Assembly (NCBI GenBank): GCA_022572885.1
Contig: JACZVC010000003.1
Location: 1 to 64,000 of the forward strand
Length of the DNA stretch: 64,000 bases
Source of the DNA: Pseudomonadota bacterium
GTDB lineage: Bacteria; Pseudomonadota; Gammaproteobacteria; Steroidobacterales; MnTg04
Direction of reading: 5' to 3'
Both the position numbers and the translations under genes were made by a program. Every line of letters starts with the position of its first letter. Position 1 is the stretch's first letter. The notes beneath the pieces were generated by a model that saw only the letters and a list, made by a program, of their open reading frames with translations, was not told where the DNA came from and searched no databases. Of the stretch, positions 1-64,000 are shown piece after piece.

Positions 1-169
1 TAAGACGCCCCTCTCCTGGGCGGGGATACCATGTGGTAATCACATCTCCATTTGTGTCCGTGAAAGTAATTTCGACTTTGCTCGAATCGGGATTATCCTC
101 CCCGACTTGAACGACAAAGTAGTCCACCCGGGCTCCTACATGATGCGTTCTTTTCATCATTAAGGTCAT
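1..169 (-). CDS. Hypothetical element protein, 3' end beyond window edge
   Basis: An open frame starts with ATG at 169, overlapping the TGA stop of the upstream 126-aa gene (ATGA overlap), and stays open for 56 codons to the window edge. The visible product has a basic start and then a beta-strand-like stretch containing the pieces VDYFVVQVG and KVEITFTDTNGDV, which loosely recalls OB-fold type phage proteins. A second in-frame ATG pair lies a few codons downstream. No clear ribosome binding site precedes it, so translational coupling to the upstream gene is likely. I do not recognise the family; the ORF and the coupling are directly visible and any function would be a guess. Confidence 0.55.
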   Translation of the reverse strand, partial: MTLMMKRTHHVGARVDYFVVQVGEDNPDSSKVEITFTDTNGDVITTWYPRPGEGRL

Positions 170-546
170 TGGTTGACCAAGCGGTACACATCACCGTCTC
201 TCTCGATGCTGAGCGCTCCTGCCTGACCGGCGTACTTGGGGTTTTTCAGATCCGACAGGGCAGTGAGTACCGTCGAGCGTGTCACGCTCAACTGCTCGGC
301 GATCTTGTCGATCTGCCCGACCGTCACGACACCGGCCCTTTCGAACTTGCCCCGAAGCATCGCCTTTGCGCCTTTCGGGTGGCCATTGTCCTTGGCTGAC
401 TTGGCTTTGGTCGCCTGGCCATTGGCCTGCTCAGCGAATAGTTTCTCCAGTTCGGCCTTCGGTGCCTTCGTGCGAAACATCACACCGGCCGCCCGTAGGG
501 CTTCGTGCAGTTGTACCTTCGTCATCGCTTTCATTGCTTTCATCAT
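166..546 (-). CDS. Small DNA-binding-like protein (SAP-like N-terminus, winged-helix-like C-terminus)
   Basis: The product is 126 aa. The first 40 residues (TKVQLHEALRAAGV onward) resemble a SAP-type helix-extension-helix. A lysine/alanine-rich linker follows, and residues about 70-126 look like a winged helix: a helix around VTVGQIDKIAEQL, a recognition-like helix around VTRSTVLTALSDL and a beta wing ending in DGDVYRLVNQ. A good ribosome binding site (GGAGAAAG) precedes the first ATG; a second ATG follows directly, so either may be used. It lies downstream of the capsid gene on the same strand and overlaps the next gene by ATGA. A regulatory or packaging role for DNA binding is plausible but is only an inference from fold-like patterns. 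Confidence 0.6.
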   Translation of the reverse strand: MMKAMKAMTKVQLHEALRAAGVMFRTKAPKAELEKLFAEQANGQATKAKSAKDNGHPKGAKAMLRGKFERAGVVTVGQIDKIAEQLSVTRSTVLTALSDLKNPKYAGQAGALSIERDGDVYRLVNQ

Positions 547-668
547 CTTTCTCCTCTGCTTTGTGCTTAGGTGGGTTTCTCAGACCATATGTAGCTGAGT
601 AAGCTTAGGATATGACACTTTCAGATGAAAATAAAGGGGAACGAGAAAGGAGATTCAAAGGAGAAAGT

Positions 669-705
669 CGGGGCCCGCCCCTCTGACGGGTGAGGACGGG
701 CCCCG
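669..705 (-). terminator. GC-rich hairpin downstream of capsid gene
   Basis: The arms at 669-677 and 697-705 (CGGGGCCCG and CGGGCCCCG) pair perfectly, and further GC pairing extends inward. It lies between the capsid gene and the 126-aa gene on the minus strand. The bases after it on that strand (ACTTTCTCCTTT) are only moderately U-rich, so it may be a weak terminator or an RNA-stabilising structure. The rest of the 547-818 gap holds no convincing gene. Confidence 0.45.
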
Positions 706-818
706 AAGTGCAGCCGTGCAAGCGCAGGTTTGTTTTGTACGCATCGGGCATCCACCCACGCTTGCTATGTACGACCGGCCGCTTGGCCGTTGAAGTGCGA
801 ATGCCCGTCAGCGTTACT

Positions 819-2063
819 TTATGCGCCCCATTTGACCGCTTCGATGACGGCGGCTGCAACGTCATGTCGCAAGATGAGGTCGTTCCATTGCCGCAGTCTG
901 ATGGCGGCCATGTCGCGCTCGAACAGATTCGTGTCGACGCCGTCGATCTTCACGGTCGCCGCGTTGGTGCGATCGACGCTGACTTGCGGAACATCACCAA
1001 TGACGACCTCGGAGGCATCGACCAAGATGACTTTTGATTCATCGCTACCGCCGCCCAGATCGTTCGGAATGTTGTTGGTTTCAAAAAACCTGCGGCCATT
1101 GATGGTCCCGGACTGGCGCATCTCGGTGCCGAAGACGCCCCGGTCTTCGGTGTCGCGCAGATCACGCAAGAACAATCTGGAGCGCGGTGACATGATCCAG
1201 ACAGGGGACCGCATCGGTACGTCAGCGCTGAGCAACAGCTCTTCGGCTTTACGCAAGTCCGCCTGCACCTCGGTCAGCGTAGCTGATCCGCCTGCCTGTG
1301 TAGCATTGAACACGTTGGCATCGATCGCCCAATCGGTGATGCCGCGCGGTTCGCTTTCGGTGCCGGAGCCGAACAAGAAGGCCTTGTCCTCCGCGGTGCC
1401 GATTGAAGCGAGCATATCGTCGAGCAGTATGGCGTCCACATCCACGGCGAACTTGCCGAGTTCTGACGTCAGCACAACCAGCGTTGCCAACTTATGCGCA
1501 ACGAGCGAGATCGCGCCGACTTTCATCTGGCTGGACGGGATACTCTTGCCTTCGCCCACATAGGCACTGGAGACTCCGCTGGTGATCTTCGGTGTTCGTA
1601 ATGTGCCTCGGGGAATCGGGACGAGGCGGGGGCCGATCTGGCGCACTACCGAGAACGGCGACAGCAATTCTATGACGTCGGCTGCCATTTCATCCAAAAT
1701 CAACAGCCCGCCGCCCTCGGCAGAACCTGCGGATTGGGCGGCTTTGTAGTGGGACTCAATATCGAGCGTGCGCGCCATCTCCAGTTCTCGGGTTTGGTCA
1801 CCGCCACCCGTTAGGGCACAAAGGCCGAGCCGGGCGAAGACTCGTGCCGCCTCCGGCATTTCCTGTTGTCGTCCCCGAACACGATCATCATGACGATTCG
1901 ACAGAATGGTTTGTGTGTACGATCCGGGGCCGGGGCCCTCGTCCCGCATCCGACCGATCTCCGACCGGATGGCGGGTCCGAGCCCAGCCTTCAGGGAACT
2001 CTCAATCAAAGGCACGAGCAACCGGCGTAGGTCGGCCTTTTGTTTGGCAGTAAGCATTTTCAC
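819..2063 (-). CDS. HK97-family phage major capsid protein
   Basis: The 414-aa product forms the shell of a phage-type capsid. Residues about 1-120 are a charged, helical delta-domain or scaffold-like region. From about 125 onward the typical HK97 pattern appears: a segment ending in LLSPFSVVRQIG, the strand RGTLRTPKIT, then SAYVGEGKSIPSSQ and the spine-helix region VVLTSELGKFAVDVDAILLD, the P-loop-like stretch around GSGTESEPRGI, and a C-terminal A-domain ending near RQWNDLILRHDVA. A strong ribosome binding site (AAGGAGAG) precedes ATG. The stop of the 64-aa gene lies only a few bases upstream, so the two are cotranscribed. No separate prohead protease is visible next to it, which is unusual for an HK97-type cluster. 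The family assignment is secure. Confidence 0.92.
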   Translation of the reverse strand: MKMLTAKQKADLRRLLVPLIESSLKAGLGPAIRSEIGRMRDEGPGPGSYTQTILSNRHDDRVRGRQQEMPEAARVFARLGLCALTGGGDQTRELEMARTLDIESHYKAAQSAGSAEGGGLLILDEMAADVIELLSPFSVVRQIGPRLVPIPRGTLRTPKITSGVSSAYVGEGKSIPSSQMKVGAISLVAHKLATLVVLTSELGKFAVDVDAILLDDMLASIGTAEDKAFLFGSGTESEPRGITDWAIDANVFNATQAGGSATLTEVQADLRKAEELLLSADVPMRSPVWIMSPRSRLFLRDLRDTEDRGVFGTEMRQSGTINGRRFFETNNIPNDLGGGSDESKVILVDASEVVIGDVPQVSVDRTNAATVKIDGVDTNLFERDMAAIRLRQWNDLILRHDVAAAVIEAVKWGA

Positions 2064-2068
2064 TCTCC

Positions 2069-2263
2069 TTAATGTAAGACTCGTGGCTGTTGCACGGGCC
2101 CTGTAGCACTCATGTTTGGTTGTTCATGCAAGGTCTCCTGCACGAGCGCCCGTAGATCCATACCTTCGAGCGCCTCCTGCACGAGAGCCTGCAAGTCAGT
2201 GCGTTCCAATTCCTTGCGGATCAGTTGCCGCAGACGACGCCGCACCAATTCATCTTTACGCAT
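2069..2263 (-). CDS. Small charged helical protein ahead of the capsid gene
   Basis: The product is 64 aa, rich in R, E, L and Q, and predicted to be almost wholly helical. It contains a near-repeat: TDLQALVQEALEGMD followed by LRALVQETLHEQ. The ribosome binding site GGAGGTGG lies at good distance from ATG, and the gene ends a few bases before the capsid gene, which supports it as real. Its position just upstream of the major capsid protein would suit a small scaffold or capsid-assembly partner, but no homologue is recognised. It would be transcribed from the motif at 2452-2479. Confidence 0.6.
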   Translation of the reverse strand: MRKDELVRRRLRQLIRKELERTDLQALVQEALEGMDLRALVQETLHEQPNMSATGPVQQPRVLH

Positions 2264-2451
2264 GTCAATCCCACCTCCATCGGGGTTAACGACGTATCAA
2301 CTACTTACATGGGAGGACCGGGGCTTCGACCTGTACGCGAATTCGTCAGCGTCTCCAGGCCGTTCGGTTCTTGGCGGGAACTGCCGGAATCACTGTCGCC
2401 GGAATGGGATCATCGGCGAGTGGTGGTGGCGTTGCGTCCGCACAATCTAAT

Positions 2452-2479
2452 CCTATGATGCTACAGGTCGGCAGGGCAA
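2452..2479 (-). promoter_or_regulatory. Repeated motif TTGCCC-N16-CATAGG, copy A
   Basis: On the minus strand TTGCCC and CATAGG are separated by exactly 16 bases. The same arrangement is found at 3203-3230 and 6117-6144. Over 29 aligned bases this copy matches the 3202-3230 copy at 23 positions. It lies about 190 bases upstream of the 64-aa gene and capsid gene. The spacing suits a promoter with a TTG-type -35, but CATAGG is a poor sigma-70 -10, so it may be an operator or a promoter for a dedicated polymerase. Confidence 0.5.
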
Positions 2480-2526
2480 GGGGGTGTCATGCGAAATAAC
2501 TGACGGTCATAGATGCCTACGTTCGT

Positions 2527-3168
2527 TCACTTCAGTGGGTCGTTTGTAGGCGTGGGCGGAAATCGGCCTGGTCCGCGACTAGCTAGACCAATGTTTGCCA
2601 TCTCGGGGTCAGAGACAAACTCAAGACCATGATCAGTCGGGTCAATCCGTAGTCCCGTTTCGTAAGTGTTGCGGACAAAATACGACTGGCCCAATGACGC
2701 CGTTTCACTCAGCAGCTCAAGCACTAACCGTTCACTAACCTCTCGTTCACTAGCCTCTCGTTCACCGATATCACTTGCAGATGCCTGGGCCTCGATTTTG
2801 ACGGCACCCATTGTGCTCCTAAAATCTATCGGGCCAATCACGACCCCCTCGTCAGTCAGCAGCAATAGCGTTATGGTGGCGTTGCGTCCCCGACTATCCT
2901 CGACATCGATAACGCCGATATTCTCACTGTCGATACGTAGTGAGACGGTAGTGCGGGCATCGACAAGTCCCTGCCCTTCGGTGATTTTGTCGATCTTACC
3001 TATCTCGCCTAGGGCCGTCCACGTCTTCCCGTCGTGTGTGATTTGATGCCCTTCCGGGCCGCTCCATAAATTCACTGTTCCGGACAGGAACTCAAACTCG
3101 CCGAGAAAGGCGATAACGATTTTATCCTTTTCCAGTTCGTCAAGAACGGCTTGCAAGAGATTGCGCAT
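2527..3168 (-). CDS. Phage tail-type protein (virion hub/assembly-like)
   Basis: The 213-aa product starts at the ATG at 3168, directly after a GGAGGT ribosome binding site; a longer open frame upstream runs antisense through the IS30 relic and was rejected. The pattern FLGEFEFLSGTVNLWSGPEG, then HDGKTWTALGEIG, then a conserved-looking VSLRIDSENI and a C-terminal stretch around DHGLEFVSDPEMANI, resembles a widespread phage tail protein family in which a short 'W-S/T-G' segment is followed by 'W-x-G-x-G' and a late 'GLE-Y/F-V'. The middle of the C-terminal half holds an unusual acidic/serine run (EREASEREVSERLV). The tail role comes from family pattern memory, not a search. Confidence 0.6.
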   Translation of the reverse strand: MRNLLQAVLDELEKDKIVIAFLGEFEFLSGTVNLWSGPEGHQITHDGKTWTALGEIGKIDKITEGQGLVDARTTVSLRIDSENIGVIDVEDSRGRNATITLLLLTDEGVVIGPIDFRSTMGAVKIEAQASASDIGEREASEREVSERLVLELLSETASLGQSYFVRNTYETGLRIDPTDHGLEFVSDPEMANIGLASRGPGRFPPTPTNDPLK

Positions 3169-3202
3169 CAGACCTCCACAGGTAATCAATTGGCAGGAGA
3201 AG

Positions 3203-3230
3203 CCTATGATGGTTCGAGTCGGTAGGGCAA
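3203..3230 (-). promoter_or_regulatory. Repeated motif TTGCCC-N16-CATAGG, copy B
   Basis: Second copy of the element motif, with identical end hexamers and 16-base spacing. CATAGG ends 34 bases upstream of the ATG of the tail-type gene, the best-placed copy for a promoter. The plus-strand reading includes GGTTCGAGTC, which mimics a tRNA T-arm, but no tRNA can be folded around it. Confidence 0.5.
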
Positions 3231-3316
3231 TGGCGAATTTTACGAGACAAACGCTGTCCGCTTTACGCCTAAAAGCTGCCGTTGCGCTAGAATGAGGCTC
3301 AGCGGCCGCTTGTGAC

Positions 3317-3585
3317 TGCGATTTCAACCGGTCGATGCAACACTTTATCGAAAACGCGGAAGATGGCGTGTATGCCAATGAATCAAAGGACTCGTCGAGG
3401 TTTCATGGCGGCAGAGAAAGCGGAGTTGTGGAACCGCTGGAATCGAGTAGGGGCGCTGAAGTCGATTGGGCGAGGATTTGGCGAACCTTCATCGTCTGTT
3501 GATCACCAGTTGGTCGCGCACGGGGGGATCGAAACCCCAGTAGAGAGGATTAACGCATGTGTTGCATCGACCGGTTGAAATCGCA
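3317..3585 (+). mobile_element. Internally deleted IS30-family element (MITE-like)
   Basis: A perfect 27-bp inverted repeat lies at 3317-3343 and 3559-3585 (outer ends TGCGATTTCAACCGG). Between the repeats is the start of an IS30-family transposase gene joined in frame to its last codons, so about 80% of the element has been lost while both ends remain. Such deletion derivatives can be moved in trans by a full-length relative. No target-site duplication was confirmed at the outer ends. Confidence 0.8.
3372..3578 (+). pseudogene. IS30-family transposase remnant (N- and C-termini fused)
   Basis: The reading frame encodes the IS30 N-terminal HTH signature: FMAAEKAELWNRW, then LKSIGRGFGEPSSSV and QLVAHGGIE. 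It then passes directly to TPVERINACVASTG and a stop inside the right inverted repeat, which matches the usual end of these transposases. The DDE catalytic domain is completely missing, so it cannot be an active transposase. The remnant could still bind ends through its HTH. Several ATG codons (3363, 3372, 3378) could start it; the choice is arbitrary. Confidence 0.75.
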
Positions 3586-3682
3586 ACCCAAAGCGGCCAT
3601 TCCCGGTCGCTTGAAAAAGTCCAGATCATGATTACCGACTGGACAAACTGTCCATTTATACTATGCTTAGGACGTATCACCG

Positions 3683-3790
3683 ACAAAGCCAAACCCACTG
3701 AAAAACGGGGACGGAAAGCCACGGGTCCTCGCTTCCTCCGAGAAGCCAAGGAACGACTCCCCGAAGGACCCAAGATCGCCGGGCTGCCAA
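3683..3790 (+). promoter_or_regulatory. c-di-GMP-I (GEMM) riboswitch ahead of secreted-protein gene
   Basis: The plus strand reads GCCAAACC, a GAAA-containing loop, GGGGACGGAAAGCCACGGG, then a stem GGGTCC/GGACCC enclosing a variable hairpin, and AGATCGCCGGGCTGCC. This is the order of conserved blocks of the c-di-GMP-I aptamer (GCAAACC, GAAA, GGGACGCAAAGCC, P3 stem, GCCGGGUUGCC). Compared with the usual sequence, the G before CAAAC is C and the C in GACGCAAAG is G, which looks like a compensated pair swap, while the preceding G expected to contact c-di-GMP is kept. The aptamer ends about 180 bases before the ATG at 3971. I see no obvious intrinsic terminator in that interval. A perfect inverted repeat TGGACA-AAC-TGTCCA lies upstream near 3639-3653. 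Confidence 0.82.
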
Positions 3791-3970
3791 AGCAATCGAA
3801 GCAACTTGACAGTGGTCGTTATAGCAGGTGAGCCATGCTACCTCAGACTTCACCAGGGCATTTCTGGACCCATTGCCAAAACCGAGCGGTGCTTCTTTAA
3901 TCCGCCGCACACTCGCCGTAGTAGGTTTGTGTTTGACGTCACTGTCGGCGGAAGCGACGAGGATTACCAA

Positions 3971-4645
3971 ATGAAAAAATCTTTATTAATACAGACTATA
4001 TCTCTATGTTTTTCGATTCTTTTTCTTTCTTTCACGACGCTATATGCCCAATCCCAAAAAGAGTTTAAAACGTACGAAGGACATAAACAGCAGTTCCTTA
4101 TAGATATACCAGAGGGGTGGTTCGTGCATGATCAATGGGAGGCTATTACAGGTATGTCAAGTCCAACTGGGATGGTTTTTTTCACGAAAGAGAATATAGC
4201 CAAGATCAAGATGAGTGCCGAGACCGAGGAGGAGCTCCTTGCTGGACTTGAAGCCATGGCAAGAATTGATATTGGAGATATGCCATCATTCTTTGTTGAT
4301 AGACATCCGAAGAATAAAAGAATGAGTTGCGGTCATTTTGAAAAGAAAGAAACAAAATCAGTAACAAAAATGCTTAAGAAAGACAGTATGTTTGACCGCG
4401 ATCGGAAGGTTATAAGCCCCTTGACAGCAACCCCGATTTCATTTGGAGGATGTAAAGGAATTAGATTAAAGGGAGAGACTGAGAAACAAAATGGCACTAG
4501 ATGGGTTATGGACGTACACGCAGTTTCAGACGGAGAAATCCTGTACCTATTTTCTTTAAGGAATATTAAGGAGAATTATGAGAAAAATCTAAGCGTCTAC
4601 GAAAAAGCAATGTCTACAGTAAAATTGACTTCGGGTGAAGGATAG
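3971..4645 (+). CDS. Secreted protein of unknown function, A+T-rich, riboswitch-controlled
   Basis: The product is 224 aa. It begins with a clear signal peptide: MKKS, then a hydrophobic core and a cleavage region around LYAQS. The mature part is mixed alpha/beta, with a start FLIDIPEGWFVHDQ like PsbP-type or similar 'invasion/stress' secreted domains, a cysteine in MSCGHFEK and another in FGGCKGIRL, and a C-terminal strand-helix VYEKAMSTVKL. A longer open frame begins at 3806, but the ATG at 3971 has GAGGA before it and gives the signal peptide. Codon use is visibly A/T-rich compared with the G+C-rich neighbours, so it was probably acquired separately. Together with the upstream c-di-GMP-I aptamer it looks like a transferred regulatory cassette. 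I do not recognise a specific function. Confidence 0.75.
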   Translation: MKKSLLIQTISLCFSILFLSFTTLYAQSQKEFKTYEGHKQQFLIDIPEGWFVHDQWEAITGMSSPTGMVFFTKENIAKIKMSAETEEELLAGLEAMARIDIGDMPSFFVDRHPKNKRMSCGHFEKKETKSVTKMLKKDSMFDRDRKVISPLTATPISFGGCKGIRLKGETEKQNGTRWVMDVHAVSDGEILYLFSLRNIKENYEKNLSVYEKAMSTVKLTSGEG

Positions 4646-4789
4646 GAAATTCTATCGCGCTGTCGGAGCCGGGCGCGAGTCGAAACGGCCTCGAATCCTT
4701 GCGGCGATACCGGACGTCGGGGGAAGGGGCTCTGTATCATACGTAAGAGAAGCTGTTTACGATCTTTAGCGGTTTAACCACTAACAAAG

Positions 4790-4808
4790 CCCCGCCCTTG
4801 TGGCGGGG
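4790..4808. terminator. Bidirectional intrinsic terminator
   Basis: Stem CCCCGCC (4790-4796) and GGCGGGG (4802-4808) with a five-base loop, followed on the plus strand by TTTTCT and flanked on the minus strand by a weaker T-rich run. It separates the plus-strand secreted-protein gene from the convergent minus-strand three-gene operon. The rest of the 4646-4915 gap shows no gene. Confidence 0.8.
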
Positions 4809-4915
4809 TTTTCTCAAGGTCCGGTTTTGGCCGTTTGCTGCCGGTCATCTTGGTCAGTTCAATGGCGTTTGAATGTCTGCTAACGGCGAAAGCAGCCTGT
4901 CGAGCCGGCCCCGGC

Positions 4916-5422
4916 CTAATACCATTCCGAATCGTCGGATCGGAACGCATCACGCAGGCTCTCGACCGGCTCCCAGCCTTCGGCAAGTTCGTCATCCCAT
5001 TGTGGCCCATCGTGGTAGCGAAACTCGGGGTCCATCCCCATCCCTGCCAGGCTATCCAACGGGGCGGGTTCCCCATGGCTAGTATGTCGGGCAGGCCTGG
5101 TCCGTCGGGTAGGGCTCGAATCCTGCGGCGGAATCCGGCGGGTCCGTATCAATGGCACGTCGATGCCGAGCGCATCCGCCAGCAGCCGCAATGAATGGCG
5201 GACGGTCTCATCTGTCGAGGTCCACTTCGCCCGCAACCAGTCGGAGATGGACATGTCGGGATTCAAACGGGAGGGCGATGACGGGAGGTAGCGGTCACAC
5301 TTCAGACCCGCGCTGAAGAATTGCTGCCTCCGGAGTTTCTGATACCGCTCCTCGAGTGGGCGGGGTAGCGCCCCGGTCTGCCGCAGTTGGTCCAGCACGT
5401 CAAACTCTTCACTGCGCCGCAT
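4916..5422 (-). CDS. Hypothetical element protein
   Basis: The product is 168 aa, last of three genes read together on the minus strand. Its first half is helical and basic (LDQLRQTGALPRPLEERYQKLRR), the middle contains DWLRAKWTSTDETVRHSLRLLADALG, which could be a small helical DNA-binding domain, and the last third is acidic and proline/aspartate-rich with the end FRSDDSEWY, suggesting a disordered tail. No family is recognised. The start follows the 87-aa gene by a short gap. An alternative frame at 4774-5076 overlaps it but lacks a credible start. Confidence 0.5.
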   Translation of the reverse strand: MRRSEEFDVLDQLRQTGALPRPLEERYQKLRRQQFFSAGLKCDRYLPSSPSRLNPDMSISDWLRAKWTSTDETVRHSLRLLADALGIDVPLIRTRRIPPQDSSPTRRTRPARHTSHGEPAPLDSLAGMGMDPEFRYHDGPQWDDELAEGWEPVESLRDAFRSDDSEWY

Positions 5423-5449
5423 GATTGTCTCTCCCCGATGTATCTGTAT

Positions 5450-5713
5450 CTACCATGCCATACGGAGGCGGCGATCATCCTCTGGCCAGCGTTCGGCCTC
5501 TGCCTGCGCCATGAACCTTTCGGCTTGTTCTTTGATGATGTTGTAGTGTTCCGTATCTTCGGCGTCCAGCACTTCCCCACGCTGTATGCGATCTATCGCA
5601 TCCATCAACCATTCCAGATGACTGTCGCAAACGAATGGCAACCACGCCGACTTGCCGGGCTTGTTGGACTTGCCCTTGTCCCTGGCTCCGGGCCACTTCA
5701 TTAGATCGCTCAT
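5450..5713 (-). CDS. Hypothetical element protein
   Basis: The product is 87 aa, mostly helical and charged, with two tryptophan-containing segments (DSHLEWLMDAIDRIQRGE and ERWPEDDRRLRMAW). It begins with ATG overlapping the stop of the 132-aa gene by four bases (ATGA), the mark of a translationally coupled operon. No domain is recognised. Its reality rests on the coupling and on a frame without rare features. Confidence 0.5.
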   Translation of the reverse strand: MSDLMKWPGARDKGKSNKPGKSAWLPFVCDSHLEWLMDAIDRIQRGEVLDAEDTEHYNIIKEQAERFMAQAEAERWPEDDRRLRMAW

Positions 5714-6108
5714 TGCAACAACCGGCTCAATGCTCGTTCGGTCGCGTTGGCAATTCGCACGACAGTATCGGCGTCTACCACTTTACCGGCAGCCAGCGCA
5801 TGGGCTAGCGATTCCTGCTCCATGATGAGGAGCGCCGCACCAACTAGTCGGGTTCTCGTGATCGGGTTCTCAGGGTCATCCACTTGCTTGGACAAGTCAC
5901 GTATCAAGCCCATCAAGCGCTTCGCCGGTGCCGACCGTCCATCAACATGATGTGGCAAGATACGCCGACACAAGGCAGACGTTGACCGGTCAACATCGTT
6001 GGAGCCACGGGACGAATCCGAGACTATGTTGTCTGGAGCGGCAAACGAACAAGTCTCATCCCTGGCTCCATTCTGGCCGTTCCCCGTCTTGCTTCTGCGC
6101 TGCATCAT
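5710..6108 (-). CDS. Hypothetical element protein, first gene of three-gene operon
   Basis: The product is 132 aa. The first 60 residues are polar and probably disordered; residues about 60-132 form helices (KRLMGLIRDLSKQVDD, RLVGAALLIMEQESLAHAL and a C-terminal ATERALSRLLQ), a layout seen in some small terminase-like or regulatory phage proteins, though no identity can be claimed. Two ATG codons begin the frame, with AGGA upstream at usable distance. Copy C of the TTGCCC-N16-CATAGG motif lies directly upstream, with CATAGG only 8 bases before the start codon. Confidence 0.5.
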   Translation of the reverse strand: MMQRRSKTGNGQNGARDETCSFAAPDNIVSDSSRGSNDVDRSTSALCRRILPHHVDGRSAPAKRLMGLIRDLSKQVDDPENPITRTRLVGAALLIMEQESLAHALAAGKVVDADTVVRIANATERALSRLLQ

Positions 6109-6116
6109 GACGGAAT

Positions 6117-6144
6117 CCTATGACCCTTCCGGCGGCTTGGGCAA
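6117..6144 (-). promoter_or_regulatory. Repeated motif TTGCCC-N16-CATAGG, copy C
   Basis: Third copy with the same end hexamers and 16-base spacing. Identity to copy A extends beyond the core on both sides (CCCTTGCCC at one end and CATAGGATT at the other on the minus strand). The inner 16 bases differ more than between copies A and B, so the ends and the spacing are what is conserved. Confidence 0.5.
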
Positions 6145-6677
6145 GGGATAAGCGCGTTTCTATGAGTTTTCGCACTCCATGTGCCATGCTGGGGCATGTT
6201 GTAAGCCAAGTATTACGCGGTGTCCATGATGACGAGACACACTGACTGAGACGACATTCGCAGAAGGTGTTTGAGTTTTCTAGCGGCAGATTGGTGTGAT
6301 CCGGCCGGATCCCGGCACACATAGGCAGGTGGATGAGGAAAAAGGACTTGACGGTCCAATCTTTAATGGCCGGCCAAATTCGGCAACAAGATACTTTCAC
6401 AATATCCCTTCCATCTAGGATGCTCCCGACACAATCTTCATGAAGGATGGACCATACATGGATGGACTACAGATACGATGCTGAGGAAGCTGTCATTGGA
6501 GACCAGTATGGACTCCCTACTCGGACTTCTTAGGCAGCCACCAACTCCAATTGCCCTGGAGAGAATCTTTCCCCTTATGCTTCGCGACGATCTCTAGGCG
6601 GCGTACTTAGAGTGCTAGAATTACGACGTGCGTAATCAGGGTGACTTAGTTGGCGACAGGATTGAGGATGAAATGTA
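6145..6677. other. 533-bp interval without a convincing gene
   Basis: This stretch lies between divergent gene sets. A minus-strand frame (6056-6400) crosses it but overlaps the 132-aa gene, has an odd cysteine/tryptophan-rich composition and no ribosome binding site. Close to the plus-strand gene at 6678 a GAGGATG ribosome binding site is visible. I see no tRNA, repeat or terminator in the remainder. Confidence 0.5.
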
Positions 6678-7298
6678 ATGTGTGCGATTGACTGGGGCTT
6701 TGTTGCTGCGTGGGTCGGTGCACTTGCCACAGCAGGACTATTGATTGCTGCGATCTACGGTTTGGGCGTCTGGAAATCGCAATTCATTAAAACACGAGAT
6801 CATGATCTAGCGCTCCGAATTCTGCATGCAATCAGCAATAGTCACATCGTATTTGATGAACTTCGGACACCCTACGCATTGTTTTCGGACAGTGATGTAC
6901 AAGTCGAGCCACCGGAAGGAGATGGGCCGGACCCACTTTATGAGTACCGAAAGATGTTTGCACGGTACAAGGCGAGGAGCATGCACGTTTTCGCTGTCAG
7001 GAAGGAACGGACTGCACTGATACTTGAAGCCTTGGAGCTTTGGGAGGACGGAGATTATGTAGTTCGTCTAGGTGAACTAATCAATCTGCTCGCTCCTATG
7101 GAAGACTCTGTACTCGCGGAGGCAGAAAACTATGTCGATAGCCTACGGCCTGATTTGGAAGACGTTGCAGTAGAATTTGATCGGAATATTCTCTACTCGC
7201 CGCTTGATGCAGAAACACCGGACCCGACAAATGATGCGTATCAAACTGCTAAGACCAATATCTTGAATCATCTACGTCCGAAAATACGAATGGAGTAA
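6678..7298 (+). CDS. Membrane-anchored hypothetical protein
   Basis: The product is 206 aa with one N-terminal membrane segment (residues about 7-31, AAWVGALATAGLLIAAIYGL), followed by a soluble helical, acidic domain of about 170 residues. The layout (short outside N-terminus, one TM, cytoplasmic helices) is shared by many small cargo proteins of mobile elements, including some with phage-defence roles, but nothing specific is recognised. It is one of only two protein genes on the plus strand of the element, stands alone, and is followed by the tRNA gene. The start has a GAGGATG ribosome binding site. Confidence 0.6.
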   Translation: MCAIDWGFVAAWVGALATAGLLIAAIYGLGVWKSQFIKTRDHDLALRILHAISNSHIVFDELRTPYALFSDSDVQVEPPEGDGPDPLYEYRKMFARYKARSMHVFAVRKERTALILEALELWEDGDYVVRLGELINLLAPMEDSVLAEAENYVDSLRPDLEDVAVEFDRNILYSPLDAETPDPTNDAYQTAKTNILNHLRPKIRME

Positions 7299-7312
7299 GT
7301 GTTTACTGAAAT

Positions 7313-7383
7313 GCGGGCGTCGTATAATGGCATTACCTTAGCTTCCCATGCTAATGACGACGGTTCGATTCCGTTCGCCCGCT
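7313..7383 (+). tRNA. tRNA-Gly (anticodon CCC)
   Basis: A full cloverleaf can be drawn: acceptor GCGGGCG/CGCCCGC, a D-arm with GG in its loop, a five-pair anticodon stem TTAGC/GCTAA with loop TTCCCAT (anticodon CCC), a four-base variable loop, and a T-arm with loop TTCGATT. The discriminator is T, as usual for tRNA-Gly. The 3' CCA is not encoded (CAA follows), unlike most chromosomal tRNA genes of Gammaproteobacteria, which suggests it came with the element. It would read GGG codons. Confidence 0.93.
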
Positions 7384-7391
7384 CAATAAAA

Positions 7392-7412
7392 AGGGCACTG
7401 TTAAAGTGCCCT
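7392..7412 (-). terminator. Intrinsic terminator of the 105-aa gene
   Basis: An eight-pair stem AGGGCACT/AGTGCCCT with a five-base loop; on the minus strand it is followed by TTTTTATT, a strong U-tract. On the plus strand, downstream of the tRNA, it is followed by AAAACG, so it acts mainly for minus-strand transcripts. Confidence 0.8.
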
Positions 7413-7432
7413 AAAACGATCACGTGATGTAA

Positions 7433-7750
7433 TTATTTGCCACTAGCCCACCTCCAGATCGCACGAACCACCCATTGCAGAATAAACAAAGAGCCTATAA
7501 CCGCCGCCGACAACAACATGCTGCCGACAAAATACGCCACCCAAAAAGTCCACGACTCATAAATGTATCTTACTTGCGATAGCTGGTGAGCGCTTTGAAG
7601 AACGAACCATACCACCGTTAAGATTACCCAAGCCTTCATCCAGTTCCTCAGCGGTTTGATATGGTCAACCTCATATCCCGCTGGAGCGCGCTGGCGGTCC
7701 TGCTTTGCCAGGAATTTCTTTCTAACTTCTGGATCGCGCTTCTTCGTCAT
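7433..7750 (-). CDS. Small protein with HNH-like start fused to membrane segments
   Basis: The product is 105 aa. Residues 6-33 (EVRKKFLAKQDRQRAPAGYE then VDHIKPL) match the beginning of an HNH nuclease motif, where the dyad DH is followed by a strand and later N and H residues. Here the motif stops after DHIKPL. The rest consists of two or three hydrophobic helices (MKAWVILTVVWFVLQ, FWVAYFVGSMLLSAAVIGSLF), so the conserved Asn and final His are absent and nuclease activity is unlikely. It may be a chimera made by deletion, or a membrane protein with a chance match. A terminator follows at 7392-7412. Confidence 0.6.
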   Translation of the reverse strand: MTKKRDPEVRKKFLAKQDRQRAPAGYEVDHIKPLRNWMKAWVILTVVWFVLQSAHQLSQVRYIYESWTFWVAYFVGSMLLSAAVIGSLFILQWVVRAIWRWASGK

Positions 7751-7847
7751 ATTTGATTCCTCTTATGTGGCTACTGCCCATCATTGGGGGTATCGCGCCC
7801 ATCCTGCCCCGGGTATTGCACGACTTTTTCAGCCAACGCAGGCAAGT

Positions 7848-8300
7848 TCAGCGCTTTCGCTTCTTTCGCTTCCTGAACAAGTCATCGGACCTTACCGCCA
7901 CTGCCCGTTCCAGGTTCCAGCGTCTAGTCTCTCGCTCTTGTTCGACCCTTTTTTCCAGCCCGTCGTCGGATGGCCAAATCACCTTCATCTCGACTGTGTG
8001 CCCCTTAGTCAGTTCGTCCCAGATGAAATCCATGAGTTTGTTGTGGTTCTCCATGTCGTCCAAGTCCTCCATGAACATCACACTTACGTTTACATCATCA
8101 AAATTGGCCACAAGCGGGGAACCTTCCTTGACCTTCACTTCAATGGTTGCGTGAACGTCCGATGATACGGCTGCAGTTTTGTCTCTTGTACGCAACAGAT
8201 GACCTTTAGGAAGCCGACGAACCTCATCTTCAGGAAGCGGATCAGCGAACCACATATCTGTAGTCACCCAGATCGGATACTTCTTCGTTCTCGTGACCAT
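7848..8300 (-). CDS. Hypothetical element protein
   Basis: The product is 150 aa, starting at the ATG at 8300, which has a GGAGGT ribosome binding site seven bases upstream; a TTG 27 bases earlier is less likely. The N-terminal half reads as beta-rich (KYPIWVTTDMWFADPLP, ATIEVKVKEGSP), the middle is acidic (MEDLDDMENHN), and the C-terminus is a long basic helix ending in RKRKKRKR. No family is recognised. The basic tail suggests nucleic-acid or membrane-surface contact. Confidence 0.55.
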   Translation of the reverse strand: MVTRTKKYPIWVTTDMWFADPLPEDEVRRLPKGHLLRTRDKTAAVSSDVHATIEVKVKEGSPLVANFDDVNVSVMFMEDLDDMENHNKLMDFIWDELTKGHTVEMKVIWPSDDGLEKRVEQERETRRWNLERAVAVRSDDLFRKRKKRKR

Positions 8301-8650
8301 CTGTCTACCTCCCTCACCACCAGCCAATCACAGCAACCGGGCCATGGCCTTCCAATCATGACCATGAACGGGACCGACTACCATGCCCTCCATGGCCTAT
8401 CTATCCTCTATCCTTTGCTCGGGAACCGAGTCACCTAACCGGCCCCATCCACCTACCCCCTTACCGTCTCCCGCCGTATTACTAATGGCATTTGGTCAAT
8501 TCCTTTCAATAACATGAGGTTCTCGTCGATTTCCGGATTCTCTCCGTACGTCAAAATCCCATTAGTTATTTATTATCTTTAGGTAGTTCGTCACAGCCTA
8601 AACAAGTCCGAGATGCAGTTCCGCCGACACCCTCCTAAGACCATAAATAA
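8301..8650. other. 350-bp interval between two minus-strand genes
   Basis: No gene with a credible start is visible. The left part is C-rich on the plus strand. The right part is A+T-rich and contains the left arm of a 15-bp inverted repeat (8559-8573), whose right arm overlaps the end of the polymerase-like gene. Confidence 0.5.
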
Positions 8651-8657
8651 CTAATGG
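8559..8657. repeat. 15-bp perfect inverted repeat around the end of the polymerase-like gene
   Basis: CCATTAGTTATTTAT at 8559-8573 is the exact reverse complement of 8643-8657; 69 bases separate the arms. The right arm contains the stop codon of the polymerase-like gene, so its transcript would end in a long stem-loop. A shorter related string ACTAATGG occurs at about 8481. It could serve as a transcript-end structure or be a trace of a small insertion. Confidence 0.6.
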
Positions 8658-10159
8658 AGTTTGCTACGATTCGCCGGGTTGTATGACCACGGTCCCTTAA
8701 TCGGGCAGGTGAAGCCGTCATTGTGTTTTTGATACGTCTCGTCCATGACCTGCCAGAGTTCCTCAGCATGACTATCCTGTACGATGAAGCTGTCATGAAC
8801 CGGAATGATCGGGACACCCCGTTTCGTGAAATGCCAAACGACATCGAGTGCGATACGGGCATCCTTGTTCATCAACTTCATTCCGATGTCGGAGCCAAAG
8901 TAGTGTGCGATCGGAGAGTGCGCTTTTGCAAACGCCTCGATAAGCACTCGGGCCTTGCTGATGCCGAGACGGCGGAGATATCGGCTCTCGGCATAGTGTT
9001 TGTACAGCCACTCGTTGACACTGCTCTGGGCCGTGTTAACTGAGGGCGAGTCGAGCAGAGCAAGCAGCGCTGTCTTGAACAACGGCCGGGAGCGTCTGCG
9101 GGCTTCTTCGCTCCATCCGAAACCTCCGGGAATCCTGTCGATGGCATCGCTGTATGGATCACCTTCGTACTGCTTACCCTCGGCGGCATATAGCATTCGT
9201 GGATGGAGCCCCGAGTAATCCAACTCCACAACAGGTTGCCCGTCAATCGTGATGGTATGACGGTCTGTCTTCGATAACCCTTGCGCGTGTCGGTAGCCAC
9301 AACTGTGCAGACGGCCGTAGTGGTCAAAGTCGCCGATGAAGATGGCCTTCATGGCCGTATGCAGCTCGTAACACACGCCATTGTCATAGTAGGCGATGCG
9401 TGCATCCCCGTTGATCGCATTGGCACGGGCTAGCTTCTTGCGCCACCCTCGCGTCAACGGAGTTTCCTCATATAGGAGAAGTTTGAGTCCGCCCCGACGT
9501 TGTGCTCGCCGCTTTGCGTCCCCAGTTAGATCGCGATTTCGCGCGGCTCGCAATTCAACCAGCTTGGCTGGAGGCCTCACTACAACCTCACGGCACAATT
9601 CCGGATGATCCGCTAGCAGAGCGGGCGCCGCCCAAATTCGTGTCTTCCTTCCCTTGTGCTCGAAATGCGATCCTTTTTTCATGTTGATTAATCCTTCGTC
9701 ATGCAGGTACTTCGTCAATCTGAGGACACGACTTGTCGGGTACTCGTATTCGGCCGGTTGATGCCAGTCGTTGTCGTTCAGCGAAATCACGACCGGCCGT
9801 GGCCGTTCGGATCGTTCGGCAGCAATCAGGTTGGCAAGCAGGATGGAGAGGTCGCGTATCCACAAGTCGCGCCGGTAGATTCTTTGACCATGCAGAAGCC
9901 GGTTCAGCACTCCCTCTACTGTGACGGGCTCCGGCAGGCTGATCGTCGGGTTGAACCAGAGAGGATTGCGGTTCAGCCATCTTCCATTTTTCTCGCGTGG
10001 AATCCGATCTCGCTTCGCATTGGCCTTGACACCTTCGGTAAGCCTTCTTTTCCTTTCACCTGTATAATAAGCCATCGGTCTCTTGCTCCGTACTTGATTC
10101 CGGTACGGCGTCCCGCTCAGTGACGGGCGGGGTGCCACTTTCAACCTTTCTGCATCCAC
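8651..10159 (-). CDS. Family-A-type polymerase-like protein of mobile element
   Basis: The product is 502 aa from the GTG at 10159 (AGGA close upstream) or 474 aa from the ATG at 10075. Residues about 140-165 (TSRVLRLTKYLHDEGLI) look like a winged helix. The C-terminal half carries the order of family A polymerase motifs: GRLHS (about 282-286, like TGRLSS), motif A DYSGLHPRMLY (about 314-324), motif B RPLFKTALLALLDS (R358, K362) and motif C PVHDSFIV (D456). Both metal-binding aspartates and the motif B Arg/Lys are present. The residue equivalent to the Glu steric gate in motif A (SGLE in T7 DNA polymerase) is His, and motif B ends in DS rather than YG. No exonuclease domain is present. It could be a replicase, a primase-like enzyme or a single-subunit RNA polymerase relative; similar proteins occur in proteobacterial mobile elements, but their function is not known to me. 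Confidence 0.7.
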   Translation of the reverse strand: MDAERLKVAPRPSLSGTPYRNQVRSKRPMAYYTGERKRRLTEGVKANAKRDRIPREKNGRWLNRNPLWFNPTISLPEPVTVEGVLNRLLHGQRIYRRDLWIRDLSILLANLIAAERSERPRPVVISLNDNDWHQPAEYEYPTSRVLRLTKYLHDEGLINMKKGSHFEHKGRKTRIWAAPALLADHPELCREVVVRPPAKLVELRAARNRDLTGDAKRRAQRRGGLKLLLYEETPLTRGWRKKLARANAINGDARIAYYDNGVCYELHTAMKAIFIGDFDHYGRLHSCGYRHAQGLSKTDRHTITIDGQPVVELDYSGLHPRMLYAAEGKQYEGDPYSDAIDRIPGGFGWSEEARRRSRPLFKTALLALLDSPSVNTAQSSVNEWLYKHYAESRYLRRLGISKARVLIEAFAKAHSPIAHYFGSDIGMKLMNKDARIALDVVWHFTKRGVPIIPVHDSFIVQDSHAEELWQVMDETYQKHNDGFTCPIKGPWSYNPANRSKLH

Positions 10160-10283
10160 TCAGTCCTATTTTACATTACGCGTCGATTTTCCTGCTTTAC
10201 TACCGATTGTCGGGCCCTGGGCGACACCCATATCACGCCGGGATCGCGATCATCGGACCTCCGGCCGATCCTGCACGCCTATC

Positions 10284-10676
10284 CTATTGAACGGATGGTG
10301 AGCTCGGCGCATTCTGTGCCGGCACGATGCCAAGCTCCCGAAGCAGCTCTCGCATCGCGGTTTCGGGCGATTCTCCCGTCGCGCGCCTGAACGCAAACAC
10401 CAGTGGCGGGCCTAACAGCTTGACGAGTTGGCGCTCTTGCGCATGAGCGGCACCGTCTTGCGCTTCCACGAGCAGGCAGAGAAGTATCTCCAAATAGGAA
10501 AGCCCGTAGTTCTTGGCGAGTGTTTCGAGCGTGGGTCGGATCAGCTGGCGCGGCCCGTCCAGCGCGGCAAGGAACTTTGCAACTGCCGATGCCTCGGCCT
10601 TGTCTGAGCCGCGCGGAAACTTGGTCCGTATCATCGTAGCTCCGTTGTCGGGTGCGGTTTCATTCTTGCGTCGCAT
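10284..10676 (-). CDS. Hypothetical element protein
   Basis: The product is 130 aa with a basic polar start and a helical domain of about 80 residues (FLAALDGPRQLIRPTLETLAKNY in two pieces, LEILLCLLVEAQDG, ERQLVKLLGPPLVFAFRR, TAMRELLRELG). A strong AAGGAGG ribosome binding site precedes the ATG at 10676 and lies inside the end of the 73-aa gene, with which it overlaps by 17 bases. The two are therefore a coupled pair next to the comM junction. No family recognised; helical content would suit a regulatory role. Confidence 0.55.
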   Translation of the reverse strand: MRRKNETAPDNGATMIRTKFPRGSDKAEASAVAKFLAALDGPRQLIRPTLETLAKNYGLSYLEILLCLLVEAQDGAAHAQERQLVKLLGPPLVFAFRRATGESPETAMRELLRELGIVPAQNAPSSPSVQ

Positions 10677-10881
10677 GTAGTCCTCCTTGCCTGAGGTAGG
10701 TGATCACGGCCGAGACGCGTGACTGAGCGTCGTCCGCGTCCTCTGGCTCTGGCGGCGCAACCAGCATCTTGTTCACCTGCTCCTTCTGTGATCGCGGTGC
10801 ATGACACAACAGTTCAACCAAGGCCACCTGTTGTGAGTCATCGACCAATACCAGCCAATTCGGCTGTGATTTGCCCATCAT
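10660..10881 (-). CDS. Small element protein adjacent to comM junction
   Basis: The product is 73 aa from the ATG at 10881 (a second ATG follows at once); AGGA lies seven bases upstream. It reads as a strand-helix start (NWLVLVDDSQQVALVELLC) followed by a helical polar C-terminus (SQKEQVNKMLVAPPEPED). Without its own start it is also the in-frame tail of the truncated ComM frame, so a 302-aa ComM fusion could be made by read-through. The element's own start with a ribosome binding site is the simpler explanation. No family recognised. Confidence 0.55.
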   Translation of the reverse strand: MMGKSQPNWLVLVDDSQQVALVELLCHAPRSQKEQVNKMLVAPPEPEDADDAQSRVSAVITYLRQGGLHATQE

Positions 10882-10895
10882 TGCGTTCCTATACA

Positions 10896-10908
10896 ATCGT
10901 TTAACGAT
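10896..10908. repeat. Palindrome ATCGTT-T-AACGAT near the comM junction
   Basis: A perfect 6+1+6 palindrome about 19 bases inside the element from the comM boundary and just upstream of the 73-aa gene. It could be a recombinase arm or core site, or an operator for the 73-aa gene, whose possible -10 (TATAGG) lies next to it on the minus strand. Confidence 0.45.
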
Positions 10909-10926
10909 GCTAGACGCATATAGATT

Positions 10927-11568
10927 GAGGAGGCTGTGTCCACCGGCGGCCGCGATTTCCAGCGCTCGCCGCGCCAGCGATTGTCCGCGTACATCGAGCA
11001 GATCCGGCACCGGTATCGCAGACGACAGGTTTTCGGCCGGCGGGCAACGCGGCAGCGCTTGACCTCTGAAATGCTCGCAGACAGCCAGCAGGTGCGATGC
11101 GGTTCGCGCCGCCAAGCCGCTAACCAGTCCGGCCACCGCCTGGTTGCCGGTGGGAATAATCAATTCGCGGTCGCCACCGCGGGCCGCCAGCAAGGATGGC
11201 AACAGACCGCGAACCGGGTTGATCGAACCATCCAGCGATAACTCCCCATACAGCTCATAGTTGGGCAGATCGCTGGCCGGTAACTGCTTGGTCGCCGCAA
11301 GGATGGCTATCGCGATCGGGAGATCGAAGCGGCCACCTTGTTTGGGCAAGTCGGCCGGCGCCAGGTTGACCGTAATCCTGCTTACCGGCACCTCGAAACC
11401 GGCGCTTTTCAACGCCGACCGCACCCGGTCCTTGCTCTCCCTGACTGCCGTCTCCGGCAGACCGACGATATTGAGCGTCGGCAAACCACCGGACAGGAAT
11501 ACTTCCACTTTGACCGGTGGTGAATTCAGCCCTTCCAGGCCACGACAATAAATGACAGCCAGATCCAC
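10927..11568 (-). pseudogene. comM: comM (YifB, Mg-chelatase-like ATPase), disrupted by element
   Basis: ComM is a hexameric helicase that promotes branch migration during natural transformation; it is usually about 500 aa. Here residues 1-214 are present: an intact N-terminal domain with LPTLNIVGLPETAVRESKDR, ITVNLAPADLPKQGGRFDLP and YELYGELSLDGS. The frame then reaches ALEIAAAGGHSLL, where the normal protein continues into the Walker A loop (GPPGTGKT). Instead it changes to NLYASSIVKR and element sequence. All ATPase motifs are missing, so the helicase is lost unless the element excises precisely. The remaining part of comM should lie at the far end of the element, outside the window. Confidence 0.88.
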
Positions 11569-11647
11569 CCGTCAGAGTCTAGGCAAACCCCGGATCGAAT
11601 TAGCGGTCAATAACGGGTGGAATTGTTCAGTTAACACTGCAATTTCT

Positions 11648-11887
11648 TTAGGATGCTTTCTCCAGTGTCGCCAGCCTTTCCTCCAGCGCTTTCAATTTTT
11701 CACGGGTGCGCGCCAGAACGCCCTGTTGCACCTCGAATTCCTCGCGAGTCACCAGGTCCAGGCGTTCGAGCCCGCCGCGTAGTACGCCGCGAAAATTTTG
11801 TTCCATATCGCTTTGCAGGTGCCGCAGGCTTGCTGGCACCGCCTCGGACATTCGCCGCGCGAGGTCGTCTATGATTTTGGGATCCAT
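11648..11887 (-). CDS. ubiK: Ubiquinone biosynthesis accessory factor UbiK
   Basis: The 79-aa product belongs to the BMFP/YqiC family, which binds lipids and, with UbiJ, supports assembly of the aerobic ubiquinone-synthesis complex. The pattern is typical: an N-terminal amphipathic helix (IDDLARRMSEAVPASL), the segment LERLDLVTREEFEVQ and a C-terminal coiled coil (RTREKLKALEERLATLE). The ATG at 11887 was chosen because an upstream extension to 11923 has no family support. The gene is divergent from the PII gene, the arrangement known from Pseudomonas. ubiJ is also in this window (31811). Confidence 0.9.
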   Translation of the reverse strand: MDPKIIDDLARRMSEAVPASLRHLQSDMEQNFRGVLRGGLERLDLVTREEFEVQQGVLARTREKLKALEERLATLEKAS

Positions 11888-11946
11888 GGTTTTACCCCGG
11901 TTTGTAGTAGCTCCCGGCGCCATTTTCCAGCGCCGAGGTGAGTGTT

Positions 11947-11978
11947 AGACTGCTCCGGGTATTGAGGCGGAGCAGTCT
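11947..11978 (+). promoter_or_regulatory. Hairpin covering the ribosome binding site of the PII gene
   Basis: A perfect 11-bp stem, AGACTGCTCCG (11947-11957) and CGGAGCAGTCT (11968-11978), with a ten-base loop, ends three bases before the ATG at 11981. The only Shine-Dalgarno-like sequence, GGAG, lies within the right arm. In RNA the stem would hide it; as DNA it could instead be an operator. Confidence 0.6.
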
Positions 11979-11980
11979 GA

Positions 11981-12319
<339 letters not shown>

Positions 12320-12344
12320 CCGGCTCCGGGAGGCGACAGGAACG

Positions 12345-12794
12345 ATGAAAAAACTGGCTATAATTCTGCTTGGATTGAGCGTTTCGATCGGCGCCAGTGC
12401 TGCGATCTGGATGTGGACCGACGCTGACGGCGTAATTCACTACAGCGATTACCCGGCAGTTGAAGACGCGGTGCTGTTAGACATCGAATCCAAACCCACC
12501 GACCGGGCTGCCATTGCCGAGCAACGCAGGGAAACCATTGCCCTGGAGCGTGAACGGCAAAAAGGCGAGCGTCTGCGTCGGAAGGCGGATACCGAGGAAA
12601 GCGCGCTGCAAAAGGAAGATCGTCAAACGGCCAAGGCAAATTGCGAAAAGGCACGGGAAATTTATGACACCTACTACAATGCGCCACGGCTGTACAAGCC
12701 GACCGCTGACGGTGGCCGTGAATACCTTTCTGCCGATGAAATGGATGCCCTGCGCGCCAAAGCCAAGGCCAACATTAACGAGTGGTGCGGCTAG
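12345..12794 (+). CDS. Periplasmic DUF4124-domain protein
   Basis: The product is 149 aa with a signal peptide (MKKLAIILLGLSVSIGASA) followed by the DUF4124 core (WMWTDADGVIHYSDYPAVEDA), found in many gammaproteobacterial periplasmic proteins of unknown role. The rest is a charged helix with two cysteines (KANCEKAREI and NEWCG), which may form a disulfide. The ATG at 12345 has AGGAACG upstream. It follows glnK by 25 bases and may be cotranscribed. Confidence 0.8.
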   Translation: MKKLAIILLGLSVSIGASAAIWMWTDADGVIHYSDYPAVEDAVLLDIESKPTDRAAIAEQRRETIALERERQKGERLRRKADTEESALQKEDRQTAKANCEKAREIYDTYYNAPRLYKPTADGGREYLSADEMDALRAKAKANINEWCG

Positions 12795-12837
12795 AATTTC
12801 TGATCGCACGATCGGCCGAAGGTACTTGTTGATCGAT

Positions 12838-13695
12838 TTAATCTTCGGCCAAAGCCTTCTCGACGAAAGGCGGCATCGCCATGCTGGCCCGGTGCATGTC
12901 CGCTGAGTAATAACGTCCCTCGAAAGACAGTTCACGAGCATCCTGCTCGCGGAAATCCAGCAGATCCACACCAATGCCCGCCAAGGTCGCCGACCACCAG
13001 CCGGAAGGATAAGTTGGCTGGCAAAACTGATAGGTGCGCAACTGCTCGAAACCTGCCGATTTCATCTCGGCGCGCATCGCCCTGAGAATATCCAGGTGCA
13101 ACAACGGAGACTCGCTTTGCTGTACCAGCACGCCGGTCTCTCCCAGCGCGCGCAAACAGTCCGCATAGAACGCGCGCTGAAAAAGTCCCACAGCCGGTCC
13201 CACCGGATCGGTGCTGTCAACGATGATGACATCCAGCGAACCCGGTTCCTGTCGTTTCATCCACTCGATCGCATCGCCGAACAAAAATTCCGCGCGCGGG
13301 TCGTCGTTCGCTTCGGTCAGTTCGGGAAAATATTTTTCCGCGGCACGGGTCACCGCTTCATCGATTTCTATCTGCACCGCTTGCTCGATCGCCGGGTGCC
13401 GCAGGACCTCTCGCAACGTGCCGCAATCGCCGCCACCGACTATCGCCACGCGCCGGGGATCCGGATGGGTCATGAGCGGTGGGTGGCTCATCATTTCGTG
13501 ATAGACGAAATTATCCCGGGAGGTCAGCATGACCAGGCCATCGAGCGTCATCAGGTTTCCCCAGTCCTCGGTCTCAAAAACCGCCAGCTTCTGGTACGGC
13601 GTTTGCTCCTCGTGCAGCTTCCTCCGAATTTTCAGAGCCTGTGCAAAACCCGCTTCAGGGGCGATCTCGACGAACCAGTTTTTGTCCAGGGCCAT
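12838..13695 (-). CDS. speE: Spermidine synthase (polyamine aminopropyltransferase)
   Basis: The 285-aa product transfers the aminopropyl group of decarboxylated S-adenosylmethionine to putrescine. The fold signature is complete: an N-terminal beta domain (TPYQKLAVFETEDWGN), the gatekeeper segment MMSHPPL, the nucleotide loop VAIVGGGDCGTLRE, the acidic EIDEAVTRAAEKYFPEL and the catalytic-site stretch VIIVDSTDPVGPA. It is divergent from speA, the arginine decarboxylase; agmatine made by SpeA leads to putrescine, so the two genes feed one pathway. The starts are close and probably share a regulatory region. Confidence 0.95.
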   Translation of the reverse strand: MALDKNWFVEIAPEAGFAQALKIRRKLHEEQTPYQKLAVFETEDWGNLMTLDGLVMLTSRDNFVYHEMMSHPPLMTHPDPRRVAIVGGGDCGTLREVLRHPAIEQAVQIEIDEAVTRAAEKYFPELTEANDDPRAEFLFGDAIEWMKRQEPGSLDVIIVDSTDPVGPAVGLFQRAFYADCLRALGETGVLVQQSESPLLHLDILRAMRAEMKSAGFEQLRTYQFCQPTYPSGWWSATLAGIGVDLLDFREQDARELSFEGRYYSADMHRASMAMPPFVEKALAED

Positions 13696-13798
13696 GTCCT
13701 CACTCCAAGCCAGCGCAAAACAAGCCGTTGATTATAGGAGAGTGCCGGACTTAGGGTTATTCTACGGTGCCGGCAGCCAGCAAAAGGACACACCATCG

Positions 13799-15664
13799 GT
13801 GGATGCCAATCAACGCTACCGCGTGCCAAACTGGGGCGAAGGCTATTTTAGGGTCGGCAGCAACGGCGACTTTGTCGTTCAGCCCGAAGCCGACGAGCAG
13901 GCGCCGGGGATCGTCCTTGCGGACGTAATTCGGGCAGCCGGCAAGCGAAATCTGAACTTGCCGTTGCTGGTGCGCTTTAACGATATCCTTAGACATCGGG
14001 TAGCATCGCTGGACCAGGCATTCAGCGATGCAATTTCAGCCTGCGAGTATTCCGCCGCCTACCATCCGATCTATCCGATCAAGGTTAACCAGCAACGCAG
14101 CGTGGTTGAGACGATCGCGGCCTGTGCAGGCGCCGGTTTTGAATGCGGTAGCAAGCCGGAATTGATGGTGGTGCTGGCAGCCTCGCAGGCTGGCGGAATC
14201 ATCGTCTGCAATGGTTACAAGGACCGCGACTATATCCGGCTTGGGCTGATCGCGATGCGTATGGGATATCGCTGTTACCTGGTCCTGGAAAAACTGTCGG
14301 AACTGGACTTGCTGATCGACGAGAGCCGGCAACTGGGCGTCCGGCCCCTGCTCGGCCTGCGCGCTCGCCTGTCCCGCATCAGCAAAGGGCACTGGCAAAA
14401 TTCCGGCGGCGAAAAATCCAAGTTCGGTTTCTCCGCCACGCAGATGATCGAGGCGATGGATCGGGTGCGCGGGGCCGGCCTGGAGGATTCGCTGCAACTC
14501 CTGCATGTGCACCTCGGGTCGCAGATATCGAGCCTCGAAGATATTGCACAAGGCGTTGAGGAAGCGGCCAGTTTTTATGCGGAATTACGCGCGCAGGGCT
14601 TTCCGGTGGCGACGCTGGATCTTGGCGGCGGCCTGGGGGTCAATTACGATGGCATGGGGAAAACGGATATTTTCTCCATGAATTACAGCCTGCGGGAGTA
14701 CGCGCAGATCCTGGTCGCGACCGTGGCAAAAAGCTGTGCGGCGGCGCGACAACCCTGTCCTGAGCTGTTTACTGAATCCGGCCGCGCGCTAACAGCGCAC
14801 CATGCCATGATGATCACGCAGGTCGTCGACCAGGAGGCCCTGCCGGCGGCCGGGTCAGCAGCACAACCAGGTTCTCTGGCTCCGGCCGTGCTGCAGCTTT
14901 TTCAACTGGCAGACACCGAGGTCAACGACAGCAACTGCAACCGTGTATACGACGATGCAAAATCAGCCATGGCCGGCGCCGTGGACGCTTTCAGTACCGG
15001 TCATATCGATCTGGGCCAACGCTCTCAGGCCGAGCAATTGGAACGACGAATCTGCTTGCGCTTGCGCGACCACCTGGAAGCGTCACCGGATCTGCAGCCA
15101 GGCCTGCTGGCCGAGCTTCGCGGAAGACTGGCCCGCCGGTTTTTTCTGAATCTTTCGGTATTCCAGTCGCTGCCCGACATCTGGGCCCTGAACCAGGTTT
15201 TTCCGATCATGCCGTTGCAGCGACTGACCGAGGAACCGAACCAGCGTGCCGTTTTGTGCGACCTGACCTGCGATTCCGATGGCAGGATAGACAGTTATAT
15301 CAACCGAAACGGTCTTGGCAATACGCTCGCGGTACACGACCTGGCTGAAAACGAGGACTACCTGCTGGGCATATTCCTGGTCGGCGCGTACCAGGAAATC
15401 CTCGGCGACATGCACAATCTTTTTGGCGACACCGATTCCGTGGATGTAGAAACAGACCCTGATGGCAGCTTCAGGCTGGTTCATGCCGAACCGGCCGATA
15501 CCGCGGGAGAAGTATTGCGTTACGTACACTTCGAAGCGGACGGACTATTGGCCGTGTTGCGGGGTAAACTGCAGGACAGCGATTTGGCGGACGAGGAAAG
15601 AACGCGGTACCTGGGACAATTTGAGGAGGTGCTGAAATCCAGCACTTATCTTGGCCACCGGTAA
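13799..15664 (+). CDS. speA: Biosynthetic arginine decarboxylase
   Basis: This PLP-dependent group IV decarboxylase makes agmatine from arginine, the first step to putrescine. Visible motifs: the PLP lysine in YPIKVNQQ, CNGYKDRDYIRLGL, SGGEKSKFG, HLGSQ, the glycine-rich GGGLGVNYDG, ESGRALTAHH and the active-site CDSDGR. The frame is open from 13529, but that would run through the divergent speE start. I chose GTG at 13799 (AGGA ten bases upstream), giving 621 aa, close to family length, with the familiar beginning RYRVPNWGEGYF. GTG at 13742 is possible. The start is therefore uncertain, the function is not. Confidence 0.9.
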   Translation: MDANQRYRVPNWGEGYFRVGSNGDFVVQPEADEQAPGIVLADVIRAAGKRNLNLPLLVRFNDILRHRVASLDQAFSDAISACEYSAAYHPIYPIKVNQQRSVVETIAACAGAGFECGSKPELMVVLAASQAGGIIVCNGYKDRDYIRLGLIAMRMGYRCYLVLEKLSELDLLIDESRQLGVRPLLGLRARLSRISKGHWQNSGGEKSKFGFSATQMIEAMDRVRGAGLEDSLQLLHVHLGSQISSLEDIAQGVEEAASFYAELRAQGFPVATLDLGGGLGVNYDGMGKTDIFSMNYSLREYAQILVATVAKSCAAARQPCPELFTESGRALTAHHAMMITQVVDQEALPAAGSAAQPGSLAPAVLQLFQLADTEVNDSNCNRVYDDAKSAMAGAVDAFSTGHIDLGQRSQAEQLERRICLRLRDHLEASPDLQPGLLAELRGRLARRFFLNLSVFQSLPDIWALNQVFPIMPLQRLTEEPNQRAVLCDLTCDSDGRIDSYINRNGLGNTLAVHDLAENEDYLLGIFLVGAYQEILGDMHNLFGDTDSVDVETDPDGSFRLVHAEPADTAGEVLRYVHFEADGLLAVLRGKLQDSDLADEERTRYLGQFEEVLKSSTYLGHR

Positions 15665-15698
15665 CGCACAGGTCTGCGGATAACGGAAACCACTGCTT

Positions 15699-16580
15699 AT
15701 GAAAACAGGATTTATCGGTCTGGGCGCCATGGGGCTGCCGATGGCCACAATCCTCCAACGGCACGGACTGCTGCACGGTGTGTGGAACCGGGGCGCCGAA
15801 AAAGCGGCTGCATTTGCGCGTGAACACGGCTGTTTGCATGCGCAGACGCCGGCAGCCCTGGCCGCGGAATGCGACGCCATCGTGCTTTGTGTATCGGCCG
15901 ATGCGGATGTAATGGCGCTTTGCCGGCAGCTAGCCGGCTCACTGCGCACCGGGGCCTTGGTAATCGATTGCTCTACCGTCGCGGCTGCGACCGCCCGGGA
16001 AGCGGCGGCCCTGCTGAAAAAACACGCCACCGGTTTCCTGGATTGCCCGGTCAGCGGCGGCACCGAGGGTGCGGTCAACGGCACGCTGGCGATCATGGTC
16101 GGCGGAGAAGTATCCGATTACCAGCAGGCCTTACCGGTACTGGAAGCCATGGGCGGCAAGATCGTTCATATGGGCCCGAGCGGCGCCGGCCAGGCGAGCA
16201 AGGCGACCAACCAGATCATGGTCGCCGGGATCAACCAGGCGGTAACCGAAGCCATGGCATTCGCAAAATCACAGGGCCTGCCGCTGGAGGACTTGATCGA
16301 TCTGTTGGGGGCGGGGGCCGCTGGCTGCTGGTTCCTCAGTCACCGCGGACCGAACATTGTGAAAGGCGAGTATCCTTTGGGATTCAAGGTTGAACTGCAC
16401 CGGAAAGACCTGGCCATATGCCGCGAGATGGCGGCAAGCAGCGGAACCAAATTGCCGCTCGTGGAAATGACCCTGCACCATTATCAGCGCTTGATAGAAG
16501 ATGGTTATCGCGATGAGGACATTTCATCGTTGTTCCGCATCAAAGAAAAAATGTTCGCCGGAGACGGGGGAAAAGGATGA
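15699..16580 (+). CDS. NAD(P)-dependent oxidoreductase, 3-hydroxyisobutyrate dehydrogenase family
   Basis: The 293-aa product is a beta-hydroxyacid dehydrogenase. It has the N-terminal dinucleotide loop FIGLGAMGLPMA, the substrate-binding DCPVSGGTEGAVNGTL, and the catalytic-lysine helix region ASKATNQIMVAGINQAVTEA. The C-terminal all-helical domain carries the usual KDLAICREMAA stretch. The family includes tartronate semialdehyde reductase, 3-hydroxyisobutyrate dehydrogenase and glyoxylate/succinic semialdehyde reductases; the exact substrate cannot be told from sequence by eye. It lies 34 bases after speA and 6 bases before algZ, so it may be part of a longer plus-strand transcript. Confidence 0.85.
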   Translation: MKTGFIGLGAMGLPMATILQRHGLLHGVWNRGAEKAAAFAREHGCLHAQTPAALAAECDAIVLCVSADADVMALCRQLAGSLRTGALVIDCSTVAAATAREAAALLKKHATGFLDCPVSGGTEGAVNGTLAIMVGGEVSDYQQALPVLEAMGGKIVHMGPSGAGQASKATNQIMVAGINQAVTEAMAFAKSQGLPLEDLIDLLGAGAAGCWFLSHRGPNIVKGEYPLGFKVELHRKDLAICREMAASSGTKLPLVEMTLHHYQRLIEDGYRDEDISSLFRIKEKMFAGDGGKG

Positions 16581-16586
16581 CAGCCA

Positions 16587-17669
16587 ATGAATGAGCCAGG
16601 CGATCAGCCCCGGGACAAGACGGCAAACGACTGCTACCTGCCCGATCTGTGTACCCAGCACAACGTGTTACTGGTCGTCCTGATGGCCCAAACGGTCGCG
16701 ATGGTATACACGCTGGCCCGTTATGGCGGCAGCGGCGGTTTCTGGCTGGAACTGGCCAATACTTCACTCTTTCTGATGTGGGCTGCGCTGACCGGTGCCG
16801 CGAGCCTGTGTTTTGTCCGGCCGTTTCTCGCCCGGGCGAGTCTGGTTACCGTCACCTTGGTGTCTTTCGTGATTATCATGGCGATCATGCTGGTGATCAC
16901 GGAAATGGCCTGGGCCGTTGGCCGCTACGCAGCGGACCTCGACCTGGTGGGCAAAGTGCTTCCCAATGAACATGGTGAGCTGCTGGTGCGAAATCTCGGT
17001 ATCGGGGCCATCGTTGCCGTCCTCATCCTGCGTTATTTTTATGTGAATTTTCAGTGGCAGCGCAATGTGGAAATGGAAGCCAGGGCGCGTGTCCACGCTC
17101 TGCAGGCACGCATCCGGCCGCATTTTCTCTTTAACAGCATGAATACGATCGCATCGCTGACCCGCAGCGACCCGGAACGGGCAGAGGAAGCCATCGAGGA
17201 TTTGTCGGACCTGTTCCGCATCAGCTTGGGCGACCCGCGTCAGCGAATACCGCTCAAGGAAGAGTTCGAAGTCTCGAGAATCTATCAGCGTATCGAACAA
17301 CTGCGGCTCGGGGAAAGACTGCGGGTCCGTTGGCTGGTCAACGACCTGCCGATGCGTGCGCTGGTCCCGGGTCTGCTGATCCAGCCATTACTGGAAAATG
17401 CGATTTACCATGGCATAGAGCCGTTACCCGAAGGCGGTGAAGTACTGATCGAAGGGTTCCGCCACAAGAATCGAATGGAGATCAGGATCAGCAATCCGCT
17501 GAGTGAGGATAACCCCCAACATAGCTATTCCGGAAACCAGCTGGCGCTGGCCAACGTCAAACAACGCCTCGAACTGGCGTACCCGGGAAAGGCCAGGGTC
17601 GATGTCGAACAAACGCCGGGCAAATACCGGATCTCGCTCTTTCTGCCAATAGTGGAAAACGAGGAATGA
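16587..17669 (+). CDS. algZ: AlgZ/FimS-type membrane sensor histidine kinase
   Basis: The 360-aa product has about four hydrophobic segments in residues 25-160, then a LytS-type kinase region: the phosphoacceptor stretch ARIRPHFLFNSMNTIASL, the RLGERLRVRW segment and the ATP-binding N-box LIQPLLENAIYHGIEPLP. There is no classic HisKA domain, as expected for the His_kinase family of AlgZ/LytS. The stop overlaps the start of the response-regulator gene (ATGA), and hemC-hemD follow, which is the algZ-algR-hemC-hemD order of Pseudomonas. In that genus the pair controls alginate, type IV pilus function and virulence; a link to the pil operon in this window is plausible but not shown. Confidence 0.88.
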   Translation: MNEPGDQPRDKTANDCYLPDLCTQHNVLLVVLMAQTVAMVYTLARYGGSGGFWLELANTSLFLMWAALTGAASLCFVRPFLARASLVTVTLVSFVIIMAIMLVITEMAWAVGRYAADLDLVGKVLPNEHGELLVRNLGIGAIVAVLILRYFYVNFQWQRNVEMEARARVHALQARIRPHFLFNSMNTIASLTRSDPERAEEAIEDLSDLFRISLGDPRQRIPLKEEFEVSRIYQRIEQLRLGERLRVRWLVNDLPMRALVPGLLIQPLLENAIYHGIEPLPEGGEVLIEGFRHKNRMEIRISNPLSEDNPQHSYSGNQLALANVKQRLELAYPGKARVDVEQTPGKYRISLFLPIVENEE

Positions 17670-18394
17670 AAATCCTCGTTGTCGATGATGAGGCCCCGGC
17701 ACGGGAACGTCTGAAACGCCTGATCGAAGAACAAGACGCATGGCAGGTCGTCGCCGAGGCGTCGAACGGCCGCGAAGCGCTTGAGCGGGCGTATGCAACG
17801 CAGCCGGACCTGGTATTGCTGGATATTCGGATGCCGGGAATGGACGGCATCGAAACCGCCCGCCACCTGGCGCAGATGGATGAACCGCCGGCGGTCATTT
17901 TCACTACAGCGTTTAACGAATACGCAGTCGAAGCATTTGATGCCAACGCAGTCGGTTATGTACTGAAACCGGTCAGGCGCGAACGCCTGGCCGACGCTTT
18001 GCAAAGGGCCGGCCGGCTGACCCGGCCACAGCTGGCGAAACTTGCGTCGCGCGACCAGCAGGCGCGCAAGCACATCAGCGCGCGCGTTCGCGGAGAATTG
18101 CGCCTGGTCGCGGTCCGGGATGTGCTTTATTTTCATGCCGACCAGAAATACGTAACGGTCCGTCACCATGATGGCGAATTGCTCATTGACGAGCCGATCA
18201 AGGAACTGGCGGACGAATTTACAGATGCCTTCGTGCGAGTTCACCGCAGCATGCTGGTATCGGTGGCCCATATCGAGGCGTTGGCGAAAAACGCAAAAGG
18301 ACATTACGAGATCAGGCTCAAGGGCCTGGAAGAATGCTTCCCGGTCAGCCGCCGGCTCGCGCCCGCTGTCGTAAAAAAACTGAGAAAAGCCTAG
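17666..18394 (+). CDS. algR: AlgR-type LytTR response regulator
   Basis: The 242-aa product has a receiver domain with the acidic start KILVVDDEAPARERL, the phosphorylation site in LVLLDIRMPGMDG, the conserved Thr in VIFTTAFNEYAVEAF and Lys in GYVLKPV. The C-terminal LytTR DNA-binding domain spans about 140-242 (VRDVLYFHADQKYVTVRHHDG, FVRVHRSMLVSVAHIEAL in two pieces). It is translationally coupled to algZ. A MITE-like inverted repeat starts at the stop codon and separates it from hemC. Confidence 0.9.
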   Translation: MKILVVDDEAPARERLKRLIEEQDAWQVVAEASNGREALERAYATQPDLVLLDIRMPGMDGIETARHLAQMDEPPAVIFTTAFNEYAVEAFDANAVGYVLKPVRRERLADALQRAGRLTRPQLAKLASRDQQARKHISARVRGELRLVAVRDVLYFHADQKYVTVRHHDGELLIDEPIKELADEFTDAFVRVHRSMLVSVAHIEALAKNAKGHYEIRLKGLEECFPVSRRLAPAVVKKLRKA

Positions 18395-18535
18395 CAGGCC
18401 GTTGAAAAACCCTCATGCGGCACAATCCGGCGTTAAAAATCGGCCCACAGTGCTCATGTACTGGCGTGTACACTGCGCTTGCTCGCCACAATTGCCTTGT
18501 CTTGCACTCGCCTGAGGCTTTTTCAACGGCCCGCT
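18393..18535. repeat. 143-bp MITE-like inverted repeat between algR and hemC
   Basis: The ends 18393-18415 and 18513-18535 match as inverted repeats at 21 of 23 positions (core GGCCGTTGAAAAA). The interior has no gene. The left end overlaps the algR stop codon. Similar 'GGCCGTTGAAAAA' elements of this size recur in many proteobacterial genomes and look like non-autonomous transposon derivatives. Confidence 0.75.
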
Positions 18536-18603
18536 AGGGTCTGGCTTATTCATGGATAACCCGGGCCAGGAGTCCGCGCGGTAGATATTATGCAGACCAG
18601 ATC

Positions 18604-19533
18604 ATGAGAACCGTACGCATAGCGACCCGCAAAAGCCGGCTGGCGATATGGCAAGCGGACTATGTGGCCGCTGCCATCGTCCAGCATTGCCCGACATTGA
18701 TTGCCGAGTTACTGCCGATGAGTACCCAGGGGGATGAAATCCTCGACCGCTCGCTGGCGAAAATCGGCGGCAAGGGGCTGTTTGTCAAGGAGCTGGAGCG
18801 GGCGTTGTTGTCGAACGAAGCGGATCTCGCTGTGCATTCGATGAAAGATGTTCCCGCCGAAATGCCGGACGGCCTTGGCATCGTCGCCATCATGCAGCGT
18901 GAAGACCCGCGGGACGCCCTGGTCAGCGACCGGGCTGACCGGATAAGCCAACTGACTGAGGGCGCGGCCGTTGGCACTTCAAGCCTGAGACGCCAGTGCC
19001 AGCTTCTGCATCTGCGCCCGGACCTCGATATCCAGCCCCTGCGCGGCAATGTCGAAACCCGGCTAAAGCGTATCGACGAAGGACAATTTCAGGCAATCAT
19101 ACTGGCGGTCGCCGGCCTGAAACGGCTTGACCTGGAACACCGGATTACCGCCAGGATCGAGCCGAGCGAGATGCTGCCGGCCATCGGCCAGGGCGCCATC
19201 GGGATTCAGTGCCGGCTGGATGACCAAGAACTCATCGAGAATCTTGCTGCGCTCAATCACGCGGACACCAAGACCCGGGTCGATGCTGAACGCGGCTTTA
19301 GCCGGCGGCTCGGCGGCAGTTGCCAATCGCCGATTGCTGGTTACGCGGTTCTCGATGGAGATAAGCTTGTTATGACCGGCCGGGTGGGCATGCCCGATGG
19401 CAGCCTGATCATCGAAGGCAGCAGGACGGGCGCTCGCAAGGATGCAGAACGCATCGGTGCCGGTCTGGCGGAAGAGCTGCTGGAAAAAGGGGCGGCGGAT
19501 ATCCTCAGGCAACTCAAGGGAACGATGTTGTGA
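18604..19533 (+). CDS. hemC: Hydroxymethylbilane synthase (porphobilinogen deaminase)
   Basis: The 309-aa enzyme polymerises four porphobilinogen units into hydroxymethylbilane in tetrapyrrole synthesis. Typical motifs are present: [60 protein letters not shown] and the dipyrromethane-cofactor cysteine in [11 protein letters not shown]. The length is standard. The stop overlaps the start of hemD by four bases, so the two are coupled. Confidence 0.96.
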
Positions 19534-20291
19534 GCAGCCTCAACGGCGCAGGCGTGCTGATCACCAGGCCTGGACACCAGTCAGCCGAGCTCGCCAGGCT
19601 GGTCGAAAAAGCCGGTGGCGTTCCGGTGCTTTTCCCAGCGATAGAAATCGAGCCTGCCGCCAGCGCGAGCGTATTGCTCTCGAGATTCCATGCGCTCTCC
19701 AGACCCGACCTGGCGATCGTTATTTCAAGCAACGCGGCGAATTACGGCGAACCCGTGCTGGCGACGATTATCGATCAGGACATCAGACTGGCAGCCATTG
19801 GGCCAGCCACAGCGAGAACCATGAAACACCTGGGTTGCCGGCCCGGCATCGCGCCGGCGAGCGGTTTCAACAGCGAGGCCCTGCTTGCCGAAGACGAGTT
19901 CCGCGATATGGCGGGGCAGCGCGTACTCATCCTGCGCGCGCATGGCGGTCGGGAGCTACTCGGCGATACCTTGCGGCAAAGGGGCGCGATCGTGGACTAC
20001 CTGGAAGTCTATCGGCGCGTCCTGCCTCAGCCGAGCACGGGCGAAGTCGAAAAAATCGAATCGCTGTGGGCCCAGGGCGGCATTCGCTTTGTCGCGGCAA
20101 ACAGCGTCGAGACCCTGGACAATCTGGTCAGATTGCTGACCCAGGATGGCCAGCGGCTCCTGAGGGCCAGCCGGATCGTAACCATAAGCGAACGGGTGGT
20201 CCGCAAGGCCGAACAAATCGGGATAGCAGCGCCGGCGCTGCTCGCCGGATTGCCAAAAGACCAGGCCATGCTAGACATCATGCTTGCATGA
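19530..20291 (+). CDS. hemD: Uroporphyrinogen-III synthase
   Basis: The 253-aa enzyme cyclises hydroxymethylbilane with inversion of ring D. HemD proteins vary strongly, but the layout fits: [19 protein letters not shown] at the start, FPAIEIEPA, then [42 protein letters not shown], and a C-terminal segment [15 protein letters not shown]. Position between hemC and hemX supports the call. No fusion to hemX or to a methyltransferase is seen. Confidence 0.92.
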
Positions 20292-20467
20292 GCCAGCATG
20301 CAGCCAGGCAATGTGGTCAAGGCCGGTCAAATCGGTCGCCAGAATCAACCCGCAAAAAACCACTCCACAGGTCATTATGGCTAGGCGCCGCCAAGGATAT
20401 CTAACCCGCATATTTCACCGGGGCGGTGGCCGCCTGGTCAAAAAAGCAATACAGTCATTACAAGAAC

Positions 20468-21613
20468 ATGACCGGTGCCGCGATGAGCAAACCCTCCACG
20501 ACCCAATCGAAACCCGTCACGAAAAAAAGCCTGGCGACCGGAAACGGAGCCTCGCAGGAACAATCCCGGTCTGGCGGGCGACCGGTTTTGTGGACAATCA
20601 TTGTGCTTGTGGCGCTGGTCACGGGCGGCGCAGGCGGGTCGTATTATTTATACAGGCTCCTGGATGTCAGCAAGAGCCAGGCCGAACAATCCGGTGCGGC
20701 GATCACGGCCACCCAATCCGATCTGGGTAATCTGCAGAAGTCGTTTGGCGAGCTTCGGCGAATTTTGCCGGATATGGTCAAGGAGCAACAGGCCGCCGAC
20801 AAGGAAATGCAAGAACAACTCGATGTCCTGAACGATGGGATGCGACAGCTGCATACGCTGCTGTTGGCCCAGCAAAAAAAGCTGGCGGCGATGGGTAGCA
20901 GCGAAATTTCGACGCAACGCGCCTGGCTGCGGGCGGAGGTTGTTTTCCTGCTTCGCATTGCCAACCAGCGGCTCAGCCTGCTCGCTGACCGCGACGGCGC
21001 GATAAAGGCTTTGCAAATCGCGGACCGGCGGCTGGCCGATTTTGGCACCCCGGCGTTCACGCCGGTGCGTGCGGAAATCGCCGATGAAATCCGGTCGCTA
21101 CAGGCGGTGACGATAACCGACATCGGCGGCATGAGCCATCGACTGGCCGGCTTTGCTGGTTCCGTACAGTCGCTGCCGCTAGCGGATTCCGTCGGCCCGC
21201 AGTCGCCCGGCATCGAGAAAACCGGCACCAGCGACGGCTGGAGCATCGACCGCGCAATCGACAAAATGAAACAAGCATTTGGCGGCATGGTCAGGATCAG
21301 CCGTAGCGATGAGGAAATCACACCGGTACTGGCGCCGAAAGAGCGCTTCTTTCTTCGCCGGAACCTGGAATTGCAGTTCGAAATGGCTCGCCTGTCTGCG
21401 ATCCAACGGGACCAGGAAAATTTCGAGCAAAGCCTGGACCAGGCAACTGCATGGATACGCCGGTATTTTGACGCCGATAATCCCGATGTCGCCGAAATCC
21501 TCACGGCAATCACTTCGCTGAGAATGACTGATCTATCCCCGCAATTGCCCGAGATCTCGGGCTCGCTGATACTGATGCTGGGCGCCACCGAAGGGCCCGG
21601 GGAGACCTTGTGA
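20468..21613 (+). CDS. hemX: HemX-like membrane protein
   Basis: The product of about 381 aa has a polar N-terminus, one TM helix (WTIIVLVALVTGGAGGSYYL) and a periplasmic-type region of coiled coil (residues about 70-140) and helical domains, ending in LPEISGSLILML. This is the form of the HemX family (once called uroporphyrin-III C-methyltransferase, although the catalytic domain is absent). Its function is unclear. Starts at 20426 (GTG), 20468 or 20483 are possible and none has a good ribosome binding site. The stop overlaps hemY by ATGA. Confidence 0.85.
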   Translation: MTGAAMSKPSTTQSKPVTKKSLATGNGASQEQSRSGGRPVLWTIIVLVALVTGGAGGSYYLYRLLDVSKSQAEQSGAAITATQSDLGNLQKSFGELRRILPDMVKEQQAADKEMQEQLDVLNDGMRQLHTLLLAQQKKLAAMGSSEISTQRAWLRAEVVFLLRIANQRLSLLADRDGAIKALQIADRRLADFGTPAFTPVRAEIADEIRSLQAVTITDIGGMSHRLAGFAGSVQSLPLADSVGPQSPGIEKTGTSDGWSIDRAIDKMKQAFGGMVRISRSDEEITPVLAPKERFFLRRNLELQFEMARLSAIQRDQENFEQSLDQATAWIRRYFDADNPDVAEILTAITSLRMTDLSPQLPEISGSLILMLGATEGPGETL

Positions 21614-22806
21614 AAACCAGCATCCTTCTGCTTCTGGCCCTCGCCGCAGGAGCGCTGATTGCCCAGTTCCTGTTGCAGGATGCCGGCTACGTGCTAATTA
21701 GTTTTCAAGGCTACCGGATCGAATTCTCGGTGCCGATGATGATTTTATTGCTGGTGATTGGGTATTTGCTGATACGCCTGATCTTCCGCGTCATCCAGGC
21801 ACCGAAAAAACTGGGCGAGGCGGCAGGCCGTGTCAGGCAGCGTCGCGCGAGCAAACATTTCACGCGCGGCCTGATCGCGATGGCCGAGGGTAATTGGGCG
21901 CGGGGCGAACGCATGCTGACCCGCGGCATTCGCAACAGTGAAACACCCATGCTCAACTACCTGGCTGCGGCGCGCGCCGCGCAAAACCAGGGACAGCACC
22001 GGCGGCGCGACCGCTGGCTGGAGATGGCAAGAGAGCATTTACCGGATTCCGCCGGCGCGGTATTGCTGGCACAGGCGGGATTCCAGACCGATGAGAAACA
22101 GTATGCCGAAGCGCTGAAAACCCTGGCGAAATTACCCGGCGACCACGGCGGGCCAGGCCAGGCGCTGGAATTGAAGACCCTGGTTTACCGGCAGACCGGC
22201 GACTGGGGCAGCCTCAAAGAACTCCTGCCGGCGCTGCGCCGGCGGGGCAAGAAAAATGAGGCGCTTGCCGGGCTGGAACAGCTCGCCTTTAGCGGCCTGA
22301 TGCAACAGGCGGCGAGCAAAAAAGACACCGCCATGCTCGACAGTCTTTGGCAGGAAATGCCTGGCCGGCTCAGGTCGGATATTTCGATCCTGCGCGCCTA
22401 CTTCGGCGGCCTGATCGCCGGTGGCCGTCACGGTCTGGAGGCGCGGCTGCGCAAAGCCATCAAGACTGGATGGGATGCCCGGCTGATCGAACTGTACGGA
22501 CAACTGGAAACGCCGGCGGCAAGCCGAATAAAAAGAGTCGAAGGCTGGCTGCTGGAACGCAGTGAGGACCCTGAGCTGCTGAAAACCGCTGGCTTCCTTT
22601 GTATGCAGGAAAAACTCTGGGGAAAAGCCCGCAGTTATCTGGAAAGCAGTGTCGGCATCCGTCCTGACCCGGCAACCTACCAGCTTTACGGCCAGCTGCT
22701 CGAACGGCTCGGCGAGTCGGTTGGGGCGGCAGAGGCCTTTCGTCACGGCCTCGGGCTGGTCAGTCCTGCCAGTCTGCCGGCGCTGGAAAAACTTCCTGCG
22801 TCTTAG
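21610..22806 (+). CDS. hemY: HemY, TPR-containing haem-synthesis-associated protein
   Basis: The 398-aa product has two N-terminal membrane segments (ILLLLALAAGALIAQFLL and VPMMILLLVIGYLLIRLI) followed by TPR-like helical hairpins, including RASKHFTRGLIAMAEGNW, NYLAAARAAQNQGQHRRRD and LYGQLLERLGESVGAAEAF. This is the proteobacterial HemY/YjeR-type protein, unrelated to the protoporphyrinogen oxidase HemY of Gram-positives. It is translationally coupled to hemX. The role is not firmly known. Confidence 0.9.
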   Translation: MKTSILLLLALAAGALIAQFLLQDAGYVLISFQGYRIEFSVPMMILLLVIGYLLIRLIFRVIQAPKKLGEAAGRVRQRRASKHFTRGLIAMAEGNWARGERMLTRGIRNSETPMLNYLAAARAAQNQGQHRRRDRWLEMAREHLPDSAGAVLLAQAGFQTDEKQYAEALKTLAKLPGDHGGPGQALELKTLVYRQTGDWGSLKELLPALRRRGKKNEALAGLEQLAFSGLMQQAASKKDTAMLDSLWQEMPGRLRSDISILRAYFGGLIAGGRHGLEARLRKAIKTGWDARLIELYGQLETPAASRIKRVEGWLLERSEDPELLKTAGFLCMQEKLWGKARSYLESSVGIRPDPATYQLYGQLLERLGESVGAAEAFRHGLGLVSPASLPALEKLPAS

Positions 22807-22818
22807 CCCGTAGGTACG

Positions 22819-23832
22819 CTAGTCGAGCGCATATTCGAACGAATCAAAATGTAACTGATCCTCCGGCAGACCATGCACGGCGAAATCCACGCGCGCGGCG
22901 TCGATCAACTGCGGAGGGCCGCTCAGGTAAACCTGGCGACCCGATAAATCAGGGTATGCTTCCAGCACAGCCTCGTGTACCCAGCCTTTGGCGCCGGCCC
23001 AGTTATCCTGGTCAGCAGCCACCGACAACACCGGTGTATAACGCAGGGTCGGCCAATCCCGCACCCACTCGCGAATCAGACCGTCTTCATACAAGTCGAT
23101 TTCCTGGCGCGCCCCCCAGAACAGATGCATGGGCCGCTTCAGGCCTAGCCGGAACACATGCCGCAACATGCTCTTGATCGGCGCGAAACCCGTACCGCCA
23201 GCAACGAAAATGATCGGGCGTGCAACCTTCTCATCCAGAAAAAACCCACCCAGCGGGCCTTCCAGGCGCAGCAGGGCCTTTTCCTGGCACTCACCGAAAA
23301 CCCAGCCGCTGAAACGCCCATCCGGCACCTGGCGCACATGGATTTCCAGAGGATCGGCATCATGCGGTGGCGAGGCGATCGAAAAACTCCTCCGTTTCCC
23401 GTCCCGCAGCAGGAAATCAACATATTGGCCGGCGCGAAAAAGAAAAGGCTCGACCGATGGCAGTTTCAAAAACAAGGCCATGACATCGGGCGCCAACTGC
23501 TTCATGCGCTGAACCCTGCACGGCACGCGATGGGTAGTGATCCCTGGGCCCGGATCGAGTTCGCGGACCTCGATTTCCAGGTCGACGCTGGTTTTGGCCT
23601 GGCAAAGCAACACCCGACCGGCCGGTCCGTCCGCGGGCAACAAGCCGATCGGCGGCCCATGCAAGTAGCTGCACTCTCCGTTGATGATTCTCGCCAGGCA
23701 GGAGCGGCAACTCCCGCCACGACAGGAATGCGGCAACTGAATGCCCTGCCTCAGCGCGGCGATCAGGATGCTTTCGCCCTGCTCCACACTGAACTTCCGG
23801 CCGGACGGCCTGAGTACGACGTTGCTGGTCAT
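22819..23832 (-). CDS. 2Fe-2S/FAD oxidoreductase (CDP-6-deoxyglucoseen reductase-like)
   Basis: The 337-aa product joins an N-terminal plant-type ferredoxin domain to a ferredoxin-NADP reductase module. The cluster cysteines are in HSCRGGSCRSCLA and a fourth in VLLCQAKT. FAD binding is seen in RSFSIASPP, and NAD(P)H binding in IIFVAGGTGFAPIKSM and FWGARQEIDLY. It resembles AscD/phenol-hydroxylase reductase-type electron donors. In Gammaproteobacteria such a gene near ubiD is common, often annotated as CDP-6-deoxy-delta-3,4-glucoseen reductase; the true acceptor is not known from sequence. It is followed by or cotranscribed with the ParA-like gene upstream on the same strand. Confidence 0.85.
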   Translation of the reverse strand: MTSNVVLRPSGRKFSVEQGESILIAALRQGIQLPHSCRGGSCRSCLARIINGECSYLHGPPIGLLPADGPAGRVLLCQAKTSVDLEIEVRELDPGPGITTHRVPCRVQRMKQLAPDVMALFLKLPSVEPFLFRAGQYVDFLLRDGKRRSFSIASPPHDADPLEIHVRQVPDGRFSGWVFGECQEKALLRLEGPLGGFFLDEKVARPIIFVAGGTGFAPIKSMLRHVFRLGLKRPMHLFWGARQEIDLYEDGLIREWVRDWPTLRYTPVLSVAADQDNWAGAKGWVHEAVLEAYPDLSGRQVYLSGPPQLIDAARVDFAVHGLPEDQLHFDSFEYALD

Positions 23833-23866
23833 CCCGACATTCGCCTGTTAATGCCGGCAGCTCCAA

Positions 23867-24505
23867 TCAGGGTTGGCTGCGCTTGCTATCAAGCCAGGAG
23901 GTGATCGACGCCCATTGAGCCCAGTCGGGCCAGGCAAGGTATTCCGGCAGTTCAAATATCCCCATGCCGCGGGCATAGGCGCGCACATAGTTCTGCGCTT
24001 CTCGTAACTTACCGATATAGGGCAAACGCAGCTTGCGCAAATAGATCTCGAGTTCGTCGAATATCAGCGTATTTTCATTGACCCGGTTGGCAATCACGCC
24101 AATCCGGACCTGTTTGCGATCGACCTTGGTGACCTGCCGGAGTTCATTGACGAATCGGCGGGTCGCCTTGATATCGATGGATGACGGCAGCACCGGCACA
24201 ACGATGGTTTCGACGTTTTTGATCAAGAGTGTCAGCTCGCGGCCGTGAGACTTTGGCGGCGCATCCATAACCACGACATCAGCGTTCCTCGGCACGTGCC
24301 GCAACCCGCCGTCGAAAGCCGGTATGCCGACAATCGGATCGAGATAATCAGGACGCCCATCCAGCCAGTCGAGGCTGGATTGCTGCGGATCGTAGTCAGC
24401 CAACGCAACAATCTGACCCTGATTGGCGTAATAGGTCGCGATGTTGGTTGCCACGGTGCTCTTGCCGCAACCGCCTTTCGTGTTCATCACCATGATGTGT
24501 CTCAT
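23867..24505 (-). CDS. ParA/MinD-family ATPase
   Basis: The 212-aa product has a deviant Walker A motif NTKGGCGKSTVATNIA at its start, DYDPQQSSLDWL, and a Walker B-like VVVMDAPP. The C-terminus is short, as in stand-alone ParA-like proteins used to place cellular structures or carry out partition. No parB lies nearby and the gene sits between ubiD and the oxidoreductase, so a chromosomal or plasmid partition role is unlikely. A GGGGAC ribosome binding site precedes the ATG. Confidence 0.88.
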   Translation of the reverse strand: MRHIMVMNTKGGCGKSTVATNIATYYANQGQIVALADYDPQQSSLDWLDGRPDYLDPIVGIPAFDGGLRHVPRNADVVVMDAPPKSHGRELTLLIKNVETIVVPVLPSSIDIKATRRFVNELRQVTKVDRKQVRIGVIANRVNENTLIFDELEIYLRKLRLPYIGKLREAQNYVRAYARGMGIFELPEYLAWPDWAQWASITSWLDSKRSQP

Positions 24506-24611
24506 GAATGTCCCCTTTGTTTTTGTTTGGCAGGCTGTCGGACCTAGCCTGCTTGTGCGGTCTTATGTCAAGTTTGCCTCAGCAGGCCATGCGCTGGCAA
24601 ACCGTTTACGA

Positions 24612-26087
24612 TCACGCCTTTGACTCGATACCGAGCCGATCCCAGATCTCATCGACCCGCTGCTTGACGTCCGCGCTCATGCTGATCGGCCTCCCCCAGG
24701 TCCGCTGGGTTTCCTGCGGCCATTTATCGGTCGCATCGATCCCCATCTTGGAGCCCAGCCCGGCAACCGGCGAGGCAAAATCCAGGTAGTCGATTGGCGT
24801 GTTCTCGATGATCAGCGTGTCCCTGGCCGGATCCACCCGGGTCGTAATCGCCCAGATCACATCTTCCCAGTTGCGCACATCCACATCATGGTCGGTGACG
24901 ACGATAATCTTGGTGTACATGAACTGCTTGAGACAGGACCAGATGCCCATCATGACGCGTTTTGCGTGGCCGGCGTATTGCTTGCGGATACTGACCACGG
25001 CCATGCGGTACGAACAGCCCTCGGGCGGCAGATAGAAATCCTGAATTTCCGGAAACTGTTTTTGTATCAGCGGTACAAACACCTCGTTGAGGGCGACACC
25101 GAGTATTGCCGGCTCATCCGGCGGCCGGCCGGTGTAAGTGCTGTGATAAATGGGGTTCTCGCGCATCGTCATGCGTTCGACCGTGAAAACCGGAAACTCC
25201 TCGACCTCGTTGTAATAACCGGTGTGATCGCCGAACGGCCCTTCCTGCGCGAAGTCGTCCGGGTAGATATAGCCTTCCAATACGATCTCGGCGCTGGCCG
25301 GAACATCGAGATCGGCGTGCAGGCAGCTTGCAACCTTGCTGCGTTTTCCCCTGAGCAAACCGGCAAATGCGTATTCGGACAGGCTGTCCGGAATCGGGGT
25401 CACCGCAGCCAGCATGGTTGCGGGGTCCGCGCCGAGCGCAACCGCAACCGGGAAAGGCTGATCCGGGTATTTTTGCTGCCAGTCCCGCAAATCCAGCGCG
25501 CCGCCGCGATGCGCCAACCAGCGCATGATCAGGCGGTTGCGACCGATCAGCTGTTGCCGGTATATACCCAGGTTTTGCCGCTGTTTTTCGGGTCCGCGGG
25601 TTATCGTCAGCCCCCAGGTCACCAGCGGACCCGCATCCTCCGGCCAGCAGGTCTGGATCGGGAGGCTATTCAGGTCCACCGCGTCAGCTTCGATAATCTT
25701 CTGCTGACAAGCCGGCCGGCGTTCACGGCTGGGCGTCATCTGCAAAACCTTGGCATAAATCGGCAGTTTCCCCCACGCGTCCTTGATGCCCTCCGGCGGC
25801 GCCGGTTCCTTCAGATCACCGAGCAGCTTGCCAACATCGCGCAATGAAGCCACATCGTCCTGACCCATGCCGAGCGCAACCCGTCTGGTCGTACCGAACA
25901 AATTACCCAGCACCGGTATGCTATGGCCCATCGGGTTTTCGAATAACAACGCCGGCCCGCCCCGGCGCAAGGTCCGGTCGCAGATTTCGGTCATTTCCAG
26001 GTTCGGGTCTACCGGCTCGCTGATGCGGACCAGCTCGCCCATGGCTTCCAGTTTGCTGATGAATTCCCTGAGATCCCGATATTGCAT
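24612..26087 (-). CDS. ubiD: 3-octaprenyl-4-hydroxybenzoate decarboxylase UbiD
   Basis: The 491-aa enzyme uses prenylated FMN (made by UbiX) to decarboxylate the ubiquinone precursor. It matches UbiD along its length: RAGG-type [68 protein letters not shown], the active-site region [18 protein letters not shown] and [16 protein letters not shown] at 26087 gives the usual beginning MQYRDLREF; a TTG four codons earlier is an alternative. ubiX is not in the window. Confidence 0.95.
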
Positions 26088-26212
26088 ATGCTTCGCCAAG
26101 CCTGCCCGGCCCCTGCCATGGAATAAAGAGGCACCACTATAAACACGCGGCAGCGCTTTTCAAACGCCGCCTTTCGCTTTGCACACCGGCCCCGAGCCGG
26201 TACTCTTGGCCC

Positions 26213-27043
26213 ATGCGATTCAAATTCGTGAAAATGCACGGTCTTGGCAACGACTTTGTGATTATCGAGGCCGACGCCGGACAACCCATACCAGACTCAG
26301 AAACGCTCAGCAAGCTTGCCAACCGCCGCACCGGCATCGGCTTCGACCAGGTCCTGATCCTCGAACCGCCACGCCAGGAAGGCAGCGATATTTATTACCG
26401 TGTCTTTAATGCCGATGGCGACGAAGTCGAGCAATGCGGCAATGGCGCGCGTTGTATCGCCAGCTTGCTTGCCGGCCGCGGGAAATCAGGCTCCGGGGAA
26501 CTGGTCATGGACAGCCCGGGCGGAGTGGTCCGGGCAAAGATCCGGAAAAACGGCGTCGTCTCGCTGAACATGGGGGTGCCGGACTTTGCCCCGGCAAGCC
26601 TGCCCTTCAATACCAGCGGCGAGGCCTATGTGTATCCGCTTGCAGTGGCGGGCAGCGAAGTGGAAATCGGCGCTGTTTCCATCGGCAATCCCCACGCGGT
26701 CATTACAGTCGCATCGGTGGATACTGCCCCGGTAGACCGGCTCGGACCGGCGCTGGAAACTCACCCTGATTTTCCACGGCGGACCAATGTCGGTTTCATG
26801 GAGATAAAAAACCCCGGTCACATACGCCTGCGCGTATACGAGCGCGGCACTGGAGAAACCCGGGCCTGCGGCACCGGGGCGTGTGCGGCGGTTGCAGTCG
26901 GCAGAAGACATGGAAAACTGGAGGAATCCGTCCAGGTAGCGCTCCCTGGCGGTAATTTGCAGGTAGACTGGGGAGGCCCCGGCGAGCCGATCTGGCTGAC
27001 CGGGCCAACGGAAAAAGTTTATGAGGGAACATTTGAGCTATGA
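26213..27043 (+). CDS. dapF: Diaminopimelate epimerase
   Basis: The 276-aa enzyme converts LL- to meso-diaminopimelate for lysine and peptidoglycan. Both catalytic cysteines are visible, in EQCGNGARCIA and in RACGTGACAAVAVG. The start MRFKFVKMHGLGNDFV and the internal NPHAVI are typical. The stop overlaps the next gene by ATGA, starting the block dapF-DUF484-xerC known from Pseudomonas and others. Confidence 0.96.
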   Translation: MRFKFVKMHGLGNDFVIIEADAGQPIPDSETLSKLANRRTGIGFDQVLILEPPRQEGSDIYYRVFNADGDEVEQCGNGARCIASLLAGRGKSGSGELVMDSPGGVVRAKIRKNGVVSLNMGVPDFAPASLPFNTSGEAYVYPLAVAGSEVEIGAVSIGNPHAVITVASVDTAPVDRLGPALETHPDFPRRTNVGFMEIKNPGHIRLRVYERGTGETRACGTGACAAVAVGRRHGKLEESVQVALPGGNLQVDWGGPGEPIWLTGPTEKVYEGTFEL

Positions 27044-27756
27044 GCAGTCAACGCACGCAGCGACGCAAGGACAAAGCGAGCAGCACCATTTCAGATGAGG
27101 CGGTGGCACACTATCTGGAAAACCACCCGGAGTTTTTTGAAAGGCATGCATTGCTGCTCGGCAAGCTGTATTTACCGCATCAGGCAGGAAGCAGCGCTGT
27201 CTCACTGATCGAAAGACAGGTAGGGATACTCCGCCAGCGCAATCGAAAACTGGAAAATCAACTGCGCGAACTAAAGTCGATCGCGTGCAGCAACGAGGAA
27301 ATTTCGGAAAAAATTCATCAGTTGTGCCGACGCCTGATCCACGCAGCCGATTTCGGCCACACTGTGGACTTGATCGAAGCATCGTTGCGCCAGGATTTCA
27401 ATACCGACCAGATCGTCATGGTTTTGTTCCGCGACCAACTGGCCGGCAAGGATGACCACCCCGAGCTGAGATTTCTGCGCTGGTCCTCGTCGGATGCCAG
27501 CGAAATGAACCCCTTTGCGACTTTCCTGAAAAATGCGGAGCCACGCTGCGGCCAGATAAGAGATGCGCAGCGCGACTACCTGTTTGGCGACGAAACCAAC
27601 GAGATTGCTTCGGTCGCGATGCTGCCCCTCGGGCCAGGGTCCGAAATCGGCTTACTGGCGATCAGCAGTACCGACGCGCAAAGGTTTCACCCGGCAATGA
27701 GCACGGATTTTCTTTCGCGTATCGGAGAATTGGTAAGCGCGGCGCTTACCCGCTAG
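27040..27756 (+). CDS. DUF484 family protein
   Basis: The 238-aa product starts with the DUF484 signature EAVAHYLENHPEFFERHA, followed by a coiled coil (ERQVGILRQRNRKLENQLREL in two pieces) and a GAF-like domain (residues about 85-235). The function is unknown in the family, but its place between dapF and xerC is highly conserved in Gammaproteobacteria. It is coupled to dapF by ATGA and followed by xerC after three bases. Confidence 0.88.
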   Translation: MSSQRTQRRKDKASSTISDEAVAHYLENHPEFFERHALLLGKLYLPHQAGSSAVSLIERQVGILRQRNRKLENQLRELKSIACSNEEISEKIHQLCRRLIHAADFGHTVDLIEASLRQDFNTDQIVMVLFRDQLAGKDDHPELRFLRWSSSDASEMNPFATFLKNAEPRCGQIRDAQRDYLFGDETNEIASVAMLPLGPGSEIGLLAISSTDAQRFHPAMSTDFLSRIGELVSAALTR

Positions 27757-27759
27757 ACC

Positions 27760-28662
27760 ATGAATGAAACAGCCCGTTTGTGGCTGGAAAAGTATCTGCA
27801 CCATCTGGCCATGGAACGCCGGCTCTCGCCACACACAACCAGCAGCTACCGCAGTGACCTCCACTCGCTGCAATCCTTTTGTGAACATCAGGATATCGGT
27901 GACTGGTGCGATCTGGATATACACCGCGTCCGGCAGTACGCGGCGAGTTGCCATCGCAAGGGCCTGGCGCCGCGCAGCATTCAACGCCGCCTGTCTGCAG
28001 TACGCGGTTTATTCAATTATCTGATCCGCGAAGGCCGGACCACCACCAACCCGGCCGTCGATGTTTCGGCGCCAAAAGCATCGCGACGATTGCCGGAAAC
28101 GCTGGATGCCGACAGCATGGCCAGATTGCTGGAAATTCCCACCACGACCAGCGAAGCGATACGGGACAAGGCTATCCTGGAATTGCTTTACTCGTCAGGC
28201 CTTCGGCTGCAGGAACTGACCGGCCTGGACCTGGACCAACTGGATCTGAAAGACCGTACGGTTCGGGTGCTTGGCAAAGGTTCGAAAACCCGCATCCTGC
28301 CGGTGGGCCGCTACGCCGTGGAAGCCCTCGCCGCCTGGCTGAAGTGTCGCGGCGAACTGGCCGCGCGGGACGAAACCGCGGTATTTGTGGGTCGCCGCGG
28401 AAAGCGTATCAGCCCGCGCGTGGTACAGACCCGGGTCAAGCACTGGGCCAGGCATCAGGGCATCCCGGCGCGAGTATACCCCCACCTTTTCCGGCACAGC
28501 TTCGCCACGCATATACTCGAATCTAGCGGCGACCTGCGCGCGGTGCAGGAACTGCTTGGCCACGCCGACATCAGCACGACCCAGATCTATACACACCTTG
28601 ATTTTCAGCATCTGGCCCGCATATACGACAAGGCCCACCCCAGGGCACGAAGAAAAAGCTAG
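27760..28662 (+). CDS. xerC: Tyrosine recombinase XerC
   Basis: The 300-aa recombinase acts with XerD at dif to resolve chromosome dimers. It has an N-terminal SAM-like core-binding domain (residues about 1-95) and the catalytic residues: Arg in [12 protein letters not shown], Lys in GKGSKTR, His-Xaa-Xaa-Arg in [10 protein letters not shown], His in [11 protein letters not shown] and the nucleophile Tyr in [10 protein letters not shown]. Length and gene neighbourhood (after dapF and DUF484) identify XerC rather than an element integrase. Confidence 0.94.
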
Positions 28663-28720
28663 CCATCCGGCGGGACCGCCGGTGGCCGTTTGCATGACGG
28701 GAAAACAAAGGGCAACCAGC

Positions 28721-29260
28721 ATGGAACAGTTCCATGGAACCACTATACTCAGTGTTCGCCGTAATGGCCGCATTGTCATGGGCGGAGATGGCCAGGTCTC
28801 GATAGGGAACACCGTCATGAAGGGCAATGCCTGTAAGGTGCGGCGCCTTTGCGACGACAAGATACTGGCCGGGTTCGCCGGCGGTACCGCGGACGCTTTC
28901 ACGCTGTTTGAACGATTCGAAGGAAAATTGCAGCAGTACGGAAACCTGACCCGGGCGGCGATTGAACTGGCCAAGGACTGGCGCACCGATCGCATGCTGC
29001 GCCGGTTGGAGGCGCTGCTTTGCGTCGCCGATCACGGACAGTCATTTATTATTTCCGGCAACGGTGACGTCATCGAACCGGAGAATCAGTTGATGGCGAT
29101 CGGCTCCGGTGGCGCGTACGCCCAGGCCGCCGCGCAGGCGCTACTGGATAACACGGAGATGGAAGCTGCGGATATCGTGCGCGCCGCATTGAATATTGCC
29201 GGCGACATCTGTGTTTACACCAATCACAATCTCGTCATCGACGAGCTTGCCGCCGACTAG
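28721..29260 (+). CDS. hslV: ATP-dependent protease HslVU, peptidase subunit HslV
   Basis: The 179-aa product forms the proteolytic double hexamer of HslVU. It starts [16 protein letters not shown]; the catalytic N-terminal Thr of E. coli HslV corresponds to the first Thr after HG, so a five- or six-residue leader must be removed here, as in several other proteobacteria. [32 protein letters not shown] and the metal-site end [10 protein letters not shown] are conserved. The ATG at 28721 fits the family; hslU follows 24 bases later. A perfect GC hairpin (CCGGCGG/CCGCCGG) lies upstream after xerC. Confidence 0.95.
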
Positions 29261-29284
29261 GGCGGACCGGTTTCAGCAATAGAC

Positions 29285-30628
29285 ATGTCACAGATGACCC
29301 CTCGGGAAATAGTCCAGGAACTGGACAAACATATAATCGGTCAGGACGACGCGAAACGTGCTGTCGCGATAGCGTTGCGAAACCGCTGGCGGCGCATGCA
29401 GGTCGAAGAGGCGATGCGCCACGAAATTACGCCAAAAAATATCCTGATGATCGGTCCGACCGGGGTCGGCAAGACCGAGATAGCTCGCCGCCTGGCGAAC
29501 CTGGCCAACGCGCCGTTTATCAAGGTTGAAGCAACCAAATTTACCGAGGTCGGTTATGTCGGCCGTGAAGTGGATTCCATCATCCGTGACCTGACCGATG
29601 CCGCCGTCAAGCTGACCCGCGACGAGGAGATGGCCAAAGTACGACACCGCGCCGAGGATGCGGCCGAGGACCGGATTCTCGATGCGTTGTTACCCGGCAT
29701 GGAACCCGGCGAAGGACTTGCCAATGAGCCGGGCAACGAGCGGGAGAAACGGTCCGACACCCGGCAGAAATTTCGTAAAATGCTGCGCGAGGGGAAAATA
29801 GACGACCGCGAAATAGAAATTGAAGCGCGCGCGATGCCGGTCGGCGTGGAAATCATGGCGCCGCCAGGGATGGAAGAAATGACCCAGCAGTTGCAGGGCC
29901 TGTTTCAGAACATGGGCGGCAACCGCAAGACCACGCGGAAATTGAAAATCAAGGAAGCGTTCAAGTTACTCGTCGACGAAGAAGCGTCCAAAATGATTAA
30001 CGACGAGGACCTGAAGCTGCGCGCGGTCGATAACGTAGAGCAGAACGGCATCGTATTTATCGACGAACTCGACAAGGTCGCGCGGCGTTCGGAAACCACG
30101 GGCGCCGATGTGTCCCGTGAGGGCGTGCAACGCGATTTGTTGCCGCTGGTCGAAGGTTGCACAATCAGCACTCGTTATGGACCGGTACGGACGGATCACA
30201 TTTTGTTCATCGCCTCGGGTGCGTTCCACGTGGCGAAACCGTCCGACCTGATCCCGGAACTCCAGGGACGTTTCCCAATCCGCGTGGAATTAAAAGCGCT
30301 AAAGACAAAGGACTTTGAGCGCATTCTCACTGAACCGGATTATTCGCTGACCGAACAGTACAGCGCACTGATGGAAACCGAAGGGCTGACCCTGACTTTT
30401 ACCGACGACGCCATTTGCCGGCTCGCGGAAATCGCCTTTAAGGTTAACGAAAAAGCGGAAAATATCGGCGCCCGCCGCCTGCATACTGTGCTGGAGCGGC
30501 TGCTCGAGACTATTTCCTTCGATGCGGCGGATCGCGATGGTCAGTCGGTCAGTGTGGACTCGGCTTATGTCGACGCACACCTCGCCGAGCTGGCGGAAGA
30601 CGAAGACCTCAGCCGTTATATTCTATAG
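29285..30628 (+). CDS. hslU: HslVU ATPase subunit HslU
   Basis: The 447-aa AAA+ unfoldase feeds substrates to HslV. Motifs: [17 protein letters not shown], Walker [16 protein letters not shown], the GYVG pore loop in [10 protein letters not shown], the intermediate I domain (about 110-240), Walker [11 protein letters not shown], sensor and Arg regions [11 protein letters not shown] and [15 protein letters not shown], and the end LSRYIL, which docks into HslV. Length is standard. Confidence 0.96.
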
Positions 30629-30657
30629 GCCTTGTACGGGTTTCCAGGCGACTACCG

Positions 30658-31020
30658 TTGAACCAGCAATTACAGCCCACCGATCTCCGCCTGCTAAAAA
30701 AATCCAGGGTCCTGGAAGTCAGCTTTAACAATGGCGAGACTTTTGCTCTGCCCTTCGAGTACTTGCGCTGCTTTTCACCGTCGGCCGAGGTACGCGGGCA
30801 CGGCGGCCCCATGCAACTGGTCACCGGCAAGGAAAATGTCGATATCACGGCGATCGAGCCGATCGGTCAATACGCCGTCCGGCTGGTCTTCGACGACGGC
30901 CACGACACCGGGCTGTACACCTGGGATGTCCTATATGAACTGGGCATCATGCAAACCGAAAACTGGCGCGATTATCTGGACCGTCTTAACGCCGAAGGTT
31001 ACTCTCGCAGGTCCGACTGA
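30658..31020 (+). CDS. DUF971 (GBBH-like N-terminal domain) protein
   Basis: The 120-aa product is a stand-alone domain like the N-terminal part of gamma-butyrobetaine hydroxylase. Typical strings are [33 protein letters not shown], and the end [21 protein letters not shown]. It starts with TTG. The position between hslU and ubiE is conserved in Pseudomonas-like genomes. Function unknown; a role in iron-sulfur or redox processes has been suggested for the family but cannot be judged here. Confidence 0.82.
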
Positions 31021-31037
31021 AGATCAGAGACCAGGCA

Positions 31038-31802
31038 GTGCGAAAGACCTCCGGCGACAATCCAGACAAGACTCATTTCGGCTTCGAAGACGTGGCCTGG
31101 GAAGAAAAGGCCGGCCGGGTCCGTGAAGTCTTTGATTCGGTCGCCGGTCGTTACGATCTGATGAACGACCTGATGTCGGCGGGGATTCACCGCCTGTGGA
31201 AAAGATTTACGATCGAACAGACCGGGTTGCGGCCGGGTCAGCGCGCACTGGATGTCGCGGGCGGCACCGGCGACCTCAGTTCGGCATTGGCAAGGAAGGC
31301 GGGCGACGATGGGCTGGTCGTGCTAACCGATATCAATGCCACAATGCTCGCGCGCGGTCGCGACCGCCTGCTCGATGACGGCCTGGCAAGCAACCTGGTT
31401 TTCGCGCAGGCCAATGCCGAACGCCTGCCGTTCGCCGATGACAGTTTCGACTGTGTCACGATTGCTTTTGGCCTGCGCAACGTGACCGATAAGGACGCGG
31501 CCCTGCAATCGATGTTCAGGGTTCTTCGACCGGGCGGACAACTCCTGGTGCTTGAGTTTTCACAGCCGATCTTGCCCGGCCTGAAATCTCTCTACGAGCT
31601 GTATTCGTTCAATGTTCTCCCGGTTCTTGGCCGCCTGATCGCGAACGACGAAGACAGCTACCGCTATCTTGCGGAATCGATTCGACGTCATCCGGACCAG
31701 GACACCCTGTTGCAGATGATGCGCGACGCCGGCTTTGAGAAAACCATGTACCACAACCTCAGCGGGGGTATCGTTGCCCTGCACCGTGGCTACAAATTCT
31801 GA
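31038..31802 (+). CDS. ubiE: Ubiquinone/menaquinone C-methyltransferase UbiE
   Basis: The 254-aa enzyme carries out the SAM-dependent C-methylation of the benzoquinol ring. The frame starts with GTG. Motifs: [35 protein letters not shown], the SAM loop [17 protein letters not shown]-type [12 protein letters not shown], and the C-terminal [15 protein letters not shown] and [18 protein letters not shown] in order. The cluster ubiE-ubiJ-ubiB is the standard arrangement. Confidence 0.95.
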
Positions 31803-31810
31803 GCCAGAAC

Positions 31811-32446
31811 ATGACAACATCCACACTATTAAAACCATTGCAAGCATTGCTCAATCGCCGGCTAGCGGACTCTTCGCAAGCCCGCGCCCTTTGCCGGCAG
31901 CTCGATGGCAGGACGCTGGCAATGCAGCTCGCGCCTGAGGCGGCGCAAAGCGGTCTGGCAATTTTCCTCAGCGTCGCCGACGGACAGATTAGCGTGCATG
32001 CAGATTTTGACGGCGAACCGGACGTGATCGTGGCCAGCGGCCTGAGCGGACTACTGGATCTCGCCGCGGACCATACTGAGCAGGCGATTCGTGCCGGGCG
32101 GCTAACATTTCTTGGCGACGCCGATACTGCGCAGGCTTTTCAGAAACTGCTGCAACTGACCCGGCCGGACTGGGAAGAAGAACTGTCGCGTCTGACCGGT
32201 GACGCGGCAGCCCGCCAAATCGGCAACTTGTTTCGCTCGGGCCTGGGATTTGGCAAAAAAATCTTCGCCACGGCATCCCGGAACGCAGCCGAATTCCTAC
32301 AGGAAGAAAGTCGCGACTTGCCCAGCCATCCCGAGGTTGCGAAATGGATGAGCGATATAGATAAGTTGCGCGAAGACAGCGACCGGCTGGAAGCGAAAAT
32401 CCGCCTGATGGAACAGACCGGCGATGGCGGTGACGCCGATGCGTAA
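31811..32446 (+). CDS. ubiJ: Ubiquinone biosynthesis accessory factor UbiJ (SCP2 domain)
   Basis: The 211-aa product carries an SCP2-like lipid-binding domain (residues about 10-110, with [17 protein letters not shown] and [19 protein letters not shown]) and a helical C-terminus. In E. coli UbiJ binds ubiquinone intermediates and with UbiK organises the synthesis complex. It lies directly after ubiE, and its end overlaps ubiB by up to 23 bases. Confidence 0.9.
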
Positions 32447-34067
32447 CCTGGTCCGGCTGCTGCGCATAAACCGCGTACTGGTGAATCATGGCCTCGACGA
32501 GATCGTCCAGGCCGCCCATTTGTTTCGCCCGCTGCGGCTTATCGCGCGCCTCAGCCCGGCGTCATGGGGCGCGAAAAAACAGGGGCCGCGCGGAGAGCGT
32601 ATCCGCCTCGCGTTGCAGGAGCTCGGGCCGATTTTCGTCAAATTCGGCCAGGCCCTGTCGACCCGGCGCGATCTGCTTCCCCTGGACATCGCCGATGAGC
32701 TCGCGATGTTGCAGGATCGCGTACCGCCTTTTCCATCCAGCGAAGCCAAGGCGATGGCGGAGAAAGCCTACGGCCAGAGCCTGGACGAGGTTTTTGACCG
32801 CTTTGACGACGATCCCCTGGCAGCGGCATCGATAGCACAGGTCCACAAGGCGACCTTGAAAACCGGTGAGGAAGTTATCGTCAAGATTTTGCGGCCCGGT
32901 GTCGAGGCCCAGATCCGGCAGGACCTGGATGTACTGCACGCCCTGGCCCGGCTCGCGCAACGGCACTGGCCGGAGGCAAGGAGGCTGCGACCGGTCGATG
33001 TGGTCGATGAATACGAAAAGACCGTCATCGACGAACTCGATATGATGCGCGAAGCAGCCAATGCCGCGCAATTGAAAAGAAATTTTGCAGACTCCGACAA
33101 GTTGTATGTGCCGGAGGTTTTCTGGAAGTATTGCCGCCCCGATATCCTGGTCATGGAGCGCATCAGCGGCGTACCCATCAGCGACATGGATACCCTGAAC
33201 GCCGCTGGTACCGATATGCAAAAACTGGCCGAGAACGGCGTGGATATATTTTTCACCCAGGTGTTCAAACACAATTTTTTTCACGCCGATATGCACCCGG
33301 GCAATATTTTCGTCGATATCAGCGACCCTTCACAGCCCCGCTATATCGCGGTGGACTTCGGGATTGTCGGCACGCTGAGTTCCCGGGACCAGAATTATCT
33401 CGCCGAGAATTTTCTGGCGTTTTTTGAAAGGGATTATTACCGGGTCGCCAAGCTGCATGTCGATTCGGGCTGGGTGCCGCCTGAAACCCGGATTGACGAA
33501 TTCGAATCGGCGATTCGCACGGTTTGCGAACCGATTTTCAACAAACCGCTCAAGGACATTTCCTTTGGCCAGGTGCTGCTGGGGCTTTTCCGGACCGCGC
33601 GCCGCTTCAACATGGAAATTCAACCGCAACTGGTGCTGCTGCAGAAGACCCTGCTCAATATCGAAGGCCTCGGCCGGCAGCTTTACCCGGATCTGGATTT
33701 GTGGAAAACAGCCCATCCCATTCTCAGGGGCTGGGTCGAGGAAAGAGTCAGCGGCAAATACATGCTGCAACGCCTGCGCGAGCAGCTCCCCGAACTGGGT
33801 GAAAGCCTGCAGAGCGTACCCGAACTGGTTCGCAATCTTATCGGGCAGCTTGCCGATGGTAGGTTCAATCTGCAGGTCACCGTGCCAGAGATCGAGAAAC
33901 TGCGTGCGGAACAAATGGCAGGCCGCAAGCAACAATGGCGGGCAATCGCCGGCGCTTCTACATTGCTATCGGGAGTTCTGCTGGTGATCCCGGCCGGGGT
34001 TCCGCTGTGGCTTGCGGGAACGACCGTTGCGGCGGGTATAGTGCTGCTTCTCTCCGCCAGGTCCTGA
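32424..34067 (+). CDS. ubiB: UbiB, ABC1/ADCK-family atypical kinase for ubiquinone synthesis
   Basis: The product of 547 aa (542 from the ATG at 32439) has the UbiB signature: the KxGQ motif in [16 protein letters not shown], the A-rich loop [12 protein letters not shown], the catalytic region [14 protein letters not shown], and [13 protein letters not shown]. The C-terminus has two membrane helices ([18 protein letters not shown] and [13 protein letters not shown]). The protein is thought to mobilise lipophilic quinone precursors with its ATPase activity. The start overlaps the end of ubiJ. Confidence 0.95.
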
Positions 34068-34142
34068 GGAAAAATCCGGAACCACGCTAGGCTTGCCTGC
34101 TAGCTTCACCCAGAATCCGCTATCCTTGGTGAAATATGCGGG

Positions 34143-34448
34143 CTATGGACATGCCGATCCACAACTCCAGCAATTGCTAAACTGGTCTTCACAGACCTCG
34201 CCGCAGTTCGCGCATTGCCAGGTCTTGCCGCTGGGCTCGCGATTCATTTCCTGTACGAGGATCTGCTGGGCGCGGGATTCATCAAGATCGTTGACCACCC
34301 AAAGCTCCGGGTAGCACTCGATAAACGGAATCTCCCCGCGAACCGCGAACAACTCGTTGCGTTTCTGGCTGGCGATACTGTAGCCATCCAGTATGTTTTG
34401 CGCGTGCGCCAGCTCGACTGGCGAGTTCGCGGTGTAAACCTTTTTCAT
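34143..34448 (-). CDS. DUF2007-type protein with C-terminal zinc ribbon
   Basis: The 101-aa product has a DUF2007-like alpha/beta domain (KKVYTANSPVELAHAQNIL, then PELWVVNDLDESRAQQIL), which is related to PII-like or signal-transducing folds, and a RanBP2-type zinc finger at the end (WQCANCGEVCEDQFSNCWSC). Four ligand cysteines are in two CxxC pairs. Such proteins are common in Gammaproteobacteria and have no established function. Confidence 0.82.
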   Translation of the reverse strand: MKKVYTANSPVELAHAQNILDGYSIASQKRNELFAVRGEIPFIECYPELWVVNDLDESRAQQILVQEMNREPSGKTWQCANCGEVCEDQFSNCWSCGSACP

Positions 34449-34639
34449 CGCTGTTTTTTACCACAATCGCGACTGTTAACGGCGCAAAGCCGCCAAAAAC
34501 TCACCCGGACCGATCCGCTGATCAGTGCAGGGGCCGGCCACCACCAGCGAATCTGCCGGCTGACGGGAATATGCGCCGTTGGGTACTTCATGCAGGCATT
34601 TTGTTGATTAGTCAACAAATCTTAACGCACTTTATCCGT

Positions 34640-35002
34640 TCACTTGATCAGCCGCAAAGAGAACGGATACTCGTAGTGAACGCCACTATTGGCGTTAATG
34701 ACGGCGATAATGATCATCACCAGGTTGACGGCTCCCAGTATCCAGAACATCAAAATACCGATTAGAATCAGCATCAGAAGCATGCAGGCCACGGCCGCGA
34801 TAAACATGGTGATCTGGAAGTTCAGTGCTTCTTTACCCTGTTCATCGACAAAGCTGTATTGATCCTTTTTTAGCAGCCAGACAATCAGAGGGCCGAGAAT
34901 AAAGCCGATGCCGGAAAAGAACCCTGTCAACGCGCTCAAATGGCAAAGCATGCCCCACATCCGCTCGTCTGAACTCATCGCGCTACTGCTCACCTCGTTC
35001 AT
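34640..35002 (-). CDS. DUF4870 membrane protein
   Basis: The 120-aa product matches the DUF4870 (Tic20-like) pattern: ERMWGMLCHLSALTGFF, ILGPLIVWLLKKDQYSFVD, EQGKEALNFQITMF, then two more hydrophobic segments and the end VHYEYPFSLRLIK. Four short membrane helices are likely. The role is unknown. The gene precedes the SLC13-type transporter gene on the same strand by 21 bases in genome order (downstream of it in transcription). Confidence 0.88.
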   Translation of the reverse strand: MNEVSSSAMSSDERMWGMLCHLSALTGFFSGIGFILGPLIVWLLKKDQYSFVDEQGKEALNFQITMFIAAVACMLLMLILIGILMFWILGAVNLVMIIIAVINANSGVHYEYPFSLRLIK

Positions 35003-35023
35003 TATTGCCTCTCTGGCAGATAT

Positions 35024-36856
35024 TCAAAGTTGATAAAGAACCATCAGTACGAGCGAAAATCCGACCCACATGACAAATGTCAACGGCACGCCCAGCCGCA
35101 GGAAATCCGCAAAGCGGTAACCGCCCGCGCTCATTATCAGCAAGTTGGTCGTGTAGCCCATGGGTGTGGCGAAACTCATGTTGGCGCCGAAAATAACCGC
35201 CAGCAAAAAAGGTTCTACCGGCGCGCCCAGTTGAGTAGCGATACTGATGGAAATCGGTGCGCCGATTACCGCCGCCGCATTATTGGTGACCACATTCGTT
35301 ACCAGCGCCATCGCCAGTATCAGCGCGCTGAGCACACCTGCTACCGGCAAGCCACGCGTTGAAAATACAAAAAGCTGCGCCAGGTAGTCGGCGGCTCCGG
35401 TCACTGTCAGCGCCAGACCTAATCCCAGGCTAGCGACGATGACCAGGATAATCTGGGCACTGAGCGACTGACCCACATCACTCCATCGCAGGCAACCGGT
35501 AACAATCATCAGCGCGACGCCCGCCACACTACTGACCGAGATCGACAACAATCCGGTCGCCGCCGCACCAACGATCCCGGCCATGATGAACAGCGCACGA
35601 TTTGACCTGGCCTTGCGAGGCAAATCGGTCGTGCCATCCAGTACCAGCATCTCGCCGCTGTTGCGTAATTCGTTGACATTGTCGCTGCTGCCCTGGACCA
35701 GCAGTACATCACCAGAACTCAGCACGAAATCTGCCAATTCGCCGCTGGCATGATCCACATTCAACCCGGCCCGGTGTATAGCGAGAGGCAGAAGGCGGTA
35801 GCGCGTCGCGAACCGCATGTGGCGCAGCGACCGATGATGCAATGGCGACCCACGGGTTACCACGACCTCGGCCAGTTGCTGATCGCCGGCGCTGAGCGGG
35901 AACTGTTCGCTGACCGGATGCTGCAGATCAGTCACGTTATACAATCGCGCGCCGAGTACGTGTTCAAACTCTTTCAGCCGCTCAGGCGTATCCCTGACAA
36001 AAAGGCGATCGCCCGCGGTTATGGTTGCGGATGGCAATCGGGTAACCGACAGATTTTCGCCACGCTGAATTCTTTCGACTCGCATCCGGTTGTTGGTCAT
36101 CGCCAGCACTTCGGACAAGGTTTTGCCAGCAGCGGCGCTGCCTGTATCCACATGCAGTAACGCATTGAATACCCGTGGCGTGATATCCGCTAGCGCGGAG
36201 CTTCGCTTCGGCAAAAGATACGGCCCGACCAGCCAGAGAAAAAGGATGCCCACCCCGCCGACGATGGCGACCGGCAGGGCAAAATCGAACATGCCGATCT
36301 GCGGGAGTCCCATATCCCTGGCAATACCAACAACAAGCAGATTGGTCGAAGTACCTATCGTCGTCGCCATGCCACCGATAGTCGCGGCAAACCCCATCGG
36401 CATCAGCATGCCGGTGGCGGACGACCCGCTGCGCAGCGCTATGCTGACCAGCACGGGTAACAACATAATGACTATCGGTGTGTTGTTCAGGAAACCACTG
36501 AGTACACCAACGACCAGCAACGTCATCAGCATGGAGAACTGCGGGTGCTTGGACCACCCCGATGACGCAAGTCGCACCAGGGGCTGCAAAGCCCCTGTCG
36601 TCTCCAGACCTTTGGCCGCCACCATCAGCGCGCAGATTGTGATCAAGGACTCGTTGCCAAATGCCGAAAAAAAATCGGCCGGCGTGACCATGCCATCGCT
36701 GCTTTGATAAGGAAAAACCCAGGCACCGAAAACCAACGCCGCCAGGACCATCAGGCTGGATGTTTCCAGCGGGATACGGTCCCGGGTAAACAGGAAAAGC
36801 GCCAGCAGAGTCAGCGCCAGGGCGGCGATACCATGTGCGTCAGGCAATTGCGGCAA
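35024..36856 (-). CDS. SLC13-family permease with RCK_C (TrkA-C) domains
   Basis: The 610-aa product belongs to the divalent anion:Na+ symporter type (CitMHS/SLC13) with two central TrkA-C domains. The order is TM block (residues about 8-215, with NNTPIVIMLLPVL), two RCK_C modules (around 215-390, including the ITAGDRLFVRDTPERL and VLSSGDVLLVQGSSDN segments) and a second TM block with TNVVTNNAAAVIGAPI and a terminal membrane helix. The open frame goes back to 37081, but TTG at 36856 has a perfect AAGGAG six bases upstream and gives the usual compact start. The substrate could be sulfate, phosphate or a dicarboxylate; sequence reading cannot decide. Confidence 0.87.
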   Translation of the reverse strand: MPQLPDAHGIAALALTLLALFLFTRDRIPLETSSLMVLAALVFGAWVFPYQSSDGMVTPADFFSAFGNESLITICALMVAAKGLETTGALQPLVRLASSGWSKHPQFSMLMTLLVVGVLSGFLNNTPIVIMLLPVLVSIALRSGSSATGMLMPMGFAATIGGMATTIGTSTNLLVVGIARDMGLPQIGMFDFALPVAIVGGVGILFLWLVGPYLLPKRSSALADITPRVFNALLHVDTGSAAAGKTLSEVLAMTNNRMRVERIQRGENLSVTRLPSATITAGDRLFVRDTPERLKEFEHVLGARLYNVTDLQHPVSEQFPLSAGDQQLAEVVVTRGSPLHHRSLRHMRFATRYRLLPLAIHRAGLNVDHASGELADFVLSSGDVLLVQGSSDNVNELRNSGEMLVLDGTTDLPRKARSNRALFIMAGIVGAAATGLLSISVSSVAGVALMIVTGCLRWSDVGQSLSAQIILVIVASLGLGLALTVTGAADYLAQLFVFSTRGLPVAGVLSALILAMALVTNVVTNNAAAVIGAPISISIATQLGAPVEPFLLAVIFGANMSFATPMGYTTNLLIMSAGGYRFADFLRLGVPLTFVMWVGFSLVLMVLYQL

Positions 36857-37059
36857 ATGATACTCCTTGGCTTTCTGCCAGCCGGCCCCGCGCAAAGCTG
36901 TGCGGCACTCCGGGCGGGAAAAAACACCCGGAACAGGTCCGGGCTCGTATGACCGTATATCACGCCCGGCGCAAACTTGCCAATGGGTACGCTGCCGAAT
37001 TCCAGCCTGAAACACCGCCCGTATCTGGCAAATAGCGGCGATCGGAGGGGTTTGCCGTT

Positions 37060-38355
37060 TCATCGTTTTTTTGCCGCCCAAGCCATGCGAAACAAACGAT
37101 CAAGGCGTTCTTTGCGCATACTGAGCCAAGCGGGTATTCGCCAGATCATCAAATCGGCGCTACTCAGCAATGGAAACAGGCAAGTCTCCGACGCTGTGCG
37201 TAAGGCAGGTTCATCAGGTATCAGGTCCCACGGTGATATCGCCAGGCTGAAGCTGGGGCGGGTTCCTGACAGATCCAGCCTCGATGAAAACTGGTGCCGG
37301 AGATCGGGACAATCGATTTCGGCAACCCAGCCAGGCGCCCTGCGCTGACCCGCTTTCTCCAAAAAATACCGCCTGGATGCCAGCCTCAGACTGCGCCGAA
37401 ACACCTCGATAATTTCCCTCAGGCGGTCACAGGCAACCGCCGGGCAACGAGATAACCGCCGCGACAATGGCAGCAAGCCTCTTAGCCAAAGGACTGCCCG
37501 CCGCTCATGTTGCGCGTGCAGTGCGATGGATGCAGATGGCCAGCGGGTTGTTGCCAACCGCCTGTCCACCACTCGGACCAGGTCGTGACTCAGGCATCCT
37601 GGCCGCCATAGCTGGGGCAGGCTCAGCGCCGCAAGATCCAGTTCGAACACAATTTGCGCACCGTAGTCAGGCGCTTTTACCAGTAGCGGCGACGCTACGC
37701 TGGCGAAACACTGCGCATCCAGGTCCAGCGGACTCCGACCATCGTGATCGATAAACAGCTCAGGGCCGGCTTTCCCCTCGGCCTGCTCCAGCCAGGCCCA
37801 CCAAATCTGGCGCGGTGACGGTACCCCGGCCGCGCCACCGGGTCCGCTTCGATGAGTTGCCAGTTCGTGGTCAAACTGCACCGCGCGAAGAAACTCGTCG
37901 CTTATGCGGATCACCAGCTTGCGTGGGTCCAGATCCAGCCGGTCCCGGGCGGCTAACGCAGGTGTGTCCGGGTGATCGCTCGATATGACGATCGACGCCG
38001 ACTCCAGGCTCAGGCCACGCGCAGCCAAGGCCTGAGAAATCGAAAGGAGTGGCTCAACCAGGCCGTTGTGGGTGGATCCGCTACCCGTTGACGATGACGG
38101 CATCGAGGACAAATCCAGCGTTACTTTCTTGCCGGCGGCAAGCAAAGGGGCAATACGCCTCGTGGTTTTCTCAACCGGCTCCGGCTGCCCTGGCTGTAGC
38201 CGGACCGCAAAGCCGTCGGCAGCCTGCATGCCCGGCGGCAGCCTCAACACTTTTGCTCTCAGGGACGACCGGTTATGGCCGGTCAGATACTGGCCCGCGT
38301 CCGCTACCTGGTCTGTTTGCCGATCACTGTCGCTCGTTTCACTTGTGCCATCCAT
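37060..38355 (-). CDS. Hypothetical protein, unknown family
   Basis: The 431-aa product is arginine-, leucine- and serine-rich, with no signal peptide or membrane segment that I can see. Recurrent points: KKVTLDLSSMPSSSTGSGS near residue 75-95, ASIVISSDHPDTPALAARD, a WAWLEQAEGKAGPELFIDHDG stretch (two pieces), and a basic C-terminus ending in MAWAAKKR. No ATP- or metal-binding motif stands out. It runs divergently from the GST gene. I do not recognise a family and see no clear function. Confidence 0.65.
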   Translation of the reverse strand: MDGTSETSDSDRQTDQVADAGQYLTGHNRSSLRAKVLRLPPGMQAADGFAVRLQPGQPEPVEKTTRRIAPLLAAGKKVTLDLSSMPSSSTGSGSTHNGLVEPLLSISQALAARGLSLESASIVISSDHPDTPALAARDRLDLDPRKLVIRISDEFLRAVQFDHELATHRSGPGGAAGVPSPRQIWWAWLEQAEGKAGPELFIDHDGRSPLDLDAQCFASVASPLLVKAPDYGAQIVFELDLAALSLPQLWRPGCLSHDLVRVVDRRLATTRWPSASIALHAQHERRAVLWLRGLLPLSRRLSRCPAVACDRLREIIEVFRRSLRLASRRYFLEKAGQRRAPGWVAEIDCPDLRHQFSSRLDLSGTRPSFSLAISPWDLIPDEPALRTASETCLFPLLSSADLMIWRIPAWLSMRKERLDRLFRMAWAAKKR

Positions 38356-38462
38356 GGCTCACCGATCCCTGTGCTCGCTGCTAATGTGCCATAGTCTGCA
38401 CTTCACACAGGTCGCAGATTCTGACGAATGCCGCCAGTTACGCCGGGGAGAGAGGGCGGGAA

Positions 38463-39140
38463 ATGATAGAGCTTTTTACCGCGGGAACGCCAAACGGGCG
38501 GAAAATCTCGGTGATGCTCGAAGAGACCGGCCTGGCATATACGGTCAGGGAATTGCGCCTGGGCGAGCTGGAGCAAAAACAACCGGAATACCTGGCAATC
38601 AACCCGAATGGCCGTATTCCAACCATAGTCGATCATGACGAAAACGATTTCGTGGTTTTCGAATCCGGAGCCATCCTGATCTACCTGGCGGAGAAATCCG
38701 GAATGCTGATGCCACAGGGCAAAAAGGCGGAATCCGTCGTCATGCAGTGGCTGATGTTTCAGATGGGCGGCATCGGACCCATGATGGGACAGGCCAATGT
38801 CTTTTATCGATATGCAAGCGAAAAAATCGACTATGCGATTCGCCGGTACCAGGCAGAGTGCAGGCGGCTGTTCGAGGTTTTGGACCATCGGCTGTCGGCA
38901 GCGGAGTACCTGGCCGGCGACTACTCGATAGCCGACGTCGCCACCTACCCCTGGGTCTCCACAAATGACTGGTCAGGCGTCAGCATAGAAGGCCTCAATC
39001 ATTTGCGGACCTGGCTCGAAAAAGTCGGCTCCCGCCCGGCGGTCATCCGCGGGATGGCCATACCAACGCCACCGAGACAACCCGAGGGTGAAAAGAAAGA
39101 GGAATTTATCCGCCAAGCACAAAAAATGCTGGTTAGTTAA
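38463..39140 (+). CDS. Glutathione S-transferase family protein (YfcG/YghU-like)
   Basis: The 225-aa product has an N-terminal thioredoxin-like GST domain ([20 protein letters not shown], then [13 protein letters not shown] and [14 protein letters not shown]) and an all-helical C-terminal domain with [16 protein letters not shown] and [16 protein letters not shown]. The TPNGRK string with the ISV helix is typical of the nu-class proteins YfcG/YghU, which reduce disulfides using bound glutathione. The start is preceded by a GGGCGGGAA purine-rich run. Confidence 0.88.
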
Positions 39141-39167
39141 ATTGCCTGCCTGCCGACAGGCCGGCGC

Positions 39168-39836
39168 TCAAAAATTGCTGACACTGTCCGCCAATTCGCG
39201 CCGCCGGATATCCGGGACCTGCGCATCGTCGCTGGGGTAACCGGCAACGATCAGCAAGAAAGGCCTCTCGTGCTTTGGGCGCCCCAGGATCGTGTTGAGA
39301 AACTTCATCGGGCTCGGCGTGTGCGTTAGCGAGGCCAGACCTGCGCGGTGCAGTGCAGCGATCAGCATCCCGGTCGCCAGGCCGACTGACTCGGTCGGAT
39401 AGTAATGTTTGAATTTCCGTCCATCGGGCAACAAGCCGAATTTCTGCACAAAAACAGCGACCAGGCAGGGCGCGGCTTCAAGGAAGGGCTTATGCTCATC
39501 GGTACCCAATGGCTGCAACGCCTCCAACCACTCGGCCGATGCCCGGTGTGCATAGAATTCTTTTTCCTCGAGCTCTGCCGCAACCCGAATACGGCGCTTG
39601 ATCTCAGGGTCCCGCACCACCACGAAATGCCAGGGTTGCATATTGGCGCCGCTGGGTGCGCTGAGCGCCGCCTGCAGGCAATGCTCGATCACGCCTGGCG
39701 GCAGTGGCCGGTCGGAAAAATCACGAACGGTGCGCCGGCGCTGCAAATCATCGGCAAATTCCTTTGCCCGTGCCAGCATCTCCTCCGGCGGATACTCTCG
39801 GTAGGTGCTGAGCGGCAGGAAACTGGCATCTTTCAT
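39168..39836 (-). CDS. Nitroreductase family protein
   Basis: The 222-aa flavoprotein shows the FMN-binding pattern [52 protein letters not shown] and a C-terminal [14 protein letters not shown]. Substrates may be nitroaromatics, quinones or other acceptors. The gene is convergent with the GST gene and divergent from the dehydrogenase gene. No regulator adjacent. Confidence 0.88.
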
Positions 39837-40081
39837 TCTGGGCTCCGGTATTTTTCAGATTCTTGAAAACCAGGCCTGCGGGTATCATCCGTCGAATCGT
39901 TCATCGATCAGATGCTCCTCGTAACCTGCCTCGTGGATACCATTGTCTTACAAGGCAAACTTTCGTACTGAAATTCCTGCGCGGTGAACCGATTGCGGGT
40001 CGCCACTGATCAACGGATGCCAAGGCTCGCTTACACTGCAATTCAGGCTTGTTATCATCCGCCAAGACACTAGGATAACTC

Positions 40082-41059
40082 ATGCAAAGCGTATTTCTGG
40101 ACTTCGCGACAATAAGCCGCGGCGATATTGACGTCGAATCGCTCAACAAGGCCCTGCCGGATCTGCAGTATTTCCCAACTACCGAATCCGCGGAACTGCA
40201 CCAGCGCGTCAGGAATGCCGAGATTGTTCTGACCAACAAGATCAAAATAGACCGCGAAACGATCGCCGCCGCTCCGGATCTGAAGTTGGTTTGCCTGGCG
40301 GCGACCGGCACCAACAATGTCGATCTCGAGGCCGCTGATGAGCGCGGTATCGCCGTATGCAATATTGTCGCTTATTGCACCGCTGCCGTCGTCCAGCATG
40401 TATTCGCCCTGATCATGAGTCTCAATCAGCATCTTCGCGAATACCAGGCCCTGTTGCGCCAGGGCGCCTGGAAACGCAGCCCACAATTTTGCCTGCTGGA
40501 TTATCCGATCCGCGAGCTTGCCGGAAGCACGCTTGGAATTGTCGGTTATGGCGAGCTAGGCCAGGGCGTTGCGCAAGCGGCGGCGGCATTCGGCATGAAG
40601 GTTTTGGTCGCGAAACGGCCGGGGGGTCGCCCCGGTGACGGGTCGGCAACGACCATTGCTCCGGCGCGTCTGCCACTGGAGCGAATGCTGCCGGCAGTCG
40701 ACATACTCAGCCTGCATTGTCCGCTGACGCCGGCAACCGACAAACTGATCGGCGCGAAGGAACTGAAACTAATGCCAGGACACGCCTTGCTGATCAATAC
40801 GGCCAGGGGCGCGCTGGTGGATGAAGGGGCGCTGCTGCATGCGCTCAGGGAAAACCTGATCGGCGGCGCCGGCATCGATGTGCTCAGCGAAGAACCGCCG
40901 GTCAATGGCAATGTGCTACTCGACGCCGATCTGCCAAACCTCATTGTCACACCTCATATCGCCTGGGCTACCCGCGAAGCCCGGCAACGCGCGATCGATG
41001 AAATGGCGGAGAATATCAGCGTCTTTTGCGGCGGCGGCCACCGGAACCGGGTAATTTGA
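40082..41059 (+). CDS. D-2-hydroxyacid dehydrogenase (glycerate dehydrogenase-like)
   Basis: The 325-aa product is an NAD-dependent D-2-hydroxyacid dehydrogenase. The NAD loop is STLGIVGYGELGQGVAQAA; the catalytic Arg lies in INTARGALVDEGAL, the Glu in DVLSEEPP and the His in TPHIAWATREARQR. The N-terminal substrate-domain pattern LTNKIKIDRETIAAAPDLK (two pieces) is close to hydroxypyruvate/glycerate dehydrogenase HprA. A plain ATG with AGG upstream begins the frame. Confidence 0.88.
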   Translation: MQSVFLDFATISRGDIDVESLNKALPDLQYFPTTESAELHQRVRNAEIVLTNKIKIDRETIAAAPDLKLVCLAATGTNNVDLEAADERGIAVCNIVAYCTAAVVQHVFALIMSLNQHLREYQALLRQGAWKRSPQFCLLDYPIRELAGSTLGIVGYGELGQGVAQAAAAFGMKVLVAKRPGGRPGDGSATTIAPARLPLERMLPAVDILSLHCPLTPATDKLIGAKELKLMPGHALLINTARGALVDEGALLHALRENLIGGAGIDVLSEEPPVNGNVLLDADLPNLIVTPHIAWATREARQRAIDEMAENISVFCGGGHRNRVI

Positions 41060-41185
41060 GCGCTAACAAACCGACCGCCTTTGCGCTCGACGAGGCCGAT
41101 TGTTGCTCTTCGATCAGGGCAAATGATATATAAGAAACCTGCCTGCAGAACCGGCAACTACAATCTTGGCATTCAGGAGAGGAAA

Positions 41186-42859
41186 GTGGAAAAAGTCTGG
41201 TTGAAAAACTATCCGCCCGGCATCTCGGAAGAAATCAGTTTCGAGACTTTCTCTTCGTTGAAAGACCTGGTCGAAACGAGTTGCAAGAGATACTCCAGCC
41301 AGCCGGCATTTTCCAATATGGGGCGGGAAATGAGTTTTGGCGAACTTGACCAGAAAAGCCGCTACCTGGCCGCCTATCTGCAAAAAGTCGCCGGCCTGGT
41401 CAAAGGCGATCGCGTAGCGCTGATGATGCCGAATATTCTGCAGTACCCGATTGCGATTGCCGGCACACTGCGCGCCGGTCTCGTCGGGGTCAACGTCAAC
41501 CCGCTATACACTCCGCGCGAACTGAAACACCAACTCAAGGACTCAGGTGCAAAGGCGATCGTGATCGTCGAGAATTTCGCCCACACCCTGGCCAAGGTAA
41601 TCGAAGACACCGACGTAAAAGTCGTGATCACAACCCAGCTCGGCGACCTGCTGGGTTTTCCAAAGTCGCTACTCGTCAATACGGTCGTAAAAAAGGTCAA
41701 GAAAATGGTACCGGACTGGAATATCCCGGGCTCGATTACTTTCAAAAAAGCGCTGGCCGAAGGTAAATGGCAAACGCTCGACGATGTAGACCTAAGCCAT
41801 GAGGATATCGCGTTTCTTCAGTATACCGGCGGCACCACTGGCGTCTCAAAGGGCGCGATGCTAACCCATCGCAACCTGGTCTCCAATGTCGAGCAGGCCG
41901 CTGCCTGGCTGGGCAAAGACAGCATCGGTGACACCGAAATCGTAATCACGGCGTTGCCGCTTTATCACATATTCGCATTGACGGCGAATTGCCTGCTTTT
42001 TCTAAGCGTAGGCGGAAAAAATATCCTGATCACCGATCCACGCGATTTTCCCGGTTTCGTCAAGGAACTGAAAAAACATCGATTCACGTTTATCAGTGGC
42101 GTCAATACGCTATTCAACGCGCTGTTGCACACGCCAGGTTTTTCGGAGGTCGATTTCAGCGGCCTCCAGGTTACCCTTGGCGGTGGCATGGCGGTCCAGG
42201 GGGCGGTCGCCAAGCACTGGAAAAAGGTGACCGGCAATACACTGGTGCAAGCGTACGGCCTGACCGAAACCTCGCCGGCTGCCTGCATCAACCCGATAGT
42301 CGAAGGCGCGGAGTTCAACGGTTCGATCGGCTTGCCAATTCCTTCGACCGAAGCATCGATCGTCGATGACGATGGTAACGAGCTGGGACTGGGTGAGATT
42401 GGTGAAATTTGTATCAAGGGCCCACAAGTGATGGCGGGATATTGGCAGCAACCCGAGGAAACGGACAAAGTCATGCTGGAAGGGGGCTGGTTCCGAACCG
42501 GCGATATGGGGCGCATGGACGAGAACGGCTTTATTTTTATCGAAGACCGTAAGAAGGACATGATCCTGGTATCCGGCTTCAATGTTTACCCCAATGAAAT
42601 AGAAGCCGTTGCGGTCGAACACGAAAAAATACTCGAAGCCGCGGCCATCGGGAAGGCCGACGAAAAATCCGGTGAAGTGGTGCAGTTATTTGTCGTCAAA
42701 AAGGACCCTTCACTGACGGCCGAAGAGGTCATCGAGCACTGCCGCAAGAGCCTGACCGCCTACAAGGTGCCAAAGGAAGTCATCTTCCGAGATGATCTGC
42801 CGAAGACCAACGTCGGCAAAATCCTTCGGCGCGAGTTGCGCGACGGCGGCGCCCAATAA
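41186..42859 (+). CDS. fadD: Long-chain acyl-CoA ligase FadD
   Basis: The 557-aa enzyme activates fatty acids with ATP and CoA. The AMP-binding P-loop is YTGGTTGVSKGAMLTH; further family motifs are QAYGLTETSPAA, the WFRTGDMGRMDENGF hinge region, KKDMILVSGFNVYPNEIEAV and the catalytic-lysine end TNVGKILRREL. Although the frame is open from 41081, GTG at 41186 has a strong AGGAG six to seven bases upstream and gives the usual FadD start EKVWLKNYPPG. The gene is the last core gene before the cassette array. Confidence 0.92.
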   Translation: MEKVWLKNYPPGISEEISFETFSSLKDLVETSCKRYSSQPAFSNMGREMSFGELDQKSRYLAAYLQKVAGLVKGDRVALMMPNILQYPIAIAGTLRAGLVGVNVNPLYTPRELKHQLKDSGAKAIVIVENFAHTLAKVIEDTDVKVVITTQLGDLLGFPKSLLVNTVVKKVKKMVPDWNIPGSITFKKALAEGKWQTLDDVDLSHEDIAFLQYTGGTTGVSKGAMLTHRNLVSNVEQAAAWLGKDSIGDTEIVITALPLYHIFALTANCLLFLSVGGKNILITDPRDFPGFVKELKKHRFTFISGVNTLFNALLHTPGFSEVDFSGLQVTLGGGMAVQGAVAKHWKKVTGNTLVQAYGLTETSPAACINPIVEGAEFNGSIGLPIPSTEASIVDDDGNELGLGEIGEICIKGPQVMAGYWQQPEETDKVMLEGGWFRTGDMGRMDENGFIFIEDRKKDMILVSGFNVYPNEIEAVAVEHEKILEAAAIGKADEKSGEVVQLFVVKKDPSLTAEEVIEHCRKSLTAYKVPKEVIFRDDLPKTNVGKILRRELRDGGAQ

Positions 42860-43042
42860 TCGATAGCTTGAAATCTAAACGACCGACAACAATTTTCCAC
42901 TCCGCCAGCGTCTGCTACTTTGATGAAGTCGACAATCGATAGGCTTGTTTGCGACACCGGCTCAGGCCTTTTGGGGAAATAGCGCCTGCGCTTCTGATGC
43001 AGCGGATAACGGTGTTATATTGCTCTACCATAATAATTACCT

Positions 43043-43049
43043 GTTAGCT
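43043..43049. repeat. attC right-end core (GTTAGCT) at the left edge of the cassette array
   Basis: A GTTRRRY core lies 15 bases before the ATG of the first cassette gene, the usual distance for an integron cassette. No convincing left half (RYYYAAC) can be paired with it in the preceding 150 bases, so this is a site remnant. The 42860-43042 interval has no gene. Confidence 0.5.
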
Positions 43050-43063
43050 GGCGCAGACGCACA

Positions 43064-43717
43064 ATGCCAAGACCAAAGTCCTCTCGCATATTTATTCGCC
43101 TTACGGATGGGCTTTATGATTTCTTGTGGATTAACGTCATGCCGGACAAATCAGTGATGTTGGGTATCGCCTACCAAGGCAAAGAAACGGTCGAGTTAGT
43201 TGTAGATCCAGAGCGAGGCGAACTTAGGCTAAAAGAATTGGCAGTCAAAGAGTCTTTGAAAAACCCGAAGATCACTTTTCACCAATCGGGGCAGTATAAA
43301 CTAAATGCTCGGGTGGGATTGAGTGAAGAATCAATTGATCGATGTACTGTCGTTGGGCCAAGGCTAGATGAAATCAAACGCAGACGAATGGCGGAGATCT
43401 TGATACCTAATACTTTAACTCGCTCTAAAAGAGTGAAATCTATTCGTGATATTGAATTGGACGCGACAGGGTTCCCCCGTCAACTGTTGAGGTGCACCGT
43501 GTGGTGTTGTAAAAGGGAGCTATTTGATGAATTTATGGCCTATCCGAAACAAATGGTTAACACATCGCAAAATGAATTCACCAATGCAGTTGAAGATGGA
43601 TCAAAAGTATGGGCATTTACGCTTCGTACCACTGAGTCAGATACGGTTTTGAGTGATAAGTTTTATATACATTTGCCTGGCGAAGTGAAGTGGGGCAATG
43701 GCGATGACGCCAGCTAA
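43064..43717 (+). CDS. Cassette-encoded hypothetical protein
   Basis: The 217-aa product is lysine- and arginine-rich, soluble and of mixed structure, without a signal peptide. Recognisable features are a start MPRPKSSRIFIRLTDGLYDF, a beta-like FHQSGQYKLNARVGL and a central DEIKRRRMAEILIPNTLTR. Family not known. The gene fills its cassette almost exactly: it begins 15 bases after the GTTAGCT core, and its stop TAA lies inside the AGCTAAC core of the following attC. It is more A+T-rich than the chromosome around it. Confidence 0.68.
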   Translation: MPRPKSSRIFIRLTDGLYDFLWINVMPDKSVMLGIAYQGKETVELVVDPERGELRLKELAVKESLKNPKITFHQSGQYKLNARVGLSEESIDRCTVVGPRLDEIKRRRMAEILIPNTLTRSKRVKSIRDIELDATGFPRQLLRCTVWCCKRELFDEFMAYPKQMVNTSQNEFTNAVEDGSKVWAFTLRTTESDTVLSDKFYIHLPGEVKWGNGDDAS

Positions 43718-43771
43718 CCAGTGCGAGCAGACGGACCGGCGTACCGCCGGCCGCTGTCGCAGGCGTTAGAC
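43712..43771. repeat. attC site 1 (integron cassette recombination site)
   Basis: A compact 60-bp site: AGCTAAC (43712-43718) and GTTAGAC (43765-43771) are the outer cores. Inside, GTGCGAGCAG and CTGTCGCA pair with one extra G on one side, as in authentic sites, around a GGACCGGC/GCCGGCC stem. It overlaps the stop codon of the preceding cassette gene. Confidence 0.85.
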
Positions 43772-43978
43772 GGCATAGCCGAAATTGTGCATGGACCAAA
43801 TGATCGCCTTACGACACAAAGCGGATGTTGGGGTGGTAGAGTTTTGAACGGCAGCAAATGACCCAAAGCGAACATGTACGCTTTATACTGCACGGCAAGA
43901 TTTCAGCACTTTGCAAGATAATCAATGGCTAGCTGGTGCGCGGACGATCCGTGGCGCCCTCTACGACGGAGGTGTGGG

Positions 43979-45898
43979 ATGAGACTTCCTCGACGCTCTG
44001 TTCTTTTCGCCGCGTCCCTATCACTCCTGGTTGGCTGCCAGACTGCACTCGAGCGCACAGAGCGGGGAGTCGAGTGGCCGATATACGGCGGCGATTCGGG
44101 CGGGATGAAATATTCCCCGCTGACGCAGATCAATCGAAGCAACGTTCAGCTGCTGGAACTTGCCTGGACCTGGAAGACCGGCGAGAAACCGTTGCTAGGG
44201 CCGAGACGGCCTCGGGGGCACGACGTCTGGCCGGGAATGTTCGAAGCAACGCCGCTCATGATCGGCGACTCTCTTTACTTAAGTACGCCGTTCAACCGGG
44301 TCGTGGCGTTGAACGCGAGTACGGGCGCGGAGCTGTGGAGCTACGATCCCCGTGCCTACGAGTGGGGCAGGACCGATACGCATCGGGGCGTCGCTACATG
44401 GACGAACGGGGAGGAGCGGCGGATCTTCATCAACACCCGCTGGCGTTTGATCGCGATCGATGCCAGCACCGGAACGCCAATCCCGACGTTCGGACAGAAT
44501 GGCGAGATCGATCTCACCAAGAATCTAATATGGGAGGTTCACAGTAGGCTCCACTACAGAAATACGTCCCCACCTGTCGTTTACGAAAACCTGGTGATCG
44601 TCGGCAGCGGGATGTGGGACCGAGGTGCGGTCTACAAACGGAGTCCACCCGGGGATGTTCAAGCTTTTGACGTGCGGACGGGCCGGCGCGTATGGAGCTT
44701 CCATACTATCCCGCAGGAAGGCGAGTTCGGAAACGAGACTTGGGAGGATGATTCTTGGTCATATACCGGTAACACGAACGTCTGGGGCCCCTTTACGGTC
44801 GACGACCGGCGCGGCTTGGTCTATCTGCCCGTCAGCGCAGCCAACAGTGACTATTATGGTGGCCACCGGAAAGGTGACAACCTATTTTCTCAGACCATTG
44901 TTTGTCTGAACGCCAACACTGGGGAGCGTGTGTGGCACTTCCAGACGATTCATCACGGTCTTTGGGATTGGGACCTTTCCTCTCCACCGAACCTCGTGAC
45001 GATCCAGGTTGACGGTAGGACGATCGATGCGGTGGTGATGCTTGGGAAGACCGGGTTCGCCTACGTTTTCGATCGCGTCACCGGGGAACCAGTCTGGCCG
45101 ATCGAAGAACGGCGGGTACCCGAAAGCGATGTGCCAGGTGAACGGGTATCGCCGACACAGCCTTTTCCGACCAAGCCTCCACCCTTTTCCAAGCAGGGGT
45201 TCACGCTGGACGACGTGATCGATTTCACCCCTGAGGTAAGAGCTATGGCCATTGAGAAAATAAAGGACTATCGCCTCGGGCCGCTATTCACACCCCCATC
45301 GCTCGAAGGGACCATCATCATGCCGGGTGGCGGAGGCGGAGCAAATTACGGCGGCGCGGCATTCGATCCGGAAGGCGGCGTTCTCTACGTCCGATCGACC
45401 AATCTACTGGGGTTGCTCAAGCTTGAGAAGAACGAGCCAGGTGTCGGCGAAGTCGACTACGAGATGCGAATAAGCGACATGGTGCTTGAGGATGCCGTCG
45501 ATGGGCTCCCGATTAGCCAACCACCCTATGCCGTGCTTACCGCCATCGATCTGAACGCTGGTGAGCACGTCTGGCAGGTAACGCTCGGAGATTCGCCCTG
45601 GATTCGAAATCATCCTCTCCTCCAACAGGTGGAACTCCCGCAGCTCGGGATCGCAATAAGTGTAGGTCTTTCTGGACCGCTCGTCACTCGGGGTGGGTTG
45701 GTGTTCATCAGCGGCGGAAGTTCCGCGCTCTATGCGATCGACAGCCTAAGTGGGGAAACGCTCTGGAAAGCCGATCTGGGGGGCGGCGGCTATGGGAACC
45801 CGATGACCTATCAGACACGCTCGGGTCGCCAGTATGTCGTTATTGCGACCGGGGAAGAAGACGCGACACTTATGGCCTTCGCGCTGCCGCAACGCTGA
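43979..45898 (+). CDS. PQQ-type quinoprotein dehydrogenase, lipoprotein
   Basis: The 639-aa product has a lipoprotein signal (MRLPRRSVLFAASLSLLVGC, lipobox LVGC) and then an eight-bladed propeller-type enzyme: WPIYGGDSGGMKYSPLTQI, VALNASTGAELWSYDP, a Trp-docking series (GERVWHFQTIHHGLWDWDL, SGETLWKADLGGGGYG) and MLGKTGFAYVFDRVTGEPVW. It resembles PQQ-dependent glucose/alcohol-type dehydrogenases without a haem c domain (no CxxCH motif). ATG at 43979 has a GGAGGTG ribosome binding site. The gene lies between two attC-like sites, an unusually large cargo for a cassette. The upstream 43772-43978 interval holds only a possible TATACT box. Confidence 0.85.
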   Translation: MRLPRRSVLFAASLSLLVGCQTALERTERGVEWPIYGGDSGGMKYSPLTQINRSNVQLLELAWTWKTGEKPLLGPRRPRGHDVWPGMFEATPLMIGDSLYLSTPFNRVVALNASTGAELWSYDPRAYEWGRTDTHRGVATWTNGEERRIFINTRWRLIAIDASTGTPIPTFGQNGEIDLTKNLIWEVHSRLHYRNTSPPVVYENLVIVGSGMWDRGAVYKRSPPGDVQAFDVRTGRRVWSFHTIPQEGEFGNETWEDDSWSYTGNTNVWGPFTVDDRRGLVYLPVSAANSDYYGGHRKGDNLFSQTIVCLNANTGERVWHFQTIHHGLWDWDLSSPPNLVTIQVDGRTIDAVVMLGKTGFAYVFDRVTGEPVWPIEERRVPESDVPGERVSPTQPFPTKPPPFSKQGFTLDDVIDFTPEVRAMAIEKIKDYRLGPLFTPPSLEGTIIMPGGGGGANYGGAAFDPEGGVLYVRSTNLLGLLKLEKNEPGVGEVDYEMRISDMVLEDAVDGLPISQPPYAVLTAIDLNAGEHVWQVTLGDSPWIRNHPLLQQVELPQLGIAISVGLSGPLVTRGGLVFISGGSSALYAIDSLSGETLWKADLGGGGYGNPMTYQTRSGRQYVVIATGEEDATLMAFALPQR

Positions 45899-46020
45899 AC
45901 AGCGCTGGTGCCTTCGCTGCGTCGAGCGGCTAAATCGAGGAGCTCCGGATAGCCAATGGGTCAATATGCACGGATGGGTGCCGAAACCGTTGGATACAAG
46001 GTGGGGCGCCGGCTGCCCTT

Positions 46021-46046
46021 AGCGGACTGAATGAACAAAGTCCGCT
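46021..46046 (+). terminator. Hairpin downstream of the quinoprotein gene
   Basis: AGCGGACT (46021-46028) and AGTCCGCT (46039-46046) form a perfect eight-pair stem with a ten-base loop, followed by TTTAGG. The U-tract is short, so termination may be partial. The 45899-46211 interval contains this hairpin, attC site 2 and nothing else recognisable. Confidence 0.55.
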
Positions 46047-46088
46047 TTAGGCCGGAAGGAAACGGACTGGCAAGTGGACACAAATGCC

Positions 46089-46188
46089 GTCTAACCAGGC
46101 GCTGAACTCGACACCAAGCATCTGTCACGCAGCTTGCATACGCAACTTCCGCGCCAGATACTTGGCGCAAGTTAGCTAAACGTTAGCT
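46089..46188. repeat. attC site 2 (less regular)
   Basis: GTCTAAC (46089-46095) and GTTAGCT (46182-46188) are core-type ends about 100 bp apart; a further GTTAGCT lies at 46171-46177. An internal hairpin GCGCCA/TGGCGC is present, but the long-range pairing between the two halves is weaker than in sites 1 and 3. Confidence 0.6.
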
Positions 46189-46211
46189 GCTTGAGAAAAG
46201 AGTGCCCGCGA

Positions 46212-47363
46212 ATGAGGCTGCAGACCACAGGCAAACAATGCAGTATGGCCACGCGGCTCACGTTGATCCTTGTAACATTGTCGGCCATCGCCTGCTCGGC
46301 ATCGCATCCTACGCCGAGCCGTCCAACGGGACGCGCGTTCACGGAAGCCGAGGTGCTTTTCCACCGGGACCCGCGTTGGCTCGGGGCCGATGCCGCACTT
46401 TCGGTTCCGCTCGGCAACGGTCGCACGGTCTGGCTCTTCGGTGACACATTCATCGCCAAGTCGAACGCCCACGTGCGCTCGGAGTCCGCAATGGTGAGAA
46501 ACACGGTCGCGATTCAGACGGGGGAGGATCCGCGCACCGCGTCGATTACGTTCCACTGGCGACAGGACAGTGATGGTTCGCCAACATCGTTCTTTCCGGA
46601 GCGCGGGGAGCGCTGGTATTGGCCCGGGCACGGAATTCGGCTCGACGAAGGGCCGCTGGTCATCTTCCTATACGCGATCGTGGCGGCACCGGGCCAGGGT
46701 CTTGGCTTTGCGACCGCGGGCTACGCCATCGCTGTGATCAGCGATCCAGACGGGTCCCCGGATGCGTGGAACCCGCGCGTTGTCGACATCGCTCCGAGTA
46801 CCTTCGATGCCGTTCCTGCTACGGCCGTAATCCAAGACGGTGCATACATCGTTGCTGTTGCCATCCGCCAAGAAGGAACACACGCTGGCGCGCTCGTTCG
46901 CTATCCGACGGGCTCGCTCGCTGAGGGTGTTGTCGACGTCGCCGAGTGGTGGGCGGATGATGGGCGGGGATGGGTGCCGGAATCCTCACTCGGCGCAGGC
47001 GGTCCGGCGTTCGTTCTGAACGATGCGGGAAGCGAGTGCTCGCTCCATTGGGACGAGCGCATGGGATCGTTCATCCACATCGCGAGCTACGGCTTTGGCG
47101 CGTCGACGATCGGACTGCGTACCGCACCTGCGCTCACAGGCCCGTGGAGTTCCCCAGTCGTCGTCTACCGTCCACCTGAGTCGGATGGTCCGGGAGCATT
47201 CGTGTACGCGGCGAAGGCTCACCCGGAGCTGGTCGGTCCAGACGCCGCCGACCTCGTCGTCACGTACGCCACGAACAGTTTCAAGTTCGGCGATCTCTTT
47301 ACGCAACAAGGCGCACGCTCTTTATACTGGCCGCGATTCGTTGTTGTGCGGGTAGGCAAGTGA
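46212..47363 (+). CDS. Secreted lipoprotein, beta-propeller-like (DUF4185/DUF5005 type)
   Basis: The product is 383 aa from ATG 46212 or 372 aa from ATG 46245. The signal region MATRLTLILVTLSAIAC ends in a lipobox cysteine. The mature part is beta-rich with repeated short strands and Trp/Gly turns: NGRTVWLFGDTFIA, ISDPDGSPDAWNPRVV, SSLGAGGPAFVLNDAG, APALTGPWSSPVVVY, a pattern of sialidase-like five-bladed propellers in DUF4185/DUF5005. A glycan-related role is possible; the catalytic residues cannot be assigned by eye. The gene occupies the third cassette of the array. Confidence 0.72.
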   Translation: MRLQTTGKQCSMATRLTLILVTLSAIACSASHPTPSRPTGRAFTEAEVLFHRDPRWLGADAALSVPLGNGRTVWLFGDTFIAKSNAHVRSESAMVRNTVAIQTGEDPRTASITFHWRQDSDGSPTSFFPERGERWYWPGHGIRLDEGPLVIFLYAIVAAPGQGLGFATAGYAIAVISDPDGSPDAWNPRVVDIAPSTFDAVPATAVIQDGAYIVAVAIRQEGTHAGALVRYPTGSLAEGVVDVAEWWADDGRGWVPESSLGAGGPAFVLNDAGSECSLHWDERMGSFIHIASYGFGASTIGLRTAPALTGPWSSPVVVYRPPESDGPGAFVYAAKAHPELVGPDAADLVVTYATNSFKFGDLFTQQGARSLYWPRFVVVRVGK

Positions 47364-47383
47364 GGCGTGCGCTGTGTGGAAGT

Positions 47384-47390
47384 AGCTAAC
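47384..47390. repeat. Truncated attC (left core AGCTAAC)
   Basis: AGCTAAC followed by AAGGGCATGCAG looks like the start of an attC, but the sequence then runs directly into the promoter of the toxin-antitoxin pair without a second core. The site was probably cut by deletion or by insertion of the BrnT/BrnA module. Confidence 0.55.
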
Positions 47391-47418
47391 AAGGGCATGC
47401 AGAATTCAGTATATTATC

Positions 47419-47448
47419 TTGACAATTGTGTACATGTGTGCATACACT
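47419..47448 (+). promoter_or_regulatory. Promoter/operator of the brnTA pair
   Basis: TTGACA (47419-47424) and TACACT (47443-47448) are separated by 18 bases. The inverted repeat GTGTA (47428-47432) / TACAC (47443-47447) covers the spacer and -10 and could be the site of autorepression by BrnA. The predicted start site falls next to the ATG of brnT, so the mRNA may be almost leaderless. Confidence 0.5.
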
Positions 47449-47455
47449 TGCTTCA

Positions 47456-47728
47456 ATGGAATATGAATGGGATTCGGTCAAATCTAAGGCCAACGCAAGG
47501 AAGCACGGCGTCAAGTTCGCAGATGCTGTAATTGCCCTGGAAGACGAGTTCGCGATCACTATTGCCGATCCTGATTCAAAGGACGAAGTGCGATTCGTTT
47601 CATTGGGTATGGATGCGAACGGTCGTGTTTTGGTTACTGTGTTTACCCACCGTGACGATGCTGTCCGAATTATATCTTCCCGCATCGCATCGAAAGGCGA
47701 GCGCAAACGCTACGGAGAAATTTCATGA
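47456..47728 (+). CDS. brnT: BrnT family toxin (type II toxin-antitoxin)
   Basis: The 90-aa product is a RelE-fold ribonuclease-type toxin. It shows the family pattern YEWDSVKSKANARKHGVKFADA, IADPDSKDEVRFVSLG in the middle and VTVFTHRDDAVRIISSRIAS near the end, with conserved R/S residues in the last part and ERKRYGE at the C-terminus. The ATG at 47456 was preferred over a 10-codon longer start. The stop overlaps the antitoxin start by ATGA. Confidence 0.9.
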   Translation: MEYEWDSVKSKANARKHGVKFADAVIALEDEFAITIADPDSKDEVRFVSLGMDANGRVLVTVFTHRDDAVRIISSRIASKGERKRYGEIS

Positions 47729-47979
47729 GGAAAGAATACGATTTCAGCAAGGGCAAACGGGGGCCAGTGGTATCAGCACCTACTAGTAAGAAACGTATCA
47801 CGATTCGATTGGACGATGAAGTGATTGAATGGTTTAAGAAACAAGTTGACGATGCTGGTGGTGGCAACTATCAGACATTTATTAATCAAGCACTTCGCGA
47901 ATACATGGTGCAGACACGAGAACCCTTGGAACAAACTTTACGCAGAGTTGTTCGTGAAGAATTAAAGCATGCCAGCTAA
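47725..47979 (+). CDS. brnA: BrnA family antitoxin
   Basis: The 84-aa product has the BrnA pattern: a polar N-terminal toxin-binding part (RKEYDFSKGKRGPVV) and a ribbon-helix-helix-like C-terminal half (KKRITIRLDDEVIEWFKKQ and NYQTFINQALREYM). It neutralises BrnT and is expected to repress its own promoter. Its stop codon TAA lies within the AGCTAAC core of attC site 3, so the pair is a proper cassette. Confidence 0.9.
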   Translation: MRKEYDFSKGKRGPVVSAPTSKKRITIRLDDEVIEWFKKQVDDAGGGNYQTFINQALREYMVQTREPLEQTLRRVVREELKHAS

Positions 47980-48072
47980 CCAGCCGATGAAGCGGAAGAA
48001 CCTGCCCGTCACTTTTCTTGCTTGCGCAAGAAAATCGCCGGCCACGGTTCGCCGTTTATCTAATCGTTAGGT
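47974..48072. repeat. attC site 3 (integron cassette recombination site)
   Basis: AGCTAAC (47974-47980) and GTTAGGT (48066-48072) bound a 99-bp site. The centre contains a perfect hairpin TTTTCTTGC/GCAAGAAAA, and CAGCCGATGAAGCGG-type left and right arms can be partially paired. The preceding stop codon and the following GTG start both overlap it. Confidence 0.85.
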
Positions 48073-48451
48073 GGTCTTGAACGCATTGCTCATAATTGCT
48101 GCTTTTTTGGCTTTCGCTATCGGCGTGGCGCATTCTGTTCTTGGAGAGCGCTATATCCTTATGCGACTGTTGCGCCGGGACGATTTACCCAAGCTGTTCG
48201 GTAGTGCCGCTTTCACTGTCCGAACGCTCCGATTTGCTTGGCATCTCACGACCATAGCTTGGTGGGGTTTCGCCGCACTTATTTATTTGCTTGCCCAGAA
48301 TTCAATCTCCTCTCAAAACTTGTCATTCGTATTGGCAGTCACGTTCTTGGTTACAGGAGCAATCATACTCGTCGCATCGCGTGGGCGACATTTCGCCTGG
48401 CCCGTATTTCTGTTTATCGGAGGAGCATGCTTATATGCAGCGACCACCTAA
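48071..48451 (+). CDS. Cassette-encoded small membrane protein
   Basis: The 126-aa product starts with GTG overlapping the attC core, which is common for cassette genes. It has an N-terminal hydrophobic segment (ALLIIAAFLAFAIGVAHSVL), a basic loop with GERYILMRLLRRDDLPKLF, and three further hydrophobic segments. The family is that of small four-helix proteins found in environmental gene cassettes and proteobacteria; no function known. After the stop a CCTAAG-GCAGTTGAAGC string looks like a decayed attC without a right half, and it marks the end of the array. Confidence 0.7.
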   Translation: MVLNALLIIAAFLAFAIGVAHSVLGERYILMRLLRRDDLPKLFGSAAFTVRTLRFAWHLTTIAWWGFAALIYLLAQNSISSQNLSFVLAVTFLVTGAIILVASRGRHFAWPVFLFIGGACLYAATT

Positions 48452-48574
48452 GCAGTTGAAGCAGCCGACCGTGAAAATCGGGTGCTCTTTCTTGTTTCCG
48501 TCGTGCGGCACCTGTTGCAGGCGATACTCTGCTGGCTCAGCCACACCGTCTTCGCACGACCGTACCGGTGCATT

Positions 48575-49267
48575 TCACGAGCGATCACGACCATGGTGAG
48601 GCTTGCAGGCTAACTGCAGGGAAAAACCTGACTCGCGCCAGCCCCAGGCGCACAGTACGAAGTGCGCGTTCAGCATCAGCGTAAAATTCCATTCCGCGAT
48701 ATTGTTGTATTCATCACTGGGTGCAATTCCCGATATCACAAGCGACGCGAGCGCAGCGATCAGCATGACCATCGCCAGCCAGGACAGCGCGGGCGGCAGC
48801 CAGGCCGGATAAACGGCCGATTCCCTTTTCAAGGTGGTTAGCCAGTAAACCTGGATAAGCTGGGCGAGAAAAGTCAGGCCATAGAACAAAAATGCACCAA
48901 AGCGCCTCAGAAGCTGATACGTCGTTCCCTCGCTGCCAAGAAAAGTTACGTACATCGCAAACAACACCGCGCCCGCGACCCCGATCGCCGCCATCGAGAA
49001 CGATGGCTTTTTGCCGATACCGATACACAGTTGCCGGAGCCAGGCGAGACTGAATACCCAGTAAATCACCAACAACAGGGACATCGGCAGCATGACTGCC
49101 CGAAAGAGAAAAATCGCCGGCAGGTTTCGACTGGCGCGGCTAATCGAGGCACAGCCATCGACGATGGGAAGACACCAGGGCACCAGTTCGTGGCTGGCGG
49201 AAACCAGGTACGTAATGCAGACCAGGAGCGTCGGCACCAGACCCACCAAGAGAGGAAGCCAGTACAA
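48575..49267 (-). CDS. Integral membrane protein, unknown function
   Basis: The 230-aa product starts with TTG and has about six membrane helices (PLLVGLVPTLLVCITYLV, FLFRAVMLPMSLLLVIYWVF, MAAIGVAGAVLFAMYVTF, LFYGLTFLAQLIQVYWL, LSWLAMVMLIAALASLVI and LMLNAHFVLCAWGW). The general form recalls Frag1/DRAM-like proteins, but this was not verified. Its 3' end lies just beyond the cassette array, so it marks the return to core sequence. Confidence 0.65.
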   Translation of the reverse strand: MYWLPLLVGLVPTLLVCITYLVSASHELVPWCLPIVDGCASISRASRNLPAIFLFRAVMLPMSLLLVIYWVFSLAWLRQLCIGIGKKPSFSMAAIGVAGAVLFAMYVTFLGSEGTTYQLLRRFGAFLFYGLTFLAQLIQVYWLTTLKRESAVYPAWLPPALSWLAMVMLIAALASLVISGIAPSDEYNNIAEWNFTLMLNAHFVLCAWGWRESGFSLQLACKPHHGRDRS

Positions 49268-49308
49268 ACGGCTGCTGCTTCTTTCTGTTGGTTCAGGTGA
49301 TTTGTATG

Positions 49309-50559
49309 CTAGGCGAATATCTGAATTACCGTGTGTATCGTCAGCCCGACCATCCCGCCGACCAGTGTCCCGTTGATGCGAATAAACTGCAGATCCCGGC
49401 CAATCTGAACCTCGATGCGTCGCGAGGTCGCCTCGGCATCCCAGCGTTTGACGGTCTCGCTGATCACCGCCGATATCTCGTGGCGATAATGGCCGACCAC
49501 ATACAAAACTACATCGCTGATCCAGTCGTTGACCTGCCTCTGCATTTCCGGGCTATGCAGTAACGCCTCGCCGAACTGCATGATACCCGCTTCTATTTTT
49601 CTCCTTATGCGGGAATTCGGATCTGCCGACTCGCGCGAAAGATAAACACTGATTTCATTCCAGATATCGAAAAAATACTGCTGGATCTCCGGGTTGTTGA
49701 GCAATTCATCCTTCAGCCGTTCGCCCCTCGCGATTACTTCGGGGTCATTTTTCAGCGCATCCAGAAACCTGCTCACCTCGCGGTCGAAATTCCGCCGGGT
49801 TTCATTCTCCGAATCGTCGCCAACCCGTTCGAGTAAATCCTCAAACTCGGTGACCAGTTTGTCATAGATCTCCTGATCGACAAATTTTGGCAACCACCAC
49901 GGACTGCGTTTCTTGATTCTTGCGCGGATCCTGTCCTTATTCTGCTCCAGTTGCCGTCGTGCTACCGCAGTCAGCGCGTTCATTAACTCCTGGTGGTGAT
50001 CGCCGGCGGTCAGCAAGTCCAGCGATCGCCCAATCAGCGGCGTAATCTGAATCTGGCGCATCGTCAACTGGAGGTTTTCTCTGAGGAAGTGTCTTAATGC
50101 CGTGCTGTCGAATACGTCCAGAAACCAGCGTGCAAAAGCGCCGGCGTCGCCAGCGAGTCGGCGCGCATTGTCTGCCTGGCTCATCCAGCCACCGACTCTC
50201 TTCGCAAAGTCCATACCCTTCATCCTGGGCTGCAAGGCGTCTTCGACCAGAAAATTATCGCGTACGAAAGCGGCCAGGTTTTCTCCGATCTCGTCTTTTC
50301 GCCGGGCAATAATCGCGGTATGGGGAATGGGAATGCCCATCGGGTGTCGAAACAATGCAGTTACCGCAAACCAGTCTGCCAGCGCGCCGATCATCGCCGC
50401 CTCGGCGAATGCGCTTACATAGGCTAGCCAGGCGAAATTTTCCTGGGCCTTGTGGGTCACCACAAATACAGCCGCCATCAACACCAACAACCCTGTCGCC
50501 AGGCGTTTCATCGCATTGAGTCTGCGGATCTTGTCTGGTTCCGTCTGGGCGAGATTCAT
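49309..50559 (-). CDS. DUF445 family membrane protein
   Basis: The 416-aa product begins with a basic segment and a TM helix (ATGLLVLMAAVFVVTH), then the DUF445 signature ALADWFAVTALFRHPMGIPIPHTA, NDWISDVVLYVVGHYR and a terminal hydrophobic segment VGGMVGLTIHTVIQIF, with a long helical middle region. Such proteins (YjiN, in part) are inner-membrane proteins of unknown role. ATG at 50559 has GGAG at good distance; the frame is open further upstream. Confidence 0.88.
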   Translation of the reverse strand: MNLAQTEPDKIRRLNAMKRLATGLLVLMAAVFVVTHKAQENFAWLAYVSAFAEAAMIGALADWFAVTALFRHPMGIPIPHTAIIARRKDEIGENLAAFVRDNFLVEDALQPRMKGMDFAKRVGGWMSQADNARRLAGDAGAFARWFLDVFDSTALRHFLRENLQLTMRQIQITPLIGRSLDLLTAGDHHQELMNALTAVARRQLEQNKDRIRARIKKRSPWWLPKFVDQEIYDKLVTEFEDLLERVGDDSENETRRNFDREVSRFLDALKNDPEVIARGERLKDELLNNPEIQQYFFDIWNEISVYLSRESADPNSRIRRKIEAGIMQFGEALLHSPEMQRQVNDWISDVVLYVVGHYRHEISAVISETVKRWDAEATSRRIEVQIGRDLQFIRINGTLVGGMVGLTIHTVIQIFA

Positions 50560-50579
50560 TCGCCGTCTCCACGACCCGT

Positions 50580-51659
50580 TTATCGGGTGGCGGCCTCCTT
50601 GTGCCATGCCGGGCTCAGATCATGGACGGCGCTGACCATCGCCGCCACATTAGCCGGGTCTACTTCGGGGTGAATCCCATGACCGAGATTAAAAACATGG
50701 CCCGGTCCATGGCCATAGCTGGCAAGCACTTTTTCAACTTCCTTGCGGATCGCTGCCGGGCCCGCATAAAGAATCGACGGATCCAGGTTGCCTTGCAGGG
50801 CGACCTGGTCGCCGGTCAGTTGGCGGGCGTCGGCAAGATCCGTGGTCCAGTCGACGCCCAGTGCGTCACAACCAGTATCCACCATATCGGCCAGGCGGCT
50901 GCCGGCGCCTTTGGTGAAAAGAATTACCGGGATGGTATTGCCGTCTTTTTCGCGCACCAGGTTTTCACATATCCGCCGCATGTAGCGCAGTGAGAATTCC
51001 CGGTATGCGGCGGGGCTCAACATGCCTCCCCAAGTATCGAAGACCATGACGGCCTGAACGCCGGCATTGATTTGTGCGTTCAGGTAATCGATCGTGGCGC
51101 TGGTCAGTTTTTCCATCAATTTGTGCAGCATCGCGGGTTGCTCGTAAAGCATGCACTTGATGCGGGGAAAGTTCTTGCTGCTCCCGCCCTCAACCGCGTA
51201 GGTCGCAACCGTCCACGGACTGCCGGCAAAGCCGATCAACGGGACCTGGCCATCGAGCTCTTCGCGAATAACCCGGATGGCCTGCATCACGTAGCCGAGG
51301 TCTTGTTCCGGGTCCGGGATCGCAAGTTTCTTGATATCGGCCGCTGTCTGCACGGGCCGTTCGAACCTGGGGCCTTCACCAGCCTCAAAATACAAACCAA
51401 GGCCCATCGCGTCCGGTACCGTCAATATATCCGAAAACAAGATTGCCGCATCCAGCGGAAATCGGCGCAGCGGCTGCACGGTAACCTTGCAGGCGAGCTC
51501 GGGGTTCCGGCACAAATCCATGAATCCGCCGGCCGCCTTCCTGATCTCCCGGTACTCCGGCAAATAACGACCCGCCTGGCGCATAAACCAGACGGGGGTC
51601 CGCTTCACCGGCTTCCTCAGCAAGGCTCTCAACAACAAGTCATTTTTCAATGCGCTCAT
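50580..51659 (-). CDS. hemE: Uroporphyrinogen decarboxylase
   Basis: The 359-aa enzyme decarboxylates uroporphyrinogen III to coproporphyrinogen III. Motifs: [22 protein letters not shown]-type [49 protein letters not shown]-type [19 protein letters not shown] and [12 protein letters not shown]. Length is standard. It continues the haem pathway after hemD, although far from it. ATGA coupling with pyrF indicates cotranscription. Confidence 0.96.
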
Positions 51660-52387
51660 CGAACCAAACCCTGTTTCGCCGTCCCGAAATGATTGGCGAT
51701 GTTTTCCTGGATGCGCTCGGCAGCGGCCCGCGGGCTGTCCGCATCGCGTATCGGGCGGCCGATAACGATGTAGTCCGCACCGTTGGCGAAAGCCTGTTCC
51801 ACACTGACCACCCGTTTCTGATCGTCGACCGGACGATTGTCGAGTGGACGAATGCCTGGAACGATAACCAACAGCCGTTGGTCGATGAATTCTCTCAGCC
51901 GTGGCGCCTCGAGGCCTGATGAAACCACGCCATCACAGCCAGCCTCAAGGGCTCTGCGCGCCCTCGATAGCACCAGGTCCTCAACATCGCATGCGAATCC
52001 CAGGTCATCCAGGTCGCCGCGATCAAGACTGGTCAACACCGTGACGCCAAGGATTTTGACATCTTCCTTGGCCTCAGCCGCGGCCTCCATGATCGACTGG
52101 TTCCCATGTACCGTGGCAAAAGTGATGCCTCGGTTGTTTAATCGCCGGACCGCTGCGGCCACCGTTGCCGGGACGTCAAAAAACTTGAGATCGACGAAAA
52201 CCTGTTTGTCCCGCGCCACCAGCCAGTCCAGCAACTCGAAATATCCGCCCGCCATCATCAGCTCGAGACCGAGCTTGTAAAACTTCACCGAGTCGCCCAA
52301 TTCGATTGCCAGGGAGCGTGCCCGCCCGGCGTCGGCAACATCCATCGCGAATATCAGCCGCTGTTCGGGGAGAATTCCGTCATCCAT
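51656..52387 (-). CDS. pyrF: Orotidine 5'-phosphate decarboxylase
   Basis: The 243-aa TIM-barrel enzyme makes UMP. Visible motifs: [31 protein letters not shown], the catalytic [25 protein letters not shown] and [25 protein letters not shown] (two pieces), [12 protein letters not shown]. The gene precedes hemE and overlaps it by four bases. Confidence 0.95.
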
Positions 52388-52452
52388 AAAATGGTCTGTT
52401 CCCGCTGCTAAAAAATCCGGCGCATTGTATCACCTCACCCGCTCACCGGGTT

Positions 52453-52941
52453 TCATGAAATCCAGGTCGCGCTACTGGTTTCCTTCCAGGTATCTCCTTC
52501 CTTCTCGTAAATGACGACGAAACCACCACCGCTGAGATATACGACATTTGAATCCTTCGCCTTCGCCCACATGCTGTGCAACCGAATACTGGCAGTATCG
52601 CTGTCCGGGAAACTCAGTTCAGAAACATAAATAAACAGAAAATCACCATCCCGGTTCGCCCGGGTGTCGATTTCCCGTTTGGTCAGCACCAGGATTTCGA
52701 CCCCGTCCAGCCTCGGCTTCCAGTCGGCCGGCAGATTTTGATCTGACAATATCACCTTCCGCGGATCCGCAAACAGGCCGTGATCGGGGATTTTCTTCTC
52801 GATCAACGCACGCTGCATCGCCAGGTCGAGAATCCTGGTTTCCCGGGTATCCGCTGGCGCCGCCTGGGTATCAGGCGATCGCTGGCCCTGGCAGGCGAAA
52901 ATCAGCAGCGCAGCGAGCACAATTCCACCTATCTTTCTCAT
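52453..52941 (-). CDS. Hypothetical lipoprotein
   Basis: The 162-aa product has a signal peptide with a lipobox-like end (IGGIVLAALLIFAC). The mature part contains SDQNLPADWKPRLDGVEILVL and a C-terminal strand region SGGGFVVIYEKEGDTWKE. It occurs between dgt and pyrF, overlaps the dgt start by ATGA, and is probably cotranscribed. No family recognised. Confidence 0.7.
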   Translation of the reverse strand: MRKIGGIVLAALLIFACQGQRSPDTQAAPADTRETRILDLAMQRALIEKKIPDHGLFADPRKVILSDQNLPADWKPRLDGVEILVLTKREIDTRANRDGDFLFIYVSELSFPDSDTASIRLHSMWAKAKDSNVVYLSGGGFVVIYEKEGDTWKETSSATWIS

Positions 52942-54095
52942 CGATCATCTCCCGGCTCAATCAGCCGCTGGTATTCACTGAGGGCAAACCTGTCCGTCAT
53001 ACCGGCGATATAGTCGGCGACGGCTCGCGCCCGTGTCTCCTCCACAGCGCCTTCGCTATCGGACCCAAGCCGCTCGGACAGTAAATCCGGACGCGACATG
53101 TAGCAGGAAAACAGGCTGCGCATGATTCGATCCGCCTTGTCGGTCATCCGCCTCACCCGTTCATGGCTGTAAAGTGTCTGACGCAAAAAGCGTTTCAATT
53201 CGCGATGGGCCTTGCCGACCGACTCGCTCATATCCAGAATCGATTTACCGTGCCGGCGAACATCATCTATAGACGCCGGCGACACACGATCGAGTTCCTT
53301 GCGGGTGTTTTCTATCAGGTCACTCACCACATGGTTGATCATGCAGCGGACCGTTTCGTGAATTACCGTTCTCCCGACCAGTGCAGGATACTTTGCCACC
53401 ACTTCCCGATAACAGTTATTGAACATTTCGAGCTTGCACAACTGCTCGATACTGATCATACCGGCCCGCAACCCGTCATCGACATCGTGATTGTTATAAG
53501 CAATTTCGTCCGCGAAATTGGCCAGCTGCGCCTCAAGGCCAGGCTGCTGCCGGTTGAGAAATCGCTCGCCCAGTTCGCCGAGCTCCCGCGCGTTGCCCCT
53601 GGAACAGTGTTTCAGAATTCCTTCCCGGGTTTCAAAGCACAGGTTCAGCCCGCGAAACTCGGCGTATTTTTCTTCCAGCTTGTCCACGACGCGCAGCGAT
53701 TGCAGGTTGTGCTCGAACCCGCCGTAGTCCCGCATACAATCATTCAACGCCTCCTGTCCGGCGTGGCCAAACGGAGTGTGGCCCAGGTCGTGTGCCAGGC
53801 ATATCGCCTCGGTCAGATATTCATTGAGCCCCAGCGCAACGGCAACGGAGCGGCCAATCTGGGACACTTCCAGTGAATGCGTCAGGCGCGTGCGGTACAT
53901 ATCGCCTTCGTGATTGACGAAAACCTGGGTCTTGTACATCAGGCGCCGGAAAGCGCCGCAGTGAATTATGCGGTCGCGGTCACGCTGAAATTCCGAGCGT
54001 GGATGGGCTGGCGGTTCCGGATAGACACGGCCGCGGCTCCGGTCATCATGCGCAGCCCAGGGCGCGAGACCAGACCCGGAAGCCAGGCTCGGCAT
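52938..54095 (-). CDS. dgt: Deoxyguanosinetriphosphate triphosphohydrolase-like protein
   Basis: The 385-aa HD-domain enzyme hydrolyses dNTPs to nucleosides and triphosphate. Metal ligands are in TRLTHSLEVSQIGR and ICLAHDLGHTPFGHAGQEAL; the region IAYNNHDVDDGLRAG holds the last Asp. The start ATG shares its A with the TGA stop of aroB, so the frame's extension to 54152 was rejected. The order aroK-aroB-dgt after the pil operon is typical of Pseudomonas-like Gammaproteobacteria. Confidence 0.92.
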   Translation of the reverse strand: MPSLASGSGLAPWAAHDDRSRGRVYPEPPAHPRSEFQRDRDRIIHCGAFRRLMYKTQVFVNHEGDMYRTRLTHSLEVSQIGRSVAVALGLNEYLTEAICLAHDLGHTPFGHAGQEALNDCMRDYGGFEHNLQSLRVVDKLEEKYAEFRGLNLCFETREGILKHCSRGNARELGELGERFLNRQQPGLEAQLANFADEIAYNNHDVDDGLRAGMISIEQLCKLEMFNNCYREVVAKYPALVGRTVIHETVRCMINHVVSDLIENTRKELDRVSPASIDDVRRHGKSILDMSESVGKAHRELKRFLRQTLYSHERVRRMTDKADRIMRSLFSCYMSRPDLLSERLGSDSEGAVEETRARAVADYIAGMTDRFALSEYQRLIEPGDDR

Positions 54096-55168
54096 CAGCG
54101 GCAATACTCCCGCATCACGGACTCGGGCAAGGCAGGATCGAAACTGTCGCAAAGCACGACGCTGCCCGGCTCTTCGGGCAAGACCAGCGTCAGCTTTCCG
54201 GACAAGACCTTTTTGTCCATTGCCATCTTTCTTGCCAGCTTGCCAGGGTCCAGCCCTTCAATGCCGGTTGGCAGCCCGCACTGTTCATTGAGATTGCAGA
54301 TTCGCTGGACCAGCTCCGCGTCCGCCAGACCCACACGCACCGCTACCTCGGCCGCAAGCAGCAAGCCCACCGCCACCGCCTCACCATGCAAATACCGGTA
54401 ATCCGACTCGGCCTCGATCGCGTGGGCAAAACTATGACCGAGATTCAGCAACGCGCGTGGTCCGGATTCTTTTTCGTCCTCCGCCACGATTCGGGCCTTG
54501 ATCCGGCAGCTTGTTTCTATCGCGTGGATCAGCGATTGCTGATCGCGCAGCAGCACTTTCCTGGCGTGGCTTTCCAGCCAGCCAAAAAAAGTTTCGTCTG
54601 CGATCAGTGCTGATTTCACGATCTCGGCCATCCCGGCTCTCATCTGCCGGTCATCGAGGGTATCCAGCGTCGCGAGGTCGGCAACCACACCGATTGGCTG
54701 GTGAAAAGCGCCAACCAGGTTTTTCCCCCCGGCGTGGTTGATCGCGGTTTTGCCGCCAATCGCTGCATCTGCCTGGGCAAGCAAGGTGGTCGGGCAAATA
54801 ATATGGGCAATCCCTCGCTGGTAGCAGGCAGCGGCAAACCCCGCGATATCCGAAACGACGCCACCACCCAGCGATACAATGGTAGCGTCCCGATGCATAC
54901 CGGATTCAATCAGTCTATCCAGCAAAATCGAGAAATATTCCAGATTCTTGAATTGCTCACCATCGGGGAGCTCATATTTAGAGAGCTCAAACACCGCCAG
55001 CGCTTTTTCGAGCACAGCCGCGTGCAAAGGACCGACGGTCTCGTTGCTAACCAAAAAAACCTGCTTTCCCCTTACCATGCCCGCGATCAGATCGGAGTCA
55101 CCCAGCAGGCCGCGACCTATATGGACGGGGCAGGAACCGCTGGCCGCTTCGACGATCACTGTTTTCAC
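54095..55168 (-). CDS. aroB: 3-dehydroquinate synthase
   Basis: The 357-aa enzyme closes the ring of DAHP to 3-dehydroquinate in the shikimate pathway. Conserved features are PDGEQFKNLEYFSILLDRL (two pieces), the NAD-binding VSLGGGVVSDIAGFAAACY, QRGIAHIICPTTLLAQADAAIGGKTAIN (two pieces), and the zinc ligands in RALLNLGHSFAHAIE and YLHGEAVAVG. Length is standard. It overlaps dgt by one base and follows aroK closely. Confidence 0.96.
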   Translation of the reverse strand: MKTVIVEAASGSCPVHIGRGLLGDSDLIAGMVRGKQVFLVSNETVGPLHAAVLEKALAVFELSKYELPDGEQFKNLEYFSILLDRLIESGMHRDATIVSLGGGVVSDIAGFAAACYQRGIAHIICPTTLLAQADAAIGGKTAINHAGGKNLVGAFHQPIGVVADLATLDTLDDRQMRAGMAEIVKSALIADETFFGWLESHARKVLLRDQQSLIHAIETSCRIKARIVAEDEKESGPRALLNLGHSFAHAIEAESDYRYLHGEAVAVGLLLAAEVAVRVGLADAELVQRICNLNEQCGLPTGIEGLDPGKLARKMAMDKKVLSGKLTLVLPEEPGSVVLCDSFDPALPESVMREYCR

Positions 55169-55175
55169 TGCCGCA

Positions 55176-55691
55176 TCACCTGTCGCGCTTGACCCAGCTT
55201 ACGATTTCGGCGGCAACAGCCGGTACTTTCCGGCCATTCGTATCAATCGTCAGATCGGCCATTTTCTCGTAGATCGGCTCTCTTTGCCGGGCGAGTTTCG
55301 CCAACGTTTCTTCGGGGCTTTCGCCATCCAGCAAGGGCCGGTTGGCAACCAGTCTTGTACGCCTAAGCTGTTGCGTGATGCTGGCGCGCAGATAAACCAC
55401 ACGCCCCCTTTGCGAAAGCCTGCTCCTGTTCTGCGGGTCGAGCACCGCACCACCGCCGGTAGCCAGCACGATGGATGGCCGTTGCGTCAAGCGTTCAATC
55501 GCCACTGTCTCGCGCTCCCGAAAACCGCCCTCTCCTTCCTTTTCGAAAATGAACCCGATATCGACGCCAGTCTGTTCCTGTATTTCGAGATCGGTATCGT
55601 AAAACTGCAAACCCAGTTCCTTGCCGAGCCACCGCCCGACCGCGGTCTTTCCGGCGCCCATCGGGCCTATCAAGAACAAACTGGAAGTCAT
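55176..55691 (-). CDS. aroK: Shikimate kinase
   Basis: The 171-aa enzyme phosphorylates shikimate. Walker A is LIGPMGAGKTAVGRWL; DTDLEIQEQTG, the FREREVVAI-type GGFRERETVAIERL, LATGGGAVLDPQNR and the lid RTRLVANRPLLDGE follow. ATG at 55691 gives the usual start; a TTG four codons upstream is an alternative. In most relatives aroK follows pilQ directly; here three sulfur-metabolism genes lie between. Confidence 0.95.
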   Translation of the reverse strand: MTSSLFLIGPMGAGKTAVGRWLGKELGLQFYDTDLEIQEQTGVDIGFIFEKEGEGGFRERETVAIERLTQRPSIVLATGGGAVLDPQNRSRLSQRGRVVYLRASITQQLRRTRLVANRPLLDGESPEETLAKLARQREPIYEKMADLTIDTNGRKVPAVAAEIVSWVKRDR

Positions 55692-55816
55692 GTGTATTGG
55701 CAATTGCGAAAAAAGGTACCGGTCAAGCTTAACTGCTTACGAAGCCTTTCGGCTACTCGCACACCGGGGTTTCGCGTCTGCAACAGGGTTGCCCGAGGGT
55801 GCTGGGCCTGCAATTA

Positions 55817-56251
55817 TTACGCCGTCGCCCGGCTAAAAATCAGATCGTAACCCAGCATTCCCACGAGCATGGAAAGCACAAATGCCGGGGCTTCCCAACT
55901 GAAAAACGTCAACGCCGCAATGGCCGGACCCGGGCAAAAGCCGACCAGCCCCCAGCCCGTGCCAAACATGGCAGATCCCAAAATCAGCTTCTGGTCCGCG
56001 CGAGTCTTTAGGGGCAGATAAAATTTTATGTCCCAAAGTGGCTGCGCCTTTCTTAACACCCGGCGGTAAAAAAACATTGTGACCAGAACCGCGCTCCCCA
56101 TCGTCAACAGCAAACTCGGATCCCAGTCACCGGCGATATCCAGGAAGGCTTGAACCTTCACTGGATTGACCATCTGCGAGACGGCCAGCCCGGCGCCAAA
56201 GATAGCGCCGGCAACAAGACCCGCGAGTTTTCTTTTTGCCGGAAGTGTCAT
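55817..56251 (-). CDS. YeeE/YedE family membrane protein (DUF6691), second half
   Basis: The 144-aa membrane protein has four hydrophobic segments and the conserved GTGWGLVGFCPGPA with the cysteine of the YeeE/YedE family. It forms a pair with the preceding gene; together they equal one full-length YeeE/YedE protein, a family of thiosulfate or sulfur-compound importers (TsuA/PmpAB-like). The start overlaps the stop of its partner by one base. Confidence 0.88.
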   Translation of the reverse strand: MTLPAKRKLAGLVAGAIFGAGLAVSQMVNPVKVQAFLDIAGDWDPSLLLTMGSAVLVTMFFYRRVLRKAQPLWDIKFYLPLKTRADQKLILGSAMFGTGWGLVGFCPGPAIAALTFFSWEAPAFVLSMLVGMLGYDLIFSRATA

Positions 56252-56685
56252 CAGATCGCGCCTGGCACATGCAGAAGATGGCGCATGACAAAGACCGTCA
56301 GCAAGCCGAAGCTAAAAAATATCAATGTCGCAATCAGTGAACGAGGCGATAGCTGACCAATACCACAGACGCCATGCCCACTGGTGCAACCACTCCCCAT
56401 CCGGGTCCCCACGCCAACCAGAAACCCTGCAGGCAACACCAGCCACGGATTGCCCGATCGCACGCTAAAACCGGCGTCGACCAGCGAAAACCAACCGGCC
56501 GTGCCTGCCAGCAACCCCAGCAAAAAAAACCAGCGCCAGGTTCTCTCTGTGGCCGCCGGCCCGACTGCGCCGGCGACGATTCCGCTGATACCGGCAATTC
56601 TTCCGTTGGTCCACAAGAGCAGACTCGCCGAAAGGCCGATCAATACTCCACCAAGCGTCGCTGAAAGAGGGGTGAATTCAGACAT
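56251..56685 (-). CDS. YeeE/YedE family membrane protein, first half
   Basis: The 144-aa membrane protein carries the hallmark string GTRMGSGCTSGHGVCGIG with two cysteines, which mediates sulfur-compound passage in this family, and four membrane segments. It is immediately downstream of the ETHE1-like gene. The combination of metallo-hydrolase and two half-size transporters is the arrangement seen with the sulfide-responsive regulator BigR in other bacteria, but no such regulator gene is present here. Confidence 0.9.
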   Translation of the reverse strand: MSEFTPLSATLGGVLIGLSASLLLWTNGRIAGISGIVAGAVGPAATERTWRWFFLLGLLAGTAGWFSLVDAGFSVRSGNPWLVLPAGFLVGVGTRMGSGCTSGHGVCGIGQLSPRSLIATLIFFSFGLLTVFVMRHLLHVPGAI

Positions 56686-56693
56686 GAGCGATC

Positions 56694-57557
56694 TTAAAAC
56701 CGGTCCAGTGGAAGTTTGAGATAGCGGGTTCCGTTGTCTTCAGGTTCTGGCAGTGCGCCCGCGCGGATGTTGACCTGGATCGATGGAAGAATCAGCGCCG
56801 GCATATCGAGCTGGGCATCCCTGGCGATACGCATCTTGACAAACTTATCGACGTTGCTGGACTCGTTCACATGAATATTGTGCTTTTTCCCATTGCCAAC
56901 CGTGGTCACGCAACTCTTTTCACGGCCAGTCGGTGGATAATCGTGGCAAAGAAACAAGCGTGTATCGTCGGCCAATTCATAAATCCTCTTGATGGACCGG
57001 TAGAGGAGGCGCGCATCGCCCCCGGGGAAATCGCAGCGCGCGGTGCCGAAGTCCGGCATGAACATCGTGTCGCCAACAAAAGCGGCATCGCCAAACACAT
57101 AGGTTACGCTGTCGCTGGTATGTCCGGGGGTGTGCATGACCCGGCCACAGATACTCCCGATCCGAATCTCCTCGTTGTCACCGAACAGATGGTCGAACTG
57201 GCTCCCGTCTGGCCGGAAATCCTCGTCTGCAAGATTAAAAACTTTCGCAAAGGTCTCCTGTACCGCGGTGATTCCCTCGCCGATTCCTGTCTTCGCACCG
57301 AGTTTTCCGCGCAGGTACATCGCGGCGCTCAGGTGATCGGCGTGCACGTGGGTCTCTAGGATCCAGTGCGCCTGGTACCCGTTTTCGCCCAGCCAGGCGA
57401 TTAACCGATCAGCAGACTCGGTGCTGGTGCGCCCGGACTTGCAATCAAAATCGAGTACCGAGTCGATAATCGCGGCCTGGCGAGAAACTGGGTCAGCCGC
57501 CACATGGCTGAATGTCGATGTCGCCTCGTGGAAAAAGCTCTCTACTTGAATCTGCAT
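56694..57557 (-). CDS. ETHE1-like metallo-beta-lactamase fold protein (persulfide dioxygenase family)
   Basis: The 287-aa product has the MBL metal motif ETHVHADHLSAAMYLRG, further ligands in TPGHTSDSVTYVFGD and FVGDTMFMPDFGTARCDFPG (two pieces), and LFLCHDYPP. This is the pattern of ETHE1/Blh persulfide dioxygenases, which oxidise glutathione persulfide to sulfite with an Fe(II) centre. The C-terminal extension EPEDNGTRYLKLPLDRF is typical of the Blh branch. It is the first gene of the sulfur block, which would detoxify sulfide together with the YeeE/YedE pair. Confidence 0.88.
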   Translation of the reverse strand: MQIQVESFFHEATSTFSHVAADPVSRQAAIIDSVLDFDCKSGRTSTESADRLIAWLGENGYQAHWILETHVHADHLSAAMYLRGKLGAKTGIGEGITAVQETFAKVFNLADEDFRPDGSQFDHLFGDNEEIRIGSICGRVMHTPGHTSDSVTYVFGDAAFVGDTMFMPDFGTARCDFPGGDARLLYRSIKRIYELADDTRLFLCHDYPPTGREKSCVTTVGNGKKHNIHVNESSNVDKFVKMRIARDAQLDMPALILPSIQVNIRAGALPEPEDNGTRYLKLPLDRF

Positions 57558-57824
57558 TTTGCCGCCTTTGCGTCAGTGCCCGCTGCTCAGGCAACGGCTG
57601 TCTGCCTGTATCCGTTATTGCCTGGCATATCGTAAGCGTTATTATCGGCCAGAGTATCATTGGCGTTTTTAACCGTAAATTGGAGAATGCCTGCCTGCGG
57701 CTAGAAAAACCAAAAAAATATTTCGCGGTCTTTCTGATTTCGATGGCGATTTACTTTATCCGCCGGACTCTCCCTAGCCTGGCCCGGTAATCTGTCGGAC
57801 TTTGGCCGCCACGCCAACAAAAAA
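57558..57824. other. Non-coding interval between sulfur block and pil operon
   Basis: About 270 bases without a convincing gene. A plus-strand frame (57512-57790) crosses it but begins inside the ETHE1-like gene and lacks a ribosome binding site. The promoter of the sulfur block should lie here. The pil operon terminator follows at 57825. Confidence 0.5.
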
Positions 57825-57845
57825 GCCTCCCGCAACGCGGGAGGC
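57825..57845 (-). terminator. Intrinsic terminator of the pil operon
   Basis: A perfect nine-pair stem GCCTCCCGC (57825-57833) and GCGGGAGGC (57837-57845) with a three-base loop; on the minus strand TTTTTTGTT follows. It ends the pilMNOPQ transcript and separates it from the sulfur genes. Confidence 0.9.
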
Positions 57846-57873
57846 TTTTAATGTCGATCGCTGGTTCTGAAAG

Positions 57874-60042
57874 TCAGTAGGCGGTGGCACCATCGCGAAG
57901 AATCTTCGGCGTAATAAATATCAGCAACTCCGACTTGTTGGATTCATTTATCGTTGACTTGAACAGGCGACCGATGATCGGGATATCTCCAAGTATCGGC
58001 ACCTGGATGATGACTTCGCGGTTTTCGGTTTCGTAAATACCGCCAAGAACCACGGTCTCGCCATCGTTTACCAGGACCTGCGTTATCACCTCGCGGGTAT
58101 CGATACTCGGCACAAATCCGCCGGTAGCGCTGGCGACGCTTTCACCCACGCTGTCCTGGTTAACCTGGAGATCCATGATAATCCGGTCATCCGGCGTAAT
58201 CTGCGGTGTCACCAGCAGTCTGAGTACAGCTTTCTTGAATTGGGTCGTCGTGGCGCCGCTGGACGATGATTCCTGATACGGGATCTCGACACCCTGTTCG
58301 ATGCTGGCTTGTTTCTGATTGGCAGTCACCACGCGCGGCGTGGAAATAATTTCGCCGCGTCCTTCCGCCTGTAAAGCGGACAGCTCAAGATCGACAATAA
58401 AGTCGTTGTCCAGAATTGCCAGCGCTATCCTGCCAGCCGGGTTGATGACCGGCAGATTGACATTAAAGCGATCGATGATCGACGGCGCTTCGACAGGAAA
58501 GGGTTGCCCGGTGGTCTGGATATTATCCAGCGCGGAATTGACAATCGTTCCGCTACCCGAGGCGCTGCCTGTGGTCGTGATCAGACCGCCGCTGCCAAAA
58601 TCGTCTACATAGGTCACCCCAAAGCGCGCGCCCAGTTCCTTGCTATAGTCGTCATTGACGGTGACGATGCGCGCCTCGATCAGAACCTGGCGAATTGGAA
58701 TATCGAGTATCGCCACCATTCTGCGAATGTCGGCTAACCGTTCTTCCGTATCCTGCACCAGCAAGGTGTTGGTTCTCACATCTACCGCAACGCTGCCGCG
58801 CTCCGAGAGCAGGGAATTCGCGGCGCTGGTCCTCATCAGTTCAGCAAGATCGTTAGCCTTGGCATAGTTGACCTGTACGAATTCTGCACGCAGCGGTTCC
58901 AGCTCCTGGCGCTGCGCATAGGTTTCCAGCTCCTGACGTTCGCGCGCGGCGATCTCGTCCGCCGGTGCAATCAGGATCACGTTGCCCTGTTGGCGCATAT
59001 CCAGGCCCTTGGTGCGCAATACGATATCCAGCGCCTGGTCCCACGGAACATTCTGCAAACGCAGGGTCACGCTCCCCGTCACGGTGTCGCTAACCACCAT
59101 GTTCAGGCCACTGGTATCGGCGAGCAACTGCAGGACCGCACGAGTTTCGATGTCCTGGAAGTTCAGCGATATGCGTTCGCCGACATATTCTTTCTCAATC
59201 TCCGGAACAAAAGCATCATCTTTTTCGGCAGCCTTGCTGATCTCGACGGTAAAGACGTTGCCGGATTGGTAGGCGACTTCTTCGAAATCACCCATAGCGG
59301 CAATAATCAGTCTCGTGTCGTTGCCGACTCTGAGCGTATCCACCGAGGTAACCGGTGTCGCGAAATCCATTACGTCCATCCGACGGAGCAGACTGTCGGG
59401 CAGGCTGGCGCTCTTAAAATCGACCAGGATCAGGTTGCCTTGCTGGCGCAAATCAATCGATGTGCTGGGGTCGCTCAGGGTCACCATAATGCGACCCGCA
59501 CCATCCGGGCTCCGCCGAAAATCGATGCTCTCGATACTGGCCGCAGTACTCGGGCGGCTGGCCCGGGTTGAACCACTGGCAAAACTTGCGATCTGGTCCG
59601 TGCTTCCCGCAACCCCTAGAAGTATGATAATGCTGTTGCCGGAAACGCGAGTTTCGTACGGCACCAGCGTATCCAGATTCAGGACAACCCGGGTCCGACC
59701 GCCAGCTTCAGCGGTTACTACGGAATTGAGCGGTCCAACCCCGACATTGGTGCGCCGGCGGTCCATATTCAGGCTGGTCCCCGGCAGATCCAGTGCGATA
59801 CGCGCCGGCTCGTTGATCGTAAAGCTAAGCGGCTCGGGCGCCGCGCCGCTCAGTTGCAGCTCGAGCTGCACTTGCTGGCCGGGCAAAGTAACAACCTTGA
59901 TATCTTCCAGCTGAACGGTGCTTTGTGCCGCTGCAGGCAGAGCCAACAGACAGACCAGCGCGGCAATTATCCATTTGCCAGCGTAGTGTCCCAATCCATC
60001 GCCACCGTGCAACACACGTATTGGCAGATTCATGAACTTCAT
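57874..60042 (-). CDS. pilQ: Type IV pilus secretin PilQ
   Basis: The 722-aa outer-membrane secretin lets the pilus cross the outer membrane. It has a signal peptide (LVCLLALPAAAQ), two AMIN-like domains (residues about 30-270), the secretin STN/N0 domain (ISLNFQDIETRAVLQLLAD), N1 (FVQVNYAKANDLAELM), and the secretin core with VRTNTLLVQDTEERLADIRR (two pieces), VPILGDIPIIGRLFKST and the C-terminal ELLIFITPKIL. ATG at 60042 follows a GGGAGAGACAGAA ribosome binding site; the frame is open a few codons further. Confidence 0.95.
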   Translation of the reverse strand: MKFMNLPIRVLHGGDGLGHYAGKWIIAALVCLLALPAAAQSTVQLEDIKVVTLPGQQVQLELQLSGAAPEPLSFTINEPARIALDLPGTSLNMDRRRTNVGVGPLNSVVTAEAGGRTRVVLNLDTLVPYETRVSGNSIIILLGVAGSTDQIASFASGSTRASRPSTAASIESIDFRRSPDGAGRIMVTLSDPSTSIDLRQQGNLILVDFKSASLPDSLLRRMDVMDFATPVTSVDTLRVGNDTRLIIAAMGDFEEVAYQSGNVFTVEISKAAEKDDAFVPEIEKEYVGERISLNFQDIETRAVLQLLADTSGLNMVVSDTVTGSVTLRLQNVPWDQALDIVLRTKGLDMRQQGNVILIAPADEIAARERQELETYAQRQELEPLRAEFVQVNYAKANDLAELMRTSAANSLLSERGSVAVDVRTNTLLVQDTEERLADIRRMVAILDIPIRQVLIEARIVTVNDDYSKELGARFGVTYVDDFGSGGLITTTGSASGSGTIVNSALDNIQTTGQPFPVEAPSIIDRFNVNLPVINPAGRIALAILDNDFIVDLELSALQAEGRGEIISTPRVVTANQKQASIEQGVEIPYQESSSSGATTTQFKKAVLRLLVTPQITPDDRIIMDLQVNQDSVGESVASATGGFVPSIDTREVITQVLVNDGETVVLGGIYETENREVIIQVPILGDIPIIGRLFKSTINESNKSELLIFITPKILRDGATAY

Positions 60043-60062
60043 TTCTGTCTCTCCCTGTAGTC

Positions 60063-60596
60063 TCAATCACTCAGCGCAACGGCGGCCGGCCTTTCGATAT
60101 AGCCGCCGAGGCCATCTGAAATGATTTCAATCAATTCGATTTCGACATCGGTAATGGATTTGATTTGCCCGTCATTCTGACCAATGTAGGCGCCAACAAC
60201 CACCCGGTGAACAAGGCCGTTGCTGGTTCGCAAAAGACCATACATCGTTCCGCCCAATTCGAGCGTGCCAACCATATTCATGGTATCCAGCGAATACTGT
60301 TCCAAAAATTCTCTGCTGCGGCTCGCATCCGGACCGATCGCAGAGCCGGACGCATTGCGGACCAGTACCACGGGCCTATCCGGCGTAAACGGCGATCGCT
60401 CGTTATCCGCCTCGTAAATAAATGTGTCATATGGCTTGATCTGCGGGAGCGGCTTGATCCGGCCGCCTGGCTGGGCCAGGGTTTTTTCAATATAAGCCTC
60501 CAGATCCGCCGTGCCCCCGGTGCAACCAGACAGCAATCCAGCGATGGCGATAACCACAAGCATTAACCCTGTATGCAGACCTGTATGCATGGTCAT
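60063..60596 (-). CDS. pilP: Type IV pilus lipoprotein PilP
   Basis: The 177-aa product has a lipobox (IAGLLSGC) and the PilP pattern: IKPLPQIKPYDTFIYEADN, RSPFTPDRP, and the C-terminal beta-sandwich with GTMYGLLRTSNGLVHRV and DVEIELIEIISDGLGGYIERP (two pieces). It links the PilN/PilO inner-membrane complex to PilQ. The stop of pilO overlaps its start region by one base. Confidence 0.94.
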   Translation of the reverse strand: MTMHTGLHTGLMLVVIAIAGLLSGCTGGTADLEAYIEKTLAQPGGRIKPLPQIKPYDTFIYEADNERSPFTPDRPVVLVRNASGSAIGPDASRSREFLEQYSLDTMNMVGTLELGGTMYGLLRTSNGLVHRVVVGAYIGQNDGQIKSITDVEIELIEIISDGLGGYIERPAAVALSD

Positions 60597-61192
60597 CAGG
60601 ACTCCTCTTCCAGGTAGCGGTAGGTCTTGGCGGTCACGTCAAGCACCAGATTGTTGCCGCCCATATTTTTTTCAGGCTGAATCAATACGTCGTGCAAGGT
60701 GACAATCCGCGGTAAGGCGGCAATACCACTGACAAACTGCGCGAGGTCATGATAGCTGCCCTGCAGGCGGATTTTGATCGGCAATTCCGCGTAAAAATCC
60801 TTCTTGATTTCGCTGCTGGGCTGAAAAAGCCTCTCCTCGAGACCAGCAGCCAAGCCGGTCTGGGAAATATCGACGAGCAGGCTGGGGACCTCGGTCCGGC
60901 TCGGTAACTGGCGCAGCATTGCGCCAAAAGAAACTTCCATTTCCTTGAGTTGCGTTTTGTAGGCGTCGAGATTTGCCGCGCGGCGCTGCTTGGCCTCGAA
61001 GGTGTGCTTTAGCTCGATTTCTCTCGCCTCGGCCTGCTCGAGCACCGTCGCTTTGGTTCGGTATACAAAATAATACGAACCGCCAATACTGACCGCGAAA
61101 AAAATAACCGCGATCAATACAGCCCTGAACAATAACGGCCAACGACCTATATCGTTGGTGTCCAGGCTTTGCAGCTGTTCTATGATGTTCAT
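60596..61192 (-). CDS. pilO: Type IV pilus inner-membrane protein PilO
   Basis: The 198-aa product has one TM helix (LLFRAVLIAVIFFAVSIGGS), a coiled coil and a ferredoxin-like periplasmic domain with MLRQLPSRTEVPSLLVDIS, FYAELPIKIRLQGSYHDLA and FVSGIAALPRIVTLHDV. It dimerises with PilN. Overlaps pilN by ATGA and pilP by one base. Confidence 0.94.
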   Translation of the reverse strand: MNIIEQLQSLDTNDIGRWPLLFRAVLIAVIFFAVSIGGSYYFVYRTKATVLEQAEAREIELKHTFEAKQRRAANLDAYKTQLKEMEVSFGAMLRQLPSRTEVPSLLVDISQTGLAAGLEERLFQPSSEIKKDFYAELPIKIRLQGSYHDLAQFVSGIAALPRIVTLHDVLIQPEKNMGGNNLVLDVTAKTYRYLEEES

Positions 61193-61770
61193 AAGCTACC
61201 AGCCTTCATCAGCCCTTCGTCCTCTTCGGCAGTCGAAACCTGCTGTGCCGTCAGCCCGAATTCGGCATTTTTCTTCGGTCCGACTTCGACAGTCTCAATA
61301 ACCTGCAGACCGGGATTCTCCAGCCATTCCGAAACGTCAATATTTCTCATATAAGCGGAGACCCGGGTCGTTGACTCGGCCACGCCTTTGATTTCCAGGC
61401 GCCGGTCGGTCTGCTTCATGGAAGTCAAATAAACGCCATCGGGCAAGGTGCGGACCAATTCGTCAAACAGGTGCACGACTTCCGGTCTGCTTTTTTGCAA
61501 GCGCTCGATAATTTCCGTGCGGGCGAGCAGGCGCTCTTTTTGTCTCTCCAGACCCTTGATCTCTTCGATTTTCTCGTCGAGCAGGGAGATTTCCTTGTCC
61601 AGGATGCCGTTCCTCTGGTTCTGGTAGCTGATAAAGCGGTCAAAGGTCCAGCTAACCAGCATAATCGTGACTATGCCAATCAGCACGGCGCCGGCTGCCG
61701 CAACCAAAAAATTCTGCTGGCGTTCTTTGCGCTGATCTTCGCGCCAGGGAAGGAGATTAATTCTCGGCAT
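61189..61770 (-). CDS. pilN: Type IV pilus inner-membrane protein PilN
   Basis: The 193-aa product starts with the cytoplasmic PilM-binding motif INLLPWREDQRKERQQNF, followed by a TM helix (GAVLIGIVTIMLVSWTF) and a coiled coil plus periplasmic domain (LFDELVRTLPDGVYLTSMKQ). The INLLPWR sequence docks into PilM. One base separates it from pilM. Confidence 0.95.
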   Translation of the reverse strand: MPRINLLPWREDQRKERQQNFLVAAAGAVLIGIVTIMLVSWTFDRFISYQNQRNGILDKEISLLDEKIEEIKGLERQKERLLARTEIIERLQKSRPEVVHLFDELVRTLPDGVYLTSMKQTDRRLEIKGVAESTTRVSAYMRNIDVSEWLENPGLQVIETVEVGPKKNAEFGLTAQQVSTAEEDEGLMKAGSL

Positions 61771-61771
61771 C

Positions 61772-62833
61772 TTAGTCGAAGCTCCTCAACGCCAGCCCGC
61801 AAGCAGTAAGCAACGCGGTCGAATCCTTGACCACGCCAAGCGATTTCGCCCGCGAAGACAATTTCATCTGACCGAGCGGATCGCCGATTTCGGCAGGTAT
61901 GCCCACTCGCGAAGCGATCACGTCAGCTACCCCCGGGATATTGGCGCAACCACCGCAGACCAGTATCGATTCGGGCTGCTCGCGGCCGCTTCCGGAAGCG
62001 AGGAAAAACTGCAAGGAACGGCTGACCTGCAATGACATTTCGTCCATGAAAGGATCGAGCACTTCCGGCTGGAAGTTGGATGGCAGACCACCCTCCTTCT
62101 TGGCCCTTCCCGCTTCTTCCAGGCTCAGGCCGTAAGTTCTCATGATCTCTTCGGTTAGTTGCTGGCCGCCAAAAGCGAAGTCACGGGTATAAATGACCCG
62201 CAGGTCCCGCAAAATACTGAAAGTCGTACTGCTGGCGCCAAAGTCGACGACCGCGATCGTATGATCCATGCCGCCGTCCGCCATTTGGTGAGTCAGCAGC
62301 TGACATGAATTTTCCAGCGCGAATGCCTCGACATCGACGACCCTGGCAATGAGGCCTGCGGCTTCGACCGCCGCCTGGCGTTGCTCGACGTTTTCGTTGC
62401 GCGTAGCGACCAGCAATACATCCAGCATTTCAGGGTCCTTGGCCGATTCGCCCTGAACCTCGAAATCAAATGAAACCTCTTCCATCGGGAACGGTATGTA
62501 CTGATCGGCCTGCAGTTCAACCTGGCCTTCCATTTCTGAGTCGTTCAGCGAACGCGGCATCTGGATCAACTTGGTGACTGCCGCGTCGCCTGAAATTGCG
62601 ATTGCACATTCTTTGTTAGAGGTGCCGGAGCGCTTGACCGCCCGGCGAATGGCTTCGCCGACCGCCTGGGCGTCGACTATCGCCTTTTCGCTGACCGCAT
62701 TATTGGGCGTGGGCTCGGCAGCATAGGAATCGACCTTGTAGTTGCCGGCGGAACCGGACAATTCGATCAGCTTCACCGAGGACGTAGTGATATCCAGACC
62801 CAGTAGGGGCTTGTTTTTTCTGCCAAAAAACAC
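61772..62833 (-). CDS. pilM: Type IV pilus assembly protein PilM
   Basis: The 353-aa actin-like cytoplasmic protein binds ATP and PilN. The frame starts with GTG (AGGA six bases upstream). Typical segments: LLGLDITTSSVKLIEL, the phosphate-2 loop AVVDFGASSTTFSIL, FAFGGQQLTEEIMRTYGLS and VCGGCANIPGVADVIASR. It is the first gene of the operon; its 5' leader of about 400 bases contains a c-di-GMP-I riboswitch. Confidence 0.95.
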   Translation of the reverse strand: MFFGRKNKPLLGLDITTSSVKLIELSGSAGNYKVDSYAAEPTPNNAVSEKAIVDAQAVGEAIRRAVKRSGTSNKECAIAISGDAAVTKLIQMPRSLNDSEMEGQVELQADQYIPFPMEEVSFDFEVQGESAKDPEMLDVLLVATRNENVEQRQAAVEAAGLIARVVDVEAFALENSCQLLTHQMADGGMDHTIAVVDFGASSTTFSILRDLRVIYTRDFAFGGQQLTEEIMRTYGLSLEEAGRAKKEGGLPSNFQPEVLDPFMDEMSLQVSRSLQFFLASGSGREQPESILVCGGCANIPGVADVIASRVGIPAEIGDPLGQMKLSSRAKSLGVVKDSTALLTACGLALRSFD

Positions 62834-63150
62834 AGCTTTTCCTTTTCAGCTCCGTTACTTGCAGGTCGAAGATAGACCAGCACATTAAGTTATGCAACTG
62901 GCGATATCCTAGAGCATCCGCCGCCATCTGAACGTGACTTTGCTCACATTATGACAAAGACCGTATCGCCGCCCATCCGGTCCCGTCCCTGAGGCCGGAT
63001 GCGGTATACTCCCGCCTCGGCCAAGGCCGGTCACCCACCGAACAAACAGCGGGTTTGTGCAAAACATTACGCTTGGTTACTGGCCGCGAACGAATGAGTC
63101 CTGGAAAATGCCGGGCGGCCTGGTAGAAGTCGGAGAAAGCCCACTGATTC

Positions 63151-63228
63151 CTGACCGGCAACCCCGCTGTCTTAGGCTGATTCCTTTAGACCGGTGGCTT
63201 TGCGTCCCCACCTTTCAGTGAGTTTGCC
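63151..63228 (-). promoter_or_regulatory. c-di-GMP-I (GEMM) riboswitch in the pilMNOPQ leader
   Basis: On the minus strand the aptamer reads GGCAAACTC, a GAAA-type loop in ACTGAAAGGT, GGGGACGCAAAGCCACCGG, a P3 stem (GTCT/AGAC) and ACAGCGGGGTTGCCGG. All hallmark blocks of the c-di-GMP-I class are present in the right order. P2 can be formed by CTCAC and GTGGG. The G immediately before GCAAAC, whose replacement by A marks cGAMP-sensing variants, is G here, so c-di-GMP is the predicted ligand. About 320 bases lie between the aptamer and the pilM start, without a clear terminator, so the mode of control (termination, translation or RNA processing) is open. Confidence 0.94.
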
Positions 63229-63244
63229 TGCATTATGCGGTCTT

Positions 63245-63273
63245 AATATGCATAATCAGGTCTTATAAAGCAA
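63245..63273 (-). promoter_or_regulatory. Possible promoter of the pil operon leader
   Basis: On the minus strand TTGCTT (63273-63268) and CATATT (63250-63245) are 17 bases apart, and the aptamer would begin about 15 bases after the -10. The match to sigma-70 boxes is moderate (3 and 4 of 6). The region also contains two related direct repeats (GCATTATGCGGTCTTAATA and GCATAATCAGGTCTTATAA on the plus strand), which may serve the divergent PBP gene. Confidence 0.4.
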
Positions 63274-63295
63274 GGACTTAAGCCAGTTACTTAGT

Positions 63296-64000
63296 ATGAA
63301 GCATTATCAACGAATCCTTTTCCTGGCCGCCAGTTCGGCGATCGTCGGCAGCTTCGTTTTCCTGATGGCCGGAGTCTCCGCTTACCTGTACCTGGCGCCC
63401 GGTCTTCCGGACGTCATTTCTCTGCGCGATGTGCGTCTCCAGGTGCCGCTGCGGGTATACAGCCGGGATGGCCGGCTGATATCCCAGCTTGGCGCCCAGC
63501 GGCGTATCCCGGTGGCCTTTCAAGACATTCCGCAGGACATGGTCAACGCGTTCCTGGCAGCGGAAGACGACCGTTTTTTCGAGCACCCCGGCGTCGACTA
63601 CCAGGGCTTGGTGCGCGCAACGATGATGCTGTTGCTGACCGGCGAAAGACGGCAGGGCGGCGGCACGATCACGATGCAACTCGCGCGAAACTTTTTTCTC
63701 ACCCGTGAAAGAACTTACATCAGGAAGTTGAAAGAGATATTTCTCGCGCTGCGTATCGAACAACAGCTCAACAAACAGGAAATCCTCACTCTCTACCTGA
63801 ATAAAATTTTTCTCGGGCAACGAGCATACGGTGTCGGTGCCGCGGCAGAGGTGTATTTTGGCAAGACCTTGAAGGAGCTGCAGTTGGCTGAAATAGCGAT
63901 CATCGCCGGTCTGCCAAAAGCGCCTTCATCCGATAACCCGGTCAGCAACCCGGAGCGCGCCGGCAGCAGGCGCGGCTATGTCTTGCGGCGCATGCTCGAG
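63296..64000 (+). CDS. mrcA: Penicillin-binding protein 1A, N-terminal part (runs off window)
   Basis: From the ATG at 63296 the frame is open for 235 codons to the edge. It encodes a short cytoplasmic start, a TM helix (AIVGSFVFLMAGVSAYLYL) and most of a GT51 glycosyltransferase domain. The catalytic Glu lies in AFLAAEDDRFFEHPGVD, followed by GGGTITMQLARNFFL, EIFLALRIEQQLNKQEIL, LYLNKIFLGQRAYGVGAAA and IIAGLPKAPSSDNP. The transpeptidase domain must lie beyond the window. A divergent PBP1A-pilM arrangement is conserved in Pseudomonas-like genomes. Confidence 0.95.
   Translation, partial: MKHYQRILFLAASSAIVGSFVFLMAGVSAYLYLAPGLPDVISLRDVRLQVPLRVYSRDGRLISQLGAQRRIPVAFQDIPQDMVNAFLAAEDDRFFEHPGVDYQGLVRATMMLLLTGERRQGGGTITMQLARNFFLTRERTYIRKLKEIFLALRIEQQLNKQEILTLYLNKIFLGQRAYGVGAAAEVYFGKTLKELQLAEIAIIAGLPKAPSSDNPVSNPERAGSRRGYVLRRMLE

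Follow-up and report, generated by a model that had tools for sequence, protein, structure and literature searches.

A divPolA2-like family A polymerase with a predicted winged-helix domain, carried by an integrative element in comM

On balance, the minimal family A polymerase described here, a divPolA2 homologue with a winged-helix-like domain, appears to be the replication gene of the integrative element that carries it, serving as initiator and primase/polymerase at an adjacent origin; the copying of the element's own DNA is probably started or primed by this protein. The gene lies in a window of 64,000 nucleotides, the whole stretch of DNA that was analysed. The family itself is known, and what is new is the winged-helix-like N-terminal domain, the setting in an element that splits comM and the repeats at the 3' end of the gene. 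Together, the winged-helix front end, the compact integrative element and the nearby repeats offer a concrete and testable function for divPolA2. This phage family, which large phages of Vibrio and Aeromonas commonly encode (ICP1 of Vibrio cholerae is one of them), is here linked to chromosomal mobile elements. Moreover, the unusual steric gate of the protein turns its choice of sugar into a direct biochemical question.

Table 1. Features of the window, in order of position
Feature	Position	Strand	Basis or remark
HK97-type major capsid gene, in same insert	819..2063	minus	PF05065, E=4e-37
Tail protein gene (baseplate hub N-terminal part), same insert	2527..3378	minus	phrog_2048, E=3e-18
Repeat ATTACTAATGG, candidate origin or binding site	8478..8488	plus	one of three matches in 64 kb with at most 1 mismatch
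Repeat ATAACTAATGG, arm of a 21-nt inverted repeat	8559..8569	minus	window repeat search
Repeat ATAACTAATGG, overlaps polymerase gene end	8647..8657	plus	window repeat search
Family A-like polymerase ORF	8651..10159	minus	502 codons counted from GTG
Motif C VHDSFI, catalytic D456	8783..8800	minus	relatives' alignment
Fingers motif B R358-PLF-K362	9074..9088	minus	relatives' alignment
Motif A ELDYSGLHPR, catalytic D314	9197..9226	minus	D314 in 49/49 relatives
Steric-gate position H319	9203-9205	minus	His in 31/49 relatives
Beta-hairpin Arg R283 (GRLHS)	9311..9313	minus	kept in 48/49 relatives; pairs with TGRLSS of Pol I
N-terminal winged-helix-like domain (residues 97-178)	9626..9871	minus	model, profile, Foldseek
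130-aa gene upstream of polymerase	10284..10676	minus	same order in L072; no known family
Small element gene	10660..10884	minus	homologous to 110-aa ORF of L072; in frame from comM fragment
comM N-terminal half	10926..11568	minus	interrupted at 10926

The integrative element and its surroundings

The polymerase gene is carried by an integrative element that split comM. The N-terminal half of comM lies in the window and its C-terminal half on another contig of the same genome (C40), where its neighbours are a large serine recombinase and a tyrosine recombinase. Joining the two flanks in silico, which was done only to display the empty site, gives a single open frame of 498 aa, and comM is intact across the junction in all four congeners. 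The split gene, the flanks that rejoin, the intact congeners and the recombinases at the other flank thus bear out the suggestion, made in the original prediction, that the gene belongs to a mobile element. Because the contigs with the two comM halves (C3 and C40) do not meet, and the end of C40 (L080 1-870) is 85-91% identical to window 201-1031, which holds the end of the capsid gene and the small gene after it, the comM insert may be composite or duplicated.

Few phage genes can be recognised in the insert, which is a mosaic, and its tail gene is possibly truncated. These features are what speaks for regarding the polymerase as an inactive remnant in a decaying prophage, a reading we consider highly improbable in view of its fully intact catalytic residues, its 502 open codons and a dN/dS of about 0.41 against a relative in another genome, locus L072 (189 codons, few changes). 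Within the insert, a c-di-GMP-I-GGC riboswitch (RF03167, 62 bits) is located at window 3679-3792 on the plus strand and precedes a 279-aa ORF (3806-4645), on the strand opposite to the phage-like genes. Short dispersed repeats, partly inverted, occur at window 3316-3371 and 3554-3598 and on contig C18 (L081 14868-14923 and 16167-16211).

At locus L072, genes for proteins of 110 and 143 aa and for the polymerase are found in a different element, which adjoins icd and carries an integrase and AlpA of its own, the 143-aa gene being a homologue of the 130-aa gene upstream of the polymerase in the window. Given that codons 60-160 of the two polymerase genes are near-identical, with 6 differences in about 300 positions, the sequences suggest a recent exchange. 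More widely, a gene of the integrase cluster is nearby in 18 of 23 other non-phage loci and a gene of the resolvase cluster in 7 of the 23, where the clusters were built by BLAST linkage and representatives checked by Pfam. A conserved protein of 233-258 aa is encoded close to the polymerase gene in L018, L090, L094, L095, L096 and L097; the one of the six that was scanned had no Pfam match, and the protein is a possible stand-alone partner of the polymerase.

At the 3' end of the polymerase gene, a stretch of 180 nt holds three copies of ATWACTAATGG, and the rest of the 64 kb has none with one mismatch allowed. Since the pattern was read off these same repeats, the accompanying statistic (three matches anywhere in the window were reached by 3 of 100 shuffles) is post hoc. 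Among 25 non-phage loci, a repeat excess above all 100 shuffles was seen downstream of the gene in five and upstream in none, and repeats were found in none of the 11 phage loci surveyed. At the locus L100 the excess takes the form of a tandem array, 4.5 copies of a 21-bp unit that lie about 20 nt 3' of the polymerase gene. Two other cases of repeat excess were rejected as origins, the one in L093 because it lies in an apparently coding stretch and the one in L094 because it is partly a hairpin. Upstream of the polymerase gene in the window, no unusually stable RNA was detected.

Family membership, catalytic motifs and the steric gate

The coordinates 8651-10159 given for the gene in the original prediction are correct; the strand is minus, so that the gene runs from 10159 to 8651. 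Given that the first ~60 codons are variable, with frame-breaking gaps relative to the closest relative, the true start is probably 3' of the GTG at 10159, the candidate being the ATG at 10075 (residue 29).

Single-sequence searches of Pfam, NCBIfam, PADLOC and the PDB with the polymerase gave no useful match. It is matched by PHROG 4756 (function unknown; E 4e-53), as are 33 of 34 aligned relatives. Searches by tblastn returned 167 phage records, mainly from Vibrio, Aeromonas, Shewanella and Pseudoalteromonas phages of 110-145 kb and with ICP1 ORF100 among them, and also three plasmids. Of the genomes sampled, 24 of 398 from the phylum and 5 of 369 from the class proved to have family members in profile searches, the own genome included, and a genome search revealed a paralogue of the polymerase in the same genome. 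In the phages ICP1 and ICP1_2011_A, versions from different subclades occupy the same locus (ORF100); these divergent polymerases are encoded at L012 4987-6654 and L013 5299-6603, with a HigA gene upstream in one.

The motifs GRLHS, DYSGLHPR, R358-PLF-K362 and VHDSF do follow the order and spacing of family A, as had been proposed, and are conserved over 49 aligned relatives. R300, D314 and Y336 are each invariant (49/49), R358 is kept in 47 of the 48 relatives that have a residue at this position, K362 and D456 are each kept in 48 of 48, and for D334 in the fingers the alignment shows D 38 times and E 7 times among the 49. A profile of 18 relatives matches DNA polymerase I (E=0.005) over a span that includes motifs A, B and C. 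As the HHalign P-values are weak (0.039 for Pol I, with unrelated controls scoring 13-14), this comparison is useful for the motif register, in which GRLHS falls on TGRLSS of Pol I, DYSGLHPR on DYSQIELR and RPLFKTALLALLDS on the O-helix, whose last residues are LIYG. An exonuclease domain is absent, in agreement with the earlier reading.

The original prediction had also singled out a His in place of the Glu at the steric gate and a DS in place of the YG of motif B. His is indeed present at H319; it is, however, the family norm rather than an anomaly, the 49 relatives having H (31), F (6), G (4), Y (3), M (2), E (2) or N (1) there. The DS is likewise real and is this protein's own variant, the family having mostly N-A or F-A. 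The sugar-selecting residues E710 and F762 of Pol I are replaced in the polymerase and rarely kept in its family. Bulky gate residues exclude the 2'-OH in other polymerase families and, by analogy, His, Phe, Tyr or Met at the gate could still do so. Since His is the norm and most of the other residues are bulky, the altered gate, at best a weak argument, gives no reason to expect RNA synthesis.

A single-subunit RNA polymerase, with a winged helix that binds promoters and a palm that transcribes element genes or makes RNA primers, was an option considered for divPolA2 by Yutin et al. (PMC11348598), and we regard it as unlikely here. Motif C reads HDSF as in T7 RNA polymerase, a likeness that was rightly pointed out before, and the replaced E710 and F762, the weak matches to the RNA polymerase phrog_414 and an HHalign score of 44 to T7-like RNA polymerases, on motif C, lie on the same side. 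However, the gate is mostly a bulky His and not Gly, and where T7 RNA polymerase has Tyr639 this protein has Asp and its family mostly Asn or Phe. The fold matches in the PDB are DNA polymerases, and at 502 aa the protein could hardly accommodate the parts that give T7 RNA polymerase its promoter specificity.

Predicted structure and proposed role in replication

The AlphaFold2 model, built on 34 sequences (the window protein and loci from genome and contig searches), has a pLDDT of 79 overall and >90 over most of the palm. Structure prediction, named beforehand among the checks on the assignment, returned a palm fold, and each of the top 50 Foldseek matches of the model in the PDB is a DNA polymerase of family A, with a best E of 6.6e-6 and with TM-scores (0.22-0.32) that are low because mainly palm and fingers are expected to align. 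In a viral structure library, phage proteins of the same family rank first, including one from the barbavirus Barba31A. Before the palm the model has a helix at 234-252, and a clear pair of antiparallel helices, as in the thumb of TV-Pol, was not made out. Overall, profile, structure and catalytic conservation uphold the view of a family A palm polymerase that lacks an exonuclease.

The N-terminal domain has the DSSP order H-E-H-H-E-E in the model. It shows weak profile matches to PadR, GntR/FadR and MarR proteins, several of which lie in the helix-wing part, and, folded alone, its top 50 Foldseek matches are mostly winged helix-turn-helix regulators, none with E < 0.001; those to PadR, MarR and LmrR-type proteins each have E > 0.02. 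Taken together, model and sequence make a winged helix-turn-helix, predicted to bind DNA, likely but not proven.

Given the near-invariant catalytic residues, the palm model, the winged-helix signals, the mobility of the element, the 3' repeats and the precedent of CCPol, a role in replication is favoured, and the replicase-primase put forward in the original prediction is a plausible and the preferred reading. Once the element has excised or phage induction has occurred, the winged-helix domain would bind the repeats adjoining its own gene; the palm, with D314 and D456, would then polymerise on the exposed strand to yield a primer or short strand, which a host or helper-phage replisome could extend. 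A stronger form, in which one protein combines the functions of a plasmid Rep and a primase, its winged helix reading the iteron-like 3' repeats and its minimal palm starting synthesis there, is more doubtful, although it deserves some weight.

Several observations count against a replication role. The repeats occur in a minority of loci only and were noticed after the fact; no helicase or SSB was identified by a Pfam search of the genes near the polymerase, unlike the CCPol system; and E710 and F762 are replaced. Further, the neighbourhoods of phage members are variable and lie away from replication genes, and since a primase/helicase and a DNA polymerase are annotated in ICP1 as well (PMC11348598), the family member would not be the sole replicase there. 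The variable neighbourhoods would also suit an accessory or defence polymerase carried as cargo, acting in repair or in DNA synthesis that harms competing phages, as would the two copies in several phages, the HigA or XRE-type gene that closely precedes the polymerase gene in two phages, the restriction-modification-like genes near some relatives (judged by sequence only) and the swapping of divergent versions at one locus among ICP1 isolates. Yet no defence family was matched beyond single weak hits, no toxin-antitoxin partner was seen in the comM element, and the integrase-linked distribution agrees with a replication role; cargo of this kind seems improbable to us.

Comparison with known systems

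T7-like RNA polymerases share the HDSF motif C and the family A palm. They differ, in a comparison based on the deposited T7 record, by Gly at the gate, where the window protein has H319 and its family mostly His, by Tyr639, which corresponds to D370 here and mostly to Asn or Phe in the family, and by a dissimilar N-terminal domain.

CCPol of SCCmec, an enzyme assigned to the TV-Pol group, synthesises primers de novo together with MP, used only dNTP under the authors' conditions and keeps the equivalents of E710 and F762 (PMC7581432, PMC10061031). CCPol-MP and the PolA-SSB primases resemble the present case in that a mobile element carries their family A catalytic domain; the MP/SSB and helicase partners of CCPol and its E710/F762 equivalents were not seen at the window polymerase. 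Most features of the TV-Pol family (Iyer, Abhiman and Aravind, 2008; PMC2579912) are found: the hairpin Arg, two metal-binding Asp, the fingers Asp and RxxxK, the lack of a nuclease, integrase or resolvase genes in the neighbourhoods of relatives, and recombinases at the other flank of the comM insert. The D5 helicase, a point of difference, was not recognised near the window polymerase, and the family profile found nothing in the Microcystis phage Ma-LMM01, a published TV-Pol carrier.

By sequence, the polymerase is a homologue of divPolA2, the divergent phage PolA of Yutin et al. (2024; PMC11348598), and the family counts as already described because AUR84708, the modelled divPolA2 representative, is among its matches (hit H34, tblastn E 6e-9). 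The likeness extends to sequence and fold, with a palm that has intact catalytic residues and no exonuclease, an N-terminal globular domain in place of the standard thumb, and several copies per genome. divPolA2 was described from tailed phages that encode a regular DNA polymerase as well, whereas the window gene sits in an insert in the chromosome that also contains capsid and tail genes; in a tree with poor deep support, the window protein falls outside the clade (support 83) that unites the phage members with one chromosomal sequence. Phage origin is where the family was found and is no requirement for homology. Finally, the N-terminal domain, left unassigned in that study (PMC11348598), here reads as a winged helix.

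Follow-up and report, generated by a model that had tools for sequence, protein, structure and literature searches.

comM split beside its Walker A motif by a mobile element, with a large serine recombinase as the probable integrase

The comM gene of the source genome is interrupted just before its Walker A motif. The inserted DNA is very probably an integrative island, or an element resembling a prophage, and its large serine recombinase (LSR), P0001, would have recombined attP with an attB in comM, with the crossover at CT in a Leu codon. On the sequence side, this reading rests on the clean comM halves, the empty site of a relative, the 2-bp core, the position of the LSR gene at one end of the element, and the loci of the LSR family. 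Contigs C3 and C40 are taken as the two ends of one insertion, the element middle being unassembled; the window, i.e., the whole analyzed stretch of 64,000 nucleotides, starts at base 1 of contig C3.

The two halves of comM and the empty site

The 5' part of comM, encoding the N-terminal ChlI/Lon-like domain up to AAAGGHSLL, lies at window positions 11568–10928 on the minus strand; it matches positions 1–217 of the TIGR00368 profile and the full length of Pfam ChlI, and is colinear with the intact comM of the relative G009. Foreign sequence follows directly after AAAGGHSLL, with the comM frame staying open to position 10660 and giving a 302-aa hybrid frame; this stretch of element DNA (10660–10927, minus strand) may also contain the first ORF of the element, starting with MMGKSQPN. 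The profile matches thus bear out the sequence-only reading, according to which the comM frame is intact to AAAGGHSLL and then passes into unrelated sequence. The same reading placed the left limit at 10880: the junction is real, but lies at the CT core at 10929–10928, and 10880 already belongs to the element, approximately 48 bases from the junction.

The 3' part of comM is found on contig C40 (C40:3649–4503, with a match to TIGR00368 positions 214–499 at C40:3643–4485), directly behind the LSR gene. It had been expected to the left of the window, where it could not appear, as the window starts at C3 base 1. This surviving half is an open frame of 284 codons that starts with ATG-ATT-GGA (MIGPPGSGKT); hence, the ATPase has not been removed, as was proposed, but kept on C40. 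A profile search revealed no intact or further comM copy in the source genome, and the 3' half exists, so that neither observation named beforehand as contradicting the interruption was made. The interruption of comM by a mobile element just before Walker A is confirmed by the two halves and by the empty site in a relative.

Intact comM is present in four genomes of the same genus, which served for the suggested comparison with relatives having an empty site. In one of these genomes, G009, a single uninterrupted stretch is matched by the C3 flank, starting at window position 10928, and by the C40 flank, starting at base 3645, which meet at L062 7858/7860; hence, the insertion is clean, and no comM sequence has been lost. 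The junction sequences, given for the comM strand, are GGACACAGCCTC-CT-CAATCTATATG (left) and CGACGATAGCTGG-CT-GATGATTGGACCG (right), CT being the only bases common to both. The search for a target duplication or att repeat, also suggested earlier, thus yields an overlap of exactly 2 bp between the halves (window positions 10928–10929, AG on the plus strand and CT on the comM strand, matching C40:3646–3647). This putative crossover dinucleotide belongs to a Leu codon that precedes GPPG (Walker A) by three codons; the predicted centers of attP and of attB in comM are GGCTCAATC and CTCCTGATG, respectively. A 2-bp overlap is typical of LSRs, and CT here fits LSR recombination, not the 5-bp duplication left by a transposon. 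An assembly artefact was considered and rejected, since both contigs break comM at the core position of the family, and G009 shows the two flanks as colinear.

The element-side attachment arm (10898–10927, minus strand) shows imperfect dyad symmetry with the C40 arm, 14 of 30 positions being symmetrical (shuffle p 0.008); for comparison, the arms of the element in G229 give 15/30 (p 0.006). This is modest evidence that both element arms derive from one attP. On the comM 5' side, the chromosomal flank (11648–12319) contains ORFs and is colinear with G009; by reading alone, these are a ubiK-like ORF (11648–11923, minus strand) and a P-II regulator ORF (11981–12319, plus strand).

The recombinase family and rival explanations

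P0001 is a protein of 632 aa encoded on C40, with Resolvase, Recombinase, and zinc-ribbon domains; in the source genome, its sole match is itself. It is 39% identical to an LSR in G229 (same order) and 44% identical to one in G529 (same class), each of which adjoins a comM gene broken at this position as well; in G529, both comM halves are on one contig, approximately 10.7 kb apart. When P0001 and these two LSRs were combined into a profile, 80 relatives were retrieved from bacterial genomes and another 15 from viral contigs; the comM profile was then run across the flanks of these relatives. Searches of the collections with single-protein patterns (LSR, capsid, PHROG 4756 protein) yielded nothing, the LSR alignment being needed.

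Halves of comM adjoin most of the LSR relatives and are broken at profile positions ~220–225. In total, an LSR is accompanied by parts of comM with this cut position in 62 loci, the source genome (G000), G229, and G529 included. Where both comM halves are present (27 loci), the break is always in this Leu codon, the third ahead of GPPG, with CT or TT as the core dinucleotide that opens the codon. With numbering that runs upstream from the GPPG start, the nucleotide at position −8 is identical in 27/27 loci and that at −9 in 23/27, while that at −7 agrees in only 26%; hence, the core is 2 bp long. LSRs with the comM label cluster strongly in a tree of 97 LSRs, where the label changes 9 times, vs. 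a mean of 29 after shuffling; the target is thus largely inherited. The same Walker A-adjacent Leu dinucleotide is used by LSRs from Alpha-, Beta-, and Gammaproteobacteria and from a few other phyla. The element of the source genome has LSR domains, a split colinear target, a 2-bp core at the family position, and a recombinase of the same protein family, which places it among those with comM-targeting LSRs.

Within the tree, P0001 groups with the LSRs of L094 (a Cytophagales genome) and of viral contig L170 (98% support), and, one step further out, with that of L093 (Microbulbifer, comM site; 80% support). L094, the nearest relative with a visible site, is inserted in another gene, by reading an alkaline phosphatase, which counts against the LSR explanation. 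The L094 locus (1630–4121) also contains a small resolvase-like ORF overlapping the LSR start, similar to the tyrosine recombinase in the C40 element.

Other insertion points in comM were observed as well. In L102, L131, and L165, an LSR of the same family is found at about codon 40, a second LSR site in the gene. In G433 (C41:177660–195501, loci L057/L058), a Tn7-like element lies just after FLDELPEF/Walker B, at about TIGR00368 position 307, and has matches to TnsA, TniB, and TniQ together with a 616-aa rve/Mu-type transposase; this element further carries unknown genes and one that, by eye, resembles a DNA methyltransferase gene. In G004 (C18:15263–17871, L059), a distant LSR (27% identical) is found at the AAMNP motif, with its frame extending into comM on the other strand. 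With the site before Walker A, this makes four insertion points (codon ~40, before Walker A, after Walker B, and AAMNP), and judging by these sequences, comM is hit by at least two unrelated mechanisms.

The G433 element and the shared target gene are what could speak for the insertion of a Tn7-like or AbaR-type transposon by a DDE transposase, as in Acinetobacter. This is extremely improbable for the source genome: genes for TnsA, TnsB (TniA), TnsC (TniB), or TniQ are absent from the sequenced parts of the element (the middle is missing), the halves share only CT without a 5-bp target duplication, and the site is at TIGR00368 position 217 rather than ~307. The earlier claim that the element is unrelated to AbaR is therefore supported by the lack of Tns/Tni genes in the sequenced parts, the 2-bp overlap, and the other comM site; that of a second kind of element at the AbaR target holds for the gene, common to both, but not for the position. 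It is also very unlikely, if slightly less so, that the element was integrated not by the LSR but by the tyrosine recombinase encoded beside it, a 222-aa protein with an intact Phage_integrase domain, whose gene is directly upstream of the LSR gene on C40 and overlaps its start. The junction coincides with the exact core of about 60 loci with LSR relatives, in most flanks of which no close relative of this protein was found; moreover, tyrosine integrases usually leave longer identical cores.

A larger, though still minor, probability is assigned to two related elements in tandem, or to two strains, with the C40 LSR coming from an element other than that of the C3 genes. Capsid/Arc-like cassettes, 83% identical and one per contig, together with the contigs ending inside the element, agree with such an arrangement, while the core shared by both junctions and the symmetric attP formed by the two arms argue against it. 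It would alter the anatomy of the element, but not the conclusion about comM.

Element contents and layout of the recombinase gene

The left sequenced part of the element (1–10927, minus strand) has no match to the empty G009 locus and contains phage-type genes. These 10.9 kb encode an HK97-type major capsid protein (819–2063, minus strand; Pfam Phage_capsid 4e-37, PHROG 10), a protein of the PHROG 4756 family, whose function is unknown (8651–10159, minus strand; PHROG match), a protein with a weak match to Arc-like repressors (166–546, minus strand), and many unknown ORFs. In the PHROG 4756 protein, DYSGLHPR and PVHDSF resemble, by eye, motifs A and C of family A DNA polymerases; its relatives are mostly found in large Vibrio and Aeromonas phages. 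No portal, terminase, or tail genes accompany the HK97 capsid gene in the sequenced parts, the element middle being unassembled; the element may be a full prophage, a satellite, or a decayed prophage.

The capsid/Arc-like cassette is found twice in the genome, at window positions 166–2063 and on C40 (L007) 1–864, with 83% identical DNA; the two diverged copies may reflect two elements in tandem or a mixture of strains. A genome from another family of the order (G239:C59, L195, 5–1655) contains the same cassette once, at ~51–53% protein identity, directly beside apparent chromosomal genes and with no LSR in view. C3 and C40 both end inside the element, and its middle is missing from the assembled pieces; when it was sought in the small contigs C41–C66, only short-repeat matches were obtained, C65 and C66 reading as N.

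In the source genome, the 3' end of the LSR gene, rather than its 5' end, abuts the comM junction. Among the relatives tallied, the 5' end is nearest to the comM half in 59/59 cases (at ≤1 kb in 56), and the 3'-end layout in 0/59; the 5'-end orientation is thus the usual layout among the sampled relatives, but not a defining criterion of comM-targeting LSR elements. The sister LSR of L094 also ends near its element boundary, at the apparent alkaline phosphatase 3' end (by reading), and the 3'-end layout may belong to a small LSR sub-clade.

The LSR frame crosses the core: its stop codon is composed of the T of CT and GA of comM (...NPTIAG*), and overlaps the ATG of the 284-codon comM remainder (TGATG). 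The LSR frame would be 16 residues longer (SIYMRLASLNDCIGTQ) in the predicted circular form, where its end would read ...NPTIAGSIYMRLASLNDCIGTQ; the attachment site lies within the LSR frame, so that integration removes these 16 predicted C-terminal residues. By this analysis, the C-terminus of the recombinase could change upon integration, which might switch its activity or stability, and translation of the ComM ATPase fragment could become coupled to that of the LSR; we regard this proposal as unlikely. Mycobacteriophage BPs has an integration-dependent repressor; the analogous proposal here concerns a serine integrase. No described case of an attP located within a serine integrase gene was retrieved from the literature searched, which is weak evidence. 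A new start and ribosome-binding site for the comM 3' half was considered as a rule of the family and rejected, as an ATG at codon −4 from the attP arm is present in 14 of 50 loci, and a Shine–Dalgarno-like sequence in only 4.

Consequences of the insertion and known systems

In the proposed mechanism, P0001 would catalyze recombination of attP with the attB in comM; the insertion would be reversible, and excision would restore comM. In the integrated state, the cell would be left without a working ComM, and heterologous DNA would be poorly integrated during transformation; the lost ComM function would in turn shield the element from removal by transformation. ComM is a helicase that aids the integration of heterologous DNA, and its interruption has been linked to lower transformation (PMC11472951). 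Since comEC (799 aa) and dprA are intact in the source genome, a transformation defect is at least meaningful here, and the source strain would be expected to transform poorly. The locus is a precisely mapped example, with an empty-site relative, in favor of the view that mobile elements repeatedly evolve to disable comM, and the Leu-codon dinucleotide beside Walker A can serve as a practical predicted attB.

Mobile elements in comM, and LSR targeting of this gene, are already known. The element is unlike AbaR, yet LSR targeting of "magnesium chelatase" has been published, hence, the insertion habit is not new, and a second, unrelated kind of element in comM, which was earlier suggested to be of interest, has already been described in the form of LSR insertions (PMC10083194; PMC9203015). 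A literature search for serine recombinases and comM by gene name retrieved nothing relevant, the known reports using "magnesium chelatase". This gene is reported to be targeted by 12.4% of the site-specific LSRs predicted, and an enrichment of competence genes is reported as well (PMC10083194). What is added to the published work is the codon-level map of the core and the LSR 3'-end layout.

The elements of Durrant et al. (2022; PMC10083194) resemble the present one in having an LSR, the same target family, and a dinucleotide core, and there, as here, distant LSRs share a target; the likeness is at the gene level, and they differ in that here the LSR 3' end is at the junction and the attachment site is inside the LSR frame. 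Likewise at the gene level, the sr1 group of phage WO in Wolbachia (PMC9203015) is an LSR prophage that has integrated into the magnesium chelatase gene and is flanked on either side by parts of this gene, although in another host and with other phage genes. In AbaR/Tn6022-type islands of Acinetobacter (PMC11472951), comM is also cut within the Mg-chelatase domain, and transformation is lowered there; however, these islands move by DDE transposition with Tns/Tni proteins, and the G433 example is at another comM position. Mobile genetic elements in comM with integrases similar to CF65_00446, at an orthologous site in several genera, were described by Croucher et al. (2016; PMC4774983), where comM insertions are explained as intragenomic conflict. 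Finally, A118 of Listeria and similar phages in comK/comFA (PMC4774983; PMC3556126) are also LSR phages in a competence gene, although the gene and the step are different.
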